Assembly (NCBI GenBank): GCA_947470805.1
Contig: CANIVU010000005.1
Coordinates: forward strand, 62,001-126,000
Source: Acidobacteriota bacterium
GTDB taxonomy: Bacteria; Acidobacteriota; Terriglobia; Bryobacterales; Bryobacteraceae
Direction of reading: 5' to 3'
DNA length: 64,000 bases
The notes beneath the pieces are model-generated. The model saw nothing but the letters and a program-made list of their open reading frames with translations. It searched no databases and was not told the origin of the DNA. This document shows, one piece after another, positions 1 through 64,000 of the stretch (position 1 is its first letter; each line of letters opens with the position of its first letter). Both the position numbers and the translations under genes were made by a program.

Positions 1-1
1 G

Positions 2-205
2 TTCCTGGACGCGCTGGCGGCGTTACCGGCGGAGCGGTATTCGCATACGCCGCTGGTGGAGCGCATTTGGGAGTTGCGCCACAATTTTACGGCGTATGAT
101 GCCGTCTATATCGCGTTGGCGGAGGCGGCGGGGGCGGTCCTTTACACGTGTGACGGGAAGCTTCGTAAGGGGCACTCGGCGCGGGTGGTCGTTTTTGGAG
201 ATTGA
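2..205 (+). CDS. PIN-domain ribonuclease, VapC-like toxin (3' part only)
   Basis: The gene enters from the left edge, so only the last 67 residues are visible. The frame reads through AYDAVYIALAEAAGAVLYTCD, which is the C-terminal half of a PIN domain: an acidic residue after AY, the alternating helix, then the strand ending in TCDGKL with a second acidic metal ligand. PIN proteins of this type are Mg-dependent RNases, normally the toxin of a VapBC pair. The antitoxin would lie upstream of the window, so the pairing cannot be checked. The TTG frame of the next gene begins directly after the stop, but that gene probably starts later. Confidence 0.75.
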   Translation, partial: FLDALAALPAERYSHTPLVERIWELRHNFTAYDAVYIALAEAAGAVLYTCDGKLRKGHSARVVVFGD

Positions 206-250
206 TTGGGGAACGCACGTGGCGGCTGGCGCATTTTGTATACTCCACAG

Positions 251-766
251 ATGCACGGGAACCCCTGGAAAGCACTTGCGCTCAGCTCACTGTTGCTTCT
301 CTCGGTCTGTTCGATGGGAGGGCAGGAAGTGAAATCTAAGACACCTGAAAAGCCGAAGGCGGCTGAAAAGACGGCGCAGCGGGGGCGGATCCTGGGCATT
401 GGCGGCATCTTCTTCAAGTCCGCGAATCGGGATCAGATGCGGGAGTGGTATTCGAAGCATCTGGGGATTTCCGATAAAGGCGGCGGGGCGATGCTGCCGT
501 GGCGGCAGAGCGACGATCCGGAGAAGAAGCACGTCACTGTTTGGTCTGTGTTTCCATCGACTACCGACTACTTTGGGCCGGGGCCGGCTCCGTTCATGAT
601 CAATTACATTGTGGAGGATCTGGACGCGCTGCTGGAGCGGTTGAAGGGGGAGGGCGTGAAGATCGATGAGAAGCGGATGAATGAATCCTACGGGCGGTTT
701 GCGTGGATTTATGATGCCGAGGGGAACAAGATTGAGTTGTGGGAGCCGGTGACGAAGAAGCCTTAG
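251..766 (+). CDS. Exported VOC (glyoxalase/bleomycin resistance) family protein
   Basis: About 171 residues. The ATG at 251 is preferred over an in-frame TTG at 206 because it opens directly on a signal peptide (MHGNPWKALALSSLLLLSVCS). After a Lys-rich linker comes a single vicinal-oxygen-chelate domain: IGGIFFKSANRDQMREWYSKHLG at the front and FAWIYDAEGNKIELWEPV at the end, the latter with the terminal Glu of the VOC metal site. The expected first ligand (His in the GI-H-F strand) is replaced by Phe, so metal binding is uncertain. Substrate unknown. The export signal is unusual for a family that is mostly cytosolic. Confidence 0.75.
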   Translation: MHGNPWKALALSSLLLLSVCSMGGQEVKSKTPEKPKAAEKTAQRGRILGIGGIFFKSANRDQMREWYSKHLGISDKGGGAMLPWRQSDDPEKKHVTVWSVFPSTTDYFGPGPAPFMINYIVEDLDALLERLKGEGVKIDEKRMNESYGRFAWIYDAEGNKIELWEPVTKKP

Positions 767-788
767 GCGTGCGTAGGGCTCCAGGGAG

Positions 789-1029
789 TCACGAGGGATC
801 TGGTGGTTTGCCCAAAGAGTCAGCAATCGCGTCGAGTACTTCTTTGACCGTCTTCGGATGCAGCTTAACCCCGGAGTGAAACGGGACGACGACCCGCCTG
901 GACCCAAGTTGCCCGCCCGGACCCAAGTTGATAGATGCGATGGCTACTCTTCGAACGGAGCCAAATGAATCCGGCATGGAGCAGCACTGACTCTGCCTCC
1001 AGCGCCGTCAGTCGCGGTGTTTTAGGCAT
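789..1029 (-). pseudogene. hicA: hicA toxin gene, frameshifted by a 19-bp tandem duplication
   Basis: Reading starts at 1029 with MPKTPRLTALEAESVLLHAG and reaches SSHRIYQLGS, the HicA dsRBD-like fold with its catalytic His. The frame then fails and stops at 865 after 54 residues. The rest of HicA (RRVVVPFHSGVKLHPKTVKE, ending at 789) continues in another frame. Between them a 19-bp unit is present twice (893-911 and 912-930). Removing one copy restores a continuous 73-residue HicA. The start overlaps the end of hicB by 8 bp, the usual antitoxin-first translational coupling. HicA cleaves mRNA, so inactivation here would remove the toxic activity. Confidence 0.85.
893..930. repeat. 19-bp tandem duplication inside hicA
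   Basis: Two adjacent copies of a 19-bp unit, 893-911 and 912-930, differ at one position (CCTGG versus CCCGG near the start). Nineteen is not a multiple of three, so the duplication shifts the hicA frame. Confidence 0.9.
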
Positions 1030-1243
1030 GCACCTCAATGGCAGTAGTGAGCACGACCTGATGGGGTGGCGTCGATCGCTCTTCCTCGGTGAGGGTTTCC
1101 AAGAACAGTTCGGCGGCCTCCTGAATATTGGCCAGCGCCTCCTCGATGGTGGCGCCCTGGGATTGGCAGCCTTTTAGCTCTGGACACCATGCATAGCAAC
1201 CATCCTCGTCCCGTTCGATCACGACGCTAATTTTGCGCATCAT
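1022..1243 (-). CDS. hicB: HicB-type antitoxin
   Basis: 73 residues. The sequence KISVVIERDEDGCYAWCPEL followed by KGCQSQGATIEEALANIQEA is the partial RNase-H fold of HicB antitoxins. It ends shortly after this domain (IEVHA), so there is no C-terminal helix-turn-helix or ribbon-helix-helix. This is the short HicB form that neutralises HicA by direct binding. It lies upstream of hicA with an 8-bp overlap. A TAGAAT hexamer lies six bases before the start codon on the minus strand, suggesting a short or absent leader. With hicA broken, this antitoxin is probably an orphan. Confidence 0.85.
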   Translation of the reverse strand: MMRKISVVIERDEDGCYAWCPELKGCQSQGATIEEALANIQEAAELFLETLTEEERSTPPHQVVLTTAIEVHA

Positions 1244-1340
1244 CGCTTTATTCTATCGTTTCGGTGGTGCCGCGCAGAGAAGGGAATCGCCTTTCCGATC
1301 CGGCGAGGGGGAGGGGCGTTGTGATTGACTGGTAGTAGTC

Positions 1341-1838
1341 ATGCTTGGCCAGATTTTGCAGATTAGTGTTTCGAAAGGCGGAGTGCCGAAGTTGCCGGTG
1401 CTGGCGGCTGAAGTTGGGCCGGTGGGGATTCTGGGAGATATTCAGAAAAACACCAAGTATCACGGTGGGCCGCGGCAGGCGCTGCTTTGGATTACCTCCG
1501 AGGGGCTGGACGAGCTGAAGGCCGCGGGGTTTCCGGTTTACCCGGGGGCGATGGGGGAAAACGTCACTACCGTTGGGATTGACCGGCGGGTGGTGCGGTT
1601 GGGCCAGCAGTGGCGGATGGGGGAGGTGATCGTCGAAATCACCAAGATGCGGGAGCCTTGCGCTACCTTGAATCCCTATGGCTTGGGCACGATTCAGAAA
1701 GCGGTTTATGATCCGCAGGTGAAGGCGGGTGACTTTACTTCGCCGCGGTGGGGCCTGGCGGGGTTCTATGTCTCCATCGTCTGCCTGGGGACGTTTGCGC
1801 CGGGGGACCCGGTGACGCTGTTGACGGATGTTGCCTAG
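1341..1838 (+). CDS. MOSC domain protein
   Basis: 165 residues, all one MOSC (molybdenum cofactor sulfurase C-terminal) domain. Visible marks are the early GDIQKNTKYHGGPRQAL segment, the PGAMGENVTT block that corresponds to the family G-E-N motif, and the conserved Cys in KMREPCATL (about residue 107). MOSC proteins handle sulfur or bind molybdenum cofactor (YiiM-type enzymes are stand-alone MOSC reductases). The ATG at 1341 begins the fold directly. glnE begins eight bases after the stop, so the two are probably co-transcribed. Confidence 0.85.
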   Translation: MLGQILQISVSKGGVPKLPVLAAEVGPVGILGDIQKNTKYHGGPRQALLWITSEGLDELKAAGFPVYPGAMGENVTTVGIDRRVVRLGQQWRMGEVIVEITKMREPCATLNPYGLGTIQKAVYDPQVKAGDFTSPRWGLAGFYVSIVCLGTFAPGDPVTLLTDVA

Positions 1839-1846
1839 GAATCGCT

Positions 1847-4633
1847 ATGTTTGCCTGGGTGGATGAGATTGCCTTTCGGAAACCGGAACGGGCGCGTGCC
1901 CATGCGGTGATGCTGCAGGCGCGGATCCCGGACACGACGCTGGACCGGATCCGGTATCTGCTCGAAGGTGCGCCGGACCCGGACCGGGCGTTGGATTATT
2001 TGGCCCGGCTGTTGGACCGGTCGTCGGAGATGTTTGGGCGGCTGACGCGGACGGCGGCGGGGTTGCAATCGCTGGTGGCGGTGTTTTGCCATTCGGAGTT
2101 TTTGTCCGAGGAAGTTTTGCAGCGGCCGGAATGGCTGGAGACGATTTGCGCTTCCGGGGAGTTGTATCGGACGGTTTCGCGGGAGACGATGATGGACCGG
2201 TTGGAACGGTTCATCCCGGAGGGCGTGCCGGAGGCGGTGCTGCTGGCGCGGTTCCGTCGGCGGGAGATGTTGCGGATTCTGGTGCGGGATGTGCGCGGGT
2301 TGGCTCCGTTGCCGGAGATTGCGGGGGAGCTGTCGACGCTGGCCGATGCGGTGTTGGAAGTAAGCTACCGGCGGATCCGGCAGGCGTTGGAGGACCGGTT
2401 GGGGGTGCCTCGGGATGCCGATGGGCGGGCGTGCGGATTTTCGGTGTTGGCGATGGGGAAGCTGGGCGGGGAGGAGTTGAACTATTCCTCCGATATTGAT
2501 TTGATGTTCGTGTATGCCGGCGGGCCGAATCAGGAGTTCTTTTCGAAGCTGGCGACGCAGTATACGGAGCTGTTGTCGAGCTATACGGCCGAGGGGATGT
2601 GCTACCGGGTGGACCTGCGGCTGCGGCCGGACGGGCGGCTGGGGGAGATCTGTCTGGGGTTGGCGGCGGCGAAGAAGTACTACGGCACGCGGGGGCGGGA
2701 CTGGGAACTGCAGATGCTGATCAAGGCCCGGGTGGCGGCTGGGGAGACGGGGCCGGGGCGGGCGCTGTTGGAGTATGTTGACCCGTTGATTTACGCCACT
2801 TCGCTGGACTTTTCGGCGATTGAGGCGGTGAGCGCGGCGCGGGTGCGGCAGCATGAGCGGTTGGCGTTGAAGCAGAGGCGGGGGGCGCAGGAGATCGACG
2901 TGAAGTTGTGCGCGGGGGGCATTCGGGACGTTGAATTTTTGGTGCAGTGTTTGCAGCGGCTGCATGGGGGCCGGGAGCGGTGGGTGCGGCACGGGGGGAC
3001 GCTGCTGGCGCTGGGGCGGCTGCGGGATAAGGATTTGTTGTCGGCGACGGAGTATGCGCGGCTGGCGTCGGCGTACCAGTTTTTTCGGACGCTGGAGCAC
3101 CGGTTGCAGTTTGCCGATGACCGCCAGACGCATTCGTTGTCATTGGAATCCGGTGAGTTGGAGAGTGTGGGTCGGCGGATGCCGGGGCAGTTGGGGGGGC
3201 GGGAGCTGCTGGGTGAGTTGGAACAGCACTTGGAGGAAGTGGCCGAGATTTATGCGCGGGTGATTCATGCGCAGCAGCCGGTGGGTTTTGGTATGGAGGA
3301 TTCCGGCGGACTGCCGATATCTAACTTGGTGAAGTTTTTGTCGCAGATAGCCCCCGGGTTAGCGGCTACGATTGCCCGGCGGGCGCCGGGGCGCGGTGGT
3401 GCGCGCTTTGAGCACTTTTTGGAGCATGTTCGGCAGAAGCCGGAGTGGCTGCGATTGATGGACCAGGATTCGATTTTGGCGGAGCAGGTGATTGACCTGT
3501 TCGACGCGAGTCCGTTTTTGAGTGAGGAGCTGTTGCGGACGCCGGATTTGCTGGCGGAGTTTGCGTTGTTCGGCAGCGGACCGGGGGAACCGCCGGCGGA
3601 TGCGGACGCGGGTGAATTGCGGCGGTGGTTCCGGCGGGAGATGTTCCGGACGCAGAGTGAGAGTGTCTGCCTGCGGCGGCCGGTGTTTGAGACGTTGGAG
3701 GAGACGTCGCAGTTGGGCGAGCGGGTGATGGCGGCGGCTTATGGGGTGGCGCTGCGGGCGGTGATGGCGTCGCATCCGCCGGAGGCGATTAATTACCGGC
3801 CGCGGAAGCAGATGATGGTTGTGGCGTTGGGGCGGTTGGGGATGCGGGAGTTCGACCTGGGGTCGGACGCGGATCTGTTCTTTGTGCTGCCGAACCGGGA
3901 TGCGGTGGAGTTGCCGTTTTGGACGCGGGTGGCGGAGAAGATGATCGACGTGATTGCGGCGTATACGGGGGAAGGGGTTATTTTCGCCGTCGATACGCGG
4001 TTGCGGCCGAACGGGCGGGAGGGGTCGCTGGTGCAGACGGAGCGGGCGTTCCGGGATTACTTCGAGCGGTCGGCGGAGGCGTGGGAGGGGATGGCGTATA
4101 TGAAGGCCCACGCGGTGGCGGGGGATTTGGAGGCGGCGACCGAGTTTTTGAATGATTTGCAGGAGATTGACTGGCGGCGGTATGGGCAGAGCGGGCGGTC
4201 GCGCGGGGATTTGCGGAAGATGCGGCTGCGGTTGGAGAAGGAGTTGGGGGGCGGGAATTCGCTAAAGGCCGGGGTGGGCGGGTATTACGATATCGACTTT
4301 GTATTGATGTATTTGCGTTTGAAGAGTGCGGGGATTTTCTTTAAGCAGTTGAACACGCCGCGGCGGATTGATGTCGTCGAGAAGATGGGGCATTTGGAGC
4401 GGGCGGATGCGTCGTTTTTGCGGGAGGCGGCGACGTTTTACCGGGCGGTGGACCATGGGTTGCGGCTGATTCACGGGCATGCGGAGGGGAGCTTGCCGAA
4501 GGCGCAGTTGGAGTTGGAGACTCTTTCGGAGTTGGTGGGACGGTGGAGGGAGGTTGGGGGGAGTTTGGTGGAGGAGTGGGAGGTTATGCGGGTACGGACG
4601 AGGGAGTGTTTTGACCGGTTGTTTGGGGGGTGA
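1847..4633 (+). CDS. glnE: Bifunctional glutamine synthetase adenylyltransferase / adenylyl-removing enzyme
   Basis: 928 residues, normal for GlnE. Two nucleotidyltransferase domains are visible, each with the Asp-x-Asp metal site: MGKLGGEELNYSSDIDLMFV (D216/D218; N-terminal adenylyl-removing half) and LGRLGMREFDLGSDADLFFV (D674/D676; C-terminal adenylylating half). GlnE attaches AMP to, or removes it from, a Tyr of glutamine synthetase in response to nitrogen status, through PII. The start at 1847 (MFAWVDEIAF) is chosen because it falls just after the MOSC stop; the open frame extends further upstream inside the MOSC gene. The 3' end overlaps the convergent gene at 4584 by 50 bp. Confidence 0.95.
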   Translation: MFAWVDEIAFRKPERARAHAVMLQARIPDTTLDRIRYLLEGAPDPDRALDYLARLLDRSSEMFGRLTRTAAGLQSLVAVFCHSEFLSEEVLQRPEWLETICASGELYRTVSRETMMDRLERFIPEGVPEAVLLARFRRREMLRILVRDVRGLAPLPEIAGELSTLADAVLEVSYRRIRQALEDRLGVPRDADGRACGFSVLAMGKLGGEELNYSSDIDLMFVYAGGPNQEFFSKLATQYTELLSSYTAEGMCYRVDLRLRPDGRLGEICLGLAAAKKYYGTRGRDWELQMLIKARVAAGETGPGRALLEYVDPLIYATSLDFSAIEAVSAARVRQHERLALKQRRGAQEIDVKLCAGGIRDVEFLVQCLQRLHGGRERWVRHGGTLLALGRLRDKDLLSATEYARLASAYQFFRTLEHRLQFADDRQTHSLSLESGELESVGRRMPGQLGGRELLGELEQHLEEVAEIYARVIHAQQPVGFGMEDSGGLPISNLVKFLSQIAPGLAATIARRAPGRGGARFEHFLEHVRQKPEWLRLMDQDSILAEQVIDLFDASPFLSEELLRTPDLLAEFALFGSGPGEPPADADAGELRRWFRREMFRTQSESVCLRRPVFETLEETSQLGERVMAAAYGVALRAVMASHPPEAINYRPRKQMMVVALGRLGMREFDLGSDADLFFVLPNRDAVELPFWTRVAEKMIDVIAAYTGEGVIFAVDTRLRPNGREGSLVQTERAFRDYFERSAEAWEGMAYMKAHAVAGDLEAATEFLNDLQEIDWRRYGQSGRSRGDLRKMRLRLEKELGGGNSLKAGVGGYYDIDFVLMYLRLKSAGIFFKQLNTPRRIDVVEKMGHLERADASFLREAATFYRAVDHGLRLIHGHAEGSLPKAQLELETLSELVGRWREVGGSLVEEWEVMRVRTRECFDRLFGG

Positions 4634-5183
4634 GGAGTTGGAGTTGGCCGTTGGTGTAGTGGTAGGCGGTCCGCTCGATGAAATTCGGGTGCCGGTAGCC
4701 GAAGATGACGAGTGTGCGGCGGGTGGAGTCGGTTTCGTTGAAGAGTTCGTGGGCGGTTTGGATGATGGTTTTATATCTGTCGATCAATTTGTCCCGTTCT
4801 TTGTCGCTATTGGGGTAGGTGATCAGGACGCGGAGCGGAACGTTGAGTAGCTGTAGCTTATTCATCTCAGTCGCGGAATGCCGCCAATCGTTTTCATGCT
4901 CGATGGCTACGTAGACTCTCTTTGCGTATTGGGTGTCTTTGTTGAAATGTTCTTCGTCCCACTTGTCGAAGAGGATACAGTCGATGGTCCAGTAGGGCTT
5001 GTCGTGGTTCCGGAGGTCCGACTTTTTGGCGAGGGCTGGGTAGATCGCGGTGGTGACGTAGGCCGTGTACTCAGTGGACTCGCGCCAAAGCGACTTCAGT
5101 TGCTCGTCGTGGGCGGGGTCAGCGACGACGTCCCGGAATAGCTGGTAGAAAGCGACGGGATCGGTGAAATCGGTTGAGCCCAT
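4584..5183 (-). CDS. Conserved protein of unknown function, possible PD-(D/E)XK nuclease fold
   Basis: 199 residues from the ATG at 5183 (MGSTDFTDPVAFYQLFRDVV). No family is named with certainty. The middle reads WTIDCILFDKWDEEHF and then KRVYVAIEHENDW, an Asp followed by a beta-strand with E-x-E. That order resembles a restriction-nuclease core, with IEHEN as the candidate (D/E)-x-K-like strand, although the usual Lys is absent. The region also reads as a holder for sequence-tolerant DNA binding, but this is inference. The last 50 bp lie antisense to the end of glnE. No signal peptide. A dispersed repeat separates it from the DUF433 gene upstream on the same strand. Confidence 0.6.
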   Translation of the reverse strand: MGSTDFTDPVAFYQLFRDVVADPAHDEQLKSLWRESTEYTAYVTTAIYPALAKKSDLRNHDKPYWTIDCILFDKWDEEHFNKDTQYAKRVYVAIEHENDWRHSATEMNKLQLLNVPLRVLITYPNSDKERDKLIDRYKTIIQTAHELFNETDSTRRTLVIFGYRHPNFIERTAYHYTNGQLQLLTPQTTGQNTPSSVPA

Positions 5184-5241
5184 GGGGATTGATCGGCAGC
5201 CCAGTTCACCGGCATTAGGGCGGTGGTTGCGGGCGAGTTTC

Positions 5242-5308
5242 GCGTCTGGGGACACCCAGCCTACGCGCGCTGCGCGCTGCGGCACGCGGGTGTCCCCGTG
5301 GGTTGGGT
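5242..5308 (-). repeat. Dispersed intergenic element, copy A (reverse orientation)
   Basis: Read on the minus strand it begins CCAACCCACGGGGACACCC and ends GGGTGTCCCCAGACGC, with a GC-rich self-complementary middle of alternating GC. The arms GGGGACACCC and GGGTGTCCCC are inverted repeats. The same arms and flanks recur at 52662, 54378 and 60656. Confidence 0.75.
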
Positions 5309-5326
5309 GCTGCGACTGGTTGCGAA

Positions 5327-5554
5327 CTACTTTGCCGGGTGGGCGATGGCGGCGGTGACTTGTTCGCGGGTTAGCTCGGGGTAACAGGCGAGTATCTTTT
5401 CGATCGTGTAGCCGCCGGCGATCATGCCCTGGATATTGTGCACCATTATGCGGGTTCCGTTGATTACGGGTTTGCCGCTGCAGATGGCTGGGTTGATTGC
5501 GATCACGGTGGGTATCCACAACGCTGGTAGCCGATTGTGGGTTAATGGGGCCAT
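5327..5554 (-). CDS. DUF433 domain protein (possible antitoxin)
   Basis: 75 residues from the ATG at 5554. The sequence INPAICSGKPVINGTRIMV, then GGYTIEKILACYPELTREQV, is the DUF433 signature (a small winged-helix-like fold). DUF433 proteins often sit beside PIN or Mut7-C toxins and are treated as antitoxins. No such partner lies downstream here; the next minus-strand gene is the nuclease-like protein, 143 bp away. The family usually starts close to the I-x-x-P-x-I block, so a start further in (for example GTG before IAINPAI) is possible. The ATG used overlaps the divergent start at 5553 inside a CCATGG. Confidence 0.75.
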   Translation of the reverse strand: MAPLTHNRLPALWIPTVIAINPAICSGKPVINGTRIMVHNIQGMIAGGYTIEKILACYPELTREQVTAAIAHPAK

Positions 5555-6935
5555 GGGATGCTGGACGTTTTTGGGGCTGGTGTTAACAGCGGCTGTTGGG
5601 ATGGGGCAGCATGTGCAGTTTGGATCCCTGTTGAACGGTTTTCCGGTGGGGCGGCCGGCGATGGATTCACGGGGGAATCTGGTGCAGTTGACGCAGTCGC
5701 TGGCGCTGGGGATGTGTTGTGGCGTGGGGACGGGGCTGGTGACGTTAGTGGAACGGTACGAGCGGGATGGGTCGTCACGGTTGCTGGCGGATACCGGGTT
5801 GGGCGGGACTCGGGATGTTCCGGTGTTTGTGGCGCTGGATGCTCGGGATCGGATTTATGTCGGCGTGCAGCGGGAGGCGTGGCGGCCGTATTTGTTGCGG
5901 ATCGATGGGGAGGCGCGGGAGCGGATGGATGTTTTGGAGCCGGGGATGCGGCTGTTGGGGATGGGGTTTGGGCCGGATGGGGCGCCGGTGGTGGCGGGCA
6001 GTGCCGATGGCGCCGCGCGGGCGATGGCGGTGGATTCGATGGGGGTGGTGTTTTTGGGGGTTGGGAGTTCGGTGGTTCGGGTGGGTGGGGATTCGGTTGA
6101 TATTGGCCGGGCGGTGACGGCGTTGGCGGTGGGCGGGGATGGCGCGGTTTACGCGGCGGGGGCGGATGGGGCGATTGTTCGGGTGGGTGGGACGGTTTCG
6201 ATGGTGTTGGAGGGGGCGGTGATTGATGGTTTGGCGGTGGATGAACGGGGGCGGGTGGTGGTGCATGGGCCGGGGCTGTTGGCGCGGTTGGACGCGGGGT
6301 TGTTGACGGTGGAGCGGCGGCTGGCGGAGACGGGATTGGTTTCCACGGGGTTGCCGCTGGGGTATCGGGGCGGGGTGGTGTTTTTTGTTTTGGGCGGGAG
6401 TGTGGCGGCGGTGGATTTGGACCGGGATGAGCCTGCGGAGGTTTTTCGGGTGGTGAGCGGGGCTTCGTATCGGGGACTGACGGCGTTGACACCGGGGCAG
6501 TTGGTGACTTTGTTTGGGCGGGGGCTTGGGCGGGAGGTTTTTGTGGATGGGGTGCGGGCGGAGGTGCTGTATGCTTCGCCGGAGCAGGTGAATATTGTTG
6601 TGCCGATGGGGATTTCGACGAATTCGTGGATGGTGATGCCGGGGGTGTTTGCGCGGAATTTCCGATGGGCGGGGACGAATGTGGAGGTTCTTGCGGCGGC
6701 GGTGGAAGGGGAGTGGGTGACGGTGCTGGTGACGGGGACGGGGATTGGTGAGCGGTTTGTGGTGTATTTGGGCGAGCGGCGGGTGGAGGAGGTTTCGGTG
6801 GTGGCGGGGTCGGCGGGGGGGAGTGAGGTGAGGTTCCGGGTGCCGGAGGGGGTGCGGGGGACGGTGCGGTTTTGGGTGGTGCCGGAGTATGCGCAGGGGC
6901 CGTTGGGGGAGGGGGGCGTTTTGGATGTTGGATGA
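5553..6935 (+). CDS. Exported protein with beta-propeller-like repeats and C-terminal TIGR03437-type domain
   Basis: 460 residues. It begins with a signal peptide (MGCWTFLGLVLTAAVGMGQ). Residues of about 20-300 contain weak propeller-like repeats such as AVDSMGVVFLGVGSSVVRV and ALAVGGDGAVYAAGADGAIV. The C-terminal 150 residues carry the Solibacter-expanded domain: YRGLTALTPGQLVTLFGRGL, then VFVDGVRAEVLYASPEQVN. Family knowledge: proteins with this domain are exported, numerous in Bryobacterales and functionally unassigned. The start is divergent from the DUF433 gene with overlapping start codons. A 31-codon frame (6925-7020) overlaps the end but has nothing to support it. Confidence 0.8.
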   Translation: MGCWTFLGLVLTAAVGMGQHVQFGSLLNGFPVGRPAMDSRGNLVQLTQSLALGMCCGVGTGLVTLVERYERDGSSRLLADTGLGGTRDVPVFVALDARDRIYVGVQREAWRPYLLRIDGEARERMDVLEPGMRLLGMGFGPDGAPVVAGSADGAARAMAVDSMGVVFLGVGSSVVRVGGDSVDIGRAVTALAVGGDGAVYAAGADGAIVRVGGTVSMVLEGAVIDGLAVDERGRVVVHGPGLLARLDAGLLTVERRLAETGLVSTGLPLGYRGGVVFFVLGGSVAAVDLDRDEPAEVFRVVSGASYRGLTALTPGQLVTLFGRGLGREVFVDGVRAEVLYASPEQVNIVVPMGISTNSWMVMPGVFARNFRWAGTNVEVLAAAVEGEWVTVLVTGTGIGERFVVYLGERRVEEVSVVAGSAGGSEVRFRVPEGVRGTVRFWVVPEYAQGPLGEGGVLDVG

Positions 6936-7074
6936 GTTGTTTGCGGCGGCGGTGGCGGGGGATGATTGGGTGAGCGGGGATCGGGATGTGGCGGAGGATT
7001 CGGGGTTGGAACTGGGGTAGACGGTGGGCCGCCCCGTGTTGCGGGGGCGGCCCAATCGCACGTCGAACGCTGGG

Positions 7075-8130
7075 CTACCGGCAGCCTTGGAGGGGGAGGG
7101 TGATGATTTCGCCCTGGCCGGGGAGGTTGGAGAAGCCGTGGCCGCGGTGGCTGATGAAGAGATTGCCGTTGGGGCCGATGGTCATGCCGGTGGGCATGTT
7201 GAGGCCGGTCGCGATTGGGGTCCACGTGCCGTTATTGAGGGTGACGACGCGGCCGGTGTTCTTGGCGAAGAATGGCGGGGCGCCGGTGCTGCCGGTGGCG
7301 GTTTCGAGGGCGTAGAACTTGCCGCGGCAATCGACGGCGAGGCCGAGGACGCTGGTGAGGCCGGTGGCGGCGGTTGTGGCGGCGCCGGTTGGGTCGATTT
7401 TGATGAGGATCGATTGGCCGTCGAGATGGGGGACGCGGCCGACGTTGGCGATGTAGATGTTGCCGTCCTTACCCTCGGCCATTGTCGTGGGGGTGATGTG
7501 GCCGTATTGGGGGGTGAGATCGGTGACGCGGGTGATGGTGCCGTTGGAGTCGACTTTATCGAGGACGCCGTGGTTGGCGTTGAGGATGTACCAGCCGCCG
7601 TTTTTGCGGAGGAGGGCGTAGGGGACGCCGTCGGGATCGTGGTCGGTATCGAGGACGGCGGGCGGGTGGGCGCGGTAGTAGGTGCTTAGGTCGGCGATGC
7701 GGGTGCGCTTGCCGTTGGGCTCGATTTTGTAGAGGGCGCTGGGTTGGTTGAGATTGCCTTTGGTACAGCCGGCGGCGACGAGGACGTAGACGTCGTTTCC
7801 ATGGGTGGCGACGGCGGTGACGCCGAAGACTTCGCGGCCCGTGAGGGGGCTGGTTTGGGTGGAGGGGAGGTTGTCGGTGACGGTCTGCCGGTTGCCGGAA
7901 GGGGTGATGCGGGAGACGCGGCCGGTGAGACCGCCGGTGAGGGGGCCGAGGGGGAAGGGCACCTGTTCGGGGCAGATGCCGATGGTGTCGTTCGTGCCGC
8001 CGGTGCCGGCTTCGGCGACGAAGAGTTGGTTGCCGTTGCCGAAGGCGAGGCCGCGGGGGTTGTTCAGGTTGGTGGCGTAGGGTTGGGCTTGGAGGGCCAG
8101 GGTGGATAGGAGGATGAGTAGTGGGCGCAC
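7075..8130 (-). CDS. Exported ScyD/ScyE-type beta-propeller protein
   Basis: 351 residues with an N-terminal signal peptide (MRPLLILLSTLALQAQ). The body is a beta-propeller of NHL/ScyD type with repeated G-N-x-L-[FY]-[VI] strands: GLAFGNGNQLFVAEAGTGG, GVTAVATHGNDVYVL, MAEGKDGNIYIANVG, GLAVDCRGKFYALETATG and GMTIGPNGNLFISHRG. The ScyD/ScyE name comes from cyanobacterial scytonemin clusters, but the family is widespread and its role elsewhere is unknown. It is an isolated gene: neighbours on both sides are on the + strand. Confidence 0.8.
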   Translation of the reverse strand: MRPLLILLSTLALQAQPYATNLNNPRGLAFGNGNQLFVAEAGTGGTNDTIGICPEQVPFPLGPLTGGLTGRVSRITPSGNRQTVTDNLPSTQTSPLTGREVFGVTAVATHGNDVYVLVAAGCTKGNLNQPSALYKIEPNGKRTRIADLSTYYRAHPPAVLDTDHDPDGVPYALLRKNGGWYILNANHGVLDKVDSNGTITRVTDLTPQYGHITPTTMAEGKDGNIYIANVGRVPHLDGQSILIKIDPTGAATTAATGLTSVLGLAVDCRGKFYALETATGSTGAPPFFAKNTGRVVTLNNGTWTPIATGLNMPTGMTIGPNGNLFISHRGHGFSNLPGQGEIITLPLQGCR

Positions 8131-8189
8131 GGAGTGTATGTGCGTTGGGGGGCGGTTTTGTATCAGCGATGTTTGATTAGGATGTTTGC

Positions 8190-8633
8190 ATGGGAACGAT
8201 TGTGTTGGGGCTGATGCTGCTTGGGGCGGTGCCGGGGTGTGGAGAGGTGCGTTGCGGGGGGAAGCGGATTTCGAGTGACTTGGATGTGATTTCGTTTTGC
8301 GTGCCGCGGGGGATGCGGGTTGAGTCGGCGACGGGGGAGCACGGGGATGTGCACCACACGGTGCGGTATCGGGGGTATACGCTGCGGATGGTGAGTGGGT
8401 TTTATTTTTCGGCTAAGCGGCCGGATGAGTTTGGGGCGATGTGGGAGGTGTGGAGTTGGGAGAGTCCGCACGGGGAGCGGAGGGAGTATCGGCGGGAAGC
8501 GGATGGGTTGGGGGCGCAGTACATTACGCTGGCGTCGAATGGGTGGGTGGAATATGCAAACGCCCCGGCGGACGTGGCCAGGGCGTTTGACGGGTTGTTG
8601 GATTCGATTTGCTCGTGGCCGCTGGGGCGGTAG
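8190..8633 (+). CDS. Exported protein of unknown function
   Basis: 147 residues. The N-terminus MGTIVLGLMLLGAVPGCGEV is a signal sequence, and the VPGC could serve as a lipobox, so it may be a lipoprotein. The mature part (ISSDLDVISFCVPRGMRVES, then a Trp-rich EVWSWESPHGE segment) matches no family I recognise. It contains further Cys residues in the body, two of them (near residues 22 and 37) able to pair. The gene stands between a minus-strand propeller gene and a repeat element that marks the end of the TonB receptor gene. Confidence 0.6.
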   Translation: MGTIVLGLMLLGAVPGCGEVRCGGKRISSDLDVISFCVPRGMRVESATGEHGDVHHTVRYRGYTLRMVSGFYFSAKRPDEFGAMWEVWSWESPHGERREYRREADGLGAQYITLASNGWVEYANAPADVARAFDGLLDSICSWPLGR

Positions 8634-8643
8634 TGTGGCGAAT

Positions 8644-8774
8644 GGAGAATTAAATCGTGTGTGACACGGTTTATTTTGGGGTGAGGAGGGTGGAAGGTGT
8701 GGATTGGCGCAGGGTTGGCGCCGAGCGATGGCTCGGCGCCGCGGAGAATTAAATCGTGTGTGACACGGTTTTAG
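8644..8774. repeat. Composite repeat with central hairpin, locus 1
   Basis: Two direct copies of a 29-bp unit containing AAATCGTGTGTGACACGG lie at 8644-8672 and 8743-8771. Between them is a perfect hairpin (8717-8740) with 10-bp arms GGCGCCGAGC and GCTCGGCGCC and a four-base loop. The right copy overlaps the stop codon of the receptor gene. The same unit and an imperfect hairpin recur at 20085-20226, again ending in a stop codon. The layout resembles paired REP sequences. The CGTGT-CAC-ACACG core could also act as a weak terminator for the receptor gene. Confidence 0.8.
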
Positions 8775-11700
8775 AAGGTGAGTTTTAGGCCGAGTTGGAG
8801 TTGGCGGGCGCTGGTCTGGGTGGTGGTAATGCGGCCGGCGCTGCCTACGGGGCCTGTCGCGGTGAACACCGTGCGGGCTGTCGGGATCGAGAAGTTCGGA
8901 TGGTTCAGGCTGTTGAACATCTCGGCCCGGAATTGTAGGCCTGCCTTCTCCGTCAGCTTGAAGCGCTTGTTCACGCTCATGTCCATCATCGCCAGGCCGG
9001 GGCCGATCAGGGTGTTTCTGCCGAGATTGCCGAAGTAGCCGGCGGCGGGGAGGGCGAAGGCGCTGGTGTCGAAATACTTGTCGGGGCCGCCCAGCACCGG
9101 GTTCGTGCTGCGGCCGGCGACCAGATCCGGACGCTGCGGGCTGGTGCCGGCTTGGAACCTCGCTCTGGCACGGTCGAAGCCGACCACTACCGAGAATGGG
9201 TTGCCGGCGGAGAAGGTGGAGATAGCGTTCCACTGCCAACCGGCGCCGAGCCATTTGGGCAGCACGGGGGCGGCGGGGAGGTCCCAGTTCCAGAACGCCA
9301 CGAAGTAGTGGCGGACATCGTAGTTCGACAAGCCGCGTTCCGCCTTTCGGCTGTCGGGGTCTTGCGGCAGATCGTTGTCGCCGCCTTGGGTGACCGTCAC
9401 GGACCCGTCGTCGATGGTGCGGGCGAAGTTGTAGTTGAGGCGCACCAGCATGCTGGTGTTGAGGCGGTGCTGGAGGCTCAACTGGAGGGCGTTGTGGACC
9501 GATTGGCCGTCGGTGACTTTGTAGCGCACGCCGGTCAGATTCGGGTTGCGGGTGACGGAGTCCGCCGGGAAGAATTTGCGGCCGTCGGGCTGGATTTGCG
9601 GGAGTGCCTGGTTGCCATCGGTGAACCTTGCCAGGTGGACGCCGCGCTGGCCGGCGTAGCTGACGGTTAGCGCGGTCGCGGTGGCCAGTTGGCGCTGTAC
9701 CGTGAAGTTGTACTGCATGGTGTAGGGGTTGGCGGGGTTGTACTGGAGGACGTCCTGCCGGCCCAGTACGAATGCCGGATTGTTGACCAGCGTTTCGGCG
9801 CGGGGGAAGACGGGGTTGCGGATGCTTCCCAGGACGTAGAAGGGCGCCAGGCGGTTGCCGGCGTTGGCGTAGAAGTCGGTCCACACGGGGTCGAAGAAGA
9901 GGCCGAAACCGGAGCGGATGGAGGTTTTGCCGGAGCCGGTGGGGTCCCAGGCGAGGCCGGCGCGGGGGGCGAAGTTCTTGTTCGACGGGTTGGTGAACAT
10001 GGGGCCGACGGTGGGGGCTTTGTCGGTCAGGATGTTGCGGAAATTGGAACTCAAACCGTTGGTTTCTTCCGGGACGCTGATGCGTTCGTAGCGGACGCCC
10101 AGGTTGAGCGAGAGGCGGCGGTGGAGGCGGATATCGTCTTGGACGAAGAAGGCGGTCATGGACTGGCGCCAGTCGCGGTTGATTTGGGATTCGGGGAGGG
10201 TGAGTTCGACCGAGGCAGGGCGGGCTTGGAGGAAGTCGCTCAAGCCGTTGAACTGGTAGAAGCCGTAGGGGGATTGGGGGCGGCTGGTGGGGAGTTGGTA
10301 GAAGCGGTGGTCGAAGCCGAATTTGAATGAATGGCGTCCGCGGACCCAGCTCAGGTCGTTGCTGAACTGGAAGAGGCGCTGTTCGGAGAAGGACGGGCCG
10401 AAGCGGCTGGGGCCGAGGCTGAAAAAGCCAGTGACGCTGATCTGGCCGAAGGGGCGGCCGGGGAAGAACGAGAGCGAAGCATCAGGCGGGCGGAGATAGT
10501 TGTTGATGCCGTTGCTGTTGGACTGATTGACGCTGAAGCGAACGGTGTTGACAAGGCGTTCGGTGAGGACGCGTGTGGCTTCGACGGTGAAGTAGCGGTT
10601 GTTGGATTTGGTTTCGGCTTGGACGAAGCGGAGAGCGTCGGGGATGGCGACGGTGGCCTTGTCCTGGGTGAAGCGGCCGAAGAGGCTGGTTTTGTCGTTG
10701 AACCGGTGGTCGATGCGGGCGACGAAGAAGTTTTCGTCGACGGACTGGGAGGCGGCGGCGACGTATTCGCCGGTGCCATCGCCGAAGCTGCGGTCATTGG
10801 GCAGGGGGACGAGGGCGAGGTAGGCGGGGACGGCGGGGTTGACGGTGACGCGGGGGCCGGTGGGGAAGATGCCGAGGCGGGCGTTGGCATCGGGAACCAC
10901 TGTGCGGCTGGTGACGCCGAGGCGCTGGCGGAGGCCTTCGTAGCTGGCGAGGAAGAACGTCTTGTTCTTGATGATGGGTCCGTCGACTTCGGCGCCGAAC
11001 TGGTTGCGGCGGAAGGCGGGGATGGGGCTGGATGCGGCGTCGAAGAAGTTCTTGGCGTCGAAGGCGCTATTGCGGACGAATTCGAAGAGCGACCCGTGGA
11101 GCTGGTTGGTGCCGGACTTGGTGACGGCGCTGATGACGCCACCGGCGCTGCGGCCGTAGGCGGCGGAGTAGGCGTTGGTATTGACGCGGAACTCTTCGAG
11201 GGTGTCGACACCGAGGAGGACGCCGGCGGCGGAGCCGGGGGTGTTGTTGTTGGCGTCGTTGATATCGGAGCCATCGAGGACGAAGGAGACCTGGGACGGA
11301 CGGTTGCCGTTGATGACGAGTTTGGTGCCGGGGCCGCCGGAGTCGCCCGTGCGGCGGGAGGGGGTGACGCCGGGTTCGAGGAGGGCAAGCTGGGCGAAGT
11401 CGCGGCCGTTGAGCGGGAGTTCGCGGATGGCCTTGGGATCCATTACGTCGGAGAGGGCGGTGTTCTGGAGGTCGATGAGGACGGCGCCGGCGGTAACGAC
11501 GGCTTCGGTGGCGACGGTGGCGACTTCGAAGTTCAGATTGAGCACGGCCTGCTGGCCGACGGTGAGGGTGATGCCGGTGCGACGTTCAGGGCGGAAGCCT
11601 TGAGGGGCGGCGCTGAGTTCGTAGGCGCCGGGAGTGAGGCGGAGGAAGCGGTAGGCACCCTGGGCGTCGGTGAGGGCCTGGCGTTTGGCGCCGGTGGCGG

Positions 11701-11842
11701 GGTTGACCAGGGTGATGGGGGCGTTGGGGATGACGGAGCCGGAGGGGTCCGATGCCACGCCGGCGAGTTCCGCGGTAGTGGGCTGAGCGAATAGATAGAA
11801 AGATGCGAGCGTCAACAGACTCGCGCGCAGGAGGCAGCGCAT
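8771..11842 (-). CDS. Oar-like TonB-dependent receptor with carboxypeptidase-regulatory N-terminal domain
   Basis: 1023 residues. Order: signal peptide (MRCLLRASLLTLASFYLFAQ); a CarboxypepD-regulatory beta-sandwich (about 25-105: GVASDPSGSVIPNAPITLV, ALTDAQGAYRFLRLTPGAYE); a plug domain (about 115-240: DPKAIRELPLNGRDFAQLA, SYVLDG-like segment); then an outer-membrane beta-barrel ending in the aromatic-terminated strand LQLGLKLTF. Such receptors are greatly expanded in Acidobacteria and are thought to import glycans or peptides, or to serve as adhesins; substrate unknown. A small exported CCxxDxxHHC protein lies 39 bp upstream and may be co-transcribed. The stop codon lies within a repeat unit. 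Confidence 0.9.
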   Translation of the reverse strand: MRCLLRASLLTLASFYLFAQPTTAELAGVASDPSGSVIPNAPITLVNPATGAKRQALTDAQGAYRFLRLTPGAYELSAAPQGFRPERRTGITLTVGQQAVLNLNFEVATVATEAVVTAGAVLIDLQNTALSDVMDPKAIRELPLNGRDFAQLALLEPGVTPSRRTGDSGGPGTKLVINGNRPSQVSFVLDGSDINDANNNTPGSAAGVLLGVDTLEEFRVNTNAYSAAYGRSAGGVISAVTKSGTNQLHGSLFEFVRNSAFDAKNFFDAASSPIPAFRRNQFGAEVDGPIIKNKTFFLASYEGLRQRLGVTSRTVVPDANARLGIFPTGPRVTVNPAVPAYLALVPLPNDRSFGDGTGEYVAAASQSVDENFFVARIDHRFNDKTSLFGRFTQDKATVAIPDALRFVQAETKSNNRYFTVEATRVLTERLVNTVRFSVNQSNSNGINNYLRPPDASLSFFPGRPFGQISVTGFFSLGPSRFGPSFSEQRLFQFSNDLSWVRGRHSFKFGFDHRFYQLPTSRPQSPYGFYQFNGLSDFLQARPASVELTLPESQINRDWRQSMTAFFVQDDIRLHRRLSLNLGVRYERISVPEETNGLSSNFRNILTDKAPTVGPMFTNPSNKNFAPRAGLAWDPTGSGKTSIRSGFGLFFDPVWTDFYANAGNRLAPFYVLGSIRNPVFPRAETLVNNPAFVLGRQDVLQYNPANPYTMQYNFTVQRQLATATALTVSYAGQRGVHLARFTDGNQALPQIQPDGRKFFPADSVTRNPNLTGVRYKVTDGQSVHNALQLSLQHRLNTSMLVRLNYNFARTIDDGSVTVTQGGDNDLPQDPDSRKAERGLSNYDVRHYFVAFWNWDLPAAPVLPKWLGAGWQWNAISTFSAGNPFSVVVGFDRARARFQAGTSPQRPDLVAGRSTNPVLGGPDKYFDTSAFALPAAGYFGNLGRNTLIGPGLAMMDMSVNKRFKLTEKAGLQFRAEMFNSLNHPNFSIPTARTVFTATGPVGSAGRITTTQTSARQLQLGLKLTF

Positions 11843-11881
11843 GTGGGTTTTCTCCCTTGGGATTTGTGTCTGAGTGGGGGG

Positions 11882-12256
11882 CTAGGACACGAGGGAGGGC
11901 GGGCCGCGTTGTTGCCAGGGGCGGATGGCGGCTTGGGGCTGCTGCTGCGCAGGCTGGGCTGGCGGGGCGGCATGGACGGGGATGGTGACGTTGGAACCCG
12001 TCAGGGTTGGTGGCGTGGCGCCGGTTTGGTTGGGGGCCGGGGTGACCTTGCCGTTCGGGAAGAGCGGGCAGGTGGAGAGGGCGCCGATCTGGACGCCGTC
12101 GGCCGGGGGCTGGCCCATTTGCTTGCCGCAGTGGTGTTTGCCATCGCGGCGGCAGCAGGCGGGGAGTTCCTTTTGCTGACCGGCAAGCAGCAGGGGCGAG
12201 ATCAGCGAAAGGCTGAAGGCGACCAGCAGCAGGACGATGGCAGGAATACGCCGCAC
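11882..12256 (-). CDS. Small exported protein with a Cys/His cluster (CCRRDGKHHC)
   Basis: 124 residues. A signal sequence (MRRIPAIVLLLVAFSLSLIS) leads directly to ELPACCRRDGKHHCGKQMG, a compact Cys/His site that could bind a metal ion or form disulfides. The C-terminal half is low-complexity, rich in Pro, Gln and Ala. I recall similar short proteins with a CCRR-GKHHC core from other Acidobacteria, but know no assigned role. It is just upstream of the TonB receptor on the same strand, which suggests joint transcription and possibly a link to metal uptake; this is inference only. Confidence 0.65.
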   Translation of the reverse strand: MRRIPAIVLLLVAFSLSLISPLLLAGQQKELPACCRRDGKHHCGKQMGQPPADGVQIGALSTCPLFPNGKVTPAPNQTGATPPTLTGSNVTIPVHAAPPAQPAQQQPQAAIRPWQQRGPPSLVS

Positions 12257-12290
12257 GCTTCGATTGTACAGGGTTTAGCTAGAATGTGAT

Positions 12291-13100
12291 TTGTTACATC
12301 GACGTGCATTCTTGCTGGGCGGGGTGTTGTTGGGGGCCGATTCGTCGTTGGATCGGGCCTTTCAGCGGATGTACAACTTTGATTTTGCGGGGGCGCATGG
12401 GCTGATTGACGCCTATGTGGCGGCGCATGAGAGCGACCCGATGGGGTACGCGGCGCGGGCGACGGCGCACCTGTTCAGCGAGATGGACCGGCTGGGGATC
12501 CTGGCCTCCGACTTCTTTTCCGACGACGATAAGATTGCCGATAAGAAGAAACTGAAGCCGGACCCGCGGGTGCGGGACGCGTTTTACTGGGCCTCGACGC
12601 AGAGCCGGGAACGGGCGGAGAAGGCGTTGGCCGGTAATGGCGGGGACAAGAATGCGTTGCTGGCGATGGCGATGCATTTCGGGTTGCTGACCGATTATGC
12701 GGCGTTTGTGGAGCGGCGGCAGATTGGATCGTTGACGTATGCCAAGCAGTCGCAACATTATGCGGTGCGGCTGTTGAAGATTGACCCGGAGATGGGAGAC
12801 GCCTACCTGACGACGGGGATCACCGAGTACGTTTTGGGGAGTGTGCCGTTTTTTGTGAAGTGGTTTGTAAAGTTTGAAGAGGCGAAGGGGTCCAAAGAGC
12901 AGGCGATGCGGAATTTGGACATGGTGGTGAAGAAAGGTCGATTTTTTGGGCCTTTTGCGCGGATTTTGATGGCGGTGGTGGCGTTGCGGGAGAAGCGGCG
13001 GCAGGATGCGCGGGTTTGGCTGGAGGGATTGGTACGGGAATTTCCGGAGAATAAGCTGTTGGCGCGGGAGTTGGACAAGATTTCTCCGAAGATGCGGTAA
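12291..13100 (+). CDS. Exported protein with TPR-like helical repeats
   Basis: 269 residues from a TTG start at 12291 (MLHRRAFLLGGVLLGADSS), which opens on a signal sequence with an Arg pair. The rest is alpha-helical with tetratricopeptide-like spacing, for example NFDFAGAHGLIDAYVAAHES, AVRLLKIDPEMGDAYLTTG and the C-terminal LREKRRQDARVWLEGLVREF-PENKLLARELDKI repeat. It is probably a periplasmic scaffold of unknown partner. The next gene begins 40 bp downstream. Confidence 0.65.
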   Translation: MLHRRAFLLGGVLLGADSSLDRAFQRMYNFDFAGAHGLIDAYVAAHESDPMGYAARATAHLFSEMDRLGILASDFFSDDDKIADKKKLKPDPRVRDAFYWASTQSRERAEKALAGNGGDKNALLAMAMHFGLLTDYAAFVERRQIGSLTYAKQSQHYAVRLLKIDPEMGDAYLTTGITEYVLGSVPFFVKWFVKFEEAKGSKEQAMRNLDMVVKKGRFFGPFARILMAVVALREKRRQDARVWLEGLVREFPENKLLARELDKISPKMR

Positions 13101-13140
13101 TCCTTTGGCCGTGAATTCGTCTGTATGCTGTAGAGAGACG

Positions 13141-13746
13141 ATGAGAGCCTGGTTGCTACTCCTTGCCGCGGCGGTTTGCCCGGCGCAGGTGATTGAATTC
13201 GAGTCGGGCGGGTTGAAGTATCAGACCTTGACGAAGAATGGCGTGACGATCATGTTCGCGCATTTACATGCGCGCGTGCGTGAATACGCGACGATGCAGG
13301 TAGCAGTTTCGAATGGGAGCGGAAAGGCTGTGATCATCCGGCCTGACGATTTTGTTTGGGAGTTGGCGGACGGAACGACGATGCGGCCGGTGCCGGCGCG
13401 CCGGGTTGTTTCCGAGATGCTGGACAAGGGCGGGCGCGGGGAAGTGGTGGGGCTGGTTTCGGCGTACGAAACCGGATTGTACGGAATGACGCAACTGCGG
13501 ACGACGAGCGGGTATGAATCGCGAAGGCGGGCGGCGCTGGCGGAAGTAAACTCGACGAAATTGAAGGCCGCGGCGGCGGCGAGCGCGATTGCATTTGTAC
13601 AGATGAAGTTGGCGCCGGGGGAGAGTACGGACGGGGCGATGTTCTATGCCAATGGCGGTAAACCGTTGCCTGGTGGGACTTTACACGTTCGGGCGGCGGG
13701 GGAGATGTTTGAGTTTCAGCCGAGCGAGGGCGGAACGTTCAAGTAG
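13141..13746 (+). CDS. Exported protein of unknown function
   Basis: 201 residues. The start at 13141 gives a clear signal peptide (MRAWLLLLAAAVCPAQ) after a purine-rich GAGAGACG; the open frame continues upstream inside the previous gene. The mature protein is predicted to be mainly beta (LKYQTLTKNGVTIMFAHLHA, AVIIRPDDFVWELADGT) with a central Ala-rich helical piece, and ends in a second sandwich-like stretch (KLAPGESTDGAMFYANGGK). The pattern of a neutral-charge strand followed by APGES..G..F resembles DUF4352-like or immunoglobulin-type sandwich folds, but no firm assignment is possible. Confidence 0.6.
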   Translation: MRAWLLLLAAAVCPAQVIEFESGGLKYQTLTKNGVTIMFAHLHARVREYATMQVAVSNGSGKAVIIRPDDFVWELADGTTMRPVPARRVVSEMLDKGGRGEVVGLVSAYETGLYGMTQLRTTSGYESRRRAALAEVNSTKLKAAAAASAIAFVQMKLAPGESTDGAMFYANGGKPLPGGTLHVRAAGEMFEFQPSEGGTFK

Positions 13747-13773
13747 TTCGGGCGCTGCGGTAGACTTTATGTC

Positions 13774-14676
13774 TTGGGAATCAAACAAATAATCGCTGAT
13801 GCGATTTCGCCAGCCTGTGCCGCGCTGGTCCGGAATGGGCCAGATTGGGCGCGTCAGACCGTATGGAGCCGGGTTTGCGATCCGTATTTGTTCTGGCGCG
13901 AAGGCGTGTTTGAGATTGAGACCAAGTACGGCTTTCAATTCCGGGGAGACAGCGCGGACCTGGTTCCGAAGTACATCCGGTATTTTGGTGTCTGGGAGCC
14001 GGCGATTACGCAGGTTGTGGCTTCGCTCCCGTTGGAAGGGCGGACGTTTATCGATATTGGGGCCAATCTGGGTTGGTACTCTCTACTGGCGTCGCGGTGC
14101 GTGGGGCCGACAGGGAAGGTCGTGGCGATTGAGGCGTCGCCGGAGATTTTTGCCGATTTCCAGAGGAATTTGACGTTGAACGGGTGCCGGAATGTGCGGG
14201 CCGTGAATCAGGCGGTGTGGAAGGAAGAGTCCGAGATTACGTTGTACAGCGGGCCGAGCCACAATTCGGGGATGACGACCGTGTCAGCCGAGTTTGCAGC
14301 GTCCTCCGGGGGGAAGGTGACAGGGCATACGATTCCGGCGCGGCCGTTGGGAATGATCCTGGCCGAGGAGGAGATTCGCACGGCGGGGTTGGTGAAGATT
14401 GACGTGGAAGGGGCCGAGGCGGAGGTGCTGGAGGGGATGATGGACGTCGTGGACCGGATTCCGCAGGACGTGAAGTTTCTGCTGGAGATTACCGAGGACG
14501 AGGCGTCTCACCGGATTGTGGAGACGTTTCGAAGCCGCGGATTCCGGATGTTCATTATCGATAACGTCTACAGTCCGGAGTTTTATCTGGACACGCCGGA
14601 GCAGAAGTTAGTGGAGTTTCACGGGGAGATCAGTGGGCAGGTGGATGTGATTATCAGCCGGGAGGCGTTGCGGTAG
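13774..14676 (+). CDS. FkbM-family SAM-dependent methyltransferase
   Basis: 300 residues. A Rossmann methyltransferase core is visible: RTFIDIGANLGWYSLLASRC (SAM-binding motif I), then KVVAIEASPEIFADFQRNL (motif II acidic residue), NVRAVNQAVWKEE and LVKIDVEGAEAEVLEGM (FkbM signature KIDVEG-E). FkbM-type enzymes O-methylate sugars or natural products. The start at 13774 is a TTG; the preceding Ala-rich region is short. No other glycan or secondary-metabolite genes are adjacent. The cysH operon follows after a 61-bp gap with its own operator-like inverted repeat. Confidence 0.85.
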   Translation: MGIKQIIADAISPACAALVRNGPDWARQTVWSRVCDPYLFWREGVFEIETKYGFQFRGDSADLVPKYIRYFGVWEPAITQVVASLPLEGRTFIDIGANLGWYSLLASRCVGPTGKVVAIEASPEIFADFQRNLTLNGCRNVRAVNQAVWKEESEITLYSGPSHNSGMTTVSAEFAASSGGKVTGHTIPARPLGMILAEEEIRTAGLVKIDVEGAEAEVLEGMMDVVDRIPQDVKFLLEITEDEASHRIVETFRSRGFRMFIIDNVYSPEFYLDTPEQKLVEFHGEISGQVDVIISREALR

Positions 14677-14708
14677 CTGGGGCGTTTGCGGGGTCCTTTG
14701 AATCCATA

Positions 14709-14726
14709 CTATCCTGATAGGGATAG
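14709..14726. promoter_or_regulatory. Inverted repeat upstream of cysH, candidate operator
   Basis: CTATCC and GGATAG form 6-bp inverted arms around a 6-bp centre, 11 bases before the cysH start at 14738. The position suits a repressor site that responds to sulfur or iron-sulfur status. An Rrf2-family (CymR/IscR-like) regulator would be a candidate, but no such gene is in the window. Confidence 0.45.
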
Positions 14727-14737
14727 AGGGCAATGCA

Positions 14738-15454
14738 ATGAATCGGCCGGCGGAAGAGGTACTGCACGAGGGATTTTCCGAGTACGGTACTCGGTTTGCG
14801 GTGGTAACCAGCTTTCAAAAAGAGGGCATGGTGTTGGTGGATATGGCATCGCGGCTGGGCGCGGCGGTTCGTGTGGTGACGTTGGACACGGGTCGATTGC
14901 CGGAAGAGACGCTGGCGATGATGAAACTGGTGGAACGGCGGTATGGGTTGACGGTCGAGCGGGTTCGGCCGGACGCGGGGGAAGTATCGCGGATGGTGGA
15001 GCGATTCGGGGCGGATTTGTTCCGGGAAGAGGTTTTGTACCGGAAGTTGTGCTGCCAGGTTCGGAAGGTGAGGCCGTTGGACGGGGCGTTGGCGGGGTTG
15101 GATGCCTATGCGGTGGGACTGCGGCGAGGACAGGCGGAATCGCGGGAAAGTGTGGCGCAGCGGGAGTTGGTGGGTGGGAAGTGGAAGTTGAGCCCGTTGG
15201 CGTACTGGACGGCGGGAGAAGTGGAAGAGTATACGCGCTTGCACGAGGTGCCGGTGCATCCGCTGTACGCGGCTGGTTATACGAGTATTGGTTGTGGGCC
15301 GTGCACGCGGGCGGTGCATTCTTCGGAAGGCGAGCGCGCGGGGCGGTGGTGGTGGGAAGTGGCCGGGGACAAGGAGTGCGGGTTGCACTTTACGCCGGAG
15401 GGGAAGATGGTGCGGGAATTGGACGTTTTGGTATCGGAGATTGTGAATGCATAA
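14738..15454 (+). CDS. cysH: Assimilatory adenylylsulfate (APS) reductase
   Basis: 238 residues. N-terminal PP-loop fold ([20 protein letters not shown]), then a CC pair (C105/C106) and CGPC (C186-C189). These four Cys bind a [4Fe-4S] cluster in the enzymes that use APS; PAPS-type reductases lack them. The sequence [10 protein letters not shown] and the closing KECGLHF (catalytic Cys of the C-terminal tail) complete the family marks. Reaction: APS + reduced thioredoxin to sulfite + AMP. It overlaps cysC by 8 bp, and the PHP phosphatase follows with no gap. No sulfate adenylyltransferase is in the window. Confidence 0.9.
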
Positions 15455-15983
15455 AGGATTTGCGTTGTGGTTTACGGGGTTGAGCGGGAGCGGGAAGTCG
15501 ACTTTGTCGGAGCGGATTTACAAGCGGTTGGTGGACTGCGGGGCGAAGGTGGAGTTGTTGGACGGGGATGAGGTTCGCACGCATCTTTCGAAGGGGTTGG
15601 GGTTTTCCAAGGAAGACCGGGATACGAATGTGCGGCGGATCGGGTTTGTGGCGGAGTTGCTGGCCAAGCACGGGGTGATTGCGATTACGGCGGCGATCAG
15701 TCCGTATCTCGAGACGCGGGCGGCGGTGCGGGAGCGGATTGAAAACTTCGTCGAAATTTTCATGGATTGTCCGATTTCGGTGTTGGCCGAGCGGGATGTG
15801 AAGGGGCTGTACAAGAAAGCACTGGCGGGGGAAATTCCGCATTTTACTGGGGTTTCCGATCCCTATGAGCCGCCGGTTGCGCCGGATGTACGGGTGGATT
15901 CGTCGACTGAAGATATTGCGGTGAGTGAGGAGCGGGTGTGGGCGTTGTTGAAAGACCGGGGCCTGATTCCGCTATCCTGGTAG
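15447..15983 (+). CDS. cysC: Adenylylsulfate kinase
   Basis: 178 residues, full length. Walker A motif GLSGSGKST at residues 11-19; [20 protein letters not shown] is the APS-binding DGD-R-GL region; [20 protein letters not shown] and GVSDPYEPP are family blocks. CysC phosphorylates APS at the 3' position to PAPS. With an APS-type reductase next to it, PAPS is not needed for sulfite formation, so the product is probably for sulfotransferases. This fits the sulfatases in the window but is inference. Confidence 0.95.
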
Positions 15984-16817
15984 ATGGTAGATCTACATAG
16001 TCACACGGATGCTTCCGATGGAAGCGACGCTCCGCTGGAGCTGATTGATAACGCGTTGCGGGCGGGGGTGGGGTCGCTTTCGATCACCGACCACGATACG
16101 TTTGCGGGGTATTTCGCGGCGCGTACCTATGCCGCTTCGCAGGGTCTGGATCTGCTTTGCGGGATTGAACTGAGTACGAAGTACGAGGGGAAAACCGTGC
16201 ATTTGCTGGGGTATTTTCCTGGTTCGGAGCCTTCGGAGGAGTTCTCCGGTTGGCTGGTGGGATTGCAGGACAAGCGGCGGGACCGGAACCGGCGGCTGGT
16301 GGGGAATTTGCAGAAGTTGGGCGTGGAGATCACGTTGGAGGAAGTGGAGACGATTGGAAAATCGCAGGCCGGGCGGCCGCATTTTGCGTCGATTTTGCTG
16401 CGGAAGAAGTATGTGAAGACGATGCAGGAGGCGTTTGACAAGTATTTGGCGGAGAACGGGCGGGCGTACACGGAGCGGGAAGAAGTGCCGTTGGAAGAGG
16501 GGATTCAGCGGATGCGGGCGGCGGGCGGCGTGCCGGTGATGGCGCATCCGGTGCGACTGGGGCGGCGTACGCATGAGGAAGAGATTGAGTGGATTACGGC
16601 GGCGGTGGGGATGGGGATGTTGGGGTTGGAGGTGCGCCACAGCGACCATGATGGGGCGGCGGTGGCGCGGTATACGGCGTTGGCGGAGCGGTTGGGGCTG
16701 TTGACGACGGGTGGGTCGGACTACCACGGGTCGTATAAGCCGGACATTAAGCTGGGCACGGGGAAGAATGGGAATGTCAGCGTGCCGGCGGAGTGGTTGG
16801 AAAAACTGCGCGGATAA
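15984..16817 (+). CDS. PHP-domain 3',5'-nucleoside bisphosphate (pAp) phosphatase
   Basis: 277 residues. The N-terminus is the PHP metal site: MVDLHSHTDASDGS (H-x-H), SLSITDHDTFAGY (DHD) and the GIELST Glu. Later HPVRLG and SDYHG provide further His/Asp ligands. Similar E. coli enzymes (YciV/RnmC) hydrolyse pAp and trim RNA ends. The start codon follows the cysC stop directly. The position after cysC makes sense: PAPS-dependent sulfotransfer leaves pAp, which inhibits other enzymes, so a pAp phosphatase next to cysC would clear it. Family and context agree; substrate is still inferred. Confidence 0.85.
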   Translation: MVDLHSHTDASDGSDAPLELIDNALRAGVGSLSITDHDTFAGYFAARTYAASQGLDLLCGIELSTKYEGKTVHLLGYFPGSEPSEEFSGWLVGLQDKRRDRNRRLVGNLQKLGVEITLEEVETIGKSQAGRPHFASILLRKKYVKTMQEAFDKYLAENGRAYTEREEVPLEEGIQRMRAAGGVPVMAHPVRLGRRTHEEEIEWITAAVGMGMLGLEVRHSDHDGAAVARYTALAERLGLLTTGGSDYHGSYKPDIKLGTGKNGNVSVPAEWLEKLRG

Positions 16818-16821
16818 GGCC

Positions 16822-16858
16822 AGACAAATCCTGGGTGACAGTCACCCAGGATTTGTCT
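16822..16858. terminator. Perfect 18-bp palindrome between convergent genes
   Basis: Left arm AGACAAATCCTGGGTGAC (16822-16839), one centre base, then the exact reverse complement. It sits between the stop of the PHP gene and the stop of ygfZ, whose TAA (16858-16860) overlaps the last base. A long stem between converging genes suggests a two-way terminator, though there is no T-run on either side. A REP-like repeat is the alternative. Confidence 0.65.
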
Positions 16859-17664
16859 TAGGGCCGGATGTAGGCGAGGGCGACCGTTTTGTTGGTGGCC
16901 GGGTCCTGCGTTTGGCTGGTGATGGTGCCGGCGGGCGCTTCGCCTTCGAACTCGATGCGGGTCAGGACTTTGTTGACGTGGCCACGGCTGCGGACACGTT
17001 CAACGATCTCCTGGCCGAGGTAGCAGCCCTTGCTGAAATGCAGGGCGTGGGTGAGACCGGTTTCGGCGGTGAGATTGGTGTCGGTGATGTCGACGCCGTA
17101 TCTGGGTTTGCCGTTCATGATGCGCTGGGTTTCGACTTGCTCGTCGGTGGCCGGTTTGGCGCCGGCATCTTCGAGGGTTTCCCGGAGTATAGGGGCGTCA
17201 AGCGGGCTGAGGTAGATGTGATAGCTCTCGGCATTGCCGGTGTAGGTGGTGTTGACCACCAACCGGCCGGCCCAGTGTGCGGTGGCGTAGCGTGGTTCGG
17301 GGGTGGGAGCGCCGATGCTTTCGAGGATTGCCTTGGCGCCGGGGCCTTCGAGGGCGAGGGTAGTTTGCTGCTCGGTCGCGTCTTCGAGGGTGACGTCGTC
17401 GGCGATGATATATTTGTCCAGGTGGGCGAAGATGGGCTTGGCCTGGGCGGGTTCAAGGTCGAGAAGAAGATGGTCATCCAGGGCCAGGATTGTCACGTCG
17501 GACTGGATGCGGCCCTGGGCGTTCAGGAAGAACGCGTAACAGCCCTGCCCGGGTTCCAACTGTTGGATATGGTTGGTGGTCATGGCGTGGAGGAGGCGCT
17601 TGCGGTCCTCGCCGAACACTTTGACGCGGCCGCGGTTGGGGAGTTCGAAGAGTAGAGTGCTCAT
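16858..17664 (-). CDS. ygfZ: Folate-binding YgfZ/GcvT-domain protein
   Basis: 268 residues. The family mark is LHFSKGCYLGQEIVERVRSR near residue 215 (the K-G-C-Y-x-G-Q-E motif). The front half has the GcvT-like fold, with RKRLLHAMTTNHIQQLEPGQ. YgfZ binds tetrahydrofolate and helps maturation or repair of iron-sulfur enzymes. That makes biological sense close to the Fe-S APS reductase, although the two genes are convergent rather than in one operon. It is followed on its strand by the palindrome and preceded by a membrane protein gene that overlaps its start by 4 bp. Confidence 0.9.
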   Translation of the reverse strand: MSTLLFELPNRGRVKVFGEDRKRLLHAMTTNHIQQLEPGQGCYAFFLNAQGRIQSDVTILALDDHLLLDLEPAQAKPIFAHLDKYIIADDVTLEDATEQQTTLALEGPGAKAILESIGAPTPEPRYATAHWAGRLVVNTTYTGNAESYHIYLSPLDAPILRETLEDAGAKPATDEQVETQRIMNGKPRYGVDITDTNLTAETGLTHALHFSKGCYLGQEIVERVRSRGHVNKVLTRIEFEGEAPAGTITSQTQDPATNKTVALAYIRP

Positions 17665-18056
17665 GCGTTTCCGATGGCGCGGAGGGCGGCGGAGATGACG
17701 ACCACAAGGACGCCGGAGCCGACAAGGCCTTGGAGCATCCGGGCGCGTTTTTCAGGCGTGGTGGCGGGCTTGACCATCAGGATGGACACGGCGGCGATGT
17801 GGAGAACGAGGAGGAATTTCACGCCGAACAGCATGTGGTATTCCTTCGGCACGGGCATGCGGAGCATGAGGTTGTAGGCGCCGGTGATGAACTGCACAAG
17901 GACGAGCACCCAAACGGCGGGGCGGAAGCCTTTGTCGGGCTGGGCTGGCAACAGATTGTTCTTGCTGAGGTTCCAGGCGTAGAAGAGGCCACCGAGCAGG
18001 AGGATGGCGGAGAGGATGTGGGCGACGCGGGCCGCAAAAGGAATGGGATCGATCAT
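17661..18056 (-). CDS. Four-helix integral membrane protein
   Basis: 131 residues with four hydrophobic segments: about 8-25 (RVAHILSAILLLGGLFYAW), 47-65 (VWVLVLVQFITGAYNLML), 75-95 (MLFGVKFLLVLHIAAVSILM) and 108-127 (LQGLVGSGVLVVVISAALRA). His residues occur inside the first and third helices, which would suit heme or copper coordination as in CopD-like and related small families; that is a suggestion, not an assignment. It overlaps ygfZ by 4 bp (ATGA), so the two genes form an operon. Confidence 0.65.
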   Translation of the reverse strand: MIDPIPFAARVAHILSAILLLGGLFYAWNLSKNNLLPAQPDKGFRPAVWVLVLVQFITGAYNLMLRMPVPKEYHMLFGVKFLLVLHIAAVSILMVKPATTPEKRARMLQGLVGSGVLVVVISAALRAIGNA

Positions 18057-18091
18057 GGTGTCCTTTCAGTGTAGATGCTTACAATCAAGAC

Positions 18092-18724
18092 ATGATTCAC
18101 GAGGTGCTGCCTGTCGGGCAGCTTGGCTGCAACTGTTCGATTTTGGGCGATCCGGATACGGCGGAGGCGATCGTCATTGACCCGGGTGACGATATCTCCG
18201 AGATCGAGGCCATTTTGTCGAAGCATGGGTTGATGGTCAAAATGATCCTCATCACGCATGCGCATATCGATCACATTGGCGGGGCGGCGAAGTTGAAGGA
18301 GTCGACGGGGGCGCCGGTTTATATGAATGAGAACGATGCGGATTTGTATAAACACATTGACGTGCAGGCGTCGTGGCTGGGCATGGCGGTGCCGGAGAAG
18401 ACTTCGATTGACGGGTCGTTGAAGGACGGGGATAAGTTCCTGATGGGGACGACGGAGTTGTTGGCGATGCACACGCCGGGGCATACGCAGGGGAGTTCGT
18501 GCATTTGGATTCCGGGGGAGAAGACGCTGCTGGCCGGGGATACGCTGTTCCGCGATTCGATTGGGCGGACGGATTTGCCGGGTGGGGATGGGCGGCAGAT
18601 TTTGCGGTCGATTTCGAATAAGTTGCTGGCGTTGCCGGAGGACACGACGGTGATCTGCGGGCACGGTGACTCGACGACGATTGGGCGGGAGAAGAAGCGG
18701 AACCCGTTTTTACGCGGGCTTTGA
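18092..18724 (+). CDS. MBL-fold metallo-hydrolase (glyoxalase II-like)
   Basis: 210 residues. The di-metal site is complete: THAHIDHIGG (H56, H58, D60, H61), HTPGHTQGS, LAGDTLF and the final ICGHGDST. The overall pattern with NCSILGDP at the front matches the YcbL/GloB-like hydrolases, which usually act on thioesters such as lactoylglutathione. The closing CGHGD..TTIGREKKRNPFL is typical of this group. Substrate not determined. The 3' end overlaps the convergent gene at 18710 by 15 bp. Confidence 0.85.
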   Translation: MIHEVLPVGQLGCNCSILGDPDTAEAIVIDPGDDISEIEAILSKHGLMVKMILITHAHIDHIGGAAKLKESTGAPVYMNENDADLYKHIDVQASWLGMAVPEKTSIDGSLKDGDKFLMGTTELLAMHTPGHTQGSSCIWIPGEKTLLAGDTLFRDSIGRTDLPGGDGRQILRSISNKLLALPEDTTVICGHGDSTTIGREKKRNPFLRGL

Positions 18725-18946
18725 GGCTTCCATTGCTTTGAGGATCAGCTCCTTCGACTCGTTCATGCATTGGAGGATGATCTGCAGGTCCATGGCGGGT
18801 TTGTTGGGCTGGCGGACGCTGGTGCAGTAGACGCCGTGCTGGCCGACGAGGACGAGAGCGTCGGTCAACAGGTCCGAGGCCATGGCGAGTTTGCCGCGGG
18901 TCTCCCCCATTTGGAATTCGTATTTTTCGAGTTGCTCTTGGTCCAT
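18710..18946 (-). CDS. Small conserved-looking helical protein, unknown function
   Basis: 78 residues: MDQEQLEKYEFQMGETRGKL at the front, then SDLLTDALVLVGQHG and MNESKELILKAMEASKPA. Mostly predicted helix, soluble, one Cys in the middle region. It sits alone between converging and diverging neighbours. Codon use is like its neighbours, and the two ends are free of overlap except 15 bp with the MBL gene. No function is assigned. Confidence 0.55.
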   Translation of the reverse strand: MDQEQLEKYEFQMGETRGKLAMASDLLTDALVLVGQHGVYCTSVRQPNKPAMDLQIILQCMNESKELILKAMEASKPA

Positions 18947-18969
18947 GTGTTTCTTTCTATCCTAGAAGG

Positions 18970-20082
18970 GTGATCGAACTTCCCGGTTGGCCGATTTCGG
19001 ATGCGCGTGATATGGAGTTGTTGCAGGGGGTGCTGCGGAGCCCGCAGTGGGGCGGGTTCAACCCGCTTGTGGGCTCCTTTGAAGATGCGTTCGCCAAGTA
19101 CCAGGGCGCAGAATTCGGCATCTCGGCGGTGAACGGGACCGTGACGTTGGAGATGATGCTGGCGTGCGCGGGGATCGGGCTGGGGGACGAGGTGATTGTC
19201 CCGGCGATTTCGTTTGTCTCGACGGCGTCGGCGGTGACACGGGTGGGGGCGGTGCCGGTGTTTGTGGACATCGAGCCGTACTCGTTTAACATGTGCCCGG
19301 AGGCGGTGCGGCGGGCTATCGGGCCGCGGACGAAGGCGGTGATGGCGGTGCATTTCGGCGGGTCGATGGCGGAGGTGGATGCGCTGATGGGGATTTGCGC
19401 GGAGAAGGGGGTGCTGTTCTTGGAAGACGCGGCGCATGCGCATGGGTCGGAGTGGAATGGGAAGCGGGCGGGGTCGTTTGGGTTGGCGTCGTCGTTTTCG
19501 TTTCAGAACGGGAAGATTTTGACGGCGGGGGAGGGGGGGATGGTTCTTACCTCGGACGCGGAGTTCGCGGGGAACGTGCGATCGTTCGCCAATCAGGGGC
19601 GGCGGCCAGGGTATTCGTTTTTCCACCATTTTGAGGCGGGGAATAACTACCGAATGTCGGCGCTGCATGCGGCGGTGCTGACGGCGGGGTTGGAACGGTT
19701 GGACGGGCAGATTGCGCGGCGGACGGCGAATTGGGCGGTGTTCTTGGAGGAGTTTGGCGGGGCGGAGGGGATTCGTTGGCAGTCGATTCCGAAGGCGGTA
19801 AACCGGAACGCGTGGTATTTGGTGTTGGGGCGGGTGATCGGCGGGGACCGGGATGGATTTGTGAAGCGAGTGCAGGCGGCGGGGATTCCGTGCACCCCGT
19901 TTTATCCGCATCCGTTGTATGGGAATCCGATGTATGTTTCGGGGACGGCGGCGTGCCGGGTGGAGCCGTGTCCGAATACGGAAGCCTATATTCGGGATGC
20001 GTTCTGGATCGGTTTCCGGGCGTTGATGGGCGATGAAGGGGTGACCCGGGAAGTGGCGCGGGCGGTGCGGGCGGCGATTTAA
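18970..20082 (+). CDS. DegT/DnrJ/EryC1/StrS-type PLP aminotransferase
   Basis: 370 residues from GTG at 18970. PLP contacts are visible: LEDAAHAHGS (D153 with the cofactor ring) and the Schiff-base Lys in FQNGKILTAGEGG (K182). The QNGK-T-GEGG form is that of the AHBA-synthase/deoxy-inosose-aminotransferase side of the family; sugar aminotransferases more often show a KNLG form. Substrate is therefore likely a keto-sugar or keto-cyclitol. No sugar-nucleotide genes flank it. The stop is directly followed by a GGTGCC-T-GGCACC palindrome and the second composite repeat. Confidence 0.85.
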   Translation: MIELPGWPISDARDMELLQGVLRSPQWGGFNPLVGSFEDAFAKYQGAEFGISAVNGTVTLEMMLACAGIGLGDEVIVPAISFVSTASAVTRVGAVPVFVDIEPYSFNMCPEAVRRAIGPRTKAVMAVHFGGSMAEVDALMGICAEKGVLFLEDAAHAHGSEWNGKRAGSFGLASSFSFQNGKILTAGEGGMVLTSDAEFAGNVRSFANQGRRPGYSFFHHFEAGNNYRMSALHAAVLTAGLERLDGQIARRTANWAVFLEEFGGAEGIRWQSIPKAVNRNAWYLVLGRVIGGDRDGFVKRVQAAGIPCTPFYPHPLYGNPMYVSGTAACRVEPCPNTEAYIRDAFWIGFRALMGDEGVTREVARAVRAAI

Positions 20083-20084
20083 TC

Positions 20085-20226
20085 GGTGCCTGGCACCAAT
20101 TAAATGGTGTCACACACGATTTAGTTTTTTGGGTTTTGGGCGGGGGTGTTGACGGCTAAGTACAACAAAACAGGCACCGGCGGTGGTCCGCTCGGCGCCT
20201 GGAAATTGTGTGTGACACGGTTTTAG
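20085..20226. repeat. Composite repeat, locus 2
   Basis: It contains a 13-bp palindrome GGTGCC-T-GGCACC (20085-20097), an inverted copy of the TAAATCGTGTGTGACACC unit (20106-20123), an imperfect hairpin around CCGGCGGTGGTCCGCTCGG (about 20176-20200) and a direct copy AAATTGTGTGTGACACGG with TTTTAG (20203-20226). The right end runs into the stop codon of the hydrolase gene on the minus strand, as at 8771. Confidence 0.75.
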
Positions 20227-20888
20227 TTGAGGAACTTGAGGATGGCTTGGAGGAGGCGGCCGGTCTGGTCGGTTTCGAAGAGGAACTGGGCGTGGGCGTC
20301 GCCGTCGAGGACCAGAAGTTCCTTGGGGTCGGGCGATTGGTCGTACTGAAGTTGAATCCGCTTTAAGCGCGGGACGTTGCCGGGGCCCATGTCGTCTTTC
20401 GCTACTACGAAAAGTTTTTTTACTTTCAGTGCTTGTGGCGGGCCGAAGGCGCCGTGGGCAAGAAAGACGATGCGGTCGATTTCGCCGGGCTTGGAGACGC
20501 GGAAGGCTTCTTCCGCCAGGTTGCCGCCCATGCTGGCGCCGACGATGGCCACGCTCTTGGCGCCGTTGCCCTGGAGGAAGCGGATGGCGGCCAGGAGGTC
20601 GAGCGGCATGGCGATGTCGTTCCGACGACCGGCGGGGCCTTCCTTCGACATGCCGACGCCGCGGAGGTCGATGGCCAGTACCGTGAAGCCTTCGCGGGCG
20701 ATGGCGACGGCTTGCTTGGTCCAACTGGACTTGTTGAACCGGCCGCCGTGAACGAGGAGGACGGCGCGCGGGCCTTTACCGTAGAGGTCGCCATAGATGT
20801 TCCAGCCGTCCTGGGCGGTGAAGCGGACGGGTTCCTGAGCGGCCAGGGTTAGAGCGGAGAACAGCGCGACGGTTAGCAGGGTTTTCAT
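20223..20888 (-). CDS. Exported alpha/beta hydrolase
   Basis: 221 residues from the ATG at 20888, which gives a signal peptide (MKTLLTVALFSALTLAAQ); the reading frame stays open far upstream inside the preceding gene. The fold shows the oxyanion segment VLLVHGGRFNKSSW, the nucleophile elbow GASMGG (SVAIVGASMGGNLAEEAF), an acid in FVVAKDD and a late His in LDGDAHAQF. It is a serine hydrolase of unknown substrate. The start overlaps the stop of the gene upstream as ATGA, so both are one operon. The stop codon lies in a repeat unit. Confidence 0.8.
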   Translation of the reverse strand: MKTLLTVALFSALTLAAQEPVRFTAQDGWNIYGDLYGKGPRAVLLVHGGRFNKSSWTKQAVAIAREGFTVLAIDLRGVGMSKEGPAGRRNDIAMPLDLLAAIRFLQGNGAKSVAIVGASMGGNLAEEAFRVSKPGEIDRIVFLAHGAFGPPQALKVKKLFVVAKDDMGPGNVPRLKRIQLQYDQSPDPKELLVLDGDAHAQFLFETDQTGRLLQAILKFLN

Positions 20889-21970
20889 TTTACTTTTTCG
20901 AGAGCCTTGGCGAAGTCGGATGGAGATAAAAGTTGTTTGGCGCTGCCGTTGGCGGCTTTGACCACCTGAGCGACGAGATTGTCGGGCATTCCGGGGAAGC
21001 GGGTGAGGCCCAGAAAATGAGCATTGGGAAGGCCCTGGGCGAGTTCGCGAATTTTGGGAGTTACCTTGCCCTGCCAGCTCCAGACGGGGCCCAGGAAGAC
21101 AACTGCGTCTGACTTGGCGGCCGGGTCCTGGATGGTCGTGAGGACGGACTCCATGAACTGAGTCGCGTTGGGGCCTTTGAGGGTTTCGAGCGATACGATA
21201 CCAAGGTTGACTTCGGCTACGGCGCGGGCGAGGCGGCCGAGTTCGCGGCGGGTGAAGTCTTTGGACTGGTAGATGATCTTGCGATTGCGCGGGTCGACGG
21301 CGACGACGGTGGCTTCGGTGGCTTTCGTTTGATCGAGGAGGGTGGTGAGGCTGGTGAGGAGGATGGAGCGGTCGTAAGAGGAGAGGCGAACCATGGCGCG
21401 GCGGGGGCTCATGGGGGCCGCTTCGAGGACGATGGTGAGGCGGTTGGGAGGGTTGGACTTGTTGAGTCCGCGCCAGCGCTCGTCGCCGACTGCGCTGATC
21501 TGGTTGGGCTCCATGCGTGGCGGGATTTTGCCGGCGCGGACTTTCAGCGACCACTCTTTGCGGCACTCGTTGTTGCGATTGTCGCCGCCGTAGAAGCGGA
21601 CGCGGTAGTCGCCGGGGCCGAGGTAGTAGCCGCCCATGTAAGTGGCGTCAGCGCCCTTGGGATATTTGAGCCCTTCGGTGGGCGGCGGCACGCCGAAGCG
21701 TTCGCCAAGGTACACGGGTTTGCCGCCTTTCGGTGTGATCTCGATGGCGAGGGCAAGCTGCGTCGGGCCGGTCTCGGGGAACTGCTTCATCGGGATGCTG
21801 AGGTTGAAGCCGGACCAATGCATGAGGGAGAAGCCGAGCCGCGGCGCCATGTTTTCAATTTGGCAGGCGAGGGTGTTTTTGGGGGCGGGGAGGGCGAAGA
21901 TCTTCTGGATGGTTTGCATGGACCGCGGGTCTGAGGCGACCAGAAATTGGGCGAGCAGGAGCGGGAACAT
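20885..21970 (-). CDS. Exported protein with C-terminal VWA-like region
   Basis: 361 residues. N-terminal signal (MFPLLLAQFLVASDP). Residues 25-165 form a beta-rich segment (LGFSLMHWSGFNLSIPMKQF, GPGDYRVRFYGGDNRN). The rest, from LTIVLEAAPMSPRRAMVRLS with SYDRSILLTSLTTLL and KSDAVVFLGPVWSW, has the strand-helix rhythm of a von Willebrand type A fold, of the kind seen in acidobacterial VWFA-related proteins. A clean D-x-S-x-S site is not visible, so a metal site is doubtful. It shares an ATGA overlap with the hydrolase downstream. Confidence 0.55.
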   Translation of the reverse strand: MFPLLLAQFLVASDPRSMQTIQKIFALPAPKNTLACQIENMAPRLGFSLMHWSGFNLSIPMKQFPETGPTQLALAIEITPKGGKPVYLGERFGVPPPTEGLKYPKGADATYMGGYYLGPGDYRVRFYGGDNRNNECRKEWSLKVRAGKIPPRMEPNQISAVGDERWRGLNKSNPPNRLTIVLEAAPMSPRRAMVRLSSYDRSILLTSLTTLLDQTKATEATVVAVDPRNRKIIYQSKDFTRRELGRLARAVAEVNLGIVSLETLKGPNATQFMESVLTTIQDPAAKSDAVVFLGPVWSWQGKVTPKIRELAQGLPNAHFLGLTRFPGMPDNLVAQVVKAANGSAKQLLSPSDFAKALEKVK

Positions 21971-22017
21971 GCGTTTTTCTATTTTGACGCGAATTTGGGT
22001 TTGGTATGCTGCGGGAC

Positions 22018-23358
22018 ATGTTACGAGTTTTGCTGGGCTTCGTATTGGCGCTGCCGTTGGTGGCGGGTGATTTGCAGGTGGGCATCGGGCGGATCAAGAT
22101 CACGCCGGAGAAGCCGATCTACCTGTCGGGCTACGCGGCGCGGAAGAAGCCGTCGGAGGGCGTGAAGCTCGATATCTGGGCGAAGGCGTTGGCGTTCCAG
22201 GATAAGAAGAATGGGAAGGTTGTCATCGTCACCACCGATTTGATTGGGATGTCGCGGCAGATCTCCGAGCGCATTGGCGCGGAGGTGGAAAAGAAGTACG
22301 GGCTGCGGCGGGCGCAGTTGATGATTAACTCGTCGCATACGCATAGCGGGCCGACGGTGCGGGACAACCTGGAGACGATGTTCGATCTGACGCCGGAGCA
22401 GAAGGCGGCGATTGTCGAATACGGCAATGGGCTGGTGGAGAAGATGGTGGCGGTGGTGGGCGCGTCGTTGGGGGATTTGCAGCCGGCGGAGGTGACGGTC
22501 GGCCATGGGACGGGGACGTTCGCGATGAACCGGCGGCTGGCGGTGGATGGGGTGATCAAGAACAGTCTGAATCCCACGGGGCCGGTGGATCAGGACGTGC
22601 CGGTGTTCCGGATTACGACGCCGGCGGGGAAGTTGCGGGCGGTGCTGTTTGGGTATGCGTGTCACAACACGACGCTGGGCGGGGATCTGTTTCTGGTGCA
22701 TGGGGATTACGCGGGCGTGGCGCAGCGGGAGTTGGAGTCGGCGAATCCAGGCGTGACGGCGATGTTCATGTTGCTGTGCGGGGGGGATGCGAATCCGCAG
22801 CCGCGCGGGACGTATGAGCTGGTGGAGAAGCATGGGAAGAGTTTGGCGGCGACCGTTTCGGCGGTGCTTGCGGGTTCGATGAAGACGGTGAGCGGGCCGG
22901 TGCGCGCGTCGTGGCAGATGACGGAGTTGGCGTTTGCACCGCATACGCGGGCGCAGTTTGAGGAGGAGTTGAAGGGGACGAACTGGTTTAAACAGCGGCG
23001 GGCGGAGGTGATGTTGAAGGCCTACGACGCGGGGCGGCCGGTGACGACGATTCCGTATCCGGTGCAGGCGTTCCGGTTTGGGAAGGGCGTGACGGTGGTG
23101 GGGATGGGCGGGGAAGTGGTGGTGGATTATGCGTTGCGGGTGAAGAAGGAGTTTCCTGGCGAGGACACGATTGTGGCGGGGTATACGAACGACGTGATGA
23201 GTTATATCGTGTCGAAGCGGGTGTTGAAGGAGGGCGGGTATGAGCCGGTGGAGAGCCATATTTATTACGGGAATCCGGGGCCGTATACGGAGGATGTGGA
23301 GGAGACGGTGATGGGGGCGGTGAAGCGGGCGATGGAGAAGGTGGGGCGGAAGAGGTAG
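22018..23358 (+). CDS. Neutral/alkaline ceramidase-like exported hydrolase
   Basis: About 446 residues. The ATG at 22018 starts a signal peptide (MLRVLLGFVLALPLVAG); another ATG lies four codons upstream at 22006. The pattern GIGRIKITPEKPIYLSGYAA, then LMINSSHTHSGPT with a Zn-type His pair, and LLCGGDANPQPRG is that of the neutral ceramidase superfamily (PF04734). Only the N-terminal catalytic region is present; full ceramidases are near 700 residues. Many bacterial members of this length hydrolyse other amides. It is the last gene on the G-rich side of the skew switch. Confidence 0.8.
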   Translation: MLRVLLGFVLALPLVAGDLQVGIGRIKITPEKPIYLSGYAARKKPSEGVKLDIWAKALAFQDKKNGKVVIVTTDLIGMSRQISERIGAEVEKKYGLRRAQLMINSSHTHSGPTVRDNLETMFDLTPEQKAAIVEYGNGLVEKMVAVVGASLGDLQPAEVTVGHGTGTFAMNRRLAVDGVIKNSLNPTGPVDQDVPVFRITTPAGKLRAVLFGYACHNTTLGGDLFLVHGDYAGVAQRELESANPGVTAMFMLLCGGDANPQPRGTYELVEKHGKSLAATVSAVLAGSMKTVSGPVRASWQMTELAFAPHTRAQFEEELKGTNWFKQRRAEVMLKAYDAGRPVTTIPYPVQAFRFGKGVTVVGMGGEVVVDYALRVKKEFPGEDTIVAGYTNDVMSYIVSKRVLKEGGYEPVESHIYYGNPGPYTEDVEETVMGAVKRAMEKVGRKR

Positions 23359-23368
23359 GGGTGCTCGC

Positions 23369-24097
23369 CTACGGCTCCTGGAACGTAACCGTCGACTCCG
23401 CATCAAATTTCCGGAAATCCCGGAACGTATGCGTCTGCCGCCAGTGGGACCGCGGCCGCGGCGGACCGGTGCGGAACTCGCCGTTGAGCGACTGCTTGAA
23501 CCAGAGATTTTCAGCGAAGCGGAAGTAGCGCGTCGTTAGCCAGGACCCGGGCAAGCTGTCGACGCCGCGGCCGATGACCTCGTACTTCAACTGTGCCAGC
23601 GCGTGCTCCTGCTGGTCGATCCAGAACGTCATCCGATACGCGACGTGCTCGTGGCCGGGCTTGGGCTCGGCGCGGACGACCCATACTTTGCGGCCGCCGA
23701 TTTCTGCCTCGCCCGCCTCGGTGTGATCCATCTCCGTAAGGATGACTTTGCCGCTCAGATTGCCGACCGAGATGACACGTGGATTCGGCCTGGCGGCATG
23801 TTTGCGGCGCTGGGCGGCGGTCATTCGCAGGCGCTCGGCTTCCTCCTTGGCGAGCTTGCCCTGCAGCGGTTTCCCATTGCGGGCGACCAGTCGGCGGAAC
23901 GGTTCACCTTCCAGAAAAATCCACTCGTAGTACTGCGTCCAGTTCAACTGCCCGTTCGGCCGGCGGTGTTCGGCGTGCTCACGGTAGAAATACTTTTCGC
24001 GCTCCTTCAGTTGCTTCACTTCGTTTGAGAGCGCCTGCTCCAGATGGGTGTTCTGGGCGTGGAGCACGGCAACGAAACAGAGCAGCCAGGGGCGCAT
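23369..24097 (-). CDS. Exported protein of unknown function
   Basis: 242 residues with a signal peptide (MRPWLLCFVAVLHAQ). A charged helical N-terminal part (LSNEVKQLKEREKYFYREHA) is followed by a beta-rich C-terminal half (NLSGKVILTEMDHTEAGEAE, then HVAYRMTFWIDQQEHALAQL and FRFAENLWFKQSLNGEF). The latter is reminiscent of outer-membrane lipoprotein-sorting folds, where a lipid-binding half-barrel carries a strand with WID or FWIDxxxxxL; family membership is a suggestion. It is the last gene of the seven-gene operon, three bases after the ABC permease gene. Confidence 0.65.
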   Translation of the reverse strand: MRPWLLCFVAVLHAQNTHLEQALSNEVKQLKEREKYFYREHAEHRRPNGQLNWTQYYEWIFLEGEPFRRLVARNGKPLQGKLAKEEAERLRMTAAQRRKHAARPNPRVISVGNLSGKVILTEMDHTEAGEAEIGGRKVWVVRAEPKPGHEHVAYRMTFWIDQQEHALAQLKYEVIGRGVDSLPGSWLTTRYFRFAENLWFKQSLNGEFRTGPPRPRSHWRQTHTFRDFRKFDAESTVTFQEP

Positions 24098-24099
24098 GG

Positions 24100-25269
24100 C
24101 TATCGTCCGAAGATAATTTTTTCCGAGGTGAACAGCCGCGTGGCAAGGCTCAACAGCAGCGCTGTCAGAACAACGGCGGTGAGCGTCGCGCCGATCATGG
24201 CGATAGGCGCGGGCGCCTTGCCGCCGAGGATTTCCGTCACCATCGCGTACTGGCCGAGCACCGGAATCGGGTGCAGCCAGGGGCGGTTAGTTAGAGGGTA
24301 AAAAACAGCCGCGATACCGGGGATCGTTGGCGCGATCATCAACAGGCCGAGGTAGCTCTGCGCTTCTTTGAACGACTTGGCGAAGCAGCTGACGAACATC
24401 TGGACAGCCGGGGCCAACAGCGCCATCGGTGCCGTCGCGGCGAGGAGCAGAATCAACTGGCCGGTGCCGACGTGGTTGCGGATGCCCAGTTCTTCGAGCG
24501 CCAGGCGGGAGAGCATAACAAGCGTCACCGCGAGCGTCAGCAACATGCCGAGCAGCGCGGCGCCCATGGCGGCCATCCACTTTCCCGCAACCAGTTGCCA
24601 GCGCGGAATCGGGTTCAGCAGCAACGGCTCCAAGGACCCGCGTTCGCGTTCGCCGGCGGTCGAATCACTCGCGATGGGCATGCCGGCCGTGAAGAGCGAA
24701 ATCACCAGGAACATGGGGATGAAATTGAAGATCATGGCCGCGCGCTGCTGGGACGTGGCGATGTCGATCTGCTCCACTTTCAACGCGCTGACGATGACCG
24801 GACTGACGCCGCGGGCCATCAGTCGCATGCCGCCCATCTCGCTGCTGAAGCCGTTCAACAGGCTGTTCAACCGGGACACTTTAGAGCGCGTGGACTGACT
24901 GGTAACATCGGACACCACTTGCACGGGAGCGGGCCGGGAGTCACGGAATTTCTCGGCAAACTCTTTCTCGATGACGAGGACGAAATCGGACTTGCGGTCG
25001 CGAACTGCGGCTTCCGGATCGGCCGGGCCGTCGACAACTTCCACGCCCGATTGTTGCGTCAGCCAGTTGATCAATACCGGCGCGTTCTGGCGGCCGACCA
25101 CGGGGATCTTGATCTCTTGCGCGCCCTTCTGCTGGCTGGCGATTTGCGAAAACATGAAGCCGATCATGAGCGGGCCGAACAGGGCGCTGATGAGAAGCGT
25201 GTAGAGCGAGCGGCGGTCACGAAAGCCGTCTGTCCATTCCTTGACGGCGACGATCCAGATCTTGTTCAT
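24100..25269 (-). CDS. ABC transporter permease, Nat/ABC-2 type
   Basis: 389 residues. One N-terminal membrane helix (DRRSLYTLLISALFGPLMIG), a large extracytoplasmic domain of about 150 residues (VVGRQNAPVLINWLTQQSG, VVSDVTSQSTRSKVSRL), then five or so C-terminal helices including FIPMFLVISLFTAGMPIASD and MLLTLAVTLVMLSRLALEEL. This is the layout of NatB-type permeases. The signature TAGERERGSLEPLLLNPI is diagnostic for ABC-2 members. It starts 4 bp into the end of the ATPase gene. Substrate unknown; homologues export Na+ or drugs. Confidence 0.85.
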   Translation of the reverse strand: MNKIWIVAVKEWTDGFRDRRSLYTLLISALFGPLMIGFMFSQIASQQKGAQEIKIPVVGRQNAPVLINWLTQQSGVEVVDGPADPEAAVRDRKSDFVLVIEKEFAEKFRDSRPAPVQVVSDVTSQSTRSKVSRLNSLLNGFSSEMGGMRLMARGVSPVIVSALKVEQIDIATSQQRAAMIFNFIPMFLVISLFTAGMPIASDSTAGERERGSLEPLLLNPIPRWQLVAGKWMAAMGAALLGMLLTLAVTLVMLSRLALEELGIRNHVGTGQLILLLAATAPMALLAPAVQMFVSCFAKSFKEAQSYLGLLMIAPTIPGIAAVFYPLTNRPWLHPIPVLGQYAMVTEILGGKAPAPIAMIGATLTAVVLTALLLSLATRLFTSEKIIFGR

Positions 25270-25997
25270 GCGGCTTCTCCGTGGGGGCCGACGAGGCTGA
25301 CGAAAGCGTCTTCGAGCGACGTCATCCCGGTGAGCGCGAGCAGTTCTTCGGGCGTGCCTTCAGACACCACTTTGCCGCGGCCCATAACGACGATGCGGTC
25401 GCAGAGTGCCGAGACCTCCTGCATCACGTGGCTGGAAAAAACAACGCAGCGGCCTTCGGCGCGAAGGTGGCGGATGAGTTCGCGAACGGCGCGCGTGCTC
25501 ATCACGTCGAGGCCGTTGGTGGGTTCATCGAGCAGAATATTTTGCGGGTTGTGGACGATGGCGCGGGCGAGGGCGACCTTCGTCCGTTCGCCATGGGAGA
25601 AGCCGGCGACGCGGCGATCAATGATGCCGGACAGATCGAGGATTTCAATCCAATGGGCAATGCGGCGGTTGAGCTCGGCCTTTTCGATACCCTGCAACTG
25701 GCCGTAATAGACGATGTGTTCGCGGGCGGTGAGGCGCGGGTAAAGCCCAGAGAGATCGGGCAGGACGCCGATGCGCTTTTGCGCTTCGAGAGGGCGGGCC
25801 ACCATGTCGATGCCGTCGATTTCCACTGAGCCGCCACCGGGCTTCATGAGGCCGTAGATCATCCGCAGCGACGTTGTTTTGCCCGCGCCATTGGGGCCCA
25901 GCAGGCCGGTGACAGCGCCATCGGGCGCGGAGAAGCTGACGTTGTCCACGGCGACAAAATCACCGAATTGTTTATTGAGATTCTTAGCGTGGATCAT
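25266..25997 (-). CDS. ABC transporter ATP-binding protein, Nat type
   Basis: 243 residues from the ATG at 25997; longer in-frame extensions run into the upstream gene. Walker [10 protein letters not shown] (34-42), the signature [15 protein letters not shown] (S-H-G-E variant of LSGGQ), Walker [13 protein letters not shown] and the switch SSHVMQEVS are all present. Expected to energise the permease gene that follows with a 4-bp overlap. Its own start overlaps the stop of the peptidase gene by 4 bp, so the three are translationally coupled. Confidence 0.9.
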
Positions 25998-27439
25998 TGC
26001 ATTGGGTCCGGTCCGGCGGGTCCGAGGAAGAAGGGAGGGCGTTTCACGTTCTGGACGCAGGCCGCGTCGAGATTGGCGGCTGTGCCCTCGTTCAGGAACT
26101 GCGCCATGAGCTTCGGCACGCAGCCGCTGACGGCGGTGCCGTGGCCGGTGGCGGGCACGGTGATGTGTTTCGCGTTCTTCCATTGGCCAGCGATCTGTTG
26201 GCCCCAGGAGGGCGGTGTGACGGGGTCGAGTTCGCCGGAGAGAATGAGGGCGGGGAGGTCGCTCGGCGCGTTGTTGAAGTAGTCCGGCTCCACCTTTCCC
26301 TTGGGCCAGAACGCACAGGCATCCAAGCGCCATTGGGCCATTTCGGAGCCAAGAAATGTATTGGCCGTCTCCTTCGCAACCGCGCCGGGCGCGACGCGCG
26401 GGGCGTCCTCGGCGCAGACGACGGAGAGGTGCATGCCCTGGGCGATGGTGGTGGCGGAAGGATCGAAGGCGGTGCCGAGGGCGAAGAAGCCTGTGTAGTT
26501 TCCCTTCTCGGCCTGGTCGATCAGCAGCGGCACGAGGGAGGCGATCTTGGGGCTATACAGCGTGGCGAACAGAACGCCGCTGAGCGTCAGCCTGCGGACG
26601 TCGACAGACTTCGACGCACCGGTCCGCGGATGGGTGTAGGTGATCTTTTTCGCGGGCGCGGCAAGCAGCGCTTCGAGTCGCTCGCGGAGGCGCGGGAAGC
26701 GTTCGTTGCAGGCCTTGTTGGCGGCGCAATCGCGGAACAATAGATCCAGTGCGCGCTGGCTATCGCGGGCCATATAGAGCGGAATCTGCATGTCCGTCGG
26801 CGCGACGCCATCCAGGATGACGGCGCGTGTATTGGCGGCATGGCGGCGGGCGTAAACCATCGCGGCGCGCGTGCCGTAGCTGCCACCGTAGAGATTGATC
26901 TTGCCGTAGCCCAGGTATTGGCGAACGTCGTCCAGATCGTCCATCGCGATGGTGGTGGTGTACTTGGTGAGATCCGCCTTGGGCTGAAGCTTCTCCATGC
27001 ACGCCCGCATGCGTTTCAGGTACGCCTCTTCGGTCGCGTCTTCGTCCTCGTCGTCCTTCTCGTTCTTGCACTCCAGCGGGTTCGATTTGCCGGTGCCGCG
27101 TTGATCGACGAAGACCAGATCGCGATCCGCGCCAATGCGGCGCATCATCTCGCGGCCCATCTCCGAGATCGCCGCCGCGCCCTGGCCGGGGCCACCGGCG
27201 AGGAAGAAGAGCGGGTCCTTGGCGGCCTTGCGCTTCAGGGCAGGGAAGACGATGATCTTCAGCGCGATCTTGCGGCCCGCTTTGGCGTCGCGATCCTCCC
27301 ACACATCAAACGTGCCGCAGTAGCCCTCGGTCGAGCCTTCGCTGTGTTTACAGGGTTGCAGCCGATCAATAGCGGTATCCTCCTTGAGCGACACACAGGA
27401 GGCGAGCGCGGCGAGAAGTACGACCAGGGCGAGGCGCAT
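25994..27439 (-). CDS. Alpha/beta hydrolase lipoprotein, TAP/proline iminopeptidase-like
   Basis: 481 residues. Lipobox LASC with Cys15 ([17 protein letters not shown]) predicts an envelope lipoprotein. The catalytic machinery is complete: oxyanion [22 protein letters not shown], nucleophile elbow [10 protein letters not shown] (S187), acid [12 protein letters not shown] and His in [10 protein letters not shown]. This is the tripeptidyl-aminopeptidase/prolyl-iminopeptidase class. The gene sits between an aminotransferase and an ABC exporter in one operon. A role in processing a small amide or peptide handled by that exporter is possible but not shown. The N-terminal region has Cys pairs (QPC, GYC) for disulfides. 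Confidence 0.85.
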
Positions 27440-28600
27440 TTATTTCGTCAGGTATCGACGCATCCGGTCGACCGCTTCCATCAGATTTTCGAGCGAATTG
27501 GCGTAGGAGAAGCGGACGTAGCCGTTGCCGAACTGGCCGAAGGAGCCGCCGTTCAAACAAGCCACACCGGCTTCGTAGAGCAGTTCATCGGCCAGCTGTT
27601 TCGACGTCCGCCCGGTGCCTTCAATATTGGGAAACGCGTAGAACGCGCCCTGTGGAATGGGGCAGCGGAACCCGGGAATCGTGTTCAAGCCCGCGATAAA
27701 CGCATCGCGCCGTTTGCGGAATTCGGCCACCATGGCCAGCGGCGCGTCCTGCGGCCCGGTGAGCGCGGCAAGCCCCGCCCGCTGCACCATCGACGCGGTG
27801 CAGGAGTTGGAGTTGACCATCAGCTTGTTGACCGGATCGACCAGCCACGTCGGCATCACGCCGTATCCCAGACGCCAGCCGGTCATCGCGTAGATCTTCG
27901 AAAACCCATCCAGAATAATGGTCTTTTCCTGCATGCCGGGCAGGGACGCAATCGACATCGGCTTTTCGTCGTAGTAGATGCGGGAGTAGATTTCGTCGCT
28001 CAACACCACCAGGTCGCGGTCGCGCACCAGGTCGGCGATAACCTTGATATCTTCGGCCGGGATCACGCCGCCGGTAGGGTTCTGCGGCGAATTCAGGATG
28101 ACCATTTTGGTCTTATCGGTGAGCGAATCTTTGAAGCGATCGAGGTCGAAGCTGAAGCCGCGGTCTTCGACCAGCGGCATCGGCACTGGCGTCGCGCCCA
28201 GGAATCGGATCATCGACTCGTAGATCGGAAACCCGGGGTTCGGGTAGATCACCTCGTCGCCCTCTTCCAGCAGTGCCATCATCGGGAAGAACAGAATCGG
28301 CTTGCCGCCGGGGACGACGCAGACGTGTTCCGGGCCCGCGTGAATGCCGCGCGTTTCGTTGACGTGATTGGCGATGGCCTGGCGGAAGTCGGGGTAGCCC
28401 TGCGTGGGGCCGTAGTGCGTCCAGCCTTCATCCAGCGCCTGCTTGGCGGCGGCGATCACATGCGGCGGCGTCTCGAAGTCCGGCTCGCCGATCTCCAGGT
28501 GAACAACACTCTTTCCTTGCGCTTCCAGGGCGCGGGCCTTCACCAATACTTCGAAGGCGGTTTCGATTAAGATGCGGTCCATCCGCGAGGCGAGTTTCAT
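27440..28600 (-). CDS. PLP-dependent aminotransferase class I (AspC/AlaT type)
   Basis: 386 residues. Fold-type I landmarks: VHLEIGEPDFETPP near the front, YGPTQGYPDFRQA, NSPQNPTGG (N175), VLSDEIYSR (D202, Y205), and the Schiff-base Lys in DGFSKIYAMTGWRLG (K235), then the Arg that binds the substrate carboxylate near VRFSYANS. Probable substrates: aspartate, alanine or related 2-oxo acids. It overlaps the OB-fold gene by 4 bp, and the peptidase gene begins directly after its stop. Confidence 0.9.
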   Translation of the reverse strand: MKLASRMDRILIETAFEVLVKARALEAQGKSVVHLEIGEPDFETPPHVIAAAKQALDEGWTHYGPTQGYPDFRQAIANHVNETRGIHAGPEHVCVVPGGKPILFFPMMALLEEGDEVIYPNPGFPIYESMIRFLGATPVPMPLVEDRGFSFDLDRFKDSLTDKTKMVILNSPQNPTGGVIPAEDIKVIADLVRDRDLVVLSDEIYSRIYYDEKPMSIASLPGMQEKTIILDGFSKIYAMTGWRLGYGVMPTWLVDPVNKLMVNSNSCTASMVQRAGLAALTGPQDAPLAMVAEFRKRRDAFIAGLNTIPGFRCPIPQGAFYAFPNIEGTGRTSKQLADELLYEAGVACLNGGSFGQFGNGYVRFSYANSLENLMEAVDRMRRYLTK

Positions 28601-28800
28601 GAGTTTTTCCGGAAGAGGTGCACTCCGTCGACGACAGAGTCAATCGCTACATTGTCGCCAATTTCGAGGCGCTCGCCGGGGACGGCGCGCCCGAGCAGGC
28701 GCGGGCCGTCGGGCTGATCGACCAGCAGGAGTTGATACGGCGCCAGCGCGGCCAGTTCAGCCGGGGGCGACCACACGAGAGTTTCCGAGTAGACGGTCAT
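28597..28800 (-). CDS. Small OB-fold (DUF35-type) partner of the thiolase
   Basis: 67 residues from the ATG at 28800 (MTVYSETLVWSPPAELAALA); the open frame extends upstream into the thiolase gene but is not needed. The sequence PYQLLLVDQPDGPRLLGRAV then GERLEIGDNVAIDSV fits the OB-fold half of DUF35/ChsH2-type proteins. The N-terminal zinc rubredoxin-like Cys motif found in the longer form is missing. Such proteins form complexes with SCP2-type thiolases and tune acyl-CoA binding. It follows the thiolase with a single intervening base. Confidence 0.7.
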   Translation of the reverse strand: MTVYSETLVWSPPAELAALAPYQLLLVDQPDGPRLLGRAVPGERLEIGDNVAIDSVVDGVHLFRKNS

Positions 28801-28801
28801 A

Positions 28802-29935
28802 TCAATTTCCCTTCCCCAGAATCGTGACGACGCTGGTTGCGCCGGAGCCGCCGAGGTTCTGCGCCAGGCCAATGTCGGCTTTCGCAAGTTGCCAGCCGGT
28901 AGCCTGCCCACGGATCTGCAGCGTCACATCGGCAATCTGCGCGACGCCCGTAGCGCCGACGGGATGGCCCTTGCTCTTCAGCCCGCCGCTGCGGTTAATA
29001 GGAATCGCTTGCGCTTGGCTCCACGGGCCGCCCTCGCCCTTTTCGCAGAAGCCAAGTTCCTCGACGGCGAGAATCTCGGCAATCGTGAAGCAGTCGTGGA
29101 CCTCGGCGAAATCGATGTCGCGCGGCGTGAGCCCGGCCATGGCGTAGGCCTGGCGCGCGGCCGACTGTACAGATGCCAGATGCGTGATGTCGGCCTTGTC
29201 GGCCAGCGCGACGTGATCCGAGGTCTGCGCACTCGCCAGAACTTTCACAACGCCCGGACGGGAACTGATGACAACCGCGGCGGCGCCATCGCTGACCAGT
29301 GAGCAGTCATAGAGCGTCAGCGGTTCGGCGATCGGTTTCCCGGCCAGAGCCTGCTCCAGCGTGATGACCTTCTTCAAATGGGCGTACGGGTTGGTGGCGC
29401 CGTTGGCATGATTCTTCACCGCGACGTGCGCCAGATGTTCGCGCGTCGTTCCGTACTGGTGCATGTGGCGGCGGGCGATCATGGCGAAAATCGCCGGGAA
29501 TGTCGCGCCGGGGATGCCCTCGGCGGCGACGTCGCCGGCCATTGCCAGGATCTGAGCGACGCGCGCCGTGGGCTGGCTCGTCATCTTCTCAACGCCGCAA
29601 ACGACCACCGTTTCATATATCCCATGGGCTACCGCTTGCCAGGCCGAGTGGAAGGCGGCGCCGGAGGAGGCGCAGGCGGCTTCGTAGCGCGTGGCGGGAA
29701 TCCCGCCCAGCCCGGCGGCCCCGGCGACGTAGGGTGCCAGGTGCGATTGGCCGGTAAAACTCGGCCCGGCGAAGTTGCCGAGGTAAAAAGCCTTGACGGC
29801 ATCGGGGCTTATTCCGGCGTCGGAAAGGGCGTTTTGCACGGCTTCGACGGCTAAAGAACGGAGATCACGGGCGGCGAAGGCGCCAAACGGCGTCTTGCCG
29901 ACACCCACAACGGCAACTTCCTTCATATAATTCAT
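28802..29935 (-). CDS. Thiolase (SCP2/acetyl-CoA acetyltransferase-like)
   Basis: 377 residues; ATG at 29935 or 29926 is possible (MNYMKEVAVVGVGKTPFGAF). Catalytic residues: Cys in RYEAACASSGAAFHSAW, His in EVHDCFTIAE, and the C-terminal GHPVGATGVAQ. The absence of the second active-site Cys that degradative thiolases carry near the end places it with SCP2-type/non-decarboxylating members. First gene of a seven-gene operon with only short overlaps. Its start faces the sigma factor gene across about 75 bp. Substrate unknown; the DUF35 partner supports an acyl-CoA substrate. Confidence 0.85.
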   Translation of the reverse strand: MNYMKEVAVVGVGKTPFGAFAARDLRSLAVEAVQNALSDAGISPDAVKAFYLGNFAGPSFTGQSHLAPYVAGAAGLGGIPATRYEAACASSGAAFHSAWQAVAHGIYETVVVCGVEKMTSQPTARVAQILAMAGDVAAEGIPGATFPAIFAMIARRHMHQYGTTREHLAHVAVKNHANGATNPYAHLKKVITLEQALAGKPIAEPLTLYDCSLVSDGAAAVVISSRPGVVKVLASAQTSDHVALADKADITHLASVQSAARQAYAMAGLTPRDIDFAEVHDCFTIAEILAVEELGFCEKGEGGPWSQAQAIPINRSGGLKSKGHPVGATGVAQIADVTLQIRGQATGWQLAKADIGLAQNLGGSGATSVVTILGKGN

Positions 29936-30011
29936 GGTAGCTGCACGCAAGGCCCCTAGAATTTTCTTTGCACGCTGGAGAATGTTTCTTCGTCAAGCCT
30001 TAGTAGGTGCG

Positions 30012-30578
30012 ATGCTAACGGTGCACATGAGCGATCCGGCACGTCAAACGGCGGGCAACCCGGGCCAGGAAGCGGCGGAGCTACAGAACCGCTTTATCCA
30101 GGAGCACATGCGTCGTGTGTTCCTGATCATCTATCGCATCGTCGGTAACGTGGCCGATGCGCAGGACTTAACGCAGGAAGCCTTCATCAAAGTGCTGCAA
30201 CGCAGTGAGCAGTTGAAGGATCCGGAGAAGGCCGCGCACTGGTTGTCGCGCATTGCCTCGAACACCGCCATCGATTTTCTGCGGCGGCACGGGCGGGTGA
30301 ATTTCACGGAGATCGATTCTCTGGTGGACCCGCTGGTGACCGAATTCGAACAGAATCCGGAACAGTCCGTTCTGCGGCGGGAGCGAAATGAACGATTGGA
30401 AGAAGGCCTGCGGCATTTGACGGCGAAGGAACGGACGGCGCTGTTGTTGCGGGACGTGGAAGACGTACCGGCTGAGGAAGTGGCGCGGCAGATGAACTGT
30501 TCGATGGCGACGGTGCGCAGTCACATCGCCAACGCGCGGATCAAGTTTCGCCGCTACCTGGAAAGGAGGAAGGCATGA
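30012..30578 (+). CDS. RNA polymerase sigma factor, ECF type
   Basis: 188 residues if translation starts at 30012 (MLTVHMSDPARQ); ATG at 30027 is equally good. The longer frame from 29934 would overlap the divergent thiolase gene. Region 2 (FLIIYRIVGNVADAQDLTQE, AFIKVLQRSE, SRIASNTAIDFLRRHG) and region 4 (LRHLTAKERTALLLRDVEDV, MNCSMATVRSHIANARIKFR) are clear. It forms a three-gene operon with an anti-sigma factor and a large exported protein. Expected to be held inactive by the membrane anti-sigma factor until an envelope signal. Confidence 0.9.
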   Translation: MLTVHMSDPARQTAGNPGQEAAELQNRFIQEHMRRVFLIIYRIVGNVADAQDLTQEAFIKVLQRSEQLKDPEKAAHWLSRIASNTAIDFLRRHGRVNFTEIDSLVDPLVTEFEQNPEQSVLRRERNERLEEGLRHLTAKERTALLLRDVEDVPAEEVARQMNCSMATVRSHIANARIKFRRYLERRKA

Positions 30579-31171
30579 AACACCCCTCCATAGATAAGTT
30601 GGCGTTATACGCGGGCGGCGAGTTGCCGTGGTGGACACGATTCACGATGCAGCGGCACGTGCGCGGTTGTCTGCAGTGCCAGTCCGAAGTGGCCCTGTTC
30701 GGGGACGTGAAGTCGGCTGTGCGCTTGGAAGCCGATGAGATGCCGATGGGTGCGCAGTGGGACCGTCTGGCGGCCGAAATGGGTGCGAATGTGCGCTTGG
30801 GCTTGGAAGCTTCCGAGGCGATCAGTGCCTACGCGGTTCCGGCGCAAGATATCGCTCCGGCGACGGGCGTTTCCTGGCGGATGGCGGCGTTGGCAACGGC
30901 GTTCGTGATTCTGCTCTCGATCGGCTACTGGCTGAACGCGGCGAAGAAGAGTGAACAACTGGCTGCGATGCGCGTACCGGATCCGATTGTTGTCGAGGCC
31001 AGTGAACGCGGTGTAGGCATGTCCGACGGCAACAAGGGCATGGAATTGCAGGGGCCGAAGGCGAACTTCCGCGCCGCAGTCGTCACGGTGAGCACGAAGG
31101 GTTCGGCGGGCGCGCAGTATGTGGACGAAGAGACCGGGCAGATTACGGTGAACAATGTTTACGTGGAGTAA
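30575..31171 (+). CDS. Membrane-bound anti-sigma factor with ZAS zinc motif
   Basis: 198 residues. The N-terminal domain has the zinc-binding anti-sigma motif H-x3-C-x2-C in QRHVRGCLQC (H25, C29, C32), with an upstream His/acid residue for the fourth ligand. One membrane helix follows near 105-122 (AALATAFVILLSIGYWLNAA), then a 75-residue extracytoplasmic tail rich in polar residues. ATGA overlap with the sigma gene. The topology is that of an anti-sigma factor that binds the sigma factor in the cytoplasm and senses outside. The signal is unknown; a substrate of proteolysis is usual. Confidence 0.85.
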   Translation: MKHPSIDKLALYAGGELPWWTRFTMQRHVRGCLQCQSEVALFGDVKSAVRLEADEMPMGAQWDRLAAEMGANVRLGLEASEAISAYAVPAQDIAPATGVSWRMAALATAFVILLSIGYWLNAAKKSEQLAAMRVPDPIVVEASERGVGMSDGNKGMELQGPKANFRAAVVTVSTKGSAGAQYVDEETGQITVNNVYVE

Positions 31172-32303
31172 ATGGGCGATCGTCGCGGCCGTGGGCGCTG
31201 CCTGCTTTGCGCAGGAAGCGGGCGTGGACCTGCGCGGCGGGTTGAAGATCAACCTGCCGAAGGATTCGCCGCTGGCGGTGGCGTCGCTCGATCTGGGCCC
31301 GTCCAAGGGCACGGCGCGCGGTGGCGCGGTGATGCTGGATCTGCACGCGTCGTTGCGGCTACGGAACTTGAGCGGCAAGCGCGTAAAGGGCGTCACGCTG
31401 CTCGTACTGGCGCAGGATGTCTCTGCCGGCGGCAAAGGCTCGGTGGCAGTTCCCGCTTTGGACGTGGCTCCCGGCGACGATTTTCCGGTGCGCATTGACC
31501 TGCGCATGGTGCGGCCCATGTCCAACGGCGCCGAGCCGCTGGTGCAGGTCATGCTCGACGGCGTGCTGTTCGATGACCTCAGCTTCTTCGGCGAAAACCG
31601 GCTGAATTCGCAGCGGCAGTTGACCGTGTGGGAGCTGGAAGCGCGGCGCGACCGGAAGCATTTCAAAGAGATGTTGGAAGCGCGCGGACCGGAAGTATTG
31701 CAGAAGGAAATTGTGGCCGCCGTTGCGCGGCAGGAGACCCGCCCTCGCGTCGATGTGCAGGTCGTCCGCCGCGGTGTCATGCCCCGGGCCGCCAATGCGC
31801 CCGCTACAAACTACGAGATGGACAAGGAAGTGCAGTTCAGCTTCCTGCGCATGCCCGGCGCGCCGGTGGACCTGATGGCCGGAGCCGCGCGCATTGCCGG
31901 GGACGAGGCGAAGTCGCCCCACTTCGAAATTCGCAACCGCGATGCGAAAGCGATTAAGCACCTGGAAATCGGCCTCGCACTCAAAGACACCAACGGTCAG
32001 GAGTTCTTCGCCGCCACCGTGCCCTACGCCGAACCGCTGGCCGGTAAGGGCACGGCTGCCCTCCGCGATTCGGCCACTCTCCGCGTCCGCAACACCGGCG
32101 GCACGCGCCTGGTGCTCGATAGCATGGCCGGGTTCGTCAACAACGTCGAATACGCCGATGGCGGCTACTGGATCCCCTCCCGGGCCGACCTGTCGGACCC
32201 GCGGCTCACCCGTCTGGTTCCCCCTTCCCCGGAGGAACAGCGCTTGGTAAATCTGTACCGCCGCAAGGGCCTGCAGGCGCTGGTCGAAGAGCTACGGAAG
32301 TAG
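31155..32303 (+). CDS. Exported protein of the sigma/anti-sigma operon
   Basis: 382 residues with a signal peptide (MFTWSKWAIVAAVGAACFAQ). The start overlaps the anti-sigma gene by 17 bp, so translation is coupled. The body is beta-rich with two halves: SASLRLRNLSGKRVKGVTLL-like segment and LRVRNTGGTRLVLDSMAGFV near the end. The two read as repeated sandwich folds around a helical segment (ARGPEVLQKEIVAAVARQE). No known family. It is probably the sensor or output of the regulatory pair. Across this gene the + strand shifts from G-rich to C-rich. Confidence 0.65.
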   Translation: MFTWSKWAIVAAVGAACFAQEAGVDLRGGLKINLPKDSPLAVASLDLGPSKGTARGGAVMLDLHASLRLRNLSGKRVKGVTLLVLAQDVSAGGKGSVAVPALDVAPGDDFPVRIDLRMVRPMSNGAEPLVQVMLDGVLFDDLSFFGENRLNSQRQLTVWELEARRDRKHFKEMLEARGPEVLQKEIVAAVARQETRPRVDVQVVRRGVMPRAANAPATNYEMDKEVQFSFLRMPGAPVDLMAGAARIAGDEAKSPHFEIRNRDAKAIKHLEIGLALKDTNGQEFFAATVPYAEPLAGKGTAALRDSATLRVRNTGGTRLVLDSMAGFVNNVEYADGGYWIPSRADLSDPRLTRLVPPSPEEQRLVNLYRRKGLQALVEELRK

Positions 32304-33065
32304 CTTGTTGGCGTGCAGCCAATCGGCGAACCGATCCTTCCACTGCGTCACCGGCAGTGGCCGCTCTTTCATGCCGAAACCATGCCCGCCCTCCGAATAC
32401 ACATGCAACTCGGCGGACACCCCGGCCTTCTTCAAGTCCAGGTAATACTCCGCGCTGATCGCCGCTGACAGCTTGTCGTCATCGGCATGAACCAGAAACG
32501 CCGGCGGCGTGTTCTTGTCGATCTTCTTCGTCTCCGGCCGGATGTAGGGGTAAATGAGCGCCACGAAATCCGGCCGCGTACCCGGCTCATAGTACATCGC
32601 CGTCAACGCCGCCACCTCGCCCCCAGCCGAAAACCCGATCATCCCAATCTTCGCCGGATTCACCTTCCACTCGGCCGCACGCTGGCGAACAATCTCAATC
32701 GCCCGCCGCCCGTCCGCCCGCACTTCCTTATCGACGGTAATCGACCCATCGTTCCCATCGGCCCGCGCCAGCCGGTACTTCAAAACAAACGCCGCAATGC
32801 CCTTTTTGTTCAACCATCGCGCCACATCCCAGCCCTCGTGATCGATGGCCAGATGATGATGCCCGCCCCCGGGCGCAATCACCAGCGCCGTCCCATTCGC
32901 GATTGCCGGATCCGGCAAAAACACCGTCAAAGTAGGATTCGGCACCGAGGCGACGCGCTCGTTCCTAATCGTCTCCTCGCCCTTCACCCGCTGCGACTCC
33001 GGCCACAAATACACCACATCATTCGCAAACGCACAGCACCCCAAAACCAACAAAGAGGCTCTCAT
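32292..33065 (-). CDS. Exported alpha/beta hydrolase (esterase/dienelactone-hydrolase-like)
   Basis: 257 residues from ATG 33065, which gives a signal sequence (MRASLLVLGCCAFAN). The oxyanion motif is VIAPGGGHHHLAIDHEG, the nucleophile elbow GFSAGGEVAALTA, acid LVHADDDKLSA and His HGFGMKERPLP. The early HHH and DHEG signature marks the family that includes BD-FAE-type carbohydrate esterases. It lies at the 3' end of the eight-gene cluster; the RidA-like gene upstream overlaps it by 4 bp. Substrate could be an acylated sugar or lactone, which fits the cluster. It is convergent with the sigma operon; the ends overlap by 12 bp. Confidence 0.8.
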   Translation of the reverse strand: MRASLLVLGCCAFANDVVYLWPESQRVKGEETIRNERVASVPNPTLTVFLPDPAIANGTALVIAPGGGHHHLAIDHEGWDVARWLNKKGIAAFVLKYRLARADGNDGSITVDKEVRADGRRAIEIVRQRAAEWKVNPAKIGMIGFSAGGEVAALTAMYYEPGTRPDFVALIYPYIRPETKKIDKNTPPAFLVHADDDKLSAAISAEYYLDLKKAGVSAELHVYSEGGHGFGMKERPLPVTQWKDRFADWLHANKLLP

Positions 33066-33808
33066 AGAACAATCTCCCGCGCGCAACCGCGCAAATCCAT
33101 CTCGTACTCAATGGTCACAATCGGCGGCCGCGAATAGTGCCACGTAATTCCGTGAATCCCCGCCTTTCCCAGCGGCCGGATAATCTCGCTCGCCAGGAAA
33201 CTGCACACCGAATGCACCGTATACACTTCGGTCGTCGTCACCTGCGCCCAGTCCACGCCCAACCCCTGCAGCCGCCCTGCCATCAGACCCATCACAAACC
33301 GCGTCTTCTCCCGCAGCGCCTCGTTCGACGTCTCGCCCTTGCGAATCACGTCTTCCGGCTTCAACGAACCCTCCGGCAACTCGCCCGCCCCCGCCACAAT
33401 GAACGTCTTCTCCTTCCGCGTCGAAGGCACCGTATAGCTGAACCCATACAGCGAAGGCACCGCCGGCGCCCCAATCTCCGGCGCAATATTCGTCCGCGCC
33501 ACCGGGTTCAAATCGTCCAGGAAAATATTCCACGACTTCAGCACTTCCACATAGCTGCCGTTGAACTCGCCAAACCCGGCAAACGTGAACGGCTTGGGCG
33601 ACCGCAACTCCATCGCGCACAGCGCCTGCGCCGGCCGCTTCACCGCCTGCAAATGCGCCTTCACACGGTCAAACCCCTGCGCCAGCGGCATCGGCTGCTG
33701 GAAGCGGACGTGGACGATCTCGTATCCCTTCTCCGCCACGGCGCCGGCGGAATAGGGCGCAATGCCCTTCAAAAACGAATAGTTGCCTTTGGGATTAGGT
33801 AGCAGCAT
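33062..33808 (-). CDS. RidA-like (YjgF/Rid) family protein
   Basis: 248 residues, longer than a single Rid domain (about 130). The end half, FTFAGFGEFNGSYVEVLKSW and later KTRFVMGLMAGRLQGLGVDW-AQVTTTEVYTVH, has the helix-and-strand order of Rid proteins, which deaminate reactive enamines. The N-terminal part (MLLPNPKGNYSFLKGIAPYS) could be a second Rid-like copy. No key Arg can be named with certainty, so this is a fold-level call. No signal peptide, unlike its neighbours, so it acts in the cytoplasm. Its stop overlaps the start of the esterase gene. Confidence 0.5.
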   Translation of the reverse strand: MLLPNPKGNYSFLKGIAPYSAGAVAEKGYEIVHVRFQQPMPLAQGFDRVKAHLQAVKRPAQALCAMELRSPKPFTFAGFGEFNGSYVEVLKSWNIFLDDLNPVARTNIAPEIGAPAVPSLYGFSYTVPSTRKEKTFIVAGAGELPEGSLKPEDVIRKGETSNEALREKTRFVMGLMAGRLQGLGVDWAQVTTTEVYTVHSVCSFLASEIIRPLGKAGIHGITWHYSRPPIVTIEYEMDLRGCAREIVL

Positions 33809-33811
33809 GGA

Positions 33812-36064
33812 TTAGAGACCGAATACGAAGATAGCCGATTGCGAGGCAATGGCGACATACTGCTTGCCGTTCACCGCGTAGGAAATGGGCGACGTGATGA
33901 TCTTCGCGCCCGTGTAGTAGTGCCACAAATACTTGCCCGTTTTCGAATCGAGCGCGATCAGGTTGCCGTCGTTCGATGACGCGAAGACGACGCCCCCAGC
34001 CGTGCCCACCACGCCCGTCGCCGACGAACCGATCTGCAGCGGGAAGTCCCACTTCCGCGCGCCCGTCGTCGCTTCCAACGCACGTACCGACCCCGGCTCG
34101 CCCACCTTCGGGTCCACCTCCACGCCGCCCCCCGTGAAGCCCTCTCCAGGCACCGGACTCTTCGTCATCGACGTATAGTTCGCGCACGCCTCCCGCACAC
34201 TCACCAGGAAGAATCCCGTCGCCGGATCATAGCTCGGCGAACCCCAGTTGGCCGTCCCCGCCGCGTCCGGACAAACATAATTTCCAGCCGGCGTAGGCGT
34301 CGTATTCGGCAGCACGACAGGCCGCCCCTTGTCGTCCAACCCCTTCGCCCAAGTCTGCTTGGCGAACTCGCGCCCCGCCAGAAACTCGCCCGTGTTCCGG
34401 TCCAAAACGTAATAAAACCCATTCCGCTGGGCCGTCACCAACAGCTTCCGCTTCTGCCCCTTAATCACGCCATCAATCAACATCGGCGTCTCATTCGCGT
34501 CCCAATCATGCACATCGTGCGGCGTGAATTGGAACCACCATTTCATCTTCCCCGTGTTGGCATCCAGCGCCAGCACCGAACAGGAATACAAGTTGTCGCC
34601 CGCCCGAACCGTCCCATCATAGTCAGGACCCGGGTTTCCCGTCGCCCAGAAAATCGTATTCGTATCGGCGTCAAACGTGCCCGTCGTCCAAGTCGGCGAA
34701 CCGCCAAAATCGGCCGACGTCTCCGGGTTCCAGGTCTTCCGGTTCGGATCCCCCGGCTGCGGCGTCGAATGCGTGCGCCACAGTTTCTTCCCCGTCCGTG
34801 CATCGTAGGCGTCCACCCATCCGGTCAGCGCGCACTCGCCCGAAGTCACGCCAACGATGATCTTCCCATCAATCGCCAGCGGAGCGTGCGTAATCGAAAA
34901 GCCCTTCTTGTAATCGTCAACTTCGATGTCCCAGATCACGTTCCCGGACTTCGCATCGAGCGCCACCAGATGCGTATCCAGCGTGGCCATATAGAGCCGG
35001 TCGCCCAGAATCGCAAACCCGCGATTCGTCATCACCGTGCAGTGGCTCGCCACCTTCGGCAACCGCCGCGTGTACTGCCACAACGCCCGGCCCGTCTTCG
35101 CATCCAGCGCCGTCGCGTTGTTCAACGGCCCCGTCACGAACATCATCCCGTCTACCACCAGCGGCGTCGTCTCCACCGTGTTACCGCCCAGCTGATACGT
35201 CCACGCACTCTTCAAATTCGGCGCGTTCAGCGGCGTAATCTGCTTCAGTCCGGAGAAGTGCGTCCCCCGCAGATCGCCCCAATAGCTCAACCAGTTCTGC
35301 GGCTCGGCCTCCGATTTCTGCAGCCGCGCAAAGCTCACGTTGAAATCCGGCGCCGGCTGCCACGCGGCATTCTCGTCATAAACCATCGGCGCCTTCAGCA
35401 GGAATGCGGCAATGTCGTTGCGGTCCGCCGCCGGCAGCGCCGGATGCGGCGTCTCCTTCTTCGCCAGGGGCTTGGCCAACGTGCGCTTGTTGATCATGTG
35501 CCAACGCTGCCGCGCGTCCATCACCTGCATCGTGAACGTGTCCTCGCCCTTCACAACGCCCTGCAAACCCGCGCTCACTTCAACGGTACGAATCATCGCG
35601 CCCATCCGCTCCACCAGCGTCGACGGCTTCATATTCGCCCGCACATTCGTCAAATCCGCGCCAAAAATCCCCCCGCGCCCGGCGAACATGTGGCACCCAA
35701 AACACTTCCCCTCGCCGAAGAACAGCGTCCGCCCCCGCGCCTCATCCCCAGTCGGCCTCTCGCCACCCTTCGCGCTCAACGATTGTAGGAAAACCACAAT
35801 CGATTGCGCCTCCGCGTCCGGCATCGGAATCGCCGGCATCTGCGTGCCCGGAATGCCCTTGACGATATTCCGGACCAGATCCTCCGTCGATCCGCCGTGC
35901 TTCCATTCGCCCGTCGTCAAGTCCGGCCCGCGCCCGCCTTTGGCCGTATCGCCATGGCAGGCCGAGCAGTTCCGGACAAACAATTGGCGGCCTTCTCGAA
36001 TGGCCTCGGGGTGTTGCGCGAGTAGTGCGACCGTAGTGGCGGCGAAGAGGAATGCGATCTTCAT
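33812..36064 (-). CDS. PQQ-dependent dehydrogenase with two N-terminal cytochrome c domains
   Basis: 750 residues. Signal peptide (MKIAFLFAATTVALLAQ), then two c-type heme sites, CSACH (C33/C36/H37) and CFGCH (C121/C124/H125), then a beta-propeller of PQQ quinoprotein type from about residue 245 (SYWGDLRGTHFSGLKQITPL, LYMATLDTHLVALDAKSG, NPGPDYDGTVRAGDNLYSCS). The Trp docking motifs W-x-x-D occur repeatedly. Usual type II alcohol dehydrogenases place the cytochrome at the C-terminus; here there are two, in front. Expected to act in the periplasm on an alcohol or sugar. The gene lies 15 bp from the Gfo/Idh/MocA gene. Confidence 0.9.
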   Translation of the reverse strand: MKIAFLFAATTVALLAQHPEAIREGRQLFVRNCSACHGDTAKGGRGPDLTTGEWKHGGSTEDLVRNIVKGIPGTQMPAIPMPDAEAQSIVVFLQSLSAKGGERPTGDEARGRTLFFGEGKCFGCHMFAGRGGIFGADLTNVRANMKPSTLVERMGAMIRTVEVSAGLQGVVKGEDTFTMQVMDARQRWHMINKRTLAKPLAKKETPHPALPAADRNDIAAFLLKAPMVYDENAAWQPAPDFNVSFARLQKSEAEPQNWLSYWGDLRGTHFSGLKQITPLNAPNLKSAWTYQLGGNTVETTPLVVDGMMFVTGPLNNATALDAKTGRALWQYTRRLPKVASHCTVMTNRGFAILGDRLYMATLDTHLVALDAKSGNVIWDIEVDDYKKGFSITHAPLAIDGKIIVGVTSGECALTGWVDAYDARTGKKLWRTHSTPQPGDPNRKTWNPETSADFGGSPTWTTGTFDADTNTIFWATGNPGPDYDGTVRAGDNLYSCSVLALDANTGKMKWWFQFTPHDVHDWDANETPMLIDGVIKGQKRKLLVTAQRNGFYYVLDRNTGEFLAGREFAKQTWAKGLDDKGRPVVLPNTTPTPAGNYVCPDAAGTANWGSPSYDPATGFFLVSVREACANYTSMTKSPVPGEGFTGGGVEVDPKVGEPGSVRALEATTGARKWDFPLQIGSSATGVVGTAGGVVFASSNDGNLIALDSKTGKYLWHYYTGAKIITSPISYAVNGKQYVAIASQSAIFVFGL

Positions 36065-36079
36065 GCGCCTTTTATGAAA

Positions 36080-37396
36080 TCACACTTCCAGCTTCCAGGG
36101 CTTGCGCAGCGGCCGCGAGAGCATCGCGTTCGCCGTCTCATCGCCGATACATTTCTCCGCCACCGGGTCCCACCGTAGATTCCGCCCCAGCCGCAAACTG
36201 ATGTTCCCCAGATGCGCGATCGAAATCGACCGATGCGCATGCTCAATCGGCGCGATCGGTTCCTTCCGCGTCTGCACGCAATCGATGAAATTCCGGAAGT
36301 GGTTCTCGCTGTTATAAAGCTGCGTATCGCCAGCCCCCGGCGCATAATCCAACAGCGCCTGCGGACTCGCCTCAATCGCCCCGCGGTTCACCCACACCCA
36401 TCCCTCCGTCCCCTGGAACGTCACCCCGCCCCGCACCCGGCTCGATACCGTCAGCGTCACCCCATTCGCATATTCCGCATCAAACATGAAGTCCGTCGCC
36501 GTGTTGTACAGCTTCTCCTTCGCCCACTGCGCCTGGCCCTTCTTAATCGCCACCGGCCCGGTCGTCTCCGTCCCCATGCCCCACTGCGCGATGTCCGGAT
36601 GATGCCCGCCCCAATCGGTAATCTGCCCGCCGGAATAATCCAGAATCCAGCGAAAGTTCACGTGGCACCGCCCCGGCGCATACGGCGCCTCGGGCGCGGG
36701 CCCCAGCCACATGTCGTAGTTGAACCCCTCCGGCACCGGCTCCGGCTCCTGCCGGTGCGCCGTTTTGCCGAAGTCCGGAATCCCGCCCGGAAGCCCGCAC
36801 AACACCGTCTGCAACTTCCCAATCCGCCCATTCCGCACAATCTCGCAAGCCTTCCGGAACCGCACATCGCTCCGCTGCTGGCTCCCGCACTGGAAGATGC
36901 GTTTGTACTTCTTCACCGCCTCCACCATCGCCCGCCCCTCGCCAATCGTCAGCGATAGCGGCTTCTGCCCATAAATATCCTTGCCCGCCTTCGCCGCCGC
37001 CGTCACCGCCACGCCGTGCCAGTGATCGGGCAGCGCAATGTGCACCGCGTCCACGTCGCCCCGTGCCAGAACCTGCCGGAAATCGTCGAACGCCGTCACG
37101 CCCTTGTACGTCCCGGCGCGCTTCTCCCGCGCGTAGTGCCACTCCACCCAGCTCCGCGCCGGCTCGCGCCCCGCAATGCCGCCGTCCCAATACCCCGGCG
37201 ATTCGCGATTCACATCGCACACCCCCGTCACCTGCACGCGCTCGTCGCGCAGGTAGGCCTTCATATCGTTGAAGCCCTGATTACCGGTGCCAATGATGGC
37301 GACAGTGGTCCGATTACTCGGCGCCACCGCGCCGTTCAACCCAAGCGCGGTACCGGGAATAATCGCGGGAGCAAGTAAAAAGTGGCGGCGTTTCAT
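36080..37396 (-). CDS. Gfo/Idh/MocA-family oxidoreductase, Tat-exported
   Basis: 438 residues. Tat signal KRRHFLLAPAIIPGTALGLNG, then the Rossmann NAD(P) site TTVAIIGTGNQGFNDM, VHIALPDHWHGVAVTAAAKA (with the family HW), GKDIYGQKPLSLTIGEGRAM (catalytic EKP-type Lys, here QKP) and a C-terminal beta-sheet with GVTFQGTEGWVWVNRG. It belongs to the exported Gfo/Idh group common in Planctomycetes and Acidobacteria. Such enzymes oxidise or isomerise sugars, often with tightly bound NADP. Only 7 bp from the exported protein gene upstream. Confidence 0.9.
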   Translation of the reverse strand: MKRRHFLLAPAIIPGTALGLNGAVAPSNRTTVAIIGTGNQGFNDMKAYLRDERVQVTGVCDVNRESPGYWDGGIAGREPARSWVEWHYAREKRAGTYKGVTAFDDFRQVLARGDVDAVHIALPDHWHGVAVTAAAKAGKDIYGQKPLSLTIGEGRAMVEAVKKYKRIFQCGSQQRSDVRFRKACEIVRNGRIGKLQTVLCGLPGGIPDFGKTAHRQEPEPVPEGFNYDMWLGPAPEAPYAPGRCHVNFRWILDYSGGQITDWGGHHPDIAQWGMGTETTGPVAIKKGQAQWAKEKLYNTATDFMFDAEYANGVTLTVSSRVRGGVTFQGTEGWVWVNRGAIEASPQALLDYAPGAGDTQLYNSENHFRNFIDCVQTRKEPIAPIEHAHRSISIAHLGNISLRLGRNLRWDPVAEKCIGDETANAMLSRPLRKPWKLEV

Positions 37397-37403
37397 TCGC
37401 CGT

Positions 37404-38273
37404 TTATTGTATCGGAGCCAGCCAGAACTCCTGCATCCGCTTATCGGAAATCAACGATTGCGGCGGTAACGCATCCACGCCCACGTACCCCAACTCATTC
37501 TGCGCAATCCGCGAAACCTTCCCGCCCGCCACCTGAAACTTATACGTCCGATGTGTCTTCCCCAACGCCCGCAGCTCCAACGTATACGCCCCCGGCGCGT
37601 TCATCAACGCCGCCCACTTCACCGGCCCCCCGCCATGCCCCGTCCGCACTTCGGGGTGAAAATACTCCCACGAAGCATCGGACACCACGCCCTCCACCAG
37701 CCCAATCTGTTTCGCCCCCTGCAGCAAATGCATCGTGTACGGCACCTGCCGCTGCGTCCCGCCAAACTCCCGCGTACTCAGCCAAATTCCCACTTCAACG
37801 GACTGCCCCGTATCCTCCACCGGCCCCACCAGAAACGCCGTCTTCGCCCACGGCCCGCTCCGCACCATCTCCGTCTTCGGATCAAACGCGTCGCCGCCCT
37901 TCACAGAAGCCACGCTGAACGAGTACGCGCTAATCTCCTTCCCGCCCATCTCCACCGCCATCGTGTAATCGCCCGGTCCAATAGGCCCAAACCCCATCCG
38001 CCCATCGGCGGCCTTCAAATTGCCAAACACCGTATGCGGCGGCCACGGTTCAATCACCATATTCTTCGTCACCACCGCCGCCCCGCCTTTCTTGATCAGA
38101 AGCCGGGCTTTCGTCTCCCCCGCCGGCGGAAACAGCACCGGCACGGACTCTGCCATCATGAACTCCCCCCTTTGCGGGAAGAAGCGAATCTTCAACAGCG
38201 CGTCCATGGCGACGTGCGTCGGATACGGCTGCGCCAAAGCAGCCACGGAGAGAAGCAGAAGAAGGGAGCGCAT
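37404..38273 (-). CDS. Exported protein of unknown function in the sugar-acid cluster
   Basis: 289 residues from the ATG at 38273 (MRSLLLLLSVAALAQP, a signal peptide). Mature sequence is beta-sandwich-like, with repeated strand pairs: FMMAESVPVLFPPAGETKAR, FGPIGPGDYTMAVEMGGKEI, VEVGIWLSTREFGGTQRQVP and ALMNAPGAYTLELRALGKTH. The two G-x-Y-T segments suggest two related immunoglobulin-like domains. No known family. It comes between the thioesterase (44 bp) and the Gfo/Idh/MocA gene (7 bp), so it probably belongs to the same transcript. Confidence 0.65.
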   Translation of the reverse strand: MRSLLLLLSVAALAQPYPTHVAMDALLKIRFFPQRGEFMMAESVPVLFPPAGETKARLLIKKGGAAVVTKNMVIEPWPPHTVFGNLKAADGRMGFGPIGPGDYTMAVEMGGKEISAYSFSVASVKGGDAFDPKTEMVRSGPWAKTAFLVGPVEDTGQSVEVGIWLSTREFGGTQRQVPYTMHLLQGAKQIGLVEGVVSDASWEYFHPEVRTGHGGGPVKWAALMNAPGAYTLELRALGKTHRTYKFQVAGGKVSRIAQNELGYVGVDALPPQSLISDKRMQEFWLAPIQ

Positions 38274-38317
38274 AGAACTACCAATCAACTCGCAGATCCC
38301 CCGCCCAACGGTTCAAA

Positions 38318-38704
38318 CTATTTTCGCTTTGCCAACCCCGCCGCGAACCGCTCCACGTCAATCAACGCCCGCTCGTGCAACCCCTCGCCCACAATCCCAT
38401 GTGCCCCCTCGGCAAACACTTTGAACGTCAACGTCTTCGCCGTCTGCTCCACCACTTCCGCCCGAAACGTCACCCGCGATCCAAACCCCGCCGCCGATAC
38501 ATGCCGCACATTCACCACCGTCCCCACCGTGTCCCACCCCGCCGGCAACAGCGGCTTTACCGCGTCGCGCGACGTCTTCTCCATCCACAGAATCATCCAC
38601 GGCGTCCCCAGCACCCGCGCCCCCGCGTGCCCCAGAAACGACACCGCTGTGTCATCGTCCACCATGATCGATTGCTCGTGTTGAATGCCCACCAAATCCT
38701 GCAT
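38318..38704 (-). CDS. Thioesterase, FlK-type hotdog fold
   Basis: 128 residues. The C-terminal half reads VGTVVNVRHVSAAGFGSRVT, FRAEVVEQTAKTLTFKVFAE and GIVGEGLHERALID. This is the pattern of fluoroacetyl-CoA-thioesterase-like hotdog proteins (the catalytic Thr/Glu/His group, with His in VRHVSAAG and Glu in GEGLHER). The enzyme likely hydrolyses an acyl-CoA. It starts directly after the otnC stop, so it is cotranscribed with otnK and otnC. A thioesterase is not a usual partner of that pair. Confidence 0.8.
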   Translation of the reverse strand: MQDLVGIQHEQSIMVDDDTAVSFLGHAGARVLGTPWMILWMEKTSRDAVKPLLPAGWDTVGTVVNVRHVSAAGFGSRVTFRAEVVEQTAKTLTFKVFAEGAHGIVGEGLHERALIDVERFAAGLAKRK

Positions 38705-39340
38705 TTATTTGTTCCCGAATACCCTTTCAATCTCGTCCCGCTGCTCGGCCGTCAACAGTCGCAACGTCTCGTTCCGCGACGCGAAGTACAACTTGCACGT
38801 CTCCTCCAACTCCTCCGCCCGGTCCACGGCTTCGCTCATATTCCGCCCCAACGCCACCAGCCCGTGATTCCGCAACAACAGACAATTCGACCGCGCCGCC
38901 GCCTCCCCAATCACCACGGCCAGATTCTCCGACCCCGGCCGGCAATACGGCACCACCGCCAACGGCGCCACCCGCATCAGGTAATAAGGCGTGAACACCG
39001 GCAGCGGCGCCGCCTCGTCCAAGCTGTCCAAACAAGACAACAAAACCGACCACGTCGAATGCAAATGCACAATCGCCCTCGCCGAAGGCGCGGCCGCATA
39101 AGCCGCCAAATGAAACGGAAACTCCTTCGACGCCTTGTTCCCGTTCAACGCCCCGCCCTCGAGGTCAATCTCCGCCAGCGCTTCCACCGTCGTGTGCCGC
39201 AACGATTGCCCCGTCGGCGTAATGAACACGTGGTCCCCCGCCCGGACACTCAAATTGCCCGTCGACCCAAACGCATACCCCCGCGCGTGAAAACTCACCG
39301 CCGCATCGCACAATGCTTCCAATTCCGAGGAAAAATCCAT
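38705..39340 (-). CDS. otnC: 3-oxo-tetronate 4-phosphate decarboxylase (class II aldolase fold)
   Basis: 211 residues. Class II aldolase/adducin fold with the metal-binding His set: VHLHSTWSVLLSCLD (two His), the acid EFPFHL and LLLRNHGLVALG (third His). Together with otnK directly upstream (one base gap) this matches the OtnC branch of the family, which decarboxylates 3-oxo-tetronate 4-phosphate to dihydroxyacetone phosphate. A plain fuculose-type aldolase is the main alternative; the operon context argues against it. N-terminus MDFSSELEALCDAAVSFHAR gives a normal start. Confidence 0.85.
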   Translation of the reverse strand: MDFSSELEALCDAAVSFHARGYAFGSTGNLSVRAGDHVFITPTGQSLRHTTVEALAEIDLEGGALNGNKASKEFPFHLAAYAAAPSARAIVHLHSTWSVLLSCLDSLDEAAPLPVFTPYYLMRVAPLAVVPYCRPGSENLAVVIGEAAARSNCLLLRNHGLVALGRNMSEAVDRAEELEETCKLYFASRNETLRLLTAEQRDEIERVFGNK

Positions 39341-39341
39341 C

Positions 39342-40571
39342 TCAGCTATTCTCCAACGCCTTCCGGAAAAAGTCCGGACTGCCGAAATTCCCAGACTTCA
39401 ACACCAGCGTAATCGGCGGCCCGCCCACCGGCCGGATCGCCGGCACGCCCGGGTCGATGATCCGCGTCACCTCCGCCGCCTCCACGCCCAGCGCCGCCGT
39501 CACCGCGCCCGACGTCTCCCCGCCCGCCACGATCAGCCGTGTAATTTCATCGGCCAACGTCGCCGCAATCACGCCGAACAACGTTTCCAACTCTTCCGCC
39601 ACCAGCCGCGCGTCCAACCCCGTCGCGTCCCGCTCCTCCGCCGTCGCCGACGACCGGATCACCGCGTGCCCCTGCTCCCGCATCTGCCGCCGCGCTTCTT
39701 TCAAAATCCGCCCCGTCTCCGCCTCCGGATCCCGCGTCAACTCCATCGCGTTCACGTTCGCCTGCTGCCCGCCCAATCGTTCCAACTGCGCCAGCGTCGC
39801 CGCCGAACAACTCCCCGCCAGAATCAGCGCCGCCCCCTGCGTATGCAGCGTCAGGCCCGGCTCATGCGGCGTCAGCCATCCGCGCCGCAGCCAGACTTTC
39901 GGCAACGCCATCCCCAGCCCGCTCCCGCCCGTCAACAAAGGGAAATCGGCAAACGCCTCCGCAATCGCATCCAAATCCCCATCGGTAATCGCATCGGCCA
40001 GCGCGATCTCCACGCCGTCGGTCTCCATCTGCTGCGCCGCAATCGCCAGGTCCCCCGCCACAGCCGCTAGCGGCAATACGCCCACCCGGCTCGGCGTCTG
40101 CCGCCCCAGCCACCGCACCAGATTCGAATCCGTCATCGGGTTCAACGGATGGTTCCGCATCGGCGATTCATGCAGCGGCACGCCGTTCACGAACAGGTGC
40201 CCCAAATACTGCGTCCGCCCGTTCACCGGCAGCGCCGGCACGGCCAAAGTAAACGGCTCGCCCAATTCATTCATCAGCGCATCGGTGATCGGGCCGATGT
40301 TCCCCTTCGGCGTCGAATCGAACGTCGAACAGTATTTCGAAAACACCTGTCGCGGATGATGCACCCGCAGTCGCGCCAGCGCGTCCACCGACATCTGCAC
40401 CGCCCGCGCCGGTGCCAGCGATCGCGATTTCAAGCAAACCACGGCGGCATCGTAACCAGCCGGCACCGCCCCGTCGCCAAATACGAGCACCGTTCGCGCG
40501 CCGTTCTCATGCAGCATCCCGGCCAGATCGGTCCCGCCGGTGAAGTCGTCAGCAATCGCAGCAAAAATCAT
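39342..40571 (-). CDS. otnK: Four-carbon acid sugar kinase, 3-oxo-tetronate kinase
   Basis: 409 residues. The N-terminal motif IADDFTGGTDLAGML (about 6-20) and the C-terminal GGETSGAVTAALGV are diagnostic for the OtnK/YgbK (DUF1537) kinases. The sequence GPITDALMNELGEPFTLAVP also fits. OtnK phosphorylates 3-oxo-tetronates (from L-threonate, D-erythronate and related acids). First gene of the cluster, with its start at 40571, 31 bp from the lacI start on the other strand. The isomerase OtnI and the dehydrogenase LtnD/DenD are not next to it; the Gfo/Idh or PQQ enzyme might replace them. Confidence 0.9.
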   Translation of the reverse strand: MIFAAIADDFTGGTDLAGMLHENGARTVLVFGDGAVPAGYDAAVVCLKSRSLAPARAVQMSVDALARLRVHHPRQVFSKYCSTFDSTPKGNIGPITDALMNELGEPFTLAVPALPVNGRTQYLGHLFVNGVPLHESPMRNHPLNPMTDSNLVRWLGRQTPSRVGVLPLAAVAGDLAIAAQQMETDGVEIALADAITDGDLDAIAEAFADFPLLTGGSGLGMALPKVWLRRGWLTPHEPGLTLHTQGAALILAGSCSAATLAQLERLGGQQANVNAMELTRDPEAETGRILKEARRQMREQGHAVIRSSATAEERDATGLDARLVAEELETLFGVIAATLADEITRLIVAGGETSGAVTAALGVEAAEVTRIIDPGVPAIRPVGGPPITLVLKSGNFGSPDFFRKALENS

Positions 40572-40586
40572 GTCGTTCCCGGCCAG

Positions 40587-40592
40587 TATAAT
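40587..40592 (+). promoter_or_regulatory. TATAAT hexamer just upstream of lacI
   Basis: A perfect TATAAT sits 11 bases before the GTG at 40603 and overlaps an in-frame ATG at 40591. A transcript from it would start close to 40599. No good -35 box is visible at 17-18 bp upstream. Confidence 0.5.
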
Positions 40593-40602
40593 GGCTATTT
40601 CA

Positions 40603-41586
40603 GTGGCAACAATCTACGACGTCGCTAAACTCGCTCGCGTCTCGACCTACACAGTCTCTTGCGTCGTCAATAAATCGGCCTACGTTAGCCCGGAACTGAC
40701 CGAACGCGTCCTCGCCGCCGTGAAGCAGTTGGACTATACCCCCAACGCCGTCGCGCGCAGCCTGCAAACCCGCACCACCAAGACCATCGGCATGTTGATC
40801 CCCGACATCGCTAACCCCTTCTACGCCCGCGTCGTCCGCGGCGTCGAGGACCGTCTCTCCAAAGACGGCTACTCCCTTCTTTTGGGGAATACCTACAACG
40901 AAGTCGCCGCCCAAACCCGCTATCTGAGCCTCTTCCGCGGTCGCCAGGTCGACGCCCTGCTCCTCTTCATGGCCTCCGGCGGCGAAGCCGCTGTCCAGCG
41001 TCTCGTCGAAGAAAAGCGCCCCGTCGTCTGCGTCGGCCGCATCCCCCAGGATTTCGATTGCGACTCCGTCAGCGCCGACAACATCACCGGCACCCGCCTC
41101 GCCATCGACCATCTCATCAAAAAGGGCCACAAAACCATCGGCCTCGTCGCCGGCGAACTCGCCCTCTCCGCCGGTATGGACCGCGTCAAAGGCTGGCGCG
41201 CCGCATTGAAAAAGCGAAAACTCCTCGCCGACGATTCCCTCATCGAAGCCGGCGATTGGACCGAAGTCTCCGGCTGCGAAGCCACCCACCGCCTCCTCGA
41301 CCACTCCCCCCAACCCACCGCCATCTTCGCCGCCAACTTCCTCATGATGACCGGCGTCCTCCGCGCCCTCCTGGAACGCGGCATCGCCGTCCCCCAACAG
41401 GTCGAAGTCGCCAGTTCCGACGATTCCGAATGGCTCGACGTCTTCACCCCCGCCATCACCACCGTCGCCCTGCCCAGCTACGATATGGGCCAGCAAGCGG
41501 CCGACCTCGCCCTCGCCCGCCTCAAAGACCCCAAACGCCCCTTCACCAAGGTCGTCCTCGAACCCGCCCTCCGCGTCCGCGGGTAA
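40603..41586 (+). CDS. LacI-family transcription regulator
   Basis: 327 residues from GTG at 40603, which gives MATIYDVAKLARVSTYTVSC, exactly the usual LacI start; an ATG four codons upstream overlaps the TATAAT. HTH (residues 4-25), hinge helix (NAVARSLQTRTTKTIGMLIP), then a periplasmic-binding-protein-like effector domain (PDIANPFYARVVRGVEDRLS, VDALLLFMASGGEAA). It is divergent from otnK, so it very likely controls the cluster from 32.3 to 40.6 kb, with a sugar acid or its phosphate as effector. The hinge shows L-Q-T-R, acceptable for base-specific minor-groove contact. Confidence 0.9.
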   Translation: MATIYDVAKLARVSTYTVSCVVNKSAYVSPELTERVLAAVKQLDYTPNAVARSLQTRTTKTIGMLIPDIANPFYARVVRGVEDRLSKDGYSLLLGNTYNEVAAQTRYLSLFRGRQVDALLLFMASGGEAAVQRLVEEKRPVVCVGRIPQDFDCDSVSADNITGTRLAIDHLIKKGHKTIGLVAGELALSAGMDRVKGWRAALKKRKLLADDSLIEAGDWTEVSGCEATHRLLDHSPQPTAIFAANFLMMTGVLRALLERGIAVPQQVEVASSDDSEWLDVFTPAITTVALPSYDMGQQAADLALARLKDPKRPFTKVVLEPALRVRG

Positions 41587-41638
41587 TTCGGAACCAAATG
41601 CGTGCGGTACCCATCCAATACTCGTGTCACCGCGCGAA

Positions 41639-41668
41639 TTGTCGATAAGCCGTAGTGACTGATACAGT
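41639..41668 (+). promoter_or_regulatory. Candidate sigma-70 promoter for the gene at 41701
   Basis: TTGTCG (41639-41644), 18-bp spacer, TACAGT (41663-41668), 32 bases before the TTG start. Both hexamers differ from consensus at two or three positions. Confidence 0.35.
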
Positions 41669-41700
41669 GGGAAAGCTCTCATCTTGGGTCGAGGTATTCG

Positions 41701-42414
41701 TTGAATCGTTCTTTGCTCCTGTTTTTGCTTGCGATGGCCGTTCCCATTTTCGGGGATGAGGTCGCAGCGGATAACACTAACCAACTCAGCCAGCAGGTCC
41801 TGGCCCGCTATTTTGCGGCGATCAACGAACAGTCTCCAAAAACGCGTGGCTTGGAGATGGATATGGATTTCTCCGCCCGCCTCCCGCGCCTGAAAAAAGA
41901 AGGCGCCATGCTCGCCCGCCGCATCGTCTCTTCCCTCGGCAAAATCAGCTACGTCGTCAAAACCTTCACCGGCGATAGCACGGTAAAGAACTACGTCATC
42001 ATCAAGTACATGTCCGGCGAAGTGGAGGTGGCCGACAAGGAAAAGGCGATCGACGCCTCCATCACGCCCAAAAACTACAAGTTCAAATACAAGCGCATGG
42101 AAGCCTTCAACGGCCGCCAGACCCACATCTTCGAACTCAATCCGCGCAAAAAACAGCTCGGCCTCTTCAAAGGCGAACTCTGGATCGACGATGAAAACGC
42201 TCTCCCCGTTCGCGAAGTCGGCATGCTCGTCAAAAGCCCCTCCGTCTTCCTGAAAAAGGTCAACTTCACCCGTACCTACGGCATGTTCAACGGCACCGCC
42301 CTCCCCGCCCGCGTCGAAAGTACCGTCGAAACCCGCATCGCCGGCAAAGCCGAACTCGATATTCGTTACACCAACTTCGCCCCCGAAACGCCCGCCGCTC
42401 CCACCACTCCCTGA
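41701..42414 (+). CDS. Outer-membrane lipoprotein-sorting-like exported protein
   Basis: 237 residues from TTG at 41701 (MNRSLLLFLLAMAVPIFG, signal peptide). The fold follows LolA/LolB-like carriers: QQVLARYFAAINEQSPKTRG at the front, then beta-strands with basic pairs (MEAFNGRQTHIFELNPRKKQ, GLFKGELWIDDENALPVREV), where LWID-ENALPVR is the family mark. The C-terminus is Pro/Thr-rich (APETPAAPTTP). Expected in the periplasm with a lipid or polymer cargo. A sulfatase gene follows after 14 bp. Confidence 0.75.
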   Translation: MNRSLLLFLLAMAVPIFGDEVAADNTNQLSQQVLARYFAAINEQSPKTRGLEMDMDFSARLPRLKKEGAMLARRIVSSLGKISYVVKTFTGDSTVKNYVIIKYMSGEVEVADKEKAIDASITPKNYKFKYKRMEAFNGRQTHIFELNPRKKQLGLFKGELWIDDENALPVREVGMLVKSPSVFLKKVNFTRTYGMFNGTALPARVESTVETRIAGKAELDIRYTNFAPETPAAPTTP

Positions 42415-42428
42415 GATACAATCCCGCC

Positions 42429-43985
42429 ATGCATCGGCGGCAATTCCTCTCCCTCTGCGCGGCCCTCCCGGCCTACACCCAAGCCCCTCCCAAACGTCCC
42501 AATATCGTCATTCTCCTCGCCGACGATCTCGGTTTCTCCGACATCGGCTGCTACGGCTCGGAGATCGAAACCCCCAATATCGACGCGCTCGCCGCCCGCG
42601 GCACCCGCTACTCCCAGTTCTACAACTGCGCCCGCTGCTGCCCCACTCGCGCCGCCCTCATGACCGGCCTCTACCCCCACCAGGCCGGCGTCGGCCACAT
42701 GGTCGATGACTACGGCCGCCCCGGCTACCGCGGCAATCTCAGCCAGGATTGCCCCACCATCGCCGAAACCCTCCGCGCCACCGGCTACCGCACCGCCATG
42801 GCCGGCAAGTGGCATCTGACGCCCTCCGATGGCAACCGCGCCAACTGGCCCACCCGTCGCGGTTTCGAACGCTTTTACGGGACAATTGCCTCCATCCGCA
42901 GCTACTACCAGCCCCCCACCCTCGCCGAACAGGAACAGGACATCCCCGAAACGCCCAAGGACTTCTACTACACAGATGCAATCGCCGCGAAAGCCATCGA
43001 AGCCATCCGCGCCTTCGGCAACCAGCCCTTTTTCATCTACACCGCCTTCACCGCCCCCCACTGGCCCCTCCACGCCCTCGAACCCGATATCGCCCGCCAC
43101 GAAAAGCGCTACGCCGCCGGCTGGGATTCCATCCGCGCCGCCCGTGTCGCCAAACAAAAACAGCTCGGCCTGGCCCTCGAAACCGCCCCTCGCGCCCCCG
43201 AAGTCCCCGCCTGGGCCGACGCTCCCGACAAGCCCTGGCAAGCCCGCCGCATGGCCGTCTTCGCTGCCATGGTCGAACGGATGGACCGCGCCATCGGCCG
43301 CATCGTCGCCGCCCTCCGCGACCAGGGTCAGCTCGAAAACACCCTCATCCTCTTCGCCTCCGATAACGGCGGCTGCGCCGAAGAGATGGCCTCCGACATG
43401 TCCCCGGCCGAAAAGAAGTCCCGCAAAATGCCCGAAAAAACCCGAGACGGCCGCCCTATCCGCTACGGCAATCTCCCCGCCGTCATGCCCGGCCCCGAAG
43501 ATACCTACCAGAGCTACGCCGCCAACTGGGCCCACGTCTCCAACACCCCCTTCCGCCGCTTTAAACACTGGACCCACGAAGGCGGCATCGCCAGCCCCCT
43601 CATCCTCCACTGGCCCGGCCGCATCCCCGCCGGCGCCTGGAAACACTCCCCCGCCCACATCATCGATCTCTTTCCCACCTTCTGCGCCCTCGCCAACACC
43701 AAACCTTCGAAACCCATCGAAGGCCTCGATCTCTTAAAATCACCCCCCGCCTCCCGCCGCCTCTTCTGGGAACACGAAGGCAACCAAGCCTTCCGCGATG
43801 GCGATTGGAAACTGGTCCGCGAACACGCCAAACCCTGGGAACTCTATAACCTCAAACAGGACCGCACCGAACTCCACGACCTCGCCCGCTCCCAACCCCG
43901 CCGCGTCGAAGAAATGGCCCGACAATGGCAGCAATGGGCCGACCGCGTCGGCGCATTACCCTGGAAGAGTTGGGAACAAAAATGA
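42429..43985 (+). CDS. Arylsulfatase-type sulfatase, Tat-like export
   Basis: 518 residues. Signal with RRQFL (MHRRQFLSLCAALPAYTQAP). Metal site LLADDLGFSDIGCYG (D32/D33), formylglycine motif CCPTRAALMTG with Cys70 as the modified residue (C-x-P-x-R), KWHLTPSDG and LFASDNGGCAEEM (second Asp/Asn). Class I sulfatase; it needs the formylglycine-generating enzyme, not found in the window. The cupin gene after it overlaps by 4 bp, so it is one operon. Polysaccharide or steroid sulfate esters are possible substrates. Confidence 0.9.
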   Translation: MHRRQFLSLCAALPAYTQAPPKRPNIVILLADDLGFSDIGCYGSEIETPNIDALAARGTRYSQFYNCARCCPTRAALMTGLYPHQAGVGHMVDDYGRPGYRGNLSQDCPTIAETLRATGYRTAMAGKWHLTPSDGNRANWPTRRGFERFYGTIASIRSYYQPPTLAEQEQDIPETPKDFYYTDAIAAKAIEAIRAFGNQPFFIYTAFTAPHWPLHALEPDIARHEKRYAAGWDSIRAARVAKQKQLGLALETAPRAPEVPAWADAPDKPWQARRMAVFAAMVERMDRAIGRIVAALRDQGQLENTLILFASDNGGCAEEMASDMSPAEKKSRKMPEKTRDGRPIRYGNLPAVMPGPEDTYQSYAANWAHVSNTPFRRFKHWTHEGGIASPLILHWPGRIPAGAWKHSPAHIIDLFPTFCALANTKPSKPIEGLDLLKSPPASRRLFWEHEGNQAFRDGDWKLVREHAKPWELYNLKQDRTELHDLARSQPRRVEEMARQWQQWADRVGALPWKSWEQK

Positions 43986-44347
43986 ACAACCCCGTCAATC
44001 TCGCCCAAGCCTTCAGCACGTTCCACGAACACTGGCGCCCCCGCATCGCCGGCACTCTCAACGACTACGTCATCAAAATCGTCAAATTCCAAGGCGAATT
44101 CGTCTGGCATAAACATGACGACACCGACGAACTCTTCCTCGTCCACAAAGGCGAAATGATCGTCCGCTTCCGCGACCGCGACGTCCCCCTCAAAGCCGGC
44201 GAATTCTTCATCATCCCCAAAGGCGTCGAACACATCACCGTCGCCGAAAACGAATGCGAAGCCCTGCTCTTCGAACTCGCCGGAACCCGCAACACCGGCG
44301 ACGTCGAGGACAGCGAAAAAACCGCCCCCACCGAACCCGCCATTTAG
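43982..44347 (+). CDS. Cupin-domain protein
   Basis: 121 residues from the ATG at 43982, which overlaps the sulfatase stop (ATGA). Single cupin barrel: GEFVWHKHDDTDELFLVHKG (H-x-H-x4-E metal ligands), then LKAGEFFIIPKGVEHITVAE (G-x5-P-x-G-x2-H). Metal site complete (His, His, Glu, His). Such stand-alone cupins are often small-molecule sensors or isomerases. Translational coupling to the sulfatase suggests it acts on the product, which is inference. The 3' end meets a minus-strand gene with a 4-bp overlap. Confidence 0.85.
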   Translation: MNNPVNLAQAFSTFHEHWRPRIAGTLNDYVIKIVKFQGEFVWHKHDDTDELFLVHKGEMIVRFRDRDVPLKAGEFFIIPKGVEHITVAENECEALLFELAGTRNTGDVEDSEKTAPTEPAI

Positions 44348-44655
44348 CGCAAAACGAAAAACCACACCGGCGCCGCCACCGCCGCCAACCCCAGTCCCGC
44401 CGTCCACCACCCCGGCCACCACCGGAAACTCACCCCCGCCAAAACAAAATTGCCCAACGTAAACAGCGGCATCGTCACCAGCAAATCAATCCGGATCCAC
44501 TCCGCCACCGGCCGCAGCACAAACGACACTTCGTGGAACGCCAACAGCACGTTCACAAACGCCGCCACCCACGCCCACGGGCGTCCCGCCATCCGCGCCA
44601 GCGATAAAGAACATACCGCACCCGCGCCGAATATCGCCGCCAGGGCTGGAACCAT
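44344..44655 (-). CDS. Small three- to four-helix membrane protein
   Basis: 103 residues. Hydrophobic stretches near 4-22, 27-44, 60-78 and 85-102 (AIFGAGAVCSLSLARMAGRP, VAAFVNVLLAFHEVSFVLRP, LVTMPLFTLGNFVLAGVSFR, AGLGLAAVAAPVWFFVLR). No family recognised. It is convergent with the cupin gene (4-bp overlap). Codon use is like its neighbours, and the C-rich + strand is maintained. Confidence 0.55.
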   Translation of the reverse strand: MVPALAAIFGAGAVCSLSLARMAGRPWAWVAAFVNVLLAFHEVSFVLRPVAEWIRIDLLVTMPLFTLGNFVLAGVSFRWWPGWWTAGLGLAAVAAPVWFFVLR

Positions 44656-44765
44656 ATCTGCCGATTAAAGCCCATTTCACGCCGTTGAACAATCGGTTGG
44701 AACCATTAGGCTGGAATCAGGTTGAACCCCCCTCCCGGAATGCCGTACCCTCAAGATAGGTACAC

Positions 44766-46220
44766 ATGCGCACGCTTTTCCTGAATCCGCCGTCATTCGA
44801 GGGGTTTGATGGTGGCGCCAGCTCGCGCTGGCCGGCTTCCCGCGAAATCGAATCCTACTGGTATCCGGTCTGGTTGACCTACCCCGCCGGTATGTTGCCC
44901 GATTCGAAACTGCTCGACGCGCCGCCCCACAAGGTGTCCATCGAACAGACCGTCGCCATGGCCAAGGACTTCGAACTCCTCGTCCTGTTCACCTCCACCC
45001 CCGGGTTCCACGTCGACGCCAAAATGGCGTCCATGATGAAGGACATCAACCCGAAAATGAAGGTGTGCTTCGTCGGGCCTCCCGTCACCGTCGAACCGGA
45101 AAAGTGCCTCCGCTCCTCCAAAGCCATCGATTTCGTCGTCCGCAAAGAGTTCGATCACCAGATCGTCGACTTCGCCAACGGCAAGCCCCTCGAAGAACTC
45201 CCCGGCGTCAGCTTCCGCAAAGGCGATGGCTTCTGGCACAATCCCGACGGCCCCGTCATCGAAGATCTCGACTCGCTCCCTTGGGCCTCCAAAGTCTACA
45301 AGCGCGATCTCGATTTCACCCGCTACAACGTCCCGTTCCTCAAGAACCCCTTCGTCTCCATCTACACCTCCCGCGGCTGCCCTGCCCAGTGTACGTTCTG
45401 TCTCTGGCCCCAAACCCACTCCGGCCACCGCTGGCGCTTGCGCTCCGTCGCCGACGTCGTCAACGAAGTCAAATGGATCAAGGAAAACTTCCCCGGTATC
45501 CAGGAAGTCTTCTTCGATGACGACACGTTCAACTACCGCAAAGAACGCACCATCCAGATGTGTAAGGAACTCGCCAAGGTCGGCATGACCTGGTCCTGCA
45601 CCTCGCGCGTGACGACAGATTACGACACCCTCGCCGCCATGAAGGACGCCGGCGGCCGCCTCATGATCGTCGGCTACGAATCCGGCGACCAGCAGATCTT
45701 GAAGAACATCAAGAAGGGCGCCACCGTCGACATGGCCCGGCGTTTTACCACCAACGCCCACAAGCTCGGTCTCAAGATCCATGCCGACTTCATCATCGGC
45801 CTCCCCGGTGAAACCCGCGAGTCCATCGAAACGACAATCAACTTCGCCAAGGAACTGGACTGCGAAACCATCCAGGTCTCCCTCGCCCATCCCTACCCCG
45901 GCACCGAGTTCTACGATCACGTCGTCAAAAACGAGCTCATCACCCTCGATTCCATGACCGACGAAATGGGCCACCAGCTGCCCAACATCATCTACCCCGG
46001 TCTCGATCGCGGCGAACTCGTCGGCTCCGTCGAACGCTTCTACTCCGAATACTACTTCCGTCCCAAGGCCGCCTGGCGCATCGTCCGCAACGCCATGTTC
46101 GACGCCAACGACCGCAAGCGCCTCTACAAGGAAGCCCGCGAATACCTCGCCCTCCGCAGCAAGCGCAAGCAGTTCGTCAAGGATCAGAAGCAGGCCTCGC
46201 TCGCCAGTGCCAACCACTAG
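44766..46220 (+). CDS. hpnJ: Hopanoid-associated radical SAM enzyme HpnJ
   Basis: 484 residues. N-terminal B12-binding-like domain (MRTLFLNPPSFEGFDGGASS, the HpnJ opening), then the radical SAM cluster motif SRGCPAQCTFCLW with Cys205, Cys209 and Cys212, GQQ-type GYESGDQQILKNIKKG and IHADFIIGLPGETRESIETT. HpnJ is required to make the cyclitol-ether head group of bacteriohopanepolyols, acting on glucosaminyl bacteriohopanetetrol. It opens a four-gene unit with two EamA-type proteins and hpnI. The squalene-hopene cyclase and hpnK are not in the window. Confidence 0.9.
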   Translation: MRTLFLNPPSFEGFDGGASSRWPASREIESYWYPVWLTYPAGMLPDSKLLDAPPHKVSIEQTVAMAKDFELLVLFTSTPGFHVDAKMASMMKDINPKMKVCFVGPPVTVEPEKCLRSSKAIDFVVRKEFDHQIVDFANGKPLEELPGVSFRKGDGFWHNPDGPVIEDLDSLPWASKVYKRDLDFTRYNVPFLKNPFVSIYTSRGCPAQCTFCLWPQTHSGHRWRLRSVADVVNEVKWIKENFPGIQEVFFDDDTFNYRKERTIQMCKELAKVGMTWSCTSRVTTDYDTLAAMKDAGGRLMIVGYESGDQQILKNIKKGATVDMARRFTTNAHKLGLKIHADFIIGLPGETRESIETTINFAKELDCETIQVSLAHPYPGTEFYDHVVKNELITLDSMTDEMGHQLPNIIYPGLDRGELVGSVERFYSEYYFRPKAAWRIVRNAMFDANDRKRLYKEAREYLALRSKRKQFVKDQKQASLASANH

Positions 46221-46617
46221 CGCCGCAAGCGAAAAACTGGTCTGGAAAACGCGGCTCTTCGCCGCCATCGTCGTCCTCACCAACGTCACCGGCAATTTCG
46301 CCCTCTCCTGGGGCATCAAACACGGAGCCGCCATGGACGGCTCCGCCTGGTCGTTCGTCCGCGTCATCTTCGACCCCTGGGTCTTCTGCGGCATCCTCCT
46401 CCTATCCGGCTGGGTCCTCTCCCGCATGGCCCTCCTCAGCTGGGCGGACTTGAGCTACGTCATCCCCGTCACCTCCGTCGGCTTCGTCATGAACGCCATC
46501 ATGGGTGCCGTCTTCCTCGGCGAAATCATCACCCCCACCCGCTGGCTCGGAACGCTTTGCATCGTTGGCGGCACCGTCCTGGTCGGCCTCACCGCCCCCA
46601 AAACGGAGACCCAATAA
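46207..46617 (+). CDS. Four-helix EamA/SMR-type half-transporter 1
   Basis: 136 residues, four membrane helices (AAIVVLTNVTGNFALSWGIK, VFCGILLLSGWVLSRMALLS, SYVIPVTSVGFVMNAIMGAV, LGTLCIVGGTVLVGLTAPK). The LGEIITPTRWLGTLCIVGGT segment is the EamA pattern, but only one half-unit is present. It starts 14 bp before the end of hpnJ and is followed by a paralogue whose start overlaps its stop. Half-size pairs of this kind (for example ArnE/ArnF) form heterodimers that flip lipid-linked sugars. A role in hopanoid flipping is inferred from position. Confidence 0.8.
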   Translation: MPTTSAASEKLVWKTRLFAAIVVLTNVTGNFALSWGIKHGAAMDGSAWSFVRVIFDPWVFCGILLLSGWVLSRMALLSWADLSYVIPVTSVGFVMNAIMGAVFLGEIITPTRWLGTLCIVGGTVLVGLTAPKTETQ

Positions 46618-46979
46618 TGGCCTGGCTCTACGTCGCCATCATCGTCATTTCCACCGTCGCCAGTGACCTCCTCCAAAGCTGGGAAATGAAGCGCCAGGGC
46701 GAAGTCACCGATTTCGGCGTCGGCGGCATCGGCCGCCTCCTGAAACTCCTCCTCACCAAAGGCCCCCTCATCGGGTCCATCATCTTCCTCGCCATTTCTT
46801 TCTATGCGTTCCTCGCCCTCCTAGCCGTGGCCGACTTAAGCTTCGCCGTCCCCGCCACCGCCTTAAGCCTGGTCGCCGAAACCATCCTCGCCCGCCTCGT
46901 CCTCAAGGAACGCGTCACCCCCGCCCGCTGGGGCGGCACCGTCCTCGTCGCCATCGGCGTCGCTCTTCTGGCACTCTAG
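46617..46979 (+). CDS. Four-helix EamA/SMR-type half-transporter 2
   Basis: 120 residues from ATG 46617, overlapping the previous stop by one base. Four helices: LYVAIIVISTVASDLLQSWE, GSIIFLAISFYAFLALLAVA, FAVPATALSLVAETILARLV and RWGGTVLVAIGVALLAL. Shares the pattern P-A-R-W-x-G-T-x-L-x-A-x-G with its neighbour. The first helices differ, so the two are a diverged pair, not recent duplicates. Its stop is 10 bp from the hpnI start. Confidence 0.8.
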   Translation: MAWLYVAIIVISTVASDLLQSWEMKRQGEVTDFGVGGIGRLLKLLLTKGPLIGSIIFLAISFYAFLALLAVADLSFAVPATALSLVAETILARLVLKERVTPARWGGTVLVAIGVALLAL

Positions 46980-46989
46980 AGAATCCCCC

Positions 46990-48087
46990 ATGGACTGGCT
47001 GTTTCTCATCCCCATCGGCTACCAGTTCGTCGCGCTCATTGCGTGCATCAAACGCATGTTCCAGACGCGCCCCCAGCCGGAGGCCATGCCCCCCATCTCC
47101 ATCCTCAAGCCCGTCCGCGGGGCCGACCCCCTCTTCTACTCCGTCGTCTGCTCCCACGCCCAACAGGATTACCCCCACTTCGAACTCCTCTTCGCCGTCG
47201 CCGATATGGACGACCCCGCCGTTCCCATCATTGAACGCGCCATCGCCGAATTCCCGAACCGCCGCATCCGCCTGATCGTCCGAAATACCCAAACCCCTAA
47301 CCCCAAAGTCGGCGCCCTCATCGACCTCGAAAAGGAAGCCCTCTACGACGTCTTCCTCGTCAACGATGGCGACATCCGCGTCCCCCAGGGCTACCTGAAA
47401 ACGTTAGCCGCCGAACTCGAACAACCCAACACCGGCCTCGTCACCGCCCTTTACCGCGCCCGCGCCGAACACCTCCCCGGCCAAGTGGAGGCCCTCGGCG
47501 TCTCCACCGATTTCGCTCCCTCCACACTAGTCGCCCCTTTCGTCGGCGTCACCGAATTCGCCATGGGCTCCACCCTCTTCTTCCGCCGTAGCGATCTCAA
47601 TGCCATCGGCGGTTTCGCCGCCCTCGGCGACTACCTCGCCGACGACTACCAACTCGGCCGCCTCATCACCCGCGCCGGAAAGCGCACCCACCTCTCCGCC
47701 TGCATCGTCGAAACCAGCCTCGGCGCCCAAACCTGGCGCGACGCCTGGGAGCACCAGCTCCGCTGGGCCCGCACCATCCGCGTCTCCCGCGGCGGCGTCC
47801 TGGGCTACCTCGGCTTGCCCGTCACCTTCGGCACGCTATGGGCCCTGGTGGCGTTCCTCACCGGCCATCCCTACATGGGCTTCATCATATTCGCCCTCCG
47901 TTTCAACGTCGCCGTCCTCGCCGGCTTGATGATCCTCGAAGACCGCAACGTCGTCTTCCGCCTCTCCCTCCTGCCCCTCCGCGACATGGCCGGCGTCGCC
48001 ATCTGGTTCGCCGGCCTCTTCGGCAACACAGTCGAATGGGGCGGCCGCCGTCTCACCCTCCATCCCGACGGTCGCATCCGTGACTGA
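46990..48087 (+). CDS. hpnI: Hopanoid-associated glycosyltransferase HpnI
   Basis: 365 residues. N-terminal helix (MDWLFLIPIGYQFVALIACI), a GT21-type catalytic domain (PPISILKPVRGADPLFYSVV; VFLVNDGDIRVPQ with D-x-D; DYLADDYQLG; and the HQLRWART motif, i.e. the D, D, Q-x-x-RW set of ceramide-glucosyltransferase-like enzymes), then C-terminal helices (YLGLPVTFGTLWALVAFLTG). HpnI transfers N-acetylglucosamine to bacteriohopanetetrol. The usual deacetylase HpnK is not found here. Last gene of the hopanoid unit; the tRNA follows after 59 bp. Confidence 0.9.
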   Translation: MDWLFLIPIGYQFVALIACIKRMFQTRPQPEAMPPISILKPVRGADPLFYSVVCSHAQQDYPHFELLFAVADMDDPAVPIIERAIAEFPNRRIRLIVRNTQTPNPKVGALIDLEKEALYDVFLVNDGDIRVPQGYLKTLAAELEQPNTGLVTALYRARAEHLPGQVEALGVSTDFAPSTLVAPFVGVTEFAMGSTLFFRRSDLNAIGGFAALGDYLADDYQLGRLITRAGKRTHLSACIVETSLGAQTWRDAWEHQLRWARTIRVSRGGVLGYLGLPVTFGTLWALVAFLTGHPYMGFIIFALRFNVAVLAGLMILEDRNVVFRLSLLPLRDMAGVAIWFAGLFGNTVEWGGRRLTLHPDGRIRD

Positions 48088-48146
48088 AAAATCTCCCCCC
48101 ATTCCCACGCCAATCGTGGTATTCTAAAAGACGTCACGCCGTTTAT

Positions 48147-48223
48147 GCGCCCGTAGCTCAGCTGGATAGAGCGTCTGGCTACGAACCAGAAGGCCGGGTG
48201 TTCGAATCACTCCGGGCGCACCA
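48147..48223 (+). tRNA. tRNA-Arg (ACG anticodon)
   Basis: 77 bases including an encoded CCA. Acceptor arm GCGCCCG pairs with CGGGCGC before ACCA; D arm GCTCAGCTGGATAGAGC; anticodon stem TCTGG/CCAGA around the loop CTACGAA (anticodon ACG); T arm GGGTG-TTCGAAT-CACTC. Every stem closes. A 57-bp direct repeat begins 27 bp downstream, which makes this tRNA the likely anchor of the element. Confidence 0.95.
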
Positions 48224-48249
48224 TAAAAAACTCCGACATATAGTTCGTT

Positions 48250-48306
48250 GAGTGCCGTGACTAGGTTCGGGAACACAGCGCCGTTTAGGTCGCTGTGCCG
48301 GATTTT
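48250..48306. repeat. Left 57-bp direct repeat, candidate att site
   Basis: Identical base for base to 50872-50928. It contains arms CACAGCG and CGCTGTG around a 10-bp centre, a form that suits a recombinase crossover site. On the minus strand it encodes the last part of the recombinase (IRHSDLNGAVFPNLVTAL). Confidence 0.9.
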
Positions 48307-48849
48307 GTGCGGGGTCTGTGTTTCCTGGGCTTTTCGCATTGCCTCTGGCACCTGCGGGTGGACAGAGTGCCTCGTCGTGGAGAAGTCGCTGTGTCCGGCC
48401 AGGTAGGCCAGCGTGTACGGGTCCATGACAGCCGCCCACCGGGTGAGGCAGGTACGCCGGAACGTGTAGATGGGGCAGCGACAGACTTCGGCCAACTCGC
48501 ACGCCGCCGTGTGCTGCTTCTTGATGCTGAACGGTTCAATGTGACCGCTCCGCGTGGGGGCAGGGAACACCCACTCCGAATCACCGGCAAGCGTCCGCCG
48601 CATCTCCAGCACGCTTCGCTCATTGTCCAATTCGTCCAGTAAAGCCGGCTGCCACTCGACGGCGCGTTTCGTCCTCTTCGAGATTCTTTGTTACGGAGAG
48701 GTCCATAACAGTCACGCCTTGGCCTGCGCAATTCGGTGCCCGGTTTTCGCCCCGTCGCGCCAGGCGGCATTCAATAGCCTCCCGTATAAAAAGCGAGCTT
48801 TCAATCGCTGCCATTCGGAATCGGTAGAATGCTAGTCAACTATCCTGCT

Positions 48850-48954
48850 ATGGAATGGATGAGCGATGTGCATGGGCGGGTGATTAGGGATTTGTTGACT
48901 GAGTCTCGCGCGCATTTAGAGGAGGCGTTTGCATGGATCGAAGAGCATTTCTGA
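48850..48954 (+). CDS. 34-codon frame overlapping the sulfatase start
   Basis: ATG 48850 gives MEWMSDVHGRVIRDLLTESR then AHLEEAFAWIEEHF, an amphipathic helical peptide. It ends 22 bp inside the sulfatase gene, which suggests translational coupling. It may be a small leader, or the end of a gene cut when the element formed. The GGAGG at 48920-48924, inside this frame, would serve the sulfatase start at 48933. Confidence 0.35.
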   Translation: MEWMSDVHGRVIRDLLTESRAHLEEAFAWIEEHF

Positions 48955-50570
48955 ATGCGTCGGCGACGACGGCGATGGCAGCACAGACGCCGGCGAGCGA
49001 GCCGCGATATGTGGACCGGCGAGCAGCGGCGCACGCATTCCGCCAGCGCGAGGGTGGACGGAAGCCACACATTTTTCTGATCTGCCTGGACATGGTGAGT
49101 CCTGATCATTTCCTGCCGGGGCGGCGTCTGCAACGCGAAATGGAGATGCCGGCGATTCGCGGGTTGGCGGCGGATGGAGTTACCTTCAATAACGCATTCT
49201 GCACAGTGCCGATCTGTACGCCTTCCCGCGCCTCCATGTACACGGGGAGGTATCCATATGTGTTGGCTAACCCTGGCGGAGGACTTGCGGGCCAGGAAGC
49301 GGAGTTGCGTGCGAACGACGTCATCTACCCGGAGTATCTGAAGGCCGCGGGTTACCGGACGAAGCATGTGGGCAAGAATCACACCGGGGCGCAGAAGTTT
49401 ATGGACGCCTTCGATGAGTTGGACAGCAATTGGAACCGGGCGATGCCGGTACTGCAGGAGGATGAGCGGTATCACGGGTACCTCGCGCGAATGGGAGTGC
49501 GATTGCCGCGCTATTCGCGACAGATACAACGGCTGGACATGGACCGCAAGACTCCGGTGGGGACGCTGGGTGGTTGGATTGAGCAGAGCGACGGCAAGGC
49601 TTTTCCGGTGGAGGGGCAGTACAGCTGGTATCTTTCCCAATGGGCGATCGAGCGTACGCGCGAGGCGCTGTCGCCTGGGCGAACGGCACCGTTGTACCTG
49701 CAACTGAACATCTACGATCCGCATAATCCGTTCACGATTCCGGACGGCTTCCAGAAACGCGAGGCCGACCTCAGGAAGGCAATCGAACTGCCGCTAAGTT
49801 ACAGGAATATGCTGGCGAGGGATTTTCGGCCGGAGGCGGGGGAACCGGCGATTTTAGATTTCCATCGCCGGTTATGGGGTTTATACGATCCGGAGAAGGC
49901 GCGCGACTACATGGTGGCGAATGCGCTAGCTATGGAGGTGATCGACCAGGCGCTAGGGCGTTTTCTGCACGCTTTGAAGGAGATGGGTATTTACGACGAA
50001 TCGTGGATCATTTTCACGGCCGATCACGGGGAGATGAATATGCATCACGCTCTGGTGGACAAGGGCGCATACCTGCACCCGGAAACACAGCGCGTACCGC
50101 TGGTGGTAAAGCCGCCGGTGAGTTTTGGCGCGGCGCGGGGAACGGTGGAGGCTCCGGTGTCTCTGCTCGACCTGGGTCCGACGATTTGTGACGCCGCGGG
50201 GGTGGCCCCGGAGGAGCGAATGGACGGCATTTCGTTGATTCCGTATCTGCGAGACCCGGCGGCACAGGGCGATCGCGACTTGGTCTTTCAGAATGGATGG
50301 CTTTCGACCGGTAATCCGGCCTGCGGTACACAGCGCTGGGAGCGGAACGGCCGACATCATTTTTTCGTCCACAACCTGGGTTCGGTTAGCGATGAGCTGT
50401 ACGACTTGAATGAGCCGGACGCACGCAACGTGGCGAGCGAACCGCAGGCGCAGGGTCTGCGCCGGGAGATGAGCCAGCGGATGTTCGCAATTCTGGAGAA
50501 GGATACGCGCTGGTCCGGTTACCGGACGGCATTTCGACTTCAACATTACGCTAACTTGAAAAAAGGCTGA
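48933..50570 (+). CDS. Sulfatase, cargo gene of the integrated element
   Basis: 545 residues with RRAFL Tat-like signal (MDRRAFLNASATTAMAAQTP). Formylglycine motif ICTPSRASMYTGRYP with Cys95 (CTPSR); front metal motif HIFLICLDMVSPDH (Asp53; second Asp of the usual pair is changed, reading LDMVSPDH); rear IIFTADHGEMNMHHALVDKG (Asp, His, Lys). Ends in a C-terminal subdomain (HHFFVHNLGSVSDELYDLNE). It differs strongly from the sulfatase at 42429, and its + strand is G-rich while the neighbouring genes are C-rich. It is the only intact large gene of the element. Alkyl or aryl sulfates or phosphonate esters could be the substrate. Confidence 0.85.
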   Translation: MDRRAFLNASATTAMAAQTPASEPRYVDRRAAAHAFRQREGGRKPHIFLICLDMVSPDHFLPGRRLQREMEMPAIRGLAADGVTFNNAFCTVPICTPSRASMYTGRYPYVLANPGGGLAGQEAELRANDVIYPEYLKAAGYRTKHVGKNHTGAQKFMDAFDELDSNWNRAMPVLQEDERYHGYLARMGVRLPRYSRQIQRLDMDRKTPVGTLGGWIEQSDGKAFPVEGQYSWYLSQWAIERTREALSPGRTAPLYLQLNIYDPHNPFTIPDGFQKREADLRKAIELPLSYRNMLARDFRPEAGEPAILDFHRRLWGLYDPEKARDYMVANALAMEVIDQALGRFLHALKEMGIYDESWIIFTADHGEMNMHHALVDKGAYLHPETQRVPLVVKPPVSFGAARGTVEAPVSLLDLGPTICDAAGVAPEERMDGISLIPYLRDPAAQGDRDLVFQNGWLSTGNPACGTQRWERNGRHHFFVHNLGSVSDELYDLNEPDARNVASEPQAQGLRREMSQRMFAILEKDTRWSGYRTAFRLQHYANLKKG

Positions 50571-50634
50571 GAGACTGCTCAGTCGCTCGCCGGCGCACGG
50601 CCGCTGATACCGCCGGATGATAGTATCCCAAACC

Positions 50635-50882
50635 ATGCGACTTTGGACGCTTGGCCTATGTTTACTTGTCGGATGCGCCCCCAATATCCCGCCACCTCCG
50701 ACTGTTCCTGCTGGAGCTGTGGGGAGGCTTTCAAGGAGGCCGGGGCCCGAGTCGAGCGCGACTTCAGCACTCCAGGCGGGAGGGCCGTGCGAATCTACCT
50801 TCCTCTTCGAGTCGCGATGGATATGACGGAAGCCCAAGCGAAGACTTTGGCGTTCGCCGCTGAATCCGACGGAGTGCCGTGA
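50635..50882 (+). pseudogene. Lipoprotein gene remnant with frameshift
   Basis: ATG 50635 opens MRLWTLGLCLLVGCAPNIPP, a signal with lipobox LVGC. The frame then loses sense, and the neighbouring frame carries on with EAGARVERDFSTPGGRAVRI and YLPLRVAMDMTEAQAKTLAF to a TGA at 50880-50882. The end lies in the right direct repeat. A frameshifted small lipoprotein is the simplest reading; a database match could show which frame is original. Confidence 0.4.
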
Positions 50883-50928
50883 CTAGGTTCGGGAACACAG
50901 CGCCGTTTAGGTCGCTGTGCCGGATTTT
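50872..50928. repeat. Right 57-bp direct repeat, candidate att site
   Basis: Exact copy of 48250-48306. It is not followed or preceded by other recombinase sequence, which argues for an attachment-site repeat rather than a duplicated gene piece. From 50929 to the gene at 51111 (182 bp) only the promoter below is seen. Confidence 0.9.
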
Positions 50929-50959
50929 TATCCGCCCTCCCCTCACCCAAAAATTCCTC

Positions 50960-50988
50960 TTGACCGAGACATCAAGTGGACTTATGTT
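50960..50988 (+). promoter_or_regulatory. Candidate sigma-70 promoter for the gene at 51111
   Basis: TTGACC (50960-50965), 17-bp spacer, TATGTT (50983-50988). The spacing is ideal, and each hexamer has at most two deviations. It leaves a leader of about 115 bases and lies outside the element, so it belongs to the chromosomal gene. Confidence 0.45.
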
Positions 50989-51110
50989 GTTAACAAGTAT
51001 TAACGGAGCTACTGCCCGCTAAGCCAGCCGGCTGTCGAAAAGCTCGCCAAGGGCCTCATTCTTCGCATGCGGAGCGCACCCCGCGCACGCAACGGAAAGG
51101 ACCATGTCGT

Positions 51111-52076
51111 ATGAACCGTTCCTCGGCACTTCTTCTCGCGATCACATTGATCGCTCCCCTCGCCCAGGCCCAAACCGCCCCACCGGCCGACGCCCCCATC
51201 CAGATCACACTCGAAGGCGATAACTACGTCATCTACCGCGGCAATACCTTCGACACGACGAAGATCGCCAAGGACCCCAACCCCGTCGTCTCCGCCCAGA
51301 CGGCGTTCCTCAGCTTCGTCAACGTCGGCGACATCAAAACGCTCAACGGCAAAGCGATGAAAGGGCTCTACTCCGCGCAAGGCCCCGTCGCCATGCCCTA
51401 TCGCGCCAATCCTGTCGCCGGCCAGCCCATCGCTGACCTGGACTTCGGTGGCATGATGCACTGCGTCTGGCAGATCCTCACGCCCGATGGCAAGTACGTC
51501 GGCACCATCATGGACATGGGCATGGTAGGCAATGAACATGTGGTCATGGGCGGCTCCGGCGCCTTCCAGGGCGCTACCGGATTTCATGAGACAACAATAT
51601 CGGCCACGCCGCAGCGCCAGGCTTCGTCGTCGGAAGACCCGGCCAATCGCCGCAAGCACGGCGGCGGCACGTTCAAGGACGTCTTCTATCTCTATCCAAA
51701 GTTCCGCCCCTCCGTCATCGCCACCGCCAACGGCCCAGCCATCGCGCACCAGGACGGCAAGTTGGTCACCACCGCCAACCCAGCCTTGGCTGGCGAAACC
51801 CTCACCCTCTGCGCCACCGGCCTCGGACCCACCACTCCCGCCGTCCCCTTCGGCCAGCCCTTCCCCACCGCAGCCGAATCGCGCGTCAACGCCCCCGTCG
51901 ACGTGCTGATCAACGGCAAGCCGTTCGACGTTCTCTACGCCGGCGGCACTCCCGGCGCCGTCGATGGCTATCAGGTCAACTTCCAGCTGCCATCGGGCTT
52001 GGTCACCGGGACGGTCAGCCTGCAGTTGATCATGGCCTGGATCCCCGGTCCCGCCGTCTCGCTGCCAATCAAATAA
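51111..52076 (+). CDS. Exported protein with C-terminal TIGR03437-type domain
   Basis: 321 residues with signal peptide MNRSSALLLAITLIAPLAQA. Residues 30-195 form a beta-rich domain (ITLEGDNYVIYRGNTFDTTK, LDFGGMMHCVWQILTPDGKY) with a pattern I do not recognise. The last 110 residues are the Solibacter-expanded domain: ETLTLCATGLGPTTPAVPFG, VDVLINGKPFDVLYAGGTPG, AVDGYQVNFQLPSG. The other copy in the window (5553) has the same domain with other partners. Exported, role unknown. Confidence 0.8.
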   Translation: MNRSSALLLAITLIAPLAQAQTAPPADAPIQITLEGDNYVIYRGNTFDTTKIAKDPNPVVSAQTAFLSFVNVGDIKTLNGKAMKGLYSAQGPVAMPYRANPVAGQPIADLDFGGMMHCVWQILTPDGKYVGTIMDMGMVGNEHVVMGGSGAFQGATGFHETTISATPQRQASSSEDPANRRKHGGGTFKDVFYLYPKFRPSVIATANGPAIAHQDGKLVTTANPALAGETLTLCATGLGPTTPAVPFGQPFPTAAESRVNAPVDVLINGKPFDVLYAGGTPGAVDGYQVNFQLPSGLVTGTVSLQLIMAWIPGPAVSLPIK

Positions 52077-52142
52077 TCGCTAGCCATGATAGTTTTTCCC
52101 CGCCAAATCCGCCATGGACTGGTGGAGATAAACAAACCAATC

Positions 52143-52643
52143 ATGCACACCTTTGCCGCCATTCTGTTCCTGGCCATGCCCTTCACCCAGGCCGCCGAGA
52201 AGCACCCCTGGGCCAGTTTCAAGCCCGGCAGCTACGCCAAGATGAAGAGCACCATGCAGACCGGCCCCACCAAAATGGTCAGCGAAATGACCCAGACCCT
52301 CATCAGCGTCGACGCCAATAACGCCGTCGTCGAAATCGAGACCAAGGCCATGGGCCAGTCCAACAAGTCCCGTGTCCCCATGCCCCTGAAGGCCGCCGCC
52401 AACAACACCGCCGCCGCCCAGGCCAAGCCCGTCGCCACGACCAATGAAACCATCACCGTCGCCGGCAAAGCCCTCGCCTGCAAGTGCGTCGAAGTCGAAA
52501 CCAACACGAATGGCATGAAGACGCTGTCCAAGGCCTGCTCCAGCGACGCCGTCCCCGGCGGAGCCGTCTAAGTGGTGACCAAAACCACCGGCGCCATGAA
52601 GTCGGAAACCGTCTCCGAACTCGTAGAATTCGCCGCCAAGTAG
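52143..52643 (+). pseudogene. Exported protein gene with in-frame TAA near the end
   Basis: Starts at 52143 (MHTFAAILFLAMPFTQAAEK, signal peptide). The body is beta-rich (FKPGSYAKMKSTMQTGPTKM, VSEMTQTLISVDANNAVVEI) and continues to DAVPGGAV, then TAA at 52569-52571. In the same frame the sequence goes on without a gap: VVTKTTGAMKSETVSELVEF-AAK, then TAG at 52641-52643. Codon use and amino-acid pattern of the tail match the front. AAA to TAA would be a single change (Lys). It may be a nonsense mutation, or a truncated but functional form of 142 residues. Confidence 0.6.
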
Positions 52644-52661
52644 TCAATCAGGCTCCACCAC

Positions 52662-52714
52662 GAAACCCCACACGGGGACACCCGCGGGCCGCAGGCCGGG
52701 TGTCCCCAGACGCG
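52662..52714 (+). repeat. Dispersed intergenic element, copy B
   Basis: Begins GAAACCCCACACGGGGACAC and ends GGGTGTCCCCAGACGCG, with a short self-complementary GC-rich middle (GCGGGCCGCAGGCC). It follows the interrupted gene by 18 bp. Confidence 0.75.
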
Positions 52715-52781
52715 CCCCACCCCGGATTCCCCCTGGAGCCGTGCTACCGGAATAGTCCGTAATTACGGAAATTCCCCACCC

Positions 52782-53483
52782 CTAAGCCGGCATCGCCTCC
52801 AACCGTCGCAGCCGCGCTTCCAACTTCTCCAACAGCTCCTCCCGACCAAACGTCAAATGCCGCCGCATCGCCTCGCTCGCCGCGGCCGCGTCGGTCCCCG
52901 TCAACGCCTCCGCCAGCGAAGTATGAAACCGCGCCGGCGAATCCAGCCACTCCGCCGCCGTGTCGTACAGCCAGTTCAGCGTCAACACGTGGTTCCGTTC
53001 CATCGCCTGGCCCAGCGCCGGACATCCCGTGCACTCGGCAATCCGCATGTGAAATCGCATGTGCCGCTGGTGCAACTCAAAAACCTCTTCCGCGTTCAGC
53101 TTCCCCTTCGCCGCCCGCCCATATCCCTTGTCCAGCCACCCAGCCAGACCCAGAATCTCCGTCCGCTCCGCCGGGCTCGCCTTCTCCGCAAACAGCCGTG
53201 CCGAATGCGTCTCCAACGCCTCACGCACCGTATAATGCCCCCGCACATCCGCGGTCGTCGGTATCCGCACCCGCGTACCCACCCGCGGTCGGCTCTCCAC
53301 CAACTCCTCTGTCTGCAGCCGCTGCAGCGCCTCGCCCACCGGCACGATGCTCACCCCATACTCCGCCGCCACCTGCCGTCGCGACAGCGGCGAACCCAAC
53401 GGAATTTCGCCAGACAGTATACGCATCCGAATGTTCTTGTAGACCATCTCGGACAAACTCGGTACGGAGTGGTTCGGTTTCAC
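52782..53483 (-). CDS. GntR-family regulator, FCD type
   Basis: 233 residues. N-terminal winged helix (YKNIRMRILSGEIPLGSPLS, RRQVAAEYGVSIVPVGEALQ, RLQTEELVESRPRVGTRVRI) and C-terminal all-helical FCD domain with His ligands (FELHQRHMRFHMRIAECTGC, FHTSLAEALTGTDAAAASEA). Faces the TIM-barrel gene across about 50 bp, which suggests it regulates that gene; the effector would be a sugar acid or related metabolite. Copy B lies 67 bp beyond its stop. Confidence 0.9.
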   Translation of the reverse strand: MKPNHSVPSLSEMVYKNIRMRILSGEIPLGSPLSRRQVAAEYGVSIVPVGEALQRLQTEELVESRPRVGTRVRIPTTADVRGHYTVREALETHSARLFAEKASPAERTEILGLAGWLDKGYGRAAKGKLNAEEVFELHQRHMRFHMRIAECTGCPALGQAMERNHVLTLNWLYDTAAEWLDSPARFHTSLAEALTGTDAAAASEAMRRHLTFGREELLEKLEARLRRLEAMPA

Positions 53484-53535
53484 GTTTTCCCTTCAGTTTA
53501 CATCGGATAACCGGGATCATATAATAACTCCGCCC

Positions 53536-54354
53536 ATGACCCGCCGCACCCTCCTCGCCGCCGCCCTCGCCGCCGCCAACCCCAAGCGTCCCTTCGCCTT
53601 CGGCTGCAAAGGTTACCCCAACTGGCCCCTCCCCAAGGCGTTCGAATTCTCCGCCCAACTCGGCTACACAGGCCTCGAACTCCTCGCCCCCGTCAAAAAC
53701 GACCCCACCGAAATCCGCGCCCTCGCCAAAAAATACCGCCTCCCCGTCGTCGCCATCATGGAGGATCTCCGCCTCACCGGCGACCCCGCCCCCCATCTCG
53801 CCCGCCTCGAAACCACCCTCAAACTCGCCGCCCAAATCGGCCGCCCGGTCGTCGAAACCGTGGTCGGCGGCCTCCCCCCCGAATGGGAAAAGTTAAAGCC
53901 CCAATTTGCCGAACGCCTCGCCCCCTGGGCCCGCCTGGCGGAAAAACACAAGGTCCCCGTCGCCATCAAAGCCCACATCGGCTCCGCCCTCCACCTCCCC
54001 GAAGACGCCGCCCTCCTCTGCCGCCAACTCGCCTCGCCCTATCTCAAAATCAACTACGACTACTCCCACTTCCAGCTCCAAAAGCTGGATCTCGAAACCA
54101 CCCTCCGCGCTGCCCTCCCCCACATCGCCATGATCCACGTCAAGGATTCCACCGGCGCGCCCCCCGCCCACCGCTTCCTCCTCCCCGGCGAAGGCACCAT
54201 CGATTACACCGCCTACGCGGCTCTCTTAAACCGCCTGAACTACCGCGGCCCCATCGTCGTCGAAGTCTCCGCCCACGTCCTCGCCAAACCCAACTACGAT
54301 CCCGAAGCCGCCGCCCGCCAGGTCGCCGCCACCGTCCTCCCCAAGTTCAAATAA
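53536..54354 (+). CDS. Exported sugar phosphate isomerase/epimerase-like TIM barrel
   Basis: 272 residues. Signal with RR (MTRRTLLAAALAAANPKRPF). Xylose-isomerase-like TIM barrel (AP endonuclease family 2): FGCKGYPNWPLPKAFEFSAQ, LGYTGLELLAPVKNDP, VAIKAHIGSALHLPEDAALL (His), KINYDYSHFQLQKLDLE (Asp, His) and MIHVKDSTGAPPAHRFLLPG-EGTIDY (His, Lys, Asp, Glu). Probably a sugar epimerase or isomerase. The divergent GntR gene is its likely regulator. Copy C of the dispersed repeat begins 23 bp after its stop. Confidence 0.85.
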   Translation: MTRRTLLAAALAAANPKRPFAFGCKGYPNWPLPKAFEFSAQLGYTGLELLAPVKNDPTEIRALAKKYRLPVVAIMEDLRLTGDPAPHLARLETTLKLAAQIGRPVVETVVGGLPPEWEKLKPQFAERLAPWARLAEKHKVPVAIKAHIGSALHLPEDAALLCRQLASPYLKINYDYSHFQLQKLDLETTLRAALPHIAMIHVKDSTGAPPAHRFLLPGEGTIDYTAYAALLNRLNYRGPIVVEVSAHVLAKPNYDPEAAARQVAATVLPKFK

Positions 54355-54377
54355 CTACCCTATGGGCTACCACTGCC

Positions 54378-54464
54378 AAACCCCACTCCACCGGGGACAT
54401 GGCGAGCAACACCTCCCATAAAACCACCCCGGTCCGAAAAAATAGCCGTGTTCCCCAAGACGCG
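54378..54464 (+). repeat. Dispersed intergenic element, copy C
   Basis: Starts AAACCCCACTCCACCGGGGACA and ends TGTTCCCCAAGACGCG. It has one changed arm base and a longer, A/C-rich middle than the others. It lies between the stop of the TIM-barrel gene and the LLM gene end. Confidence 0.7.
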
Positions 54465-54493
54465 ATGCAACCCACCGAAGAAACGCAAACGCC

Positions 54494-55489
54494 CTAAATT
54501 CCCCCAATCGCCTCCGCCGCCAATTCAAACGACCGCAACCGGTCCGCATGCGAATACGCATCACAAGTCAACACCACCTCGTCCACCCCCGTCGCTTCCA
54601 AAAACGAAGCAAACCCATCCCGCACCCGTCCCGGCCCCCCAATAACCGCCACCGCCAACTTCCCCTCCACCACCTGCCGCTCCGCCTCGTTCCACAACCC
54701 CTCCATCGATTCCACCGGCGGCATCATAAACAACGCCTCCCCCCGAATCAACTTCAAAAACCTCAGCTTCGGCGAAGTCGCCAACCGCTCCGCCGCCGCG
54801 TCCGTATCCGCCGCGATCACCGGCACCCCAGCCATCACATAAGGGGCATCCAAAAACCGCGAAGCCCGGAACTGCGCCCGGTACAACCCAATCGCATCCA
54901 TCAATAAATCCGGCGCAAAATGGCTCGCAAACGCAAACGGCAACCCCAACTTCGCCGCCAACTGCGCACTGAACGTGCTCGACCCCAACAAATAAATAGG
55001 GACATTCGTCCCCGCCCCCGGATACGCCCCCACCAACTGCCCCGCCACCGCCTCCCCCAAATACCCCATCAACTCTTCCAACAGCTCCGGCAAATCATCC
55101 CCTGTCTGCCGCAGCGCGCGCCGGATCGCCCGCGCCGTGTACCCATCCCCGCCCGGCGCCCGCCCAATCCCCAAATCAATCCGCCCTGGATACAAAGTCT
55201 CCAACGTCCCAAACTGCTCCGCAATCACCAGCGGCGCATGGTTCGGCAACATAATCCCGCCAGACCCCACCCGGATCCGCGACGTCTCCCGCGCCACATG
55301 CCCAATCAACAAAGGCGTCGCCGCGCTCGCAATCCCCGGCATGTTGTGGTGTTCCGCCAGCCAGAACCGTGTAAATCCCCACTGCTCCGCATGCTGCGCC
55401 AAATCCACCGTATTCCGAAACGTCTCCCCAACGGACCCACCACTCCGCACCGGAGCCAAGTCCAAAATCGAGTACTTCACCGTGCCCAC
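54494..55489 (-). CDS. LLM-class flavin-dependent monooxygenase (luciferase-like)
   Basis: 331 residues. TIM-barrel luciferase fold: [20 protein letters not shown], the mark [66 protein letters not shown]. This is the MsnO8/bacterial-luciferase-alpha-type group that uses reduced FMN. The gene before it encodes an FMN reductase and overlaps it by 13 bp, so the two probably form a two-component monooxygenase. Substrate unknown. Confidence 0.9.
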
Positions 55490-56043
55490 TTCACAGCCGC
55501 CGTCGCCACCGCCGCTCCCATCTTCTCCGCGTTCCCCTGCTGCTTGGCGTCTTTCAACAACCCGTCTTCGCCAAACGCCTCATGCGCCTTCGAAATACAA
55601 ACCTGCCCCGGCAGCACCAGCGCATTCAAATTCCCCAAAACCGACCGCACATGCACCAACCCCCGCATCCCACCCAGCGCCCCCGGACTCGCGCTCAACA
55701 ACCCCACAACCTTGTCCCCAATCGTATCCGCCACCGACACCCGCGAAACCCAATCAATCGTATTCTTAAACACCGCCGTCATTGAGCTGTTGTACTCCGG
55801 ACAAGCCAGCAACAACCCCTCGTGCGACCGGAACAACTCCGCCAGCGCCACCCCATTCGCCGGCACGCCAGAGGCCTCTTCCAAGTCCCCGTCATAAACC
55901 GGCAACTCATAATCGCGCAGGTCAATCAGCGTCACCACCGCCCCGGCCCGCTCCGCCCCGGCCGCCGCAATCGCAATCAGCTTCTTGTTAAACGACTCGC
56001 GCCGCAAACTCCCCGCAAACGCCAAAATACGAACTGGTTCCAT
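55477..56043 (-). CDS. NADPH-dependent FMN reductase
   Basis: 188 residues. Flavodoxin-like fold: [20 protein letters not shown] (phosphate-binding loop G-S-x-R-x-x-S), [40 protein letters not shown] (PEYN-S motif), [20 protein letters not shown]. It reduces FMN with NADPH. It overlaps the LLM monooxygenase by 13 bp and would feed it FMNH2. The big esterase gene upstream ends 3 bp before its start, so all three form an operon. Confidence 0.9.
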
Positions 56044-56046
56044 ACT

Positions 56047-58017
56047 TCAGCGTACCTGACCGAAATACGCCTCCGGTATCGTCGCCGATTCCCGCCGCCT
56101 GACAACCCGCCCAAACACCACCGCCCGCGCCACCGTCTGCCCCACAATCACCTCCGGCCCCGCCAGGTCTTCGAAGTCATACCGCCGCAAAACCCCAGGC
56201 AGAACGACATCAAAAATCTGCCGCTGAATCGGCGTAGTAGCCAACACCCGATACGACGCCGGCAAATCCTCCACCACCAAATTCCGCAAACGCGAATCCA
56301 CCACCGCCGCATGCAACAGCGCCACCCCCGGGTTCCCCCGTGCAAACGCAATGAACCGCCCGCTCAACAACCCCCGCGCCGCCAAATAGTCCATCCCACC
56401 CACTATGTCCCCCATCCGCAAACCCGTCACAGTCTTCCCCACCATCAGCGCCAACCAAGTCGACCGGTCCTGCGGAAACCACTCCGCCGAATACGTGCTC
56501 TTCCGGTCCGCCGTGTCGCCAATCAGCGCGGTGTCCAACGCCAGCACCGCATACCCCGCGCCAGCAATCTCCCGAGCCGACTTCGCACTCTTCCCCAACG
56601 AATCCACCACCAAAGCAGTCCCCTTCGAAACCTCCGGCAAATACAACTTCGCCGGCACCCGCCGCCCTCCCGCCACCGCGTACATCAACGATTCCACCCG
56701 CACCCCGCCCGCCAACTCCGCGCCCAACTTATCCACCACCAACTCCCCCGTCCGCGCCTCATACCGCGTCACCGCCATCACCGCCGCCTTCAAATCCGAA
56801 CCCTCTTTCCGAATCCCCGCAAACCGCCGCATGTTCATCGTGCTAGCCGTCTCGCCCCCCAGTGAAGTCGAAACCTGCCCCGTCGCAGTCGCGTTCAAAT
56901 CCTCCTCCAACTCCACCTGAAACCGAGGCTCCGGCGCCGGCCCTGCCACCCCCTGCAACCACTTCCGCATCCACCCATAAATCGCCCCCCGCGTATCGGC
57001 CCGCATCCCGTGATCCCCCGGCGCCGTGAACCAAGCAATCTTGTCCTCCGCCCCAAACCGGTTGTAGATAAACTTCGCTTCCTCATAAGTCCGCCGCGCC
57101 CCCGCCAGCGGAAAAAAGTCCTCGGTAGTCGAAGCAATCAAGTAAGGCCGCGGCGCCGCGGCAATCAAGAAATCGCCGTGGTCAAACCCCTCCCGCAACT
57201 GATCCGGAAACTGCTGCTCGGCGTCCTGCGGCCCCGTCCCGCCCAGCTGTTCTTCCCAAGAGGTGATGTAGCAAGCCGGTGCAGCGGCCTTAACCCGTTC
57301 GTCCAAAGCCGCCAAATAAGCCGTCAGCGTCCCGCCCCCGGAACACCCCGCCACCCCCATCCGCGAAGCGTCCACGTCCGCCCGCGCAGCCAAAACATCC
57401 AACGCCCGCATCCCATCCCAAATCATCTGCCGAGCCAAACTCTCCCCGCCCAACAGCGCCTGCACGCCCACCATCTGATGCTCCACCGTCGTGCCGCCAA
57501 CCTTCGAATCCCCCAGCTCCGAATCAAAGAAAATCCGCCGCTCCCCCTGCCCCAACGGGTCGTAAGTCAGAACCACAAACCCATACTTCGCCAACCCAAT
57601 CCCCAGACTCTGATAAAGCTCCCGCGCCTTCGCCGTCAGTGAATGCCCCGTGGGCTGCACAACGGCCGGAAACGGTCCCTTGCCCGTAGTCGGGACATAC
57701 AAATTCGCAGTCACAAAAAACCGAGGCTGCGACTCAAAGACGATCTTTTCCACCCGATACCCATCGCGTACAATCTCGCCCGTCTTGCGAACATGCAGCG
57801 GTGTCCGCTCAGAAGGCAGCCCCCCGATCCACCGCAACAACTTCGCCCGCACCCCGTCCCCATAAGCGCGAATCTCCGCCGGAGTCCGCAGCGCCGAAAC
57901 GACCTTCCGCCGCCCCGCCAGCTGTTCTTTGGCAATCGTCTCCAGCCAAGGATATAGCGCCTGCCCCGGCAACAAAGGCAAGCCCAAAACCAACAAAAAG
58001 AGGAGTCTCATCCGCAA
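56047..58017 (-). CDS. Large exported alpha/beta hydrolase (acetyl-xylan-esterase-like)
   Basis: 656 residues, signal peptide MRMRLLFLLVLGLPLLPGQA. Fold: RFFVTANLYVPTTGKGPFPA, VLTYDPLGQGERRIFFDSEL (oxyanion), nucleophile in MGVAGCSGGGTLTAYLAALD (GCSGGG), YLIASTTEDFFPLAGARRTY (acid) and FTAPGDHGMRADTRGAIYGW (His). This is an ABhydrolase_7/xylan-esterase pattern. A second half of about 280 residues (LNATATGQVSTSLGGETAST, GRRVPAKLYLPEVSKGTALV) looks like a second hydrolase domain without a clear catalytic set. It is the first gene of a three-gene operon with the reductase and monooxygenase. Confidence 0.85.
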   Translation of the reverse strand: MRMRLLFLLVLGLPLLPGQALYPWLETIAKEQLAGRRKVVSALRTPAEIRAYGDGVRAKLLRWIGGLPSERTPLHVRKTGEIVRDGYRVEKIVFESQPRFFVTANLYVPTTGKGPFPAVVQPTGHSLTAKARELYQSLGIGLAKYGFVVLTYDPLGQGERRIFFDSELGDSKVGGTTVEHQMVGVQALLGGESLARQMIWDGMRALDVLAARADVDASRMGVAGCSGGGTLTAYLAALDERVKAAAPACYITSWEEQLGGTGPQDAEQQFPDQLREGFDHGDFLIAAAPRPYLIASTTEDFFPLAGARRTYEEAKFIYNRFGAEDKIAWFTAPGDHGMRADTRGAIYGWMRKWLQGVAGPAPEPRFQVELEEDLNATATGQVSTSLGGETASTMNMRRFAGIRKEGSDLKAAVMAVTRYEARTGELVVDKLGAELAGGVRVESLMYAVAGGRRVPAKLYLPEVSKGTALVVDSLGKSAKSAREIAGAGYAVLALDTALIGDTADRKSTYSAEWFPQDRSTWLALMVGKTVTGLRMGDIVGGMDYLAARGLLSGRFIAFARGNPGVALLHAAVVDSRLRNLVVEDLPASYRVLATTPIQRQIFDVVLPGVLRRYDFEDLAGPEVIVGQTVARAVVFGRVVRRRESATIPEAYFGQVR

Positions 58018-58117
58018 CTAACTTAATACAAAAAAGGGGTAGAGACAGGCGCGAATTGTATTTGAGGCGTGAAGCAGACGCGTCTGCCACCACCCCCACC
58101 CAACGCACCCCGGGAAA

Positions 58118-58156
58118 GGGAAGGAAGAAAGGGAAGGAAGAAAGGGAAGGAAGAAA
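58118..58156. repeat. Three tandem 13-bp units
   Basis: GGGAAGGAAGAAA occurs three times in a row at 58118, 58131 and 58144, purine-rich on one strand. It lies in a 190-bp intergenic stretch (58018-58207) between two minus-strand genes. The bases just after it continue with a similar purine run. Confidence 0.85.
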
Positions 58157-58207
58157 CAGGAAGAAGAGCGGCGCGTCCTCCGAAGACCGCGCCGCTCCCC
58201 CCAAAAA

Positions 58208-58732
58208 CTACTTCTTCGGAAACGGCTTCCGGGGCACCGTCCCGCACTTCTCAAACTCCTCCATCATCGTCCCCATCGCCAACCCGGCCAGCTTCACTCC
58301 GGCCCCCTTCAACGCACCGTTAATCTCCTTGCTAACGGTCAACCCCGCCAGCTTCGTCAACGTGTACGCCAACTCCAACTGCTCCGCCGCCGAAATCACC
58401 TTCCACGGAATCGGATCCGGCTCCGCCACCGGCACCCACGGACCCGGCCACGGCCAGGGCCACGGCGGACACAGCTCATCCCCCGGCTCCCACGAAGCCG
58501 TCAAAGACGTAGCCGCCTGCTGCGCCATCCCCCGCGACAGCTCCATCACTTCCTTCGCCATCGCCTTATTGGCAATCGCCCCGGCCACAGACCGCACCAC
58601 ATCGGCCACCAGCAACTCCACGTACGCATTCGAAAAAACAAGCGGCGTATGCGGCTTCAACGCATCCAACGCCTTCGGGTTCAATTTGCCAATAAAATCG
58701 GCCTTTGAACGAATCTGACCCAAATTAGCCAC
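58208..58732 (-). CDS. Conserved-looking protein with a Trp/Pro-rich stretch, unknown function
   Basis: 174 residues from the GTG at 58732. A strong ribosome binding site AAGGAGG lies six bases upstream, which decides this start over the ATG at 58783. The N-terminal half is helical (SKADFIGKLNPKALDALKPH, ELLVADVVRSVAGAIANKAM). At 88-102 there is CPPWPWPWPGPWVPV, alternating Trp and Pro. Then comes another helical part, VISAAEQLELAYTLTKLAGL. No signal peptide. No family recognised. It faces the MIP18-fusion gene. Confidence 0.6.
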   Translation of the reverse strand: MANLGQIRSKADFIGKLNPKALDALKPHTPLVFSNAYVELLVADVVRSVAGAIANKAMAKEVMELSRGMAQQAATSLTASWEPGDELCPPWPWPWPGPWVPVAEPDPIPWKVISAAEQLELAYTLTKLAGLTVSKEINGALKGAGVKLAGLAMGTMMEEFEKCGTVPRKPFPKK

Positions 58733-58886
58733 GGTTCCTCCTTCAGGAAGCAATAAGGTTGATAGAAGGCCCCAGCGCGGCAAACTCTACTGTTCGCGGC
58801 GCCTGCACGGGGCCCATTGTCTATTCGAGTAGTGCAGCCCAACCAACCAGCGTTTCACCCAATCTGATAACTTTTCCAAAGGCCAA

Positions 58887-60641
58887 ATGGAAAACAGCTA
58901 CTGGGACCGCACCGACACCTTCGCCAGGAAAATGCAGCTCGCCGAGCAAGCCTTCGCGAAGAAGGATCTCCGCCTCGCCCGTGCGCTCCTCGCCTCCGCC
59001 CGCAGCACCGTCCAACAAGCCCAACAGGAAGAGGACTCCCTCGGAACCCCCTTCCCAGGCCCCGCCCGCGACGTCGTCACCCTCCCCGCCCCCTGGCAAC
59101 AATGGGCCAAAGGCTGGACGAAATACGTCGTCGTCCACCTCGATGAAACCGCCGGCGTCGGCCGCCCGCCCGAACCCGTCGAACTCGTTCTCCGCGCCGA
59201 AACCATCTCCCTCGCCCGCGAACTCCGCGTCGCCCAAGTCGACGGCCCCACCCTCCGCGAAGTCTCCTCCCAGGTCTTCTCCGAAATCCAACGAGGTCCC
59301 GCCCGCTTCTGCAAGATAATCTTCTTCGCCTCCGGCGGCCCCCACCAACGCCAGACATTTCTCCTCTTCTACGGCAACCCCGATGCCGAACTCCCCGACT
59401 ACCCCTCCGACCTCAAAACCACCGGCGAAGGCTTCGCCCTCGACATCGAAAACGATTTCTTCAAGGCCTCCCTCTCCCGTCAAATGGGCCAGCTCGAACG
59501 CCTCACGTTCAAACGCGAACACGGCCTCGAACTCTTCGCCGGCGGCGAAGGCCACGGCGAGCCACCCGGAATCGATTGGGCCCACGACTACGTCACCAAC
59601 GGCAACATCCAGAAGATGCGCATCACCCTCTGGGACTCGTGCCCCGACTACGAAGTCATCCGCGGCCCGCTCTGCACCATCGTCCGCCGCTGGGGCTTTC
59701 CCCACTCCCCCATCCACCCCGTCTTCTCCCCCGCCCGCGTCCATTTCGATGTCGAATACCGCTTCTACGCCGGCGTCCCCTGGTTCATCAAATCCGGAAA
59801 AACCGACATCGTCCAGGACGTCGAAGTCGATGCGCTCAGAGACGACGAATGGGTCTTCTCCGGCCAGTCGTTCACCGAAATGGTCTGGATGGGCCCCGAC
59901 CAGAAACTCCGCTCCGGCCCCGTCGACCCCGCCCTCTCCGACAAACTCTCCGCCGTCGGCTTCTATCACAAAACCGCCGAAGACGGCTTCATCGCCCTCT
60001 TCCTCGAACACCGCGGCGAGAACATCGGCGAACTCCGCCACAACGCCAGCCCCCAGATGTTCTACAAGTGGCACGGCCCCGTCTGGAGCCGCTACCCGCT
60101 CCCCACGAAATCCCTAAAAGCCGGCATGGCCCTGCACCAGAGGAACGCCTACCTCGCCCTCCGCTACACCGAAGCCGACGGCCCGCGCCTGGTCGAAGGC
60201 GTCCGCCAACGCATGCTCAACCCGCTCACAATCTCCCCCGGCGACCTCCCCAAAACCCTAACCACCACCGAATCGCAAACCCGCCTCGCCCGCCCCGGCG
60301 AAGCCGCCGACAGCCCCATTCCCAAAAGCGCCATCTGGGACGCTCTCCGCGACTGCAAGGACGAGCAGCTCTACAAAAGCGACGTCAGCGTCGTCGACCT
60401 CGGCCTCGTCTACGACGTCCGCGTCCGTGCCGACACGGTGTACCTCGTCATGGCCATGCCCCACCGCGGCCGCCCCCGCCTGGGCTTCTTCTCCTACGGC
60501 TCCGGCGGCAACTCCATGCCCGTCCGCCAGCGGCTCATGCGGATCCCCGGCGTCCGAAAAGTAGTCTTCGAACAACGCTGGGACCCGCCCTGGTCCTCCA
60601 ACAACCTCACCGCTGAAGGCCGCAAAAAACTCGGCCTCTAA
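58887..60641 (+). CDS. Two-domain protein: novel N-terminal region fused to a MIP18/DUF59-like domain
   Basis: 584 residues. Residues 1-50 are helical (RKMQLAEQAFAKKDLRLARA). Residues 65-470 are beta-rich and unassigned (YPSDLKTTGEGFALDIENDF, QLERLTFKREHGLELFAGGE, FDVEYRFYAGVPWFIKSGKT). Residues 483-584 resemble MIP18/SufT: SDVSVVDLGLVYDVRVRADT, RLMRIPGVRKVVFEQRWDPP, WSSNNLTAEGRKKLG. The usual Cys after the second strand is lost: it reads MAMPHRGRPRLGFF. The first domain could be a sugar-processing enzyme of jelly-roll type. The fold of the fusion is not known to me. Confidence 0.75.
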   Translation: MENSYWDRTDTFARKMQLAEQAFAKKDLRLARALLASARSTVQQAQQEEDSLGTPFPGPARDVVTLPAPWQQWAKGWTKYVVVHLDETAGVGRPPEPVELVLRAETISLARELRVAQVDGPTLREVSSQVFSEIQRGPARFCKIIFFASGGPHQRQTFLLFYGNPDAELPDYPSDLKTTGEGFALDIENDFFKASLSRQMGQLERLTFKREHGLELFAGGEGHGEPPGIDWAHDYVTNGNIQKMRITLWDSCPDYEVIRGPLCTIVRRWGFPHSPIHPVFSPARVHFDVEYRFYAGVPWFIKSGKTDIVQDVEVDALRDDEWVFSGQSFTEMVWMGPDQKLRSGPVDPALSDKLSAVGFYHKTAEDGFIALFLEHRGENIGELRHNASPQMFYKWHGPVWSRYPLPTKSLKAGMALHQRNAYLALRYTEADGPRLVEGVRQRMLNPLTISPGDLPKTLTTTESQTRLARPGEAADSPIPKSAIWDALRDCKDEQLYKSDVSVVDLGLVYDVRVRADTVYLVMAMPHRGRPRLGFFSYGSGGNSMPVRQRLMRIPGVRKVVFEQRWDPPWSSNNLTAEGRKKLGL

Positions 60642-60655
60642 TCTCACCAACGCAG

Positions 60656-60726
60656 CGAAACCCCACCCCGGGGACATTCGTGCCGGAGGGAGCGCAGCGA
60701 CCGTAGGCCGTGTGTCCCCCAGACGC
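60656..60726 (+). repeat. Dispersed intergenic element, copy D
   Basis: Starts GCGAAACCCCACCCCGGGGA and ends GTGTGTCCCCCAGACGCCG. Middle is 35 bp with GGAGGGAGCGCAGCGACCGT. It lies just after the MIP18-fusion gene and before the end of the M20 gene. Confidence 0.75.
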
Positions 60727-60741
60727 CGAACATCCAACCCC

Positions 60742-62316
60742 CTACTCCTTCTTCCGCAAAGTCGGATAAGTAATCCCGAGTTGCTCCAAATACGTCGGAT
60801 ACTTCGAAGCATCGTAGTAGAACTTCCGCATCTGCTCCCGGTACTTCGCCATCTTCTCCGCATTCAACTCAATCGCCGGCATATCCGTCTCCCCAATCAG
60901 CGGCTGATACTTCATATCCTTCGTCTGCACTTCCCGCAAATACTTCCACGCATCCGCAATCAACTCCGGCTTCAACAAAAAGTCCAACGCCGTAGTCGCC
61001 TGCACCTTCGCCCCCACCGTCGACCCCTTGTGCGCAATCGGCGTCGCCATCGAAACCGCGTTCGCCCAGTGATGCCCCGGCAGGTTCGGAATATTCGCCG
61101 GATACCGCAAATACACCATCGGCACCACCCACGAAATATCCCCGATGTCGTCCGTCCCCCCGCCCTTCCACGGCTGCGGCGCCTCCAACGGCTTCACCTT
61201 CTCCGGCAGCGGCTCCACTTTGGGCGACCGCACCTCCCGCTGAATCTCCTTCGCCAGCGTCTGGTCCGCCTCCGTCCAAACCGGCATCCCCACCATGTCG
61301 ATGTTCTTCTGCTGCACCTCCGCCACCACTTTGTTCAAATGGTACGGCCATGCCGACCCCACGATCCGCTGACTCGTCGTCGTGCTCGTCGCCATCGCCG
61401 CCGCCTTCGCCATCGTCGCGCCAAACTCCTGCAGCTCCTTAATCCGCGGGAAATCCTGCTCCCGGAAGTAGTACCAAACCGTCGCCTCCTCCGGCACCAC
61501 ATTCGGCTGATCCCCGCCATTGGTAATCACATAATGCGACCGCTGCTCCGGCCGCAAATGCTCGCGCTTCATATTCCACATCGTGTTCATCAGCTCAACG
61601 GCGTCGAGCGCGGACCGCCCCTTCCACGGCGCCCCCGCCGCATGCGCCGCCTCGCCCTTAAACGTGAACTGAATCGACACCAGCCCGCTGTTATTCGCCG
61701 GCTGCCCCCACGAAGTCGCCAGCTCCGCCCCCACGTGCGAACCCAGCATAATGTCGACGTCTTTAAACAACCCCGCCCGCACATAAAACGCCTTCGTCGC
61801 CACCAGTTCTTCCGCCACCCCCGGATACACCTTCAGCGTTCCTTTGACCTTGTTTTTAATCATGAGGTCCTTCAACGCCAGCGCCGCCACAATGTTCACA
61901 GCGTTCCCGGAGTTGTGCCCTTCGCCATGCCCCGGCGCGCCCTCAATCATCGGGTCGTGATACGCCACGCCCGGCTTCTGATTGGCGCGCGGAATCCCGT
62001 CCAGATCGGTGATGAACCCAATCACCGGCTTGCCGCCATTCGCCCAAGTGGCCACCCAAGCCGTCGGAATCCCGGCCACCCCGCGCTCCACAGTAAACCC
62101 GTTCTTCTCCAATAGCGCGGTCAGATACTTCGAAGTCTCCACTTCCTGGAAACCCAACTCGCCAAAGCTGAACACGGTATCGACAATCTCCTGCACCTGC
62201 TTGGTGCGTGTGTCGATATTGGCAATGGCGTCTTTCTTCAGTTGGTCAAGGGTAGCGGTTTGCGCGAACGTGGCACTGGCAACAAGCACGAAAAAAACCA
62301 AGGATCGGATTCGCAT
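60742..62316 (-). CDS. Exported amidohydrolase, peptidase M20 (AbgB-like)
   Basis: 524 residues with signal peptide MRIRSLVFFVLVASATFAQ. M20 metal site: GFITDLDGIPRANQKPGVAY (metal Asp), APGHGEGHNSGNAVNIVAAL (His), VYPGVAEELVATKAFYVRAG (catalytic Glu pair), MLGSHVGAELATSWGQPANN (His), GEAAHAAGAPWKGRSALDAV (dimerization domain), and final GHHWANAVSMATPIAHKGST (His). The N-D/H pattern fits aminobenzoyl-glutamate or aminoacylase relatives. Exported form is unusual outside Acidobacteria and Bacteroidetes. It hydrolyses an amide; substrate unknown. Confidence 0.9.
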   Translation of the reverse strand: MRIRSLVFFVLVASATFAQTATLDQLKKDAIANIDTRTKQVQEIVDTVFSFGELGFQEVETSKYLTALLEKNGFTVERGVAGIPTAWVATWANGGKPVIGFITDLDGIPRANQKPGVAYHDPMIEGAPGHGEGHNSGNAVNIVAALALKDLMIKNKVKGTLKVYPGVAEELVATKAFYVRAGLFKDVDIMLGSHVGAELATSWGQPANNSGLVSIQFTFKGEAAHAAGAPWKGRSALDAVELMNTMWNMKREHLRPEQRSHYVITNGGDQPNVVPEEATVWYYFREQDFPRIKELQEFGATMAKAAAMATSTTTSQRIVGSAWPYHLNKVVAEVQQKNIDMVGMPVWTEADQTLAKEIQREVRSPKVEPLPEKVKPLEAPQPWKGGGTDDIGDISWVVPMVYLRYPANIPNLPGHHWANAVSMATPIAHKGSTVGAKVQATTALDFLLKPELIADAWKYLREVQTKDMKYQPLIGETDMPAIELNAEKMAKYREQMRKFYYDASKYPTYLEQLGITYPTLRKKE

Positions 62317-62340
62317 TTGGAAATAGGTTACTATTCCGCA

Positions 62341-63186
62341 GTGAACTCCGGCTGGCTTTTACTCATCCTCCCCGGCCTGATCTGGGGCGCGTCCTTCCTC
62401 TTCATCGCCGAAGGCCTGCGCGCCATCAGCCCCAACGGCCTCGCCTTCTTCCGCATCGCCATCGGCTTTCTCACCCTCGCCTGCTTCCCCTCGGCCCGCA
62501 AACCAGTCGACCGTGCCGACTGGCCCGCCGTCTTCTGGCTTGGCGTCCTCTGGTTCGCTTTCCCCTTGACGCTCCTCCCCTACGCCGAACAGCGCGTCAG
62601 CTCCGCCCTCACCGGCATGCTCAACGGCGCCAACCCCCTCTTCGCGACGCTGGTCGCCGGTTGGCTCTCCGGCGCCGCCCCCAGCCGCGCCGTGACGATC
62701 GGCCTCGCCATCGGCATCTCCGGCGCGGTCATCATGGCCATCCCCGCCGCCAGCGAAGGCGCCAGCAGCGCCATCGGCATCGCCCTGATCGTCACCTCGC
62801 TCATTTCCTACGGCATCGCCTTGAGCATCGCCCGCCGCCTGCAGCAGAAGTACGGCGCAGTCCCCGTCATCTGGCGCGCACAAGCCGTTGCCATCGCGCT
62901 CACCGCCCCCTTCGGCATCCCCGATCTCATCAACGCAAACTGGACCCCCATCCCCCTGTTATCGATGCTAGCCCTCGGCATCTTCGGCACCGCCATCGCC
63001 AACGTAGTGATGGCGAAGGCCGCCGGCCACTTCGGCGCCAGCCGCGCCTCCAGCACGACGTTTCTCATCCCCGTAGTCGCCCTAGCCCTCGGCGTCCTCC
63101 TCCGCAACGAAACAGTAGCGCCGCTCTCCCTGGCCGGCGGCGCCATCTGCCTCCTCGGCGCCTACCAAATGAAGCGCAGCCTCTAA
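62341..63186 (+). CDS. EamA-family (drug/metabolite) transporter, full length
   Basis: 281 residues from GTG at 62341, ten helices in two EamA halves: LILPGLIWGASFLFIAEGLR, AISPNGLAFFRIAIGFLTLA, TLLPYAEQRVSSALTGMLNG, LFATLVAGWLSGAAPSRAVT, then SLISYGIALSIARRLQQKYG and SSTTFLIPVVALALGVLLRN. The family exports small metabolites. It faces the M20 gene divergently (about 24 bp), so they may share a control region. Compare the half-size proteins at 46207 and 46617. Confidence 0.85.
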   Translation: MNSGWLLLILPGLIWGASFLFIAEGLRAISPNGLAFFRIAIGFLTLACFPSARKPVDRADWPAVFWLGVLWFAFPLTLLPYAEQRVSSALTGMLNGANPLFATLVAGWLSGAAPSRAVTIGLAIGISGAVIMAIPAASEGASSAIGIALIVTSLISYGIALSIARRLQQKYGAVPVIWRAQAVAIALTAPFGIPDLINANWTPIPLLSMLALGIFGTAIANVVMAKAAGHFGASRASSTTFLIPVVALALGVLLRNETVAPLSLAGGAICLLGAYQMKRSL

Positions 63187-63212
63187 TTTGCAGCGAATTC
63201 AAAATCCATATA

Positions 63213-63248
63213 TTGACAGAAGTCTATATAGATGTAAGTCTATATAAG
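63213..63248 (+). promoter_or_regulatory. Promoter/operator of the arsR-type gene
   Basis: TTGACA (63213-63218) serves as a -35 box. Two direct copies of AGTCTATATA (63221-63230, 63237-63246) and the palindrome TCTATATAGA (63223-63232) fill the space up to the start codon. A canonical -10 box at 17 bp is not clear. The repeat arrangement suits binding of the ArsR-type repressor to its own promoter. Confidence 0.6.
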
Positions 63249-63589
63249 TGAGCCACCTGGACCAAGCCTTTGCCGCACTGGCCGACCCCACTCGACGTGG
63301 AATCGTCGCGCATCTCGCTCGCAGCGAGGCATCCGTATCCGACTTGGTCGGCCTCTTCTCTTTAACCCAACCGACGATCTCCTCGCACCTCAAGGTGCTG
63401 GAATCGGCGGGGTTGATTTCGCGCAGTCGCCGGGCCCAGTCGCGGCCCTGCAAGCTGGAGACGGAACAGCTGAAGGCCGTCACGGGTTGGTTGGACGAAG
63501 TGCAAGCGATTTGGGAAGGCAACTACAAGCGGCTCGACGCACTACTCGTCGAGTTGAAGCACGCACAAAAAGGGGCGCGAAAGAAATGA
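63248..63589 (+). CDS. ArsR-family (SmtB-like) repressor
   Basis: 113 residues from GTG at 63248. Winged helix: FAALADPTRRGIVAHLARSE, ASVSDLVGLFSLTQPTISSH, LKVLESAGLISRSRRAQSRP-CKL. This pattern lacks metal-binding Cys pairs, which is the subgroup that pairs with SRPBCC proteins. The next gene overlaps it as ATGA. Candidate autoregulation through the palindrome at 63223. The Cys in RPCKLE is the only one. Confidence 0.9.
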   Translation: MSHLDQAFAALADPTRRGIVAHLARSEASVSDLVGLFSLTQPTISSHLKVLESAGLISRSRRAQSRPCKLETEQLKAVTGWLDEVQAIWEGNYKRLDALLVELKHAQKGARKK

Positions 63590-64000
63590 AACCTGCTGAA
63601 GTGAGCACGCCGTCAGATCGGGAAGTACTGGTGAAACGGAGCTTCGATGCGCCGGTCAATCTCGTCTGGCAGGCATATACGGACCCCGTGTTGATGCGTC
63701 GTTGGCTAACCGCCATGCCCGGATGGACGATGCCGGTTTGCGAGATGACGACCAAAGTGGGCGGGACGTATCGCTGGCGCTGGCGAAATAGCAACAGCGG
63801 CCAGGAGTTCGGGTTCTTCGGAGAGATGCTGGAGGTCGAGTGGCATGCCAAGATCGTGCATACCCAGATCTACGACCCCGGCGACGGTGCATTTGGATCG
63901 ATGGGAGATGAGCCGACGATCATCACCGTCACCTTCAACGAGACCAACGGGATCACGAACGTGGCGACCTCCATCAAGTACGCTTCGCAGGCGGATCGCG
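63586..64000 (+). CDS. SRPBCC (AHSA1) domain protein, 5' part
   Basis: The first 138 residues are visible; the gene leaves the window. ATG 63586 overlaps the arsR stop. Sequence REVLVKRSFDAPVNLVWQAY-TDPVLMRRWL and VGGTYRWRWRNSNSGQEFGF are the START-like AHSA1/YciH pattern (strand, helix-grip fold). This pairing with ArsR is common. The proteins are thought to bind a hydrophobic ligand; function unknown. Confidence 0.9.
   Translation, partial: MKPAEVSTPSDREVLVKRSFDAPVNLVWQAYTDPVLMRRWLTAMPGWTMPVCEMTTKVGGTYRWRWRNSNSGQEFGFFGEMLEVEWHAKIVHTQIYDPGDGAFGSMGDEPTIITVTFNETNGITNVATSIKYASQADR

Follow-up and report, generated by a model that had tools for sequence, protein, structure and literature searches.

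Two small EamA/SMR-type genes between hpnJ and hpnI in acidobacteria as a candidate flippase pair for glycosylated hopanoids

Hopanoids are sterol-like lipids that give order to the membranes of bacteria, and in fossil form they serve as biomarkers; the locus analyzed here raises the question of how their glycosylated forms pass from the cytoplasmic face of the membrane, where they should be made, to the other leaflet. In the accessible text of the hopanoid literature searched, no protein is assigned to this crossing. The window, a stretch of 64,000 nucleotides from a contig of a Bryobacteraceae bacterium (CANIVU010000005.1), contains a four-gene block, hpnJ-E1-E2-hpnI, spanning positions 44766-48087. 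The preliminary description reported hpnJ, two half-transporters and hpnI as one unit with two overlaps (14 and 1 bp), and this arrangement was confirmed from the open reading frames and the DNA:

hpnJ, 44766..46220, + strand: B12-binding radical SAM protein, BHT cyclitol ether step (TIGR03471, 754.8 bits)
E1, 46207..46617, + strand: EamA/SMR-type half-transporter, putative first subunit (EamA, 25.1 bits; profile A1)
E2, 46617..46979, + strand: EamA/SMR-type half-transporter, putative second subunit (EamA, 28.7 bits; profile A2)
hpnI, 46990..48087, + strand: GT21-type glycosyltransferase, BHT glycosylation (TIGR03472, 313.2 bits; Glyco_transf_21, 149.8 bits)
LolA-like gene, 41701..42414, + strand: candidate periplasmic lipid carrier (LolA_like PF17131, 24 bits, cut-off 30)

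E1 begins with a GTG codon inside hpnJ (14 bp overlap), E2 with the ATG of a TAATG motif (1 bp overlap with E1), and a gap of 10 bp separates E2 from hpnI. HpnJ contained Radical_SAM and B12-binding domains (Pfam) and was well over the TIGR03471 cut-off of 577.6 bits. HpnI was only marginally above the TIGR03472 cut-off (313.2 vs 310 bits); another HpnI copy, scoring 320.6 bits, was encoded elsewhere in the window's genome. From gene order and sequence, we consider it rather probable that E1 and E2 form a heterodimer flipping glycosylated hopanoid, as HpnL may do in other bacteria.

Of 62 hpnJ-bearing acidobacterial genomes, 58 had an adjacent E1-E2 pair. HpnJ passed its cut-off in 60 of the 62 and is truncated or split in the other two, G208 and G103. 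The surveyed genomes are related, not independent, and one family supplies 43 of the 58. The pair was located at the hpnJ locus itself in 54 of the 62 genomes. The order hpnJ-E1-E2-hpnI was present in 68 of 80 loci, chosen as those scoring highest against the window's HpnJ among the matches listed; this set overlaps the 62 genomes at least once, L168 and L043 lying on contigs of equal length. The E1 domain began no more than 150 bp past the hpnJ stop in 66 of these 68 loci, gene positions in the fetched loci being stop-to-stop frames with approximate starts. A chance neighbourhood is ruled out by the counts at the locus (54/62 genomes and 68/80 loci). Six of the 12 negative loci ended no more than 450 bp beyond hpnJ, and the genomes of the remaining six carried pair-like matches elsewhere; in five of these six genomes a pair adjoined an HpnJ or HpnI homologue. 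Genome G399 had no full pair beside an HpnJ or HpnI homologue among the neighbourhoods read, though an E1 without E2 stands between its hpnJ and hpnI; weaker matches (G399:C427 and G398:C68) lay outside these neighbourhoods.

Among the 54 pairs at the hpnJ locus, 7 had both HpnI and HpnK close to them and to hpnJ, in the order hpnJ-hpnK-E1-E2-hpnI; 41 of the 54 had neither HpnI nor HpnK nearby. Some genomes had a single-gene relative downstream of hpnI or hpnK, in one case within an shc operon (locus L194, shc-hpnH-hpnA-hpnG-hpnI-hpnK-E-DegT), and such single relatives adjoined HpnI or HpnK in places where HpnJ was not over the cut-off. The preliminary description, whose interpretation of the pair is partly supported, had tied the pair to hpn genes and proposed a neighbourhood survey of hpnI and hpnJ; the survey favors it, the linkage holding for HpnJ (58/62 genomes, 54 at the locus) and also for HpnI and HpnK, and so being wider than HpnJ alone. 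One genome encoded an in-frame E2::HpnI fusion of 675 aa (locus L183).

E1 (136 aa) and E2 (120 aa) fit the size range of SMR half-size subunits (about 100-140 aa), and E1 is homologous to E2 according to their sequences. In the window, E1 scored under the gathering cut-off of the Pfam EamA model (PF00892; 25.1 vs 28.2 bits), and E2 just above it (28.7 bits). All 29 E2 profile members matched EamA at E up to 0.01, E1 having been scanned from the window alone. Profiles A1 and A2 comprised 41 and 29 rows, respectively, picked for diversity among 123 pairs; a partial E1 (L082) was excluded before A1 was built. Position 30 in helix 1 of E1 was Asn in 31 and Asp in 10 of the 41 members (Asn30 in the window), and position 17 in helix 1 of E2 was Asp in 22 and Glu in 7 of the 29 (Asp17 in the window); E98 and R104 were conserved in 29/29 E2 members. 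From the spacing in EmrE, we take position 30 of E1 to be equivalent to the central Glu of SMR proteins. Lipid SMRs often carry Asn instead of this Glu, according to the accessible part of PMC9574504, and E1 with Asn in 31/41 members would resemble them at this presumed place; unlike typical lipid SMRs, E2 retains an acidic residue in 29/29 members.

The AlphaFold model of E1 (pLDDT 89.2) had five helices, four of them long and the fifth short. Its nine top Foldseek matches were EmrE and Gdx-Clo chains with E-values from 0.03 to 0.94 (none at E up to 0.001) and TM-scores by target length of 0.57 to 0.76, which suggests an SMR-like fold. EmrE and Gdx differ from the pair in operon context, and E2 aligned to EmrE with only 48% in hhalign. 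The likeness to these exporters would also agree with the pair exporting small molecules or cations, by SMR efflux or by proton-coupled export of metabolites, and being either incidental in the operon or clearing a by-product of the HpnJ reaction; the acidic helix-1 residue kept in E2 and weak matches of the window's E2 to QacJ and QacCGHJ, scoring nearly equal to its ArnE match, point the same way. However, each Qac-type model was matched by no more than 3 of the 29 E2 members, whereas ArnE was the sole NCBIfam model matched by all 29. The linkage spanning several acidobacterial families, the E2-HpnI fusion and the single relatives adjoining HpnI or HpnK where HpnJ was not over the cut-off also argue against export of this kind, which we regard as quite improbable.

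The comparison with ArnE/ArnF, the undecaprenyl-phosphate aminoarabinose flippase of the SMR lipid subtype, had been drawn in the preliminary description and stood for one half: hhalign gave 95-96% to ArnE across E1 and E2, with E2 aligning along its length (95.9%), but just 3-12% to ArnF. Shared with ArnE/ArnF are two adjacent half-size genes, a lipid-modification setting and a glycosyltransferase alongside; unlike them, the pair is linked to hopanoid genes and scored far below the ArnE cut-off (17.4 vs 92 bits for the window's E2). The window's E1 did not match ArnE in the NCBIfam scan, which went up to E 1, and among the E1 members phn_DUF6 was the most frequent model (38/41), ArnE being matched in just 22/41.

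This resemblance to ArnE is consistent with a pair that, like ArnE/ArnF, flips a polyprenyl-phosphate sugar, the donor lipid for HpnI or for another periplasmic-side enzyme. Locus L194 agrees with it as well, since the single EamA gene there precedes one for a DegT aminotransferase that scored 182.8 bits with the ArnB model (cut-off 631), an arrangement resembling the arn operon genes of E. coli. Against a donor-lipid role, HpnI is of the GT21 type, a family expected to use nucleotide sugars, and HpnJ, as a radical SAM protein, is expected in the cytosol; glycosylation should therefore come before flipping. In an unsystematic look, no second glycosyltransferase was noticed recurring at the locus. 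Flipping of the donor lipid thus appears unlikely, and flipping of the glycosylated hopanoid itself is preferred.

According to the accessible text of PMC9574504, SMR genes that lie in adjacent pairs show opposite Arg/Lys bias in more than 95% of cases. Among our 123 pairs, which count the window's own pair twice and include L043 and L168, two loci on contigs of equal length, the bias was strictly opposite in 92. E2 was strongly negative in 123/123 pairs, while E1 was positive in 92, zero in 22 and -1 in 9; the bias of E1 exceeded that of E2 in every one of the 123. The window's pair combined a weak N-in bias of E1 with a strong N-out bias of E2.

The E2::HpnI fusion and the tight gene overlap would fit an assembly role too, in which the pair would transport nothing and would instead anchor HpnI and HpnJ in the membrane or act as their scaffold. 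We find this very unlikely, because the polar positions of helix 1 are kept in both proteins (N/D30 in E1, D/E17 in E2), as are E98 and R104 in all E2 members, and because the slot is held elsewhere by the unrelated HpnL, a member of a flippase-like family.

HpnL was encoded no more than 2 kb from hpnJ in all five proteobacterial plasmid loci read, the sample from outside the phylum, and none of these five had an EamA match. It also adjoined hpnJ in two of the four acidobacteria lacking the pair (G029 and G278) and was found at no pair locus among those inspected. The pair sits in the slot that HpnL takes elsewhere, and the inspected loci had the pair or HpnL, never both, an exclusion based on few lineages. 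An EamA-like protein is also listed for the hopanoid cluster of Leptospirillum (PMC12654047). The window's genome had no match to the HpnL model TIGR03476 at E up to 0.001, E1 and E2 of the window did not match this model in the NCBIfam scan, and seven pair genomes had HpnL-family matches elsewhere in the genome, below the cut-off (up to 94 bits). HpnL (TIGR03476; LPG_synthase_TM) is like E1 and E2 in being an integral membrane protein, in its slot beside hpnI, hpnJ and hpnK and in being flippase-like by family name; it differs in belonging to Pfam PF03706 and in being a single chain of about 350 aa. Three of four scanned HpnL proteins matched a flippase-like family, one of them above its cut-off. 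The function of HpnL is unestablished according to the accessible part of PMC12583986. A pair of 120-136 aa proteins in the HpnL slot would offer a direct test for both the pair and HpnL.

The LolA-like gene lies 2.3 kb upstream of hpnJ in the window; among the 80 best-scoring relatives, 51 had such a gene in the 3 kb preceding hpnJ, and in 45 the distance was no more than 300 bp. The protein has a hydrophobic N-terminus, judged by eye to be a signal peptide, and its profile matched a putative lipoprotein-sorting protein, PDB 3bk5, at E 7e-4. Its AlphaFold model (pLDDT 91.2) gave 27 Foldseek matches at E up to 0.001, with E from 1e-6 and TM-scores of 0.2 to 0.45; a DUF1329 protein came first, and LolA, LolB, RseB and MucB chains were included. 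The product shows some resemblance to LolA/LolB carriers by profile and Foldseek, but its gene sits beside hopanoid genes, its score is below the Pfam LolA_like cut-off (24.0 vs 30 bits) and its TM-scores are at most 0.45. It may belong to the hopanoid system as a candidate carrier. HpnN, an RND-type transporter that takes hopanoids to the outer membrane, would share the export path with the pair and is another type of protein; its cut-off was passed in none of 63 genomes, and matches at E up to 1e-20 were confined to G029 and G208, both without the pair.

The hopanoid-flipping reading draws on the conserved linkage, the homology of E1 and E2, their differing charge bias, the occurrence of either the pair or HpnL at each inspected locus with one or the other, and the E2-HpnI fusion, together with the SMR-like fold predicted for E1; from these we infer the heterodimer, the flipping, its substrate and direction, and the hand-over to a carrier. 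In the inner membrane, E1 and E2 would assemble into an SMR-type heterodimer with antiparallel subunits. Bacteriohopanetetrol would be glycosylated by HpnI on the cytoplasmic side, and the sugar would then be remodelled by HpnJ, plus HpnK where present. The dimer, filling the position that HpnL has in other hopanoid makers, would flip the product, a glyco- or cyclitol-hopanoid, into the periplasmic leaflet, from which in Bryobacterales it may pass to the LolA-like periplasmic carrier. If true, triterpenoid lipids would join lipid A modification as a field of paired lipid-type SMR transporters, and a route of hopanoid movement would be suggested for acidobacteria without recognisable HpnN. A wider proposal is less likely than not: that E1-E2 and HpnL, although unrelated, can stand in for each other as inner-membrane flippases of glycosylated hopanoids, and that acidobacterial E1-E2, with the LolA-like carrier in Bryobacterales, is an HpnN-independent export route. 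If such interchangeability holds, HpnL would gain an assigned function as well.

The pair can also serve something else, since four genomes (G169, G215, G201 and G074) had it with HpnJ below the cut-off or absent, and they lacked SHC matches at E up to 1e-60. Second pairs distant from hpn genes occurred at L187, L217 and L221. Single matches were found in 54 more genomes, 38 of them from one family (f24), and the sole neighbourhood of this family that was read (L198) had no hpn gene.

The deacetylase HpnK had been reported as absent, which is true for the window's genome: nothing was over the cut-off, the best match scored 85.5 bits, and no HpnK-family match was present at E up to 1e-30. To our knowledge, EamA proteins are not expected to act as deacetylases. 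Replacement of the absent HpnK by the pair is ruled out, because HpnK over the cut-off was encoded in 10 of the 58 pair genomes; its absence thus does not explain the pair. The absence of HpnK in acidobacteria of subdivisions 1 and 3 has already been published, according to the accessible part of PMC5462960. HpnK-family matches at E up to 1e-30 were found in 59 of the 62 genomes, mostly below the cut-off, and these lower-scoring matches may represent other deacetylases.

The window's genome (G000, with the window at C5:62001-126000) was acidobacterial and 8.7 Mb in length, consisted of 220 contigs, and had MAGs named Candidatus Sulfopaludibacter and Bryobacterales as its nearest titled relatives. 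The tight hpnJ-E1-E2-hpnI unit of the preliminary description, in which E1 and E2 are adjacent EamA/SMR-type half-transporters, was confirmed: all four genes share a strand, successive genes overlapping by 14 and then 1 bp before a gap of 10 bp:

44766-46220, same strand as E1, E2 and hpnI: hpnJ (HpnJ model, 754.8 bits; cut-off 577.6)
46207-46617, same strand as hpnJ: E1
46617-46979, same strand as hpnJ: E2
46990-48087, same strand as hpnJ: hpnI (HpnI model, 313.2 bits; cut-off 310)
48147-48223: tRNA-Arg, downstream of hpnI

HpnH (539.9 bits), two SHC (squalene-hopene cyclase) matches above cut-off, and a second HpnI copy (C119, 320.6 bits) were also found in G000, so the organism should make hopanoids. 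The absence of HpnK held true in the genome profile search, where it was below cut-off, as was HpnN, the RND-type hopanoid transporter. The second HpnI copy (G000:C119:16876-17985, L226) is followed by a gene whose product resembles membrane-bound fatty acid hydroxylases, and this copy possibly acts on another lipid substrate. By eye, an ORF resembling the C-terminal part of a phage-type integrase (48124-48630, minus strand) overlaps the tRNA-Arg gene, a possible remnant of an integrated element.

HpnJ was above cut-off in 60 of 396 acidobacterial genomes; G208 and G103, with truncated or split HpnJ, were added to give a set of 62. Profiles A1 (E1, 41 rows) and A2 (E2, 29 rows), whose rows were chosen for diversity from 123 pairs, detected an adjacent E1-E2 pair in 58 of these: f2 43, f33 5, f1 (the family of the window's genome) 3, f11 2, f51 2, f78 2, and f71 1. 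The 58 genomes are far from independent, since 43 belong to f2. The proposed link to hopanoid genes was borne out by the gene-neighbourhood survey: in 54 of the 58, the pair follows hpnJ on its strand at a distance of no more than 6 kb. In the others, it was about 8 kb downstream (G130), on a different contig from hpnJ with both near contig ends (G195), or adjoining hpnK on a contig other than that of hpnJ (G267, G291).

In a second sample, made up of the 80 loci that scored best with the HpnJ of the window, the order hpnJ-E1-E2-hpnI was present in 68. Six of the 12 negative loci stop within 450 bp past hpnJ; the other six (L113, L144, L154, L162, L165, L166) had pair matches elsewhere in the genome, adjoining an HpnJ or HpnI homologue in five cases (L213-L216, L218-L220). 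In the sixth, G399, a solitary E1 separates hpnJ from hpnI, and neither of the full pairs read in this genome (L217, L221) adjoins hpn genes. Three loci titled Bordetella parapertussis, Acidimicrobiia, and Armatimonadetes (L168, L118, L145) encoded HpnJ 77-79% identical to the window's and are probably mislabelled records.

Besides HpnJ, the pair is tied to HpnI and HpnK, and it is a conserved component of this pathway. HpnI was near in 12 of 54 locus pairs, HpnK in 8, and both in 7, the order with both present being hpnJ-hpnK-E1-E2-hpnI (e.g., G259); neither was near in 41, mostly of f2. Downstream of hpnK and E1, G291 encoded an E2::HpnI fusion, a single open frame of 675 aa with no internal stop (L183:7687-9711), comprising EamA (residues 185-254) and HpnI (residues 295-671, >380 bits). 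Second E1-E2 pairs in L184, L185, and L186 had an HpnI homologue 3.6 to 5.4 kb off; in L184 and L186, the genes of the surrounding cluster resemble those for asparagine synthase and sugar epimerase.

At the locus, the pair occupies the slot of HpnL (TIGR03476), an exclusion seen in few independent lineages. On a Mycetohabitans plasmid, hpnI-hpnJ-hpnK is followed by an LPG_synthase_TM protein, and other plasmid loci contained the same gene kinds in rearranged order. By similarity search, such a protein lay within 2 kb of hpnJ in all five plasmid loci read; the two scored against HpnL (337.3 and 299.1 bits) were above cut-off, and no EamA matches were found in the five loci. In the set of 62, only G029 (111.7 bits) and G278 (151.7 bits) had an HpnL-family gene adjoining hpnJ, both below the cut-off of 195.65 bits. 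Four genomes lack the pair: these two, G208, and G192, the last with an HpnL-family fragment at the edge of a contig. The genome of G208 had no HpnL match, and on its 3.3 kb hpnJ contig neither the pair nor HpnL was seen between hpnJ and hpnI. HpnL was at the locus in none of the 58 pair genomes; seven had HpnL-family matches elsewhere, all below cut-off (maximum 94 bits). TIGR00374 ("flippase-like") was matched by three of four HpnL proteins scanned, one above cut-off; according to PMC12583986, hpnL has no established function. HpnK departs from this pattern, being above cut-off in 12 of the 62 genomes, 10 of them with the pair; most of the others had HpnK-family matches below cut-off. HpnN was above cut-off in none of 63 genomes; only G029 and G208, both pair-less, had matches to it at E up to 1e-20. 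G278:C20 carried two more HpnL-family matches (136 and 120.9 bits), at distances of about 8 and 13 kb from that genome's SHC match.

Profiles A1 and A2 were homologous (hhalign 99.9%). ArnE of E. coli aligned with E2 over its full length (95.9%) and with E1 over the second half (95.1%), compared with 12% and 3% for ArnF and 48% for EmrE with E2. The ArnE model was matched by 29/29 E2 and 22/41 E1 proteins, phn_DUF6 being the commoner E1 match (38/41). The window's E2 scored 17.4 bits against ArnE, equal to QacJ; this is far below the cut-off of 92, and the protein is therefore classed as ArnE-like rather than as an ArnE. In Foldseek, the E1 AlphaFold model (pLDDT 89.2) had chains of EmrE and Gdx-Clo as its nine best hits (E from 0.03 to 0.94; TM-scores of 0.57 to 0.76 by target length), with no hit reaching E 0.001.

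Arg/Lys bias was computed over 123 pairs, the window's own counted twice. It was negative in all E2 proteins (mean -8.3), averaged +1.6 in E1 (92 positive values, 22 of zero, and 9 of -1), and was higher in E1 than in E2 in 123/123 pairs. Opposite bias marks antiparallel paired SMR proteins, and Asn often replaces the central Glu in lipid SMRs, as stated in PMC9574504. At a helix-1 position that we infer to correspond to this Glu, E1 had Asn (31/41) or Asp (10/41), and E2 had Asp (22/29) or Glu (7/29). An acidic and an amide subunit suggest an asymmetric E1-E2 dimer, possibly with one proton site.

The GT21-type HpnI and the radical SAM enzyme HpnJ are both presumably active on the cytoplasmic side. 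Their product would be made there and would then have to switch leaflet before leaving for the outer membrane. The simplest candidate for a putative leaflet mover is the protein encoded in the operon: the SMR-type heterodimer E1-E2, HpnL, or a single-gene homodimer. The arn operon of E. coli has a similar layout of glycosyltransferase, deacylase, aminotransferase, and small flippase. Four genomes 84 to 99% complete (G169, G215, G201, G074; L188, L189, L190, L191) had the pair, although HpnJ was not above cut-off and SHC gave no match at E up to 1e-60; therefore, a different substrate is possible for related pairs. In G257 and G399, no hpn genes adjoined the second pairs.

A single relative of the pair followed HpnI and/or HpnK in five genomes without HpnJ above cut-off (L193-L197). 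The L194 operon combined it with SHC (654.3 bits), HpnH, HpnA, HpnI (323.8), HpnK (390.1), HpnG below cut-off, and a DegT aminotransferase after the EamA gene. L192 had a similar single gene and aminotransferase, with neither HpnI nor HpnK there. DegT/DnrJ/EryC1-type aminotransferases followed the single gene in L192, L193, L194, L196, and L197, the family scan applying to that of L194 alone; they recall ArnB and may produce an amino sugar that goes onto the hopanoid. SHC was above cut-off in all eight tested genomes with such singles, G196 and G306 being counted without a neighbourhood read. The single match occurred alone in 54 of 396 genomes, 38 of them f24, and L198, the one f24 neighbourhood read, contained no hpn gene. 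In a tree of few columns and with bootstrap not settled, E2 formed one clade (99/98), E1 was unresolved, and six singles formed a separate clade (100/99) outside the pair, which fits one old duplication.

According to a survey of acidobacterial hopanoid genes (PMC5462960), subdivisions 1 and 3 have hpnI and hpnJ but no hpnK; the main text of this survey has no word starting with "transport". An EamA-like transporter is listed among the domains of the Leptospirillum ferriphilum hopanoid cluster and is given no role in the accessible text of PMC12654047. Among the titles and abstract openings listed, none proposes a hopanoid flippase of this kind; novelty is not thereby proven, because most subscription papers fall outside the search scope.

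One further gene lies upstream of hpnJ, separated from it by 2.3 kb that contain genes read by eye as sulfatase-like and cupin-like, plus one antisense frame:

41701-42414: LolA-like protein, signal-like start by eye

Its product scored 24 bits against LolA_like, under the cut-off of 30; its profile matched a PDB entry described as a putative lipoprotein-sorting protein (E 7e-4), and its model (pLDDT 91.2) found DUF1329, LolA, LolB, and RseB-type chains, none exceeding a TM-score of 0.45. In 51 of the 80 best-locus relatives, a homologue on the same strand preceded hpnJ by no more than 3 kb (within 300 bp in 45); this was also seen in 2 of the 62 genomes, both of the window's family, the window's own copy being counted apart. 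From its sequence and position, the LolA-like protein is a candidate periplasmic hopanoid carrier.
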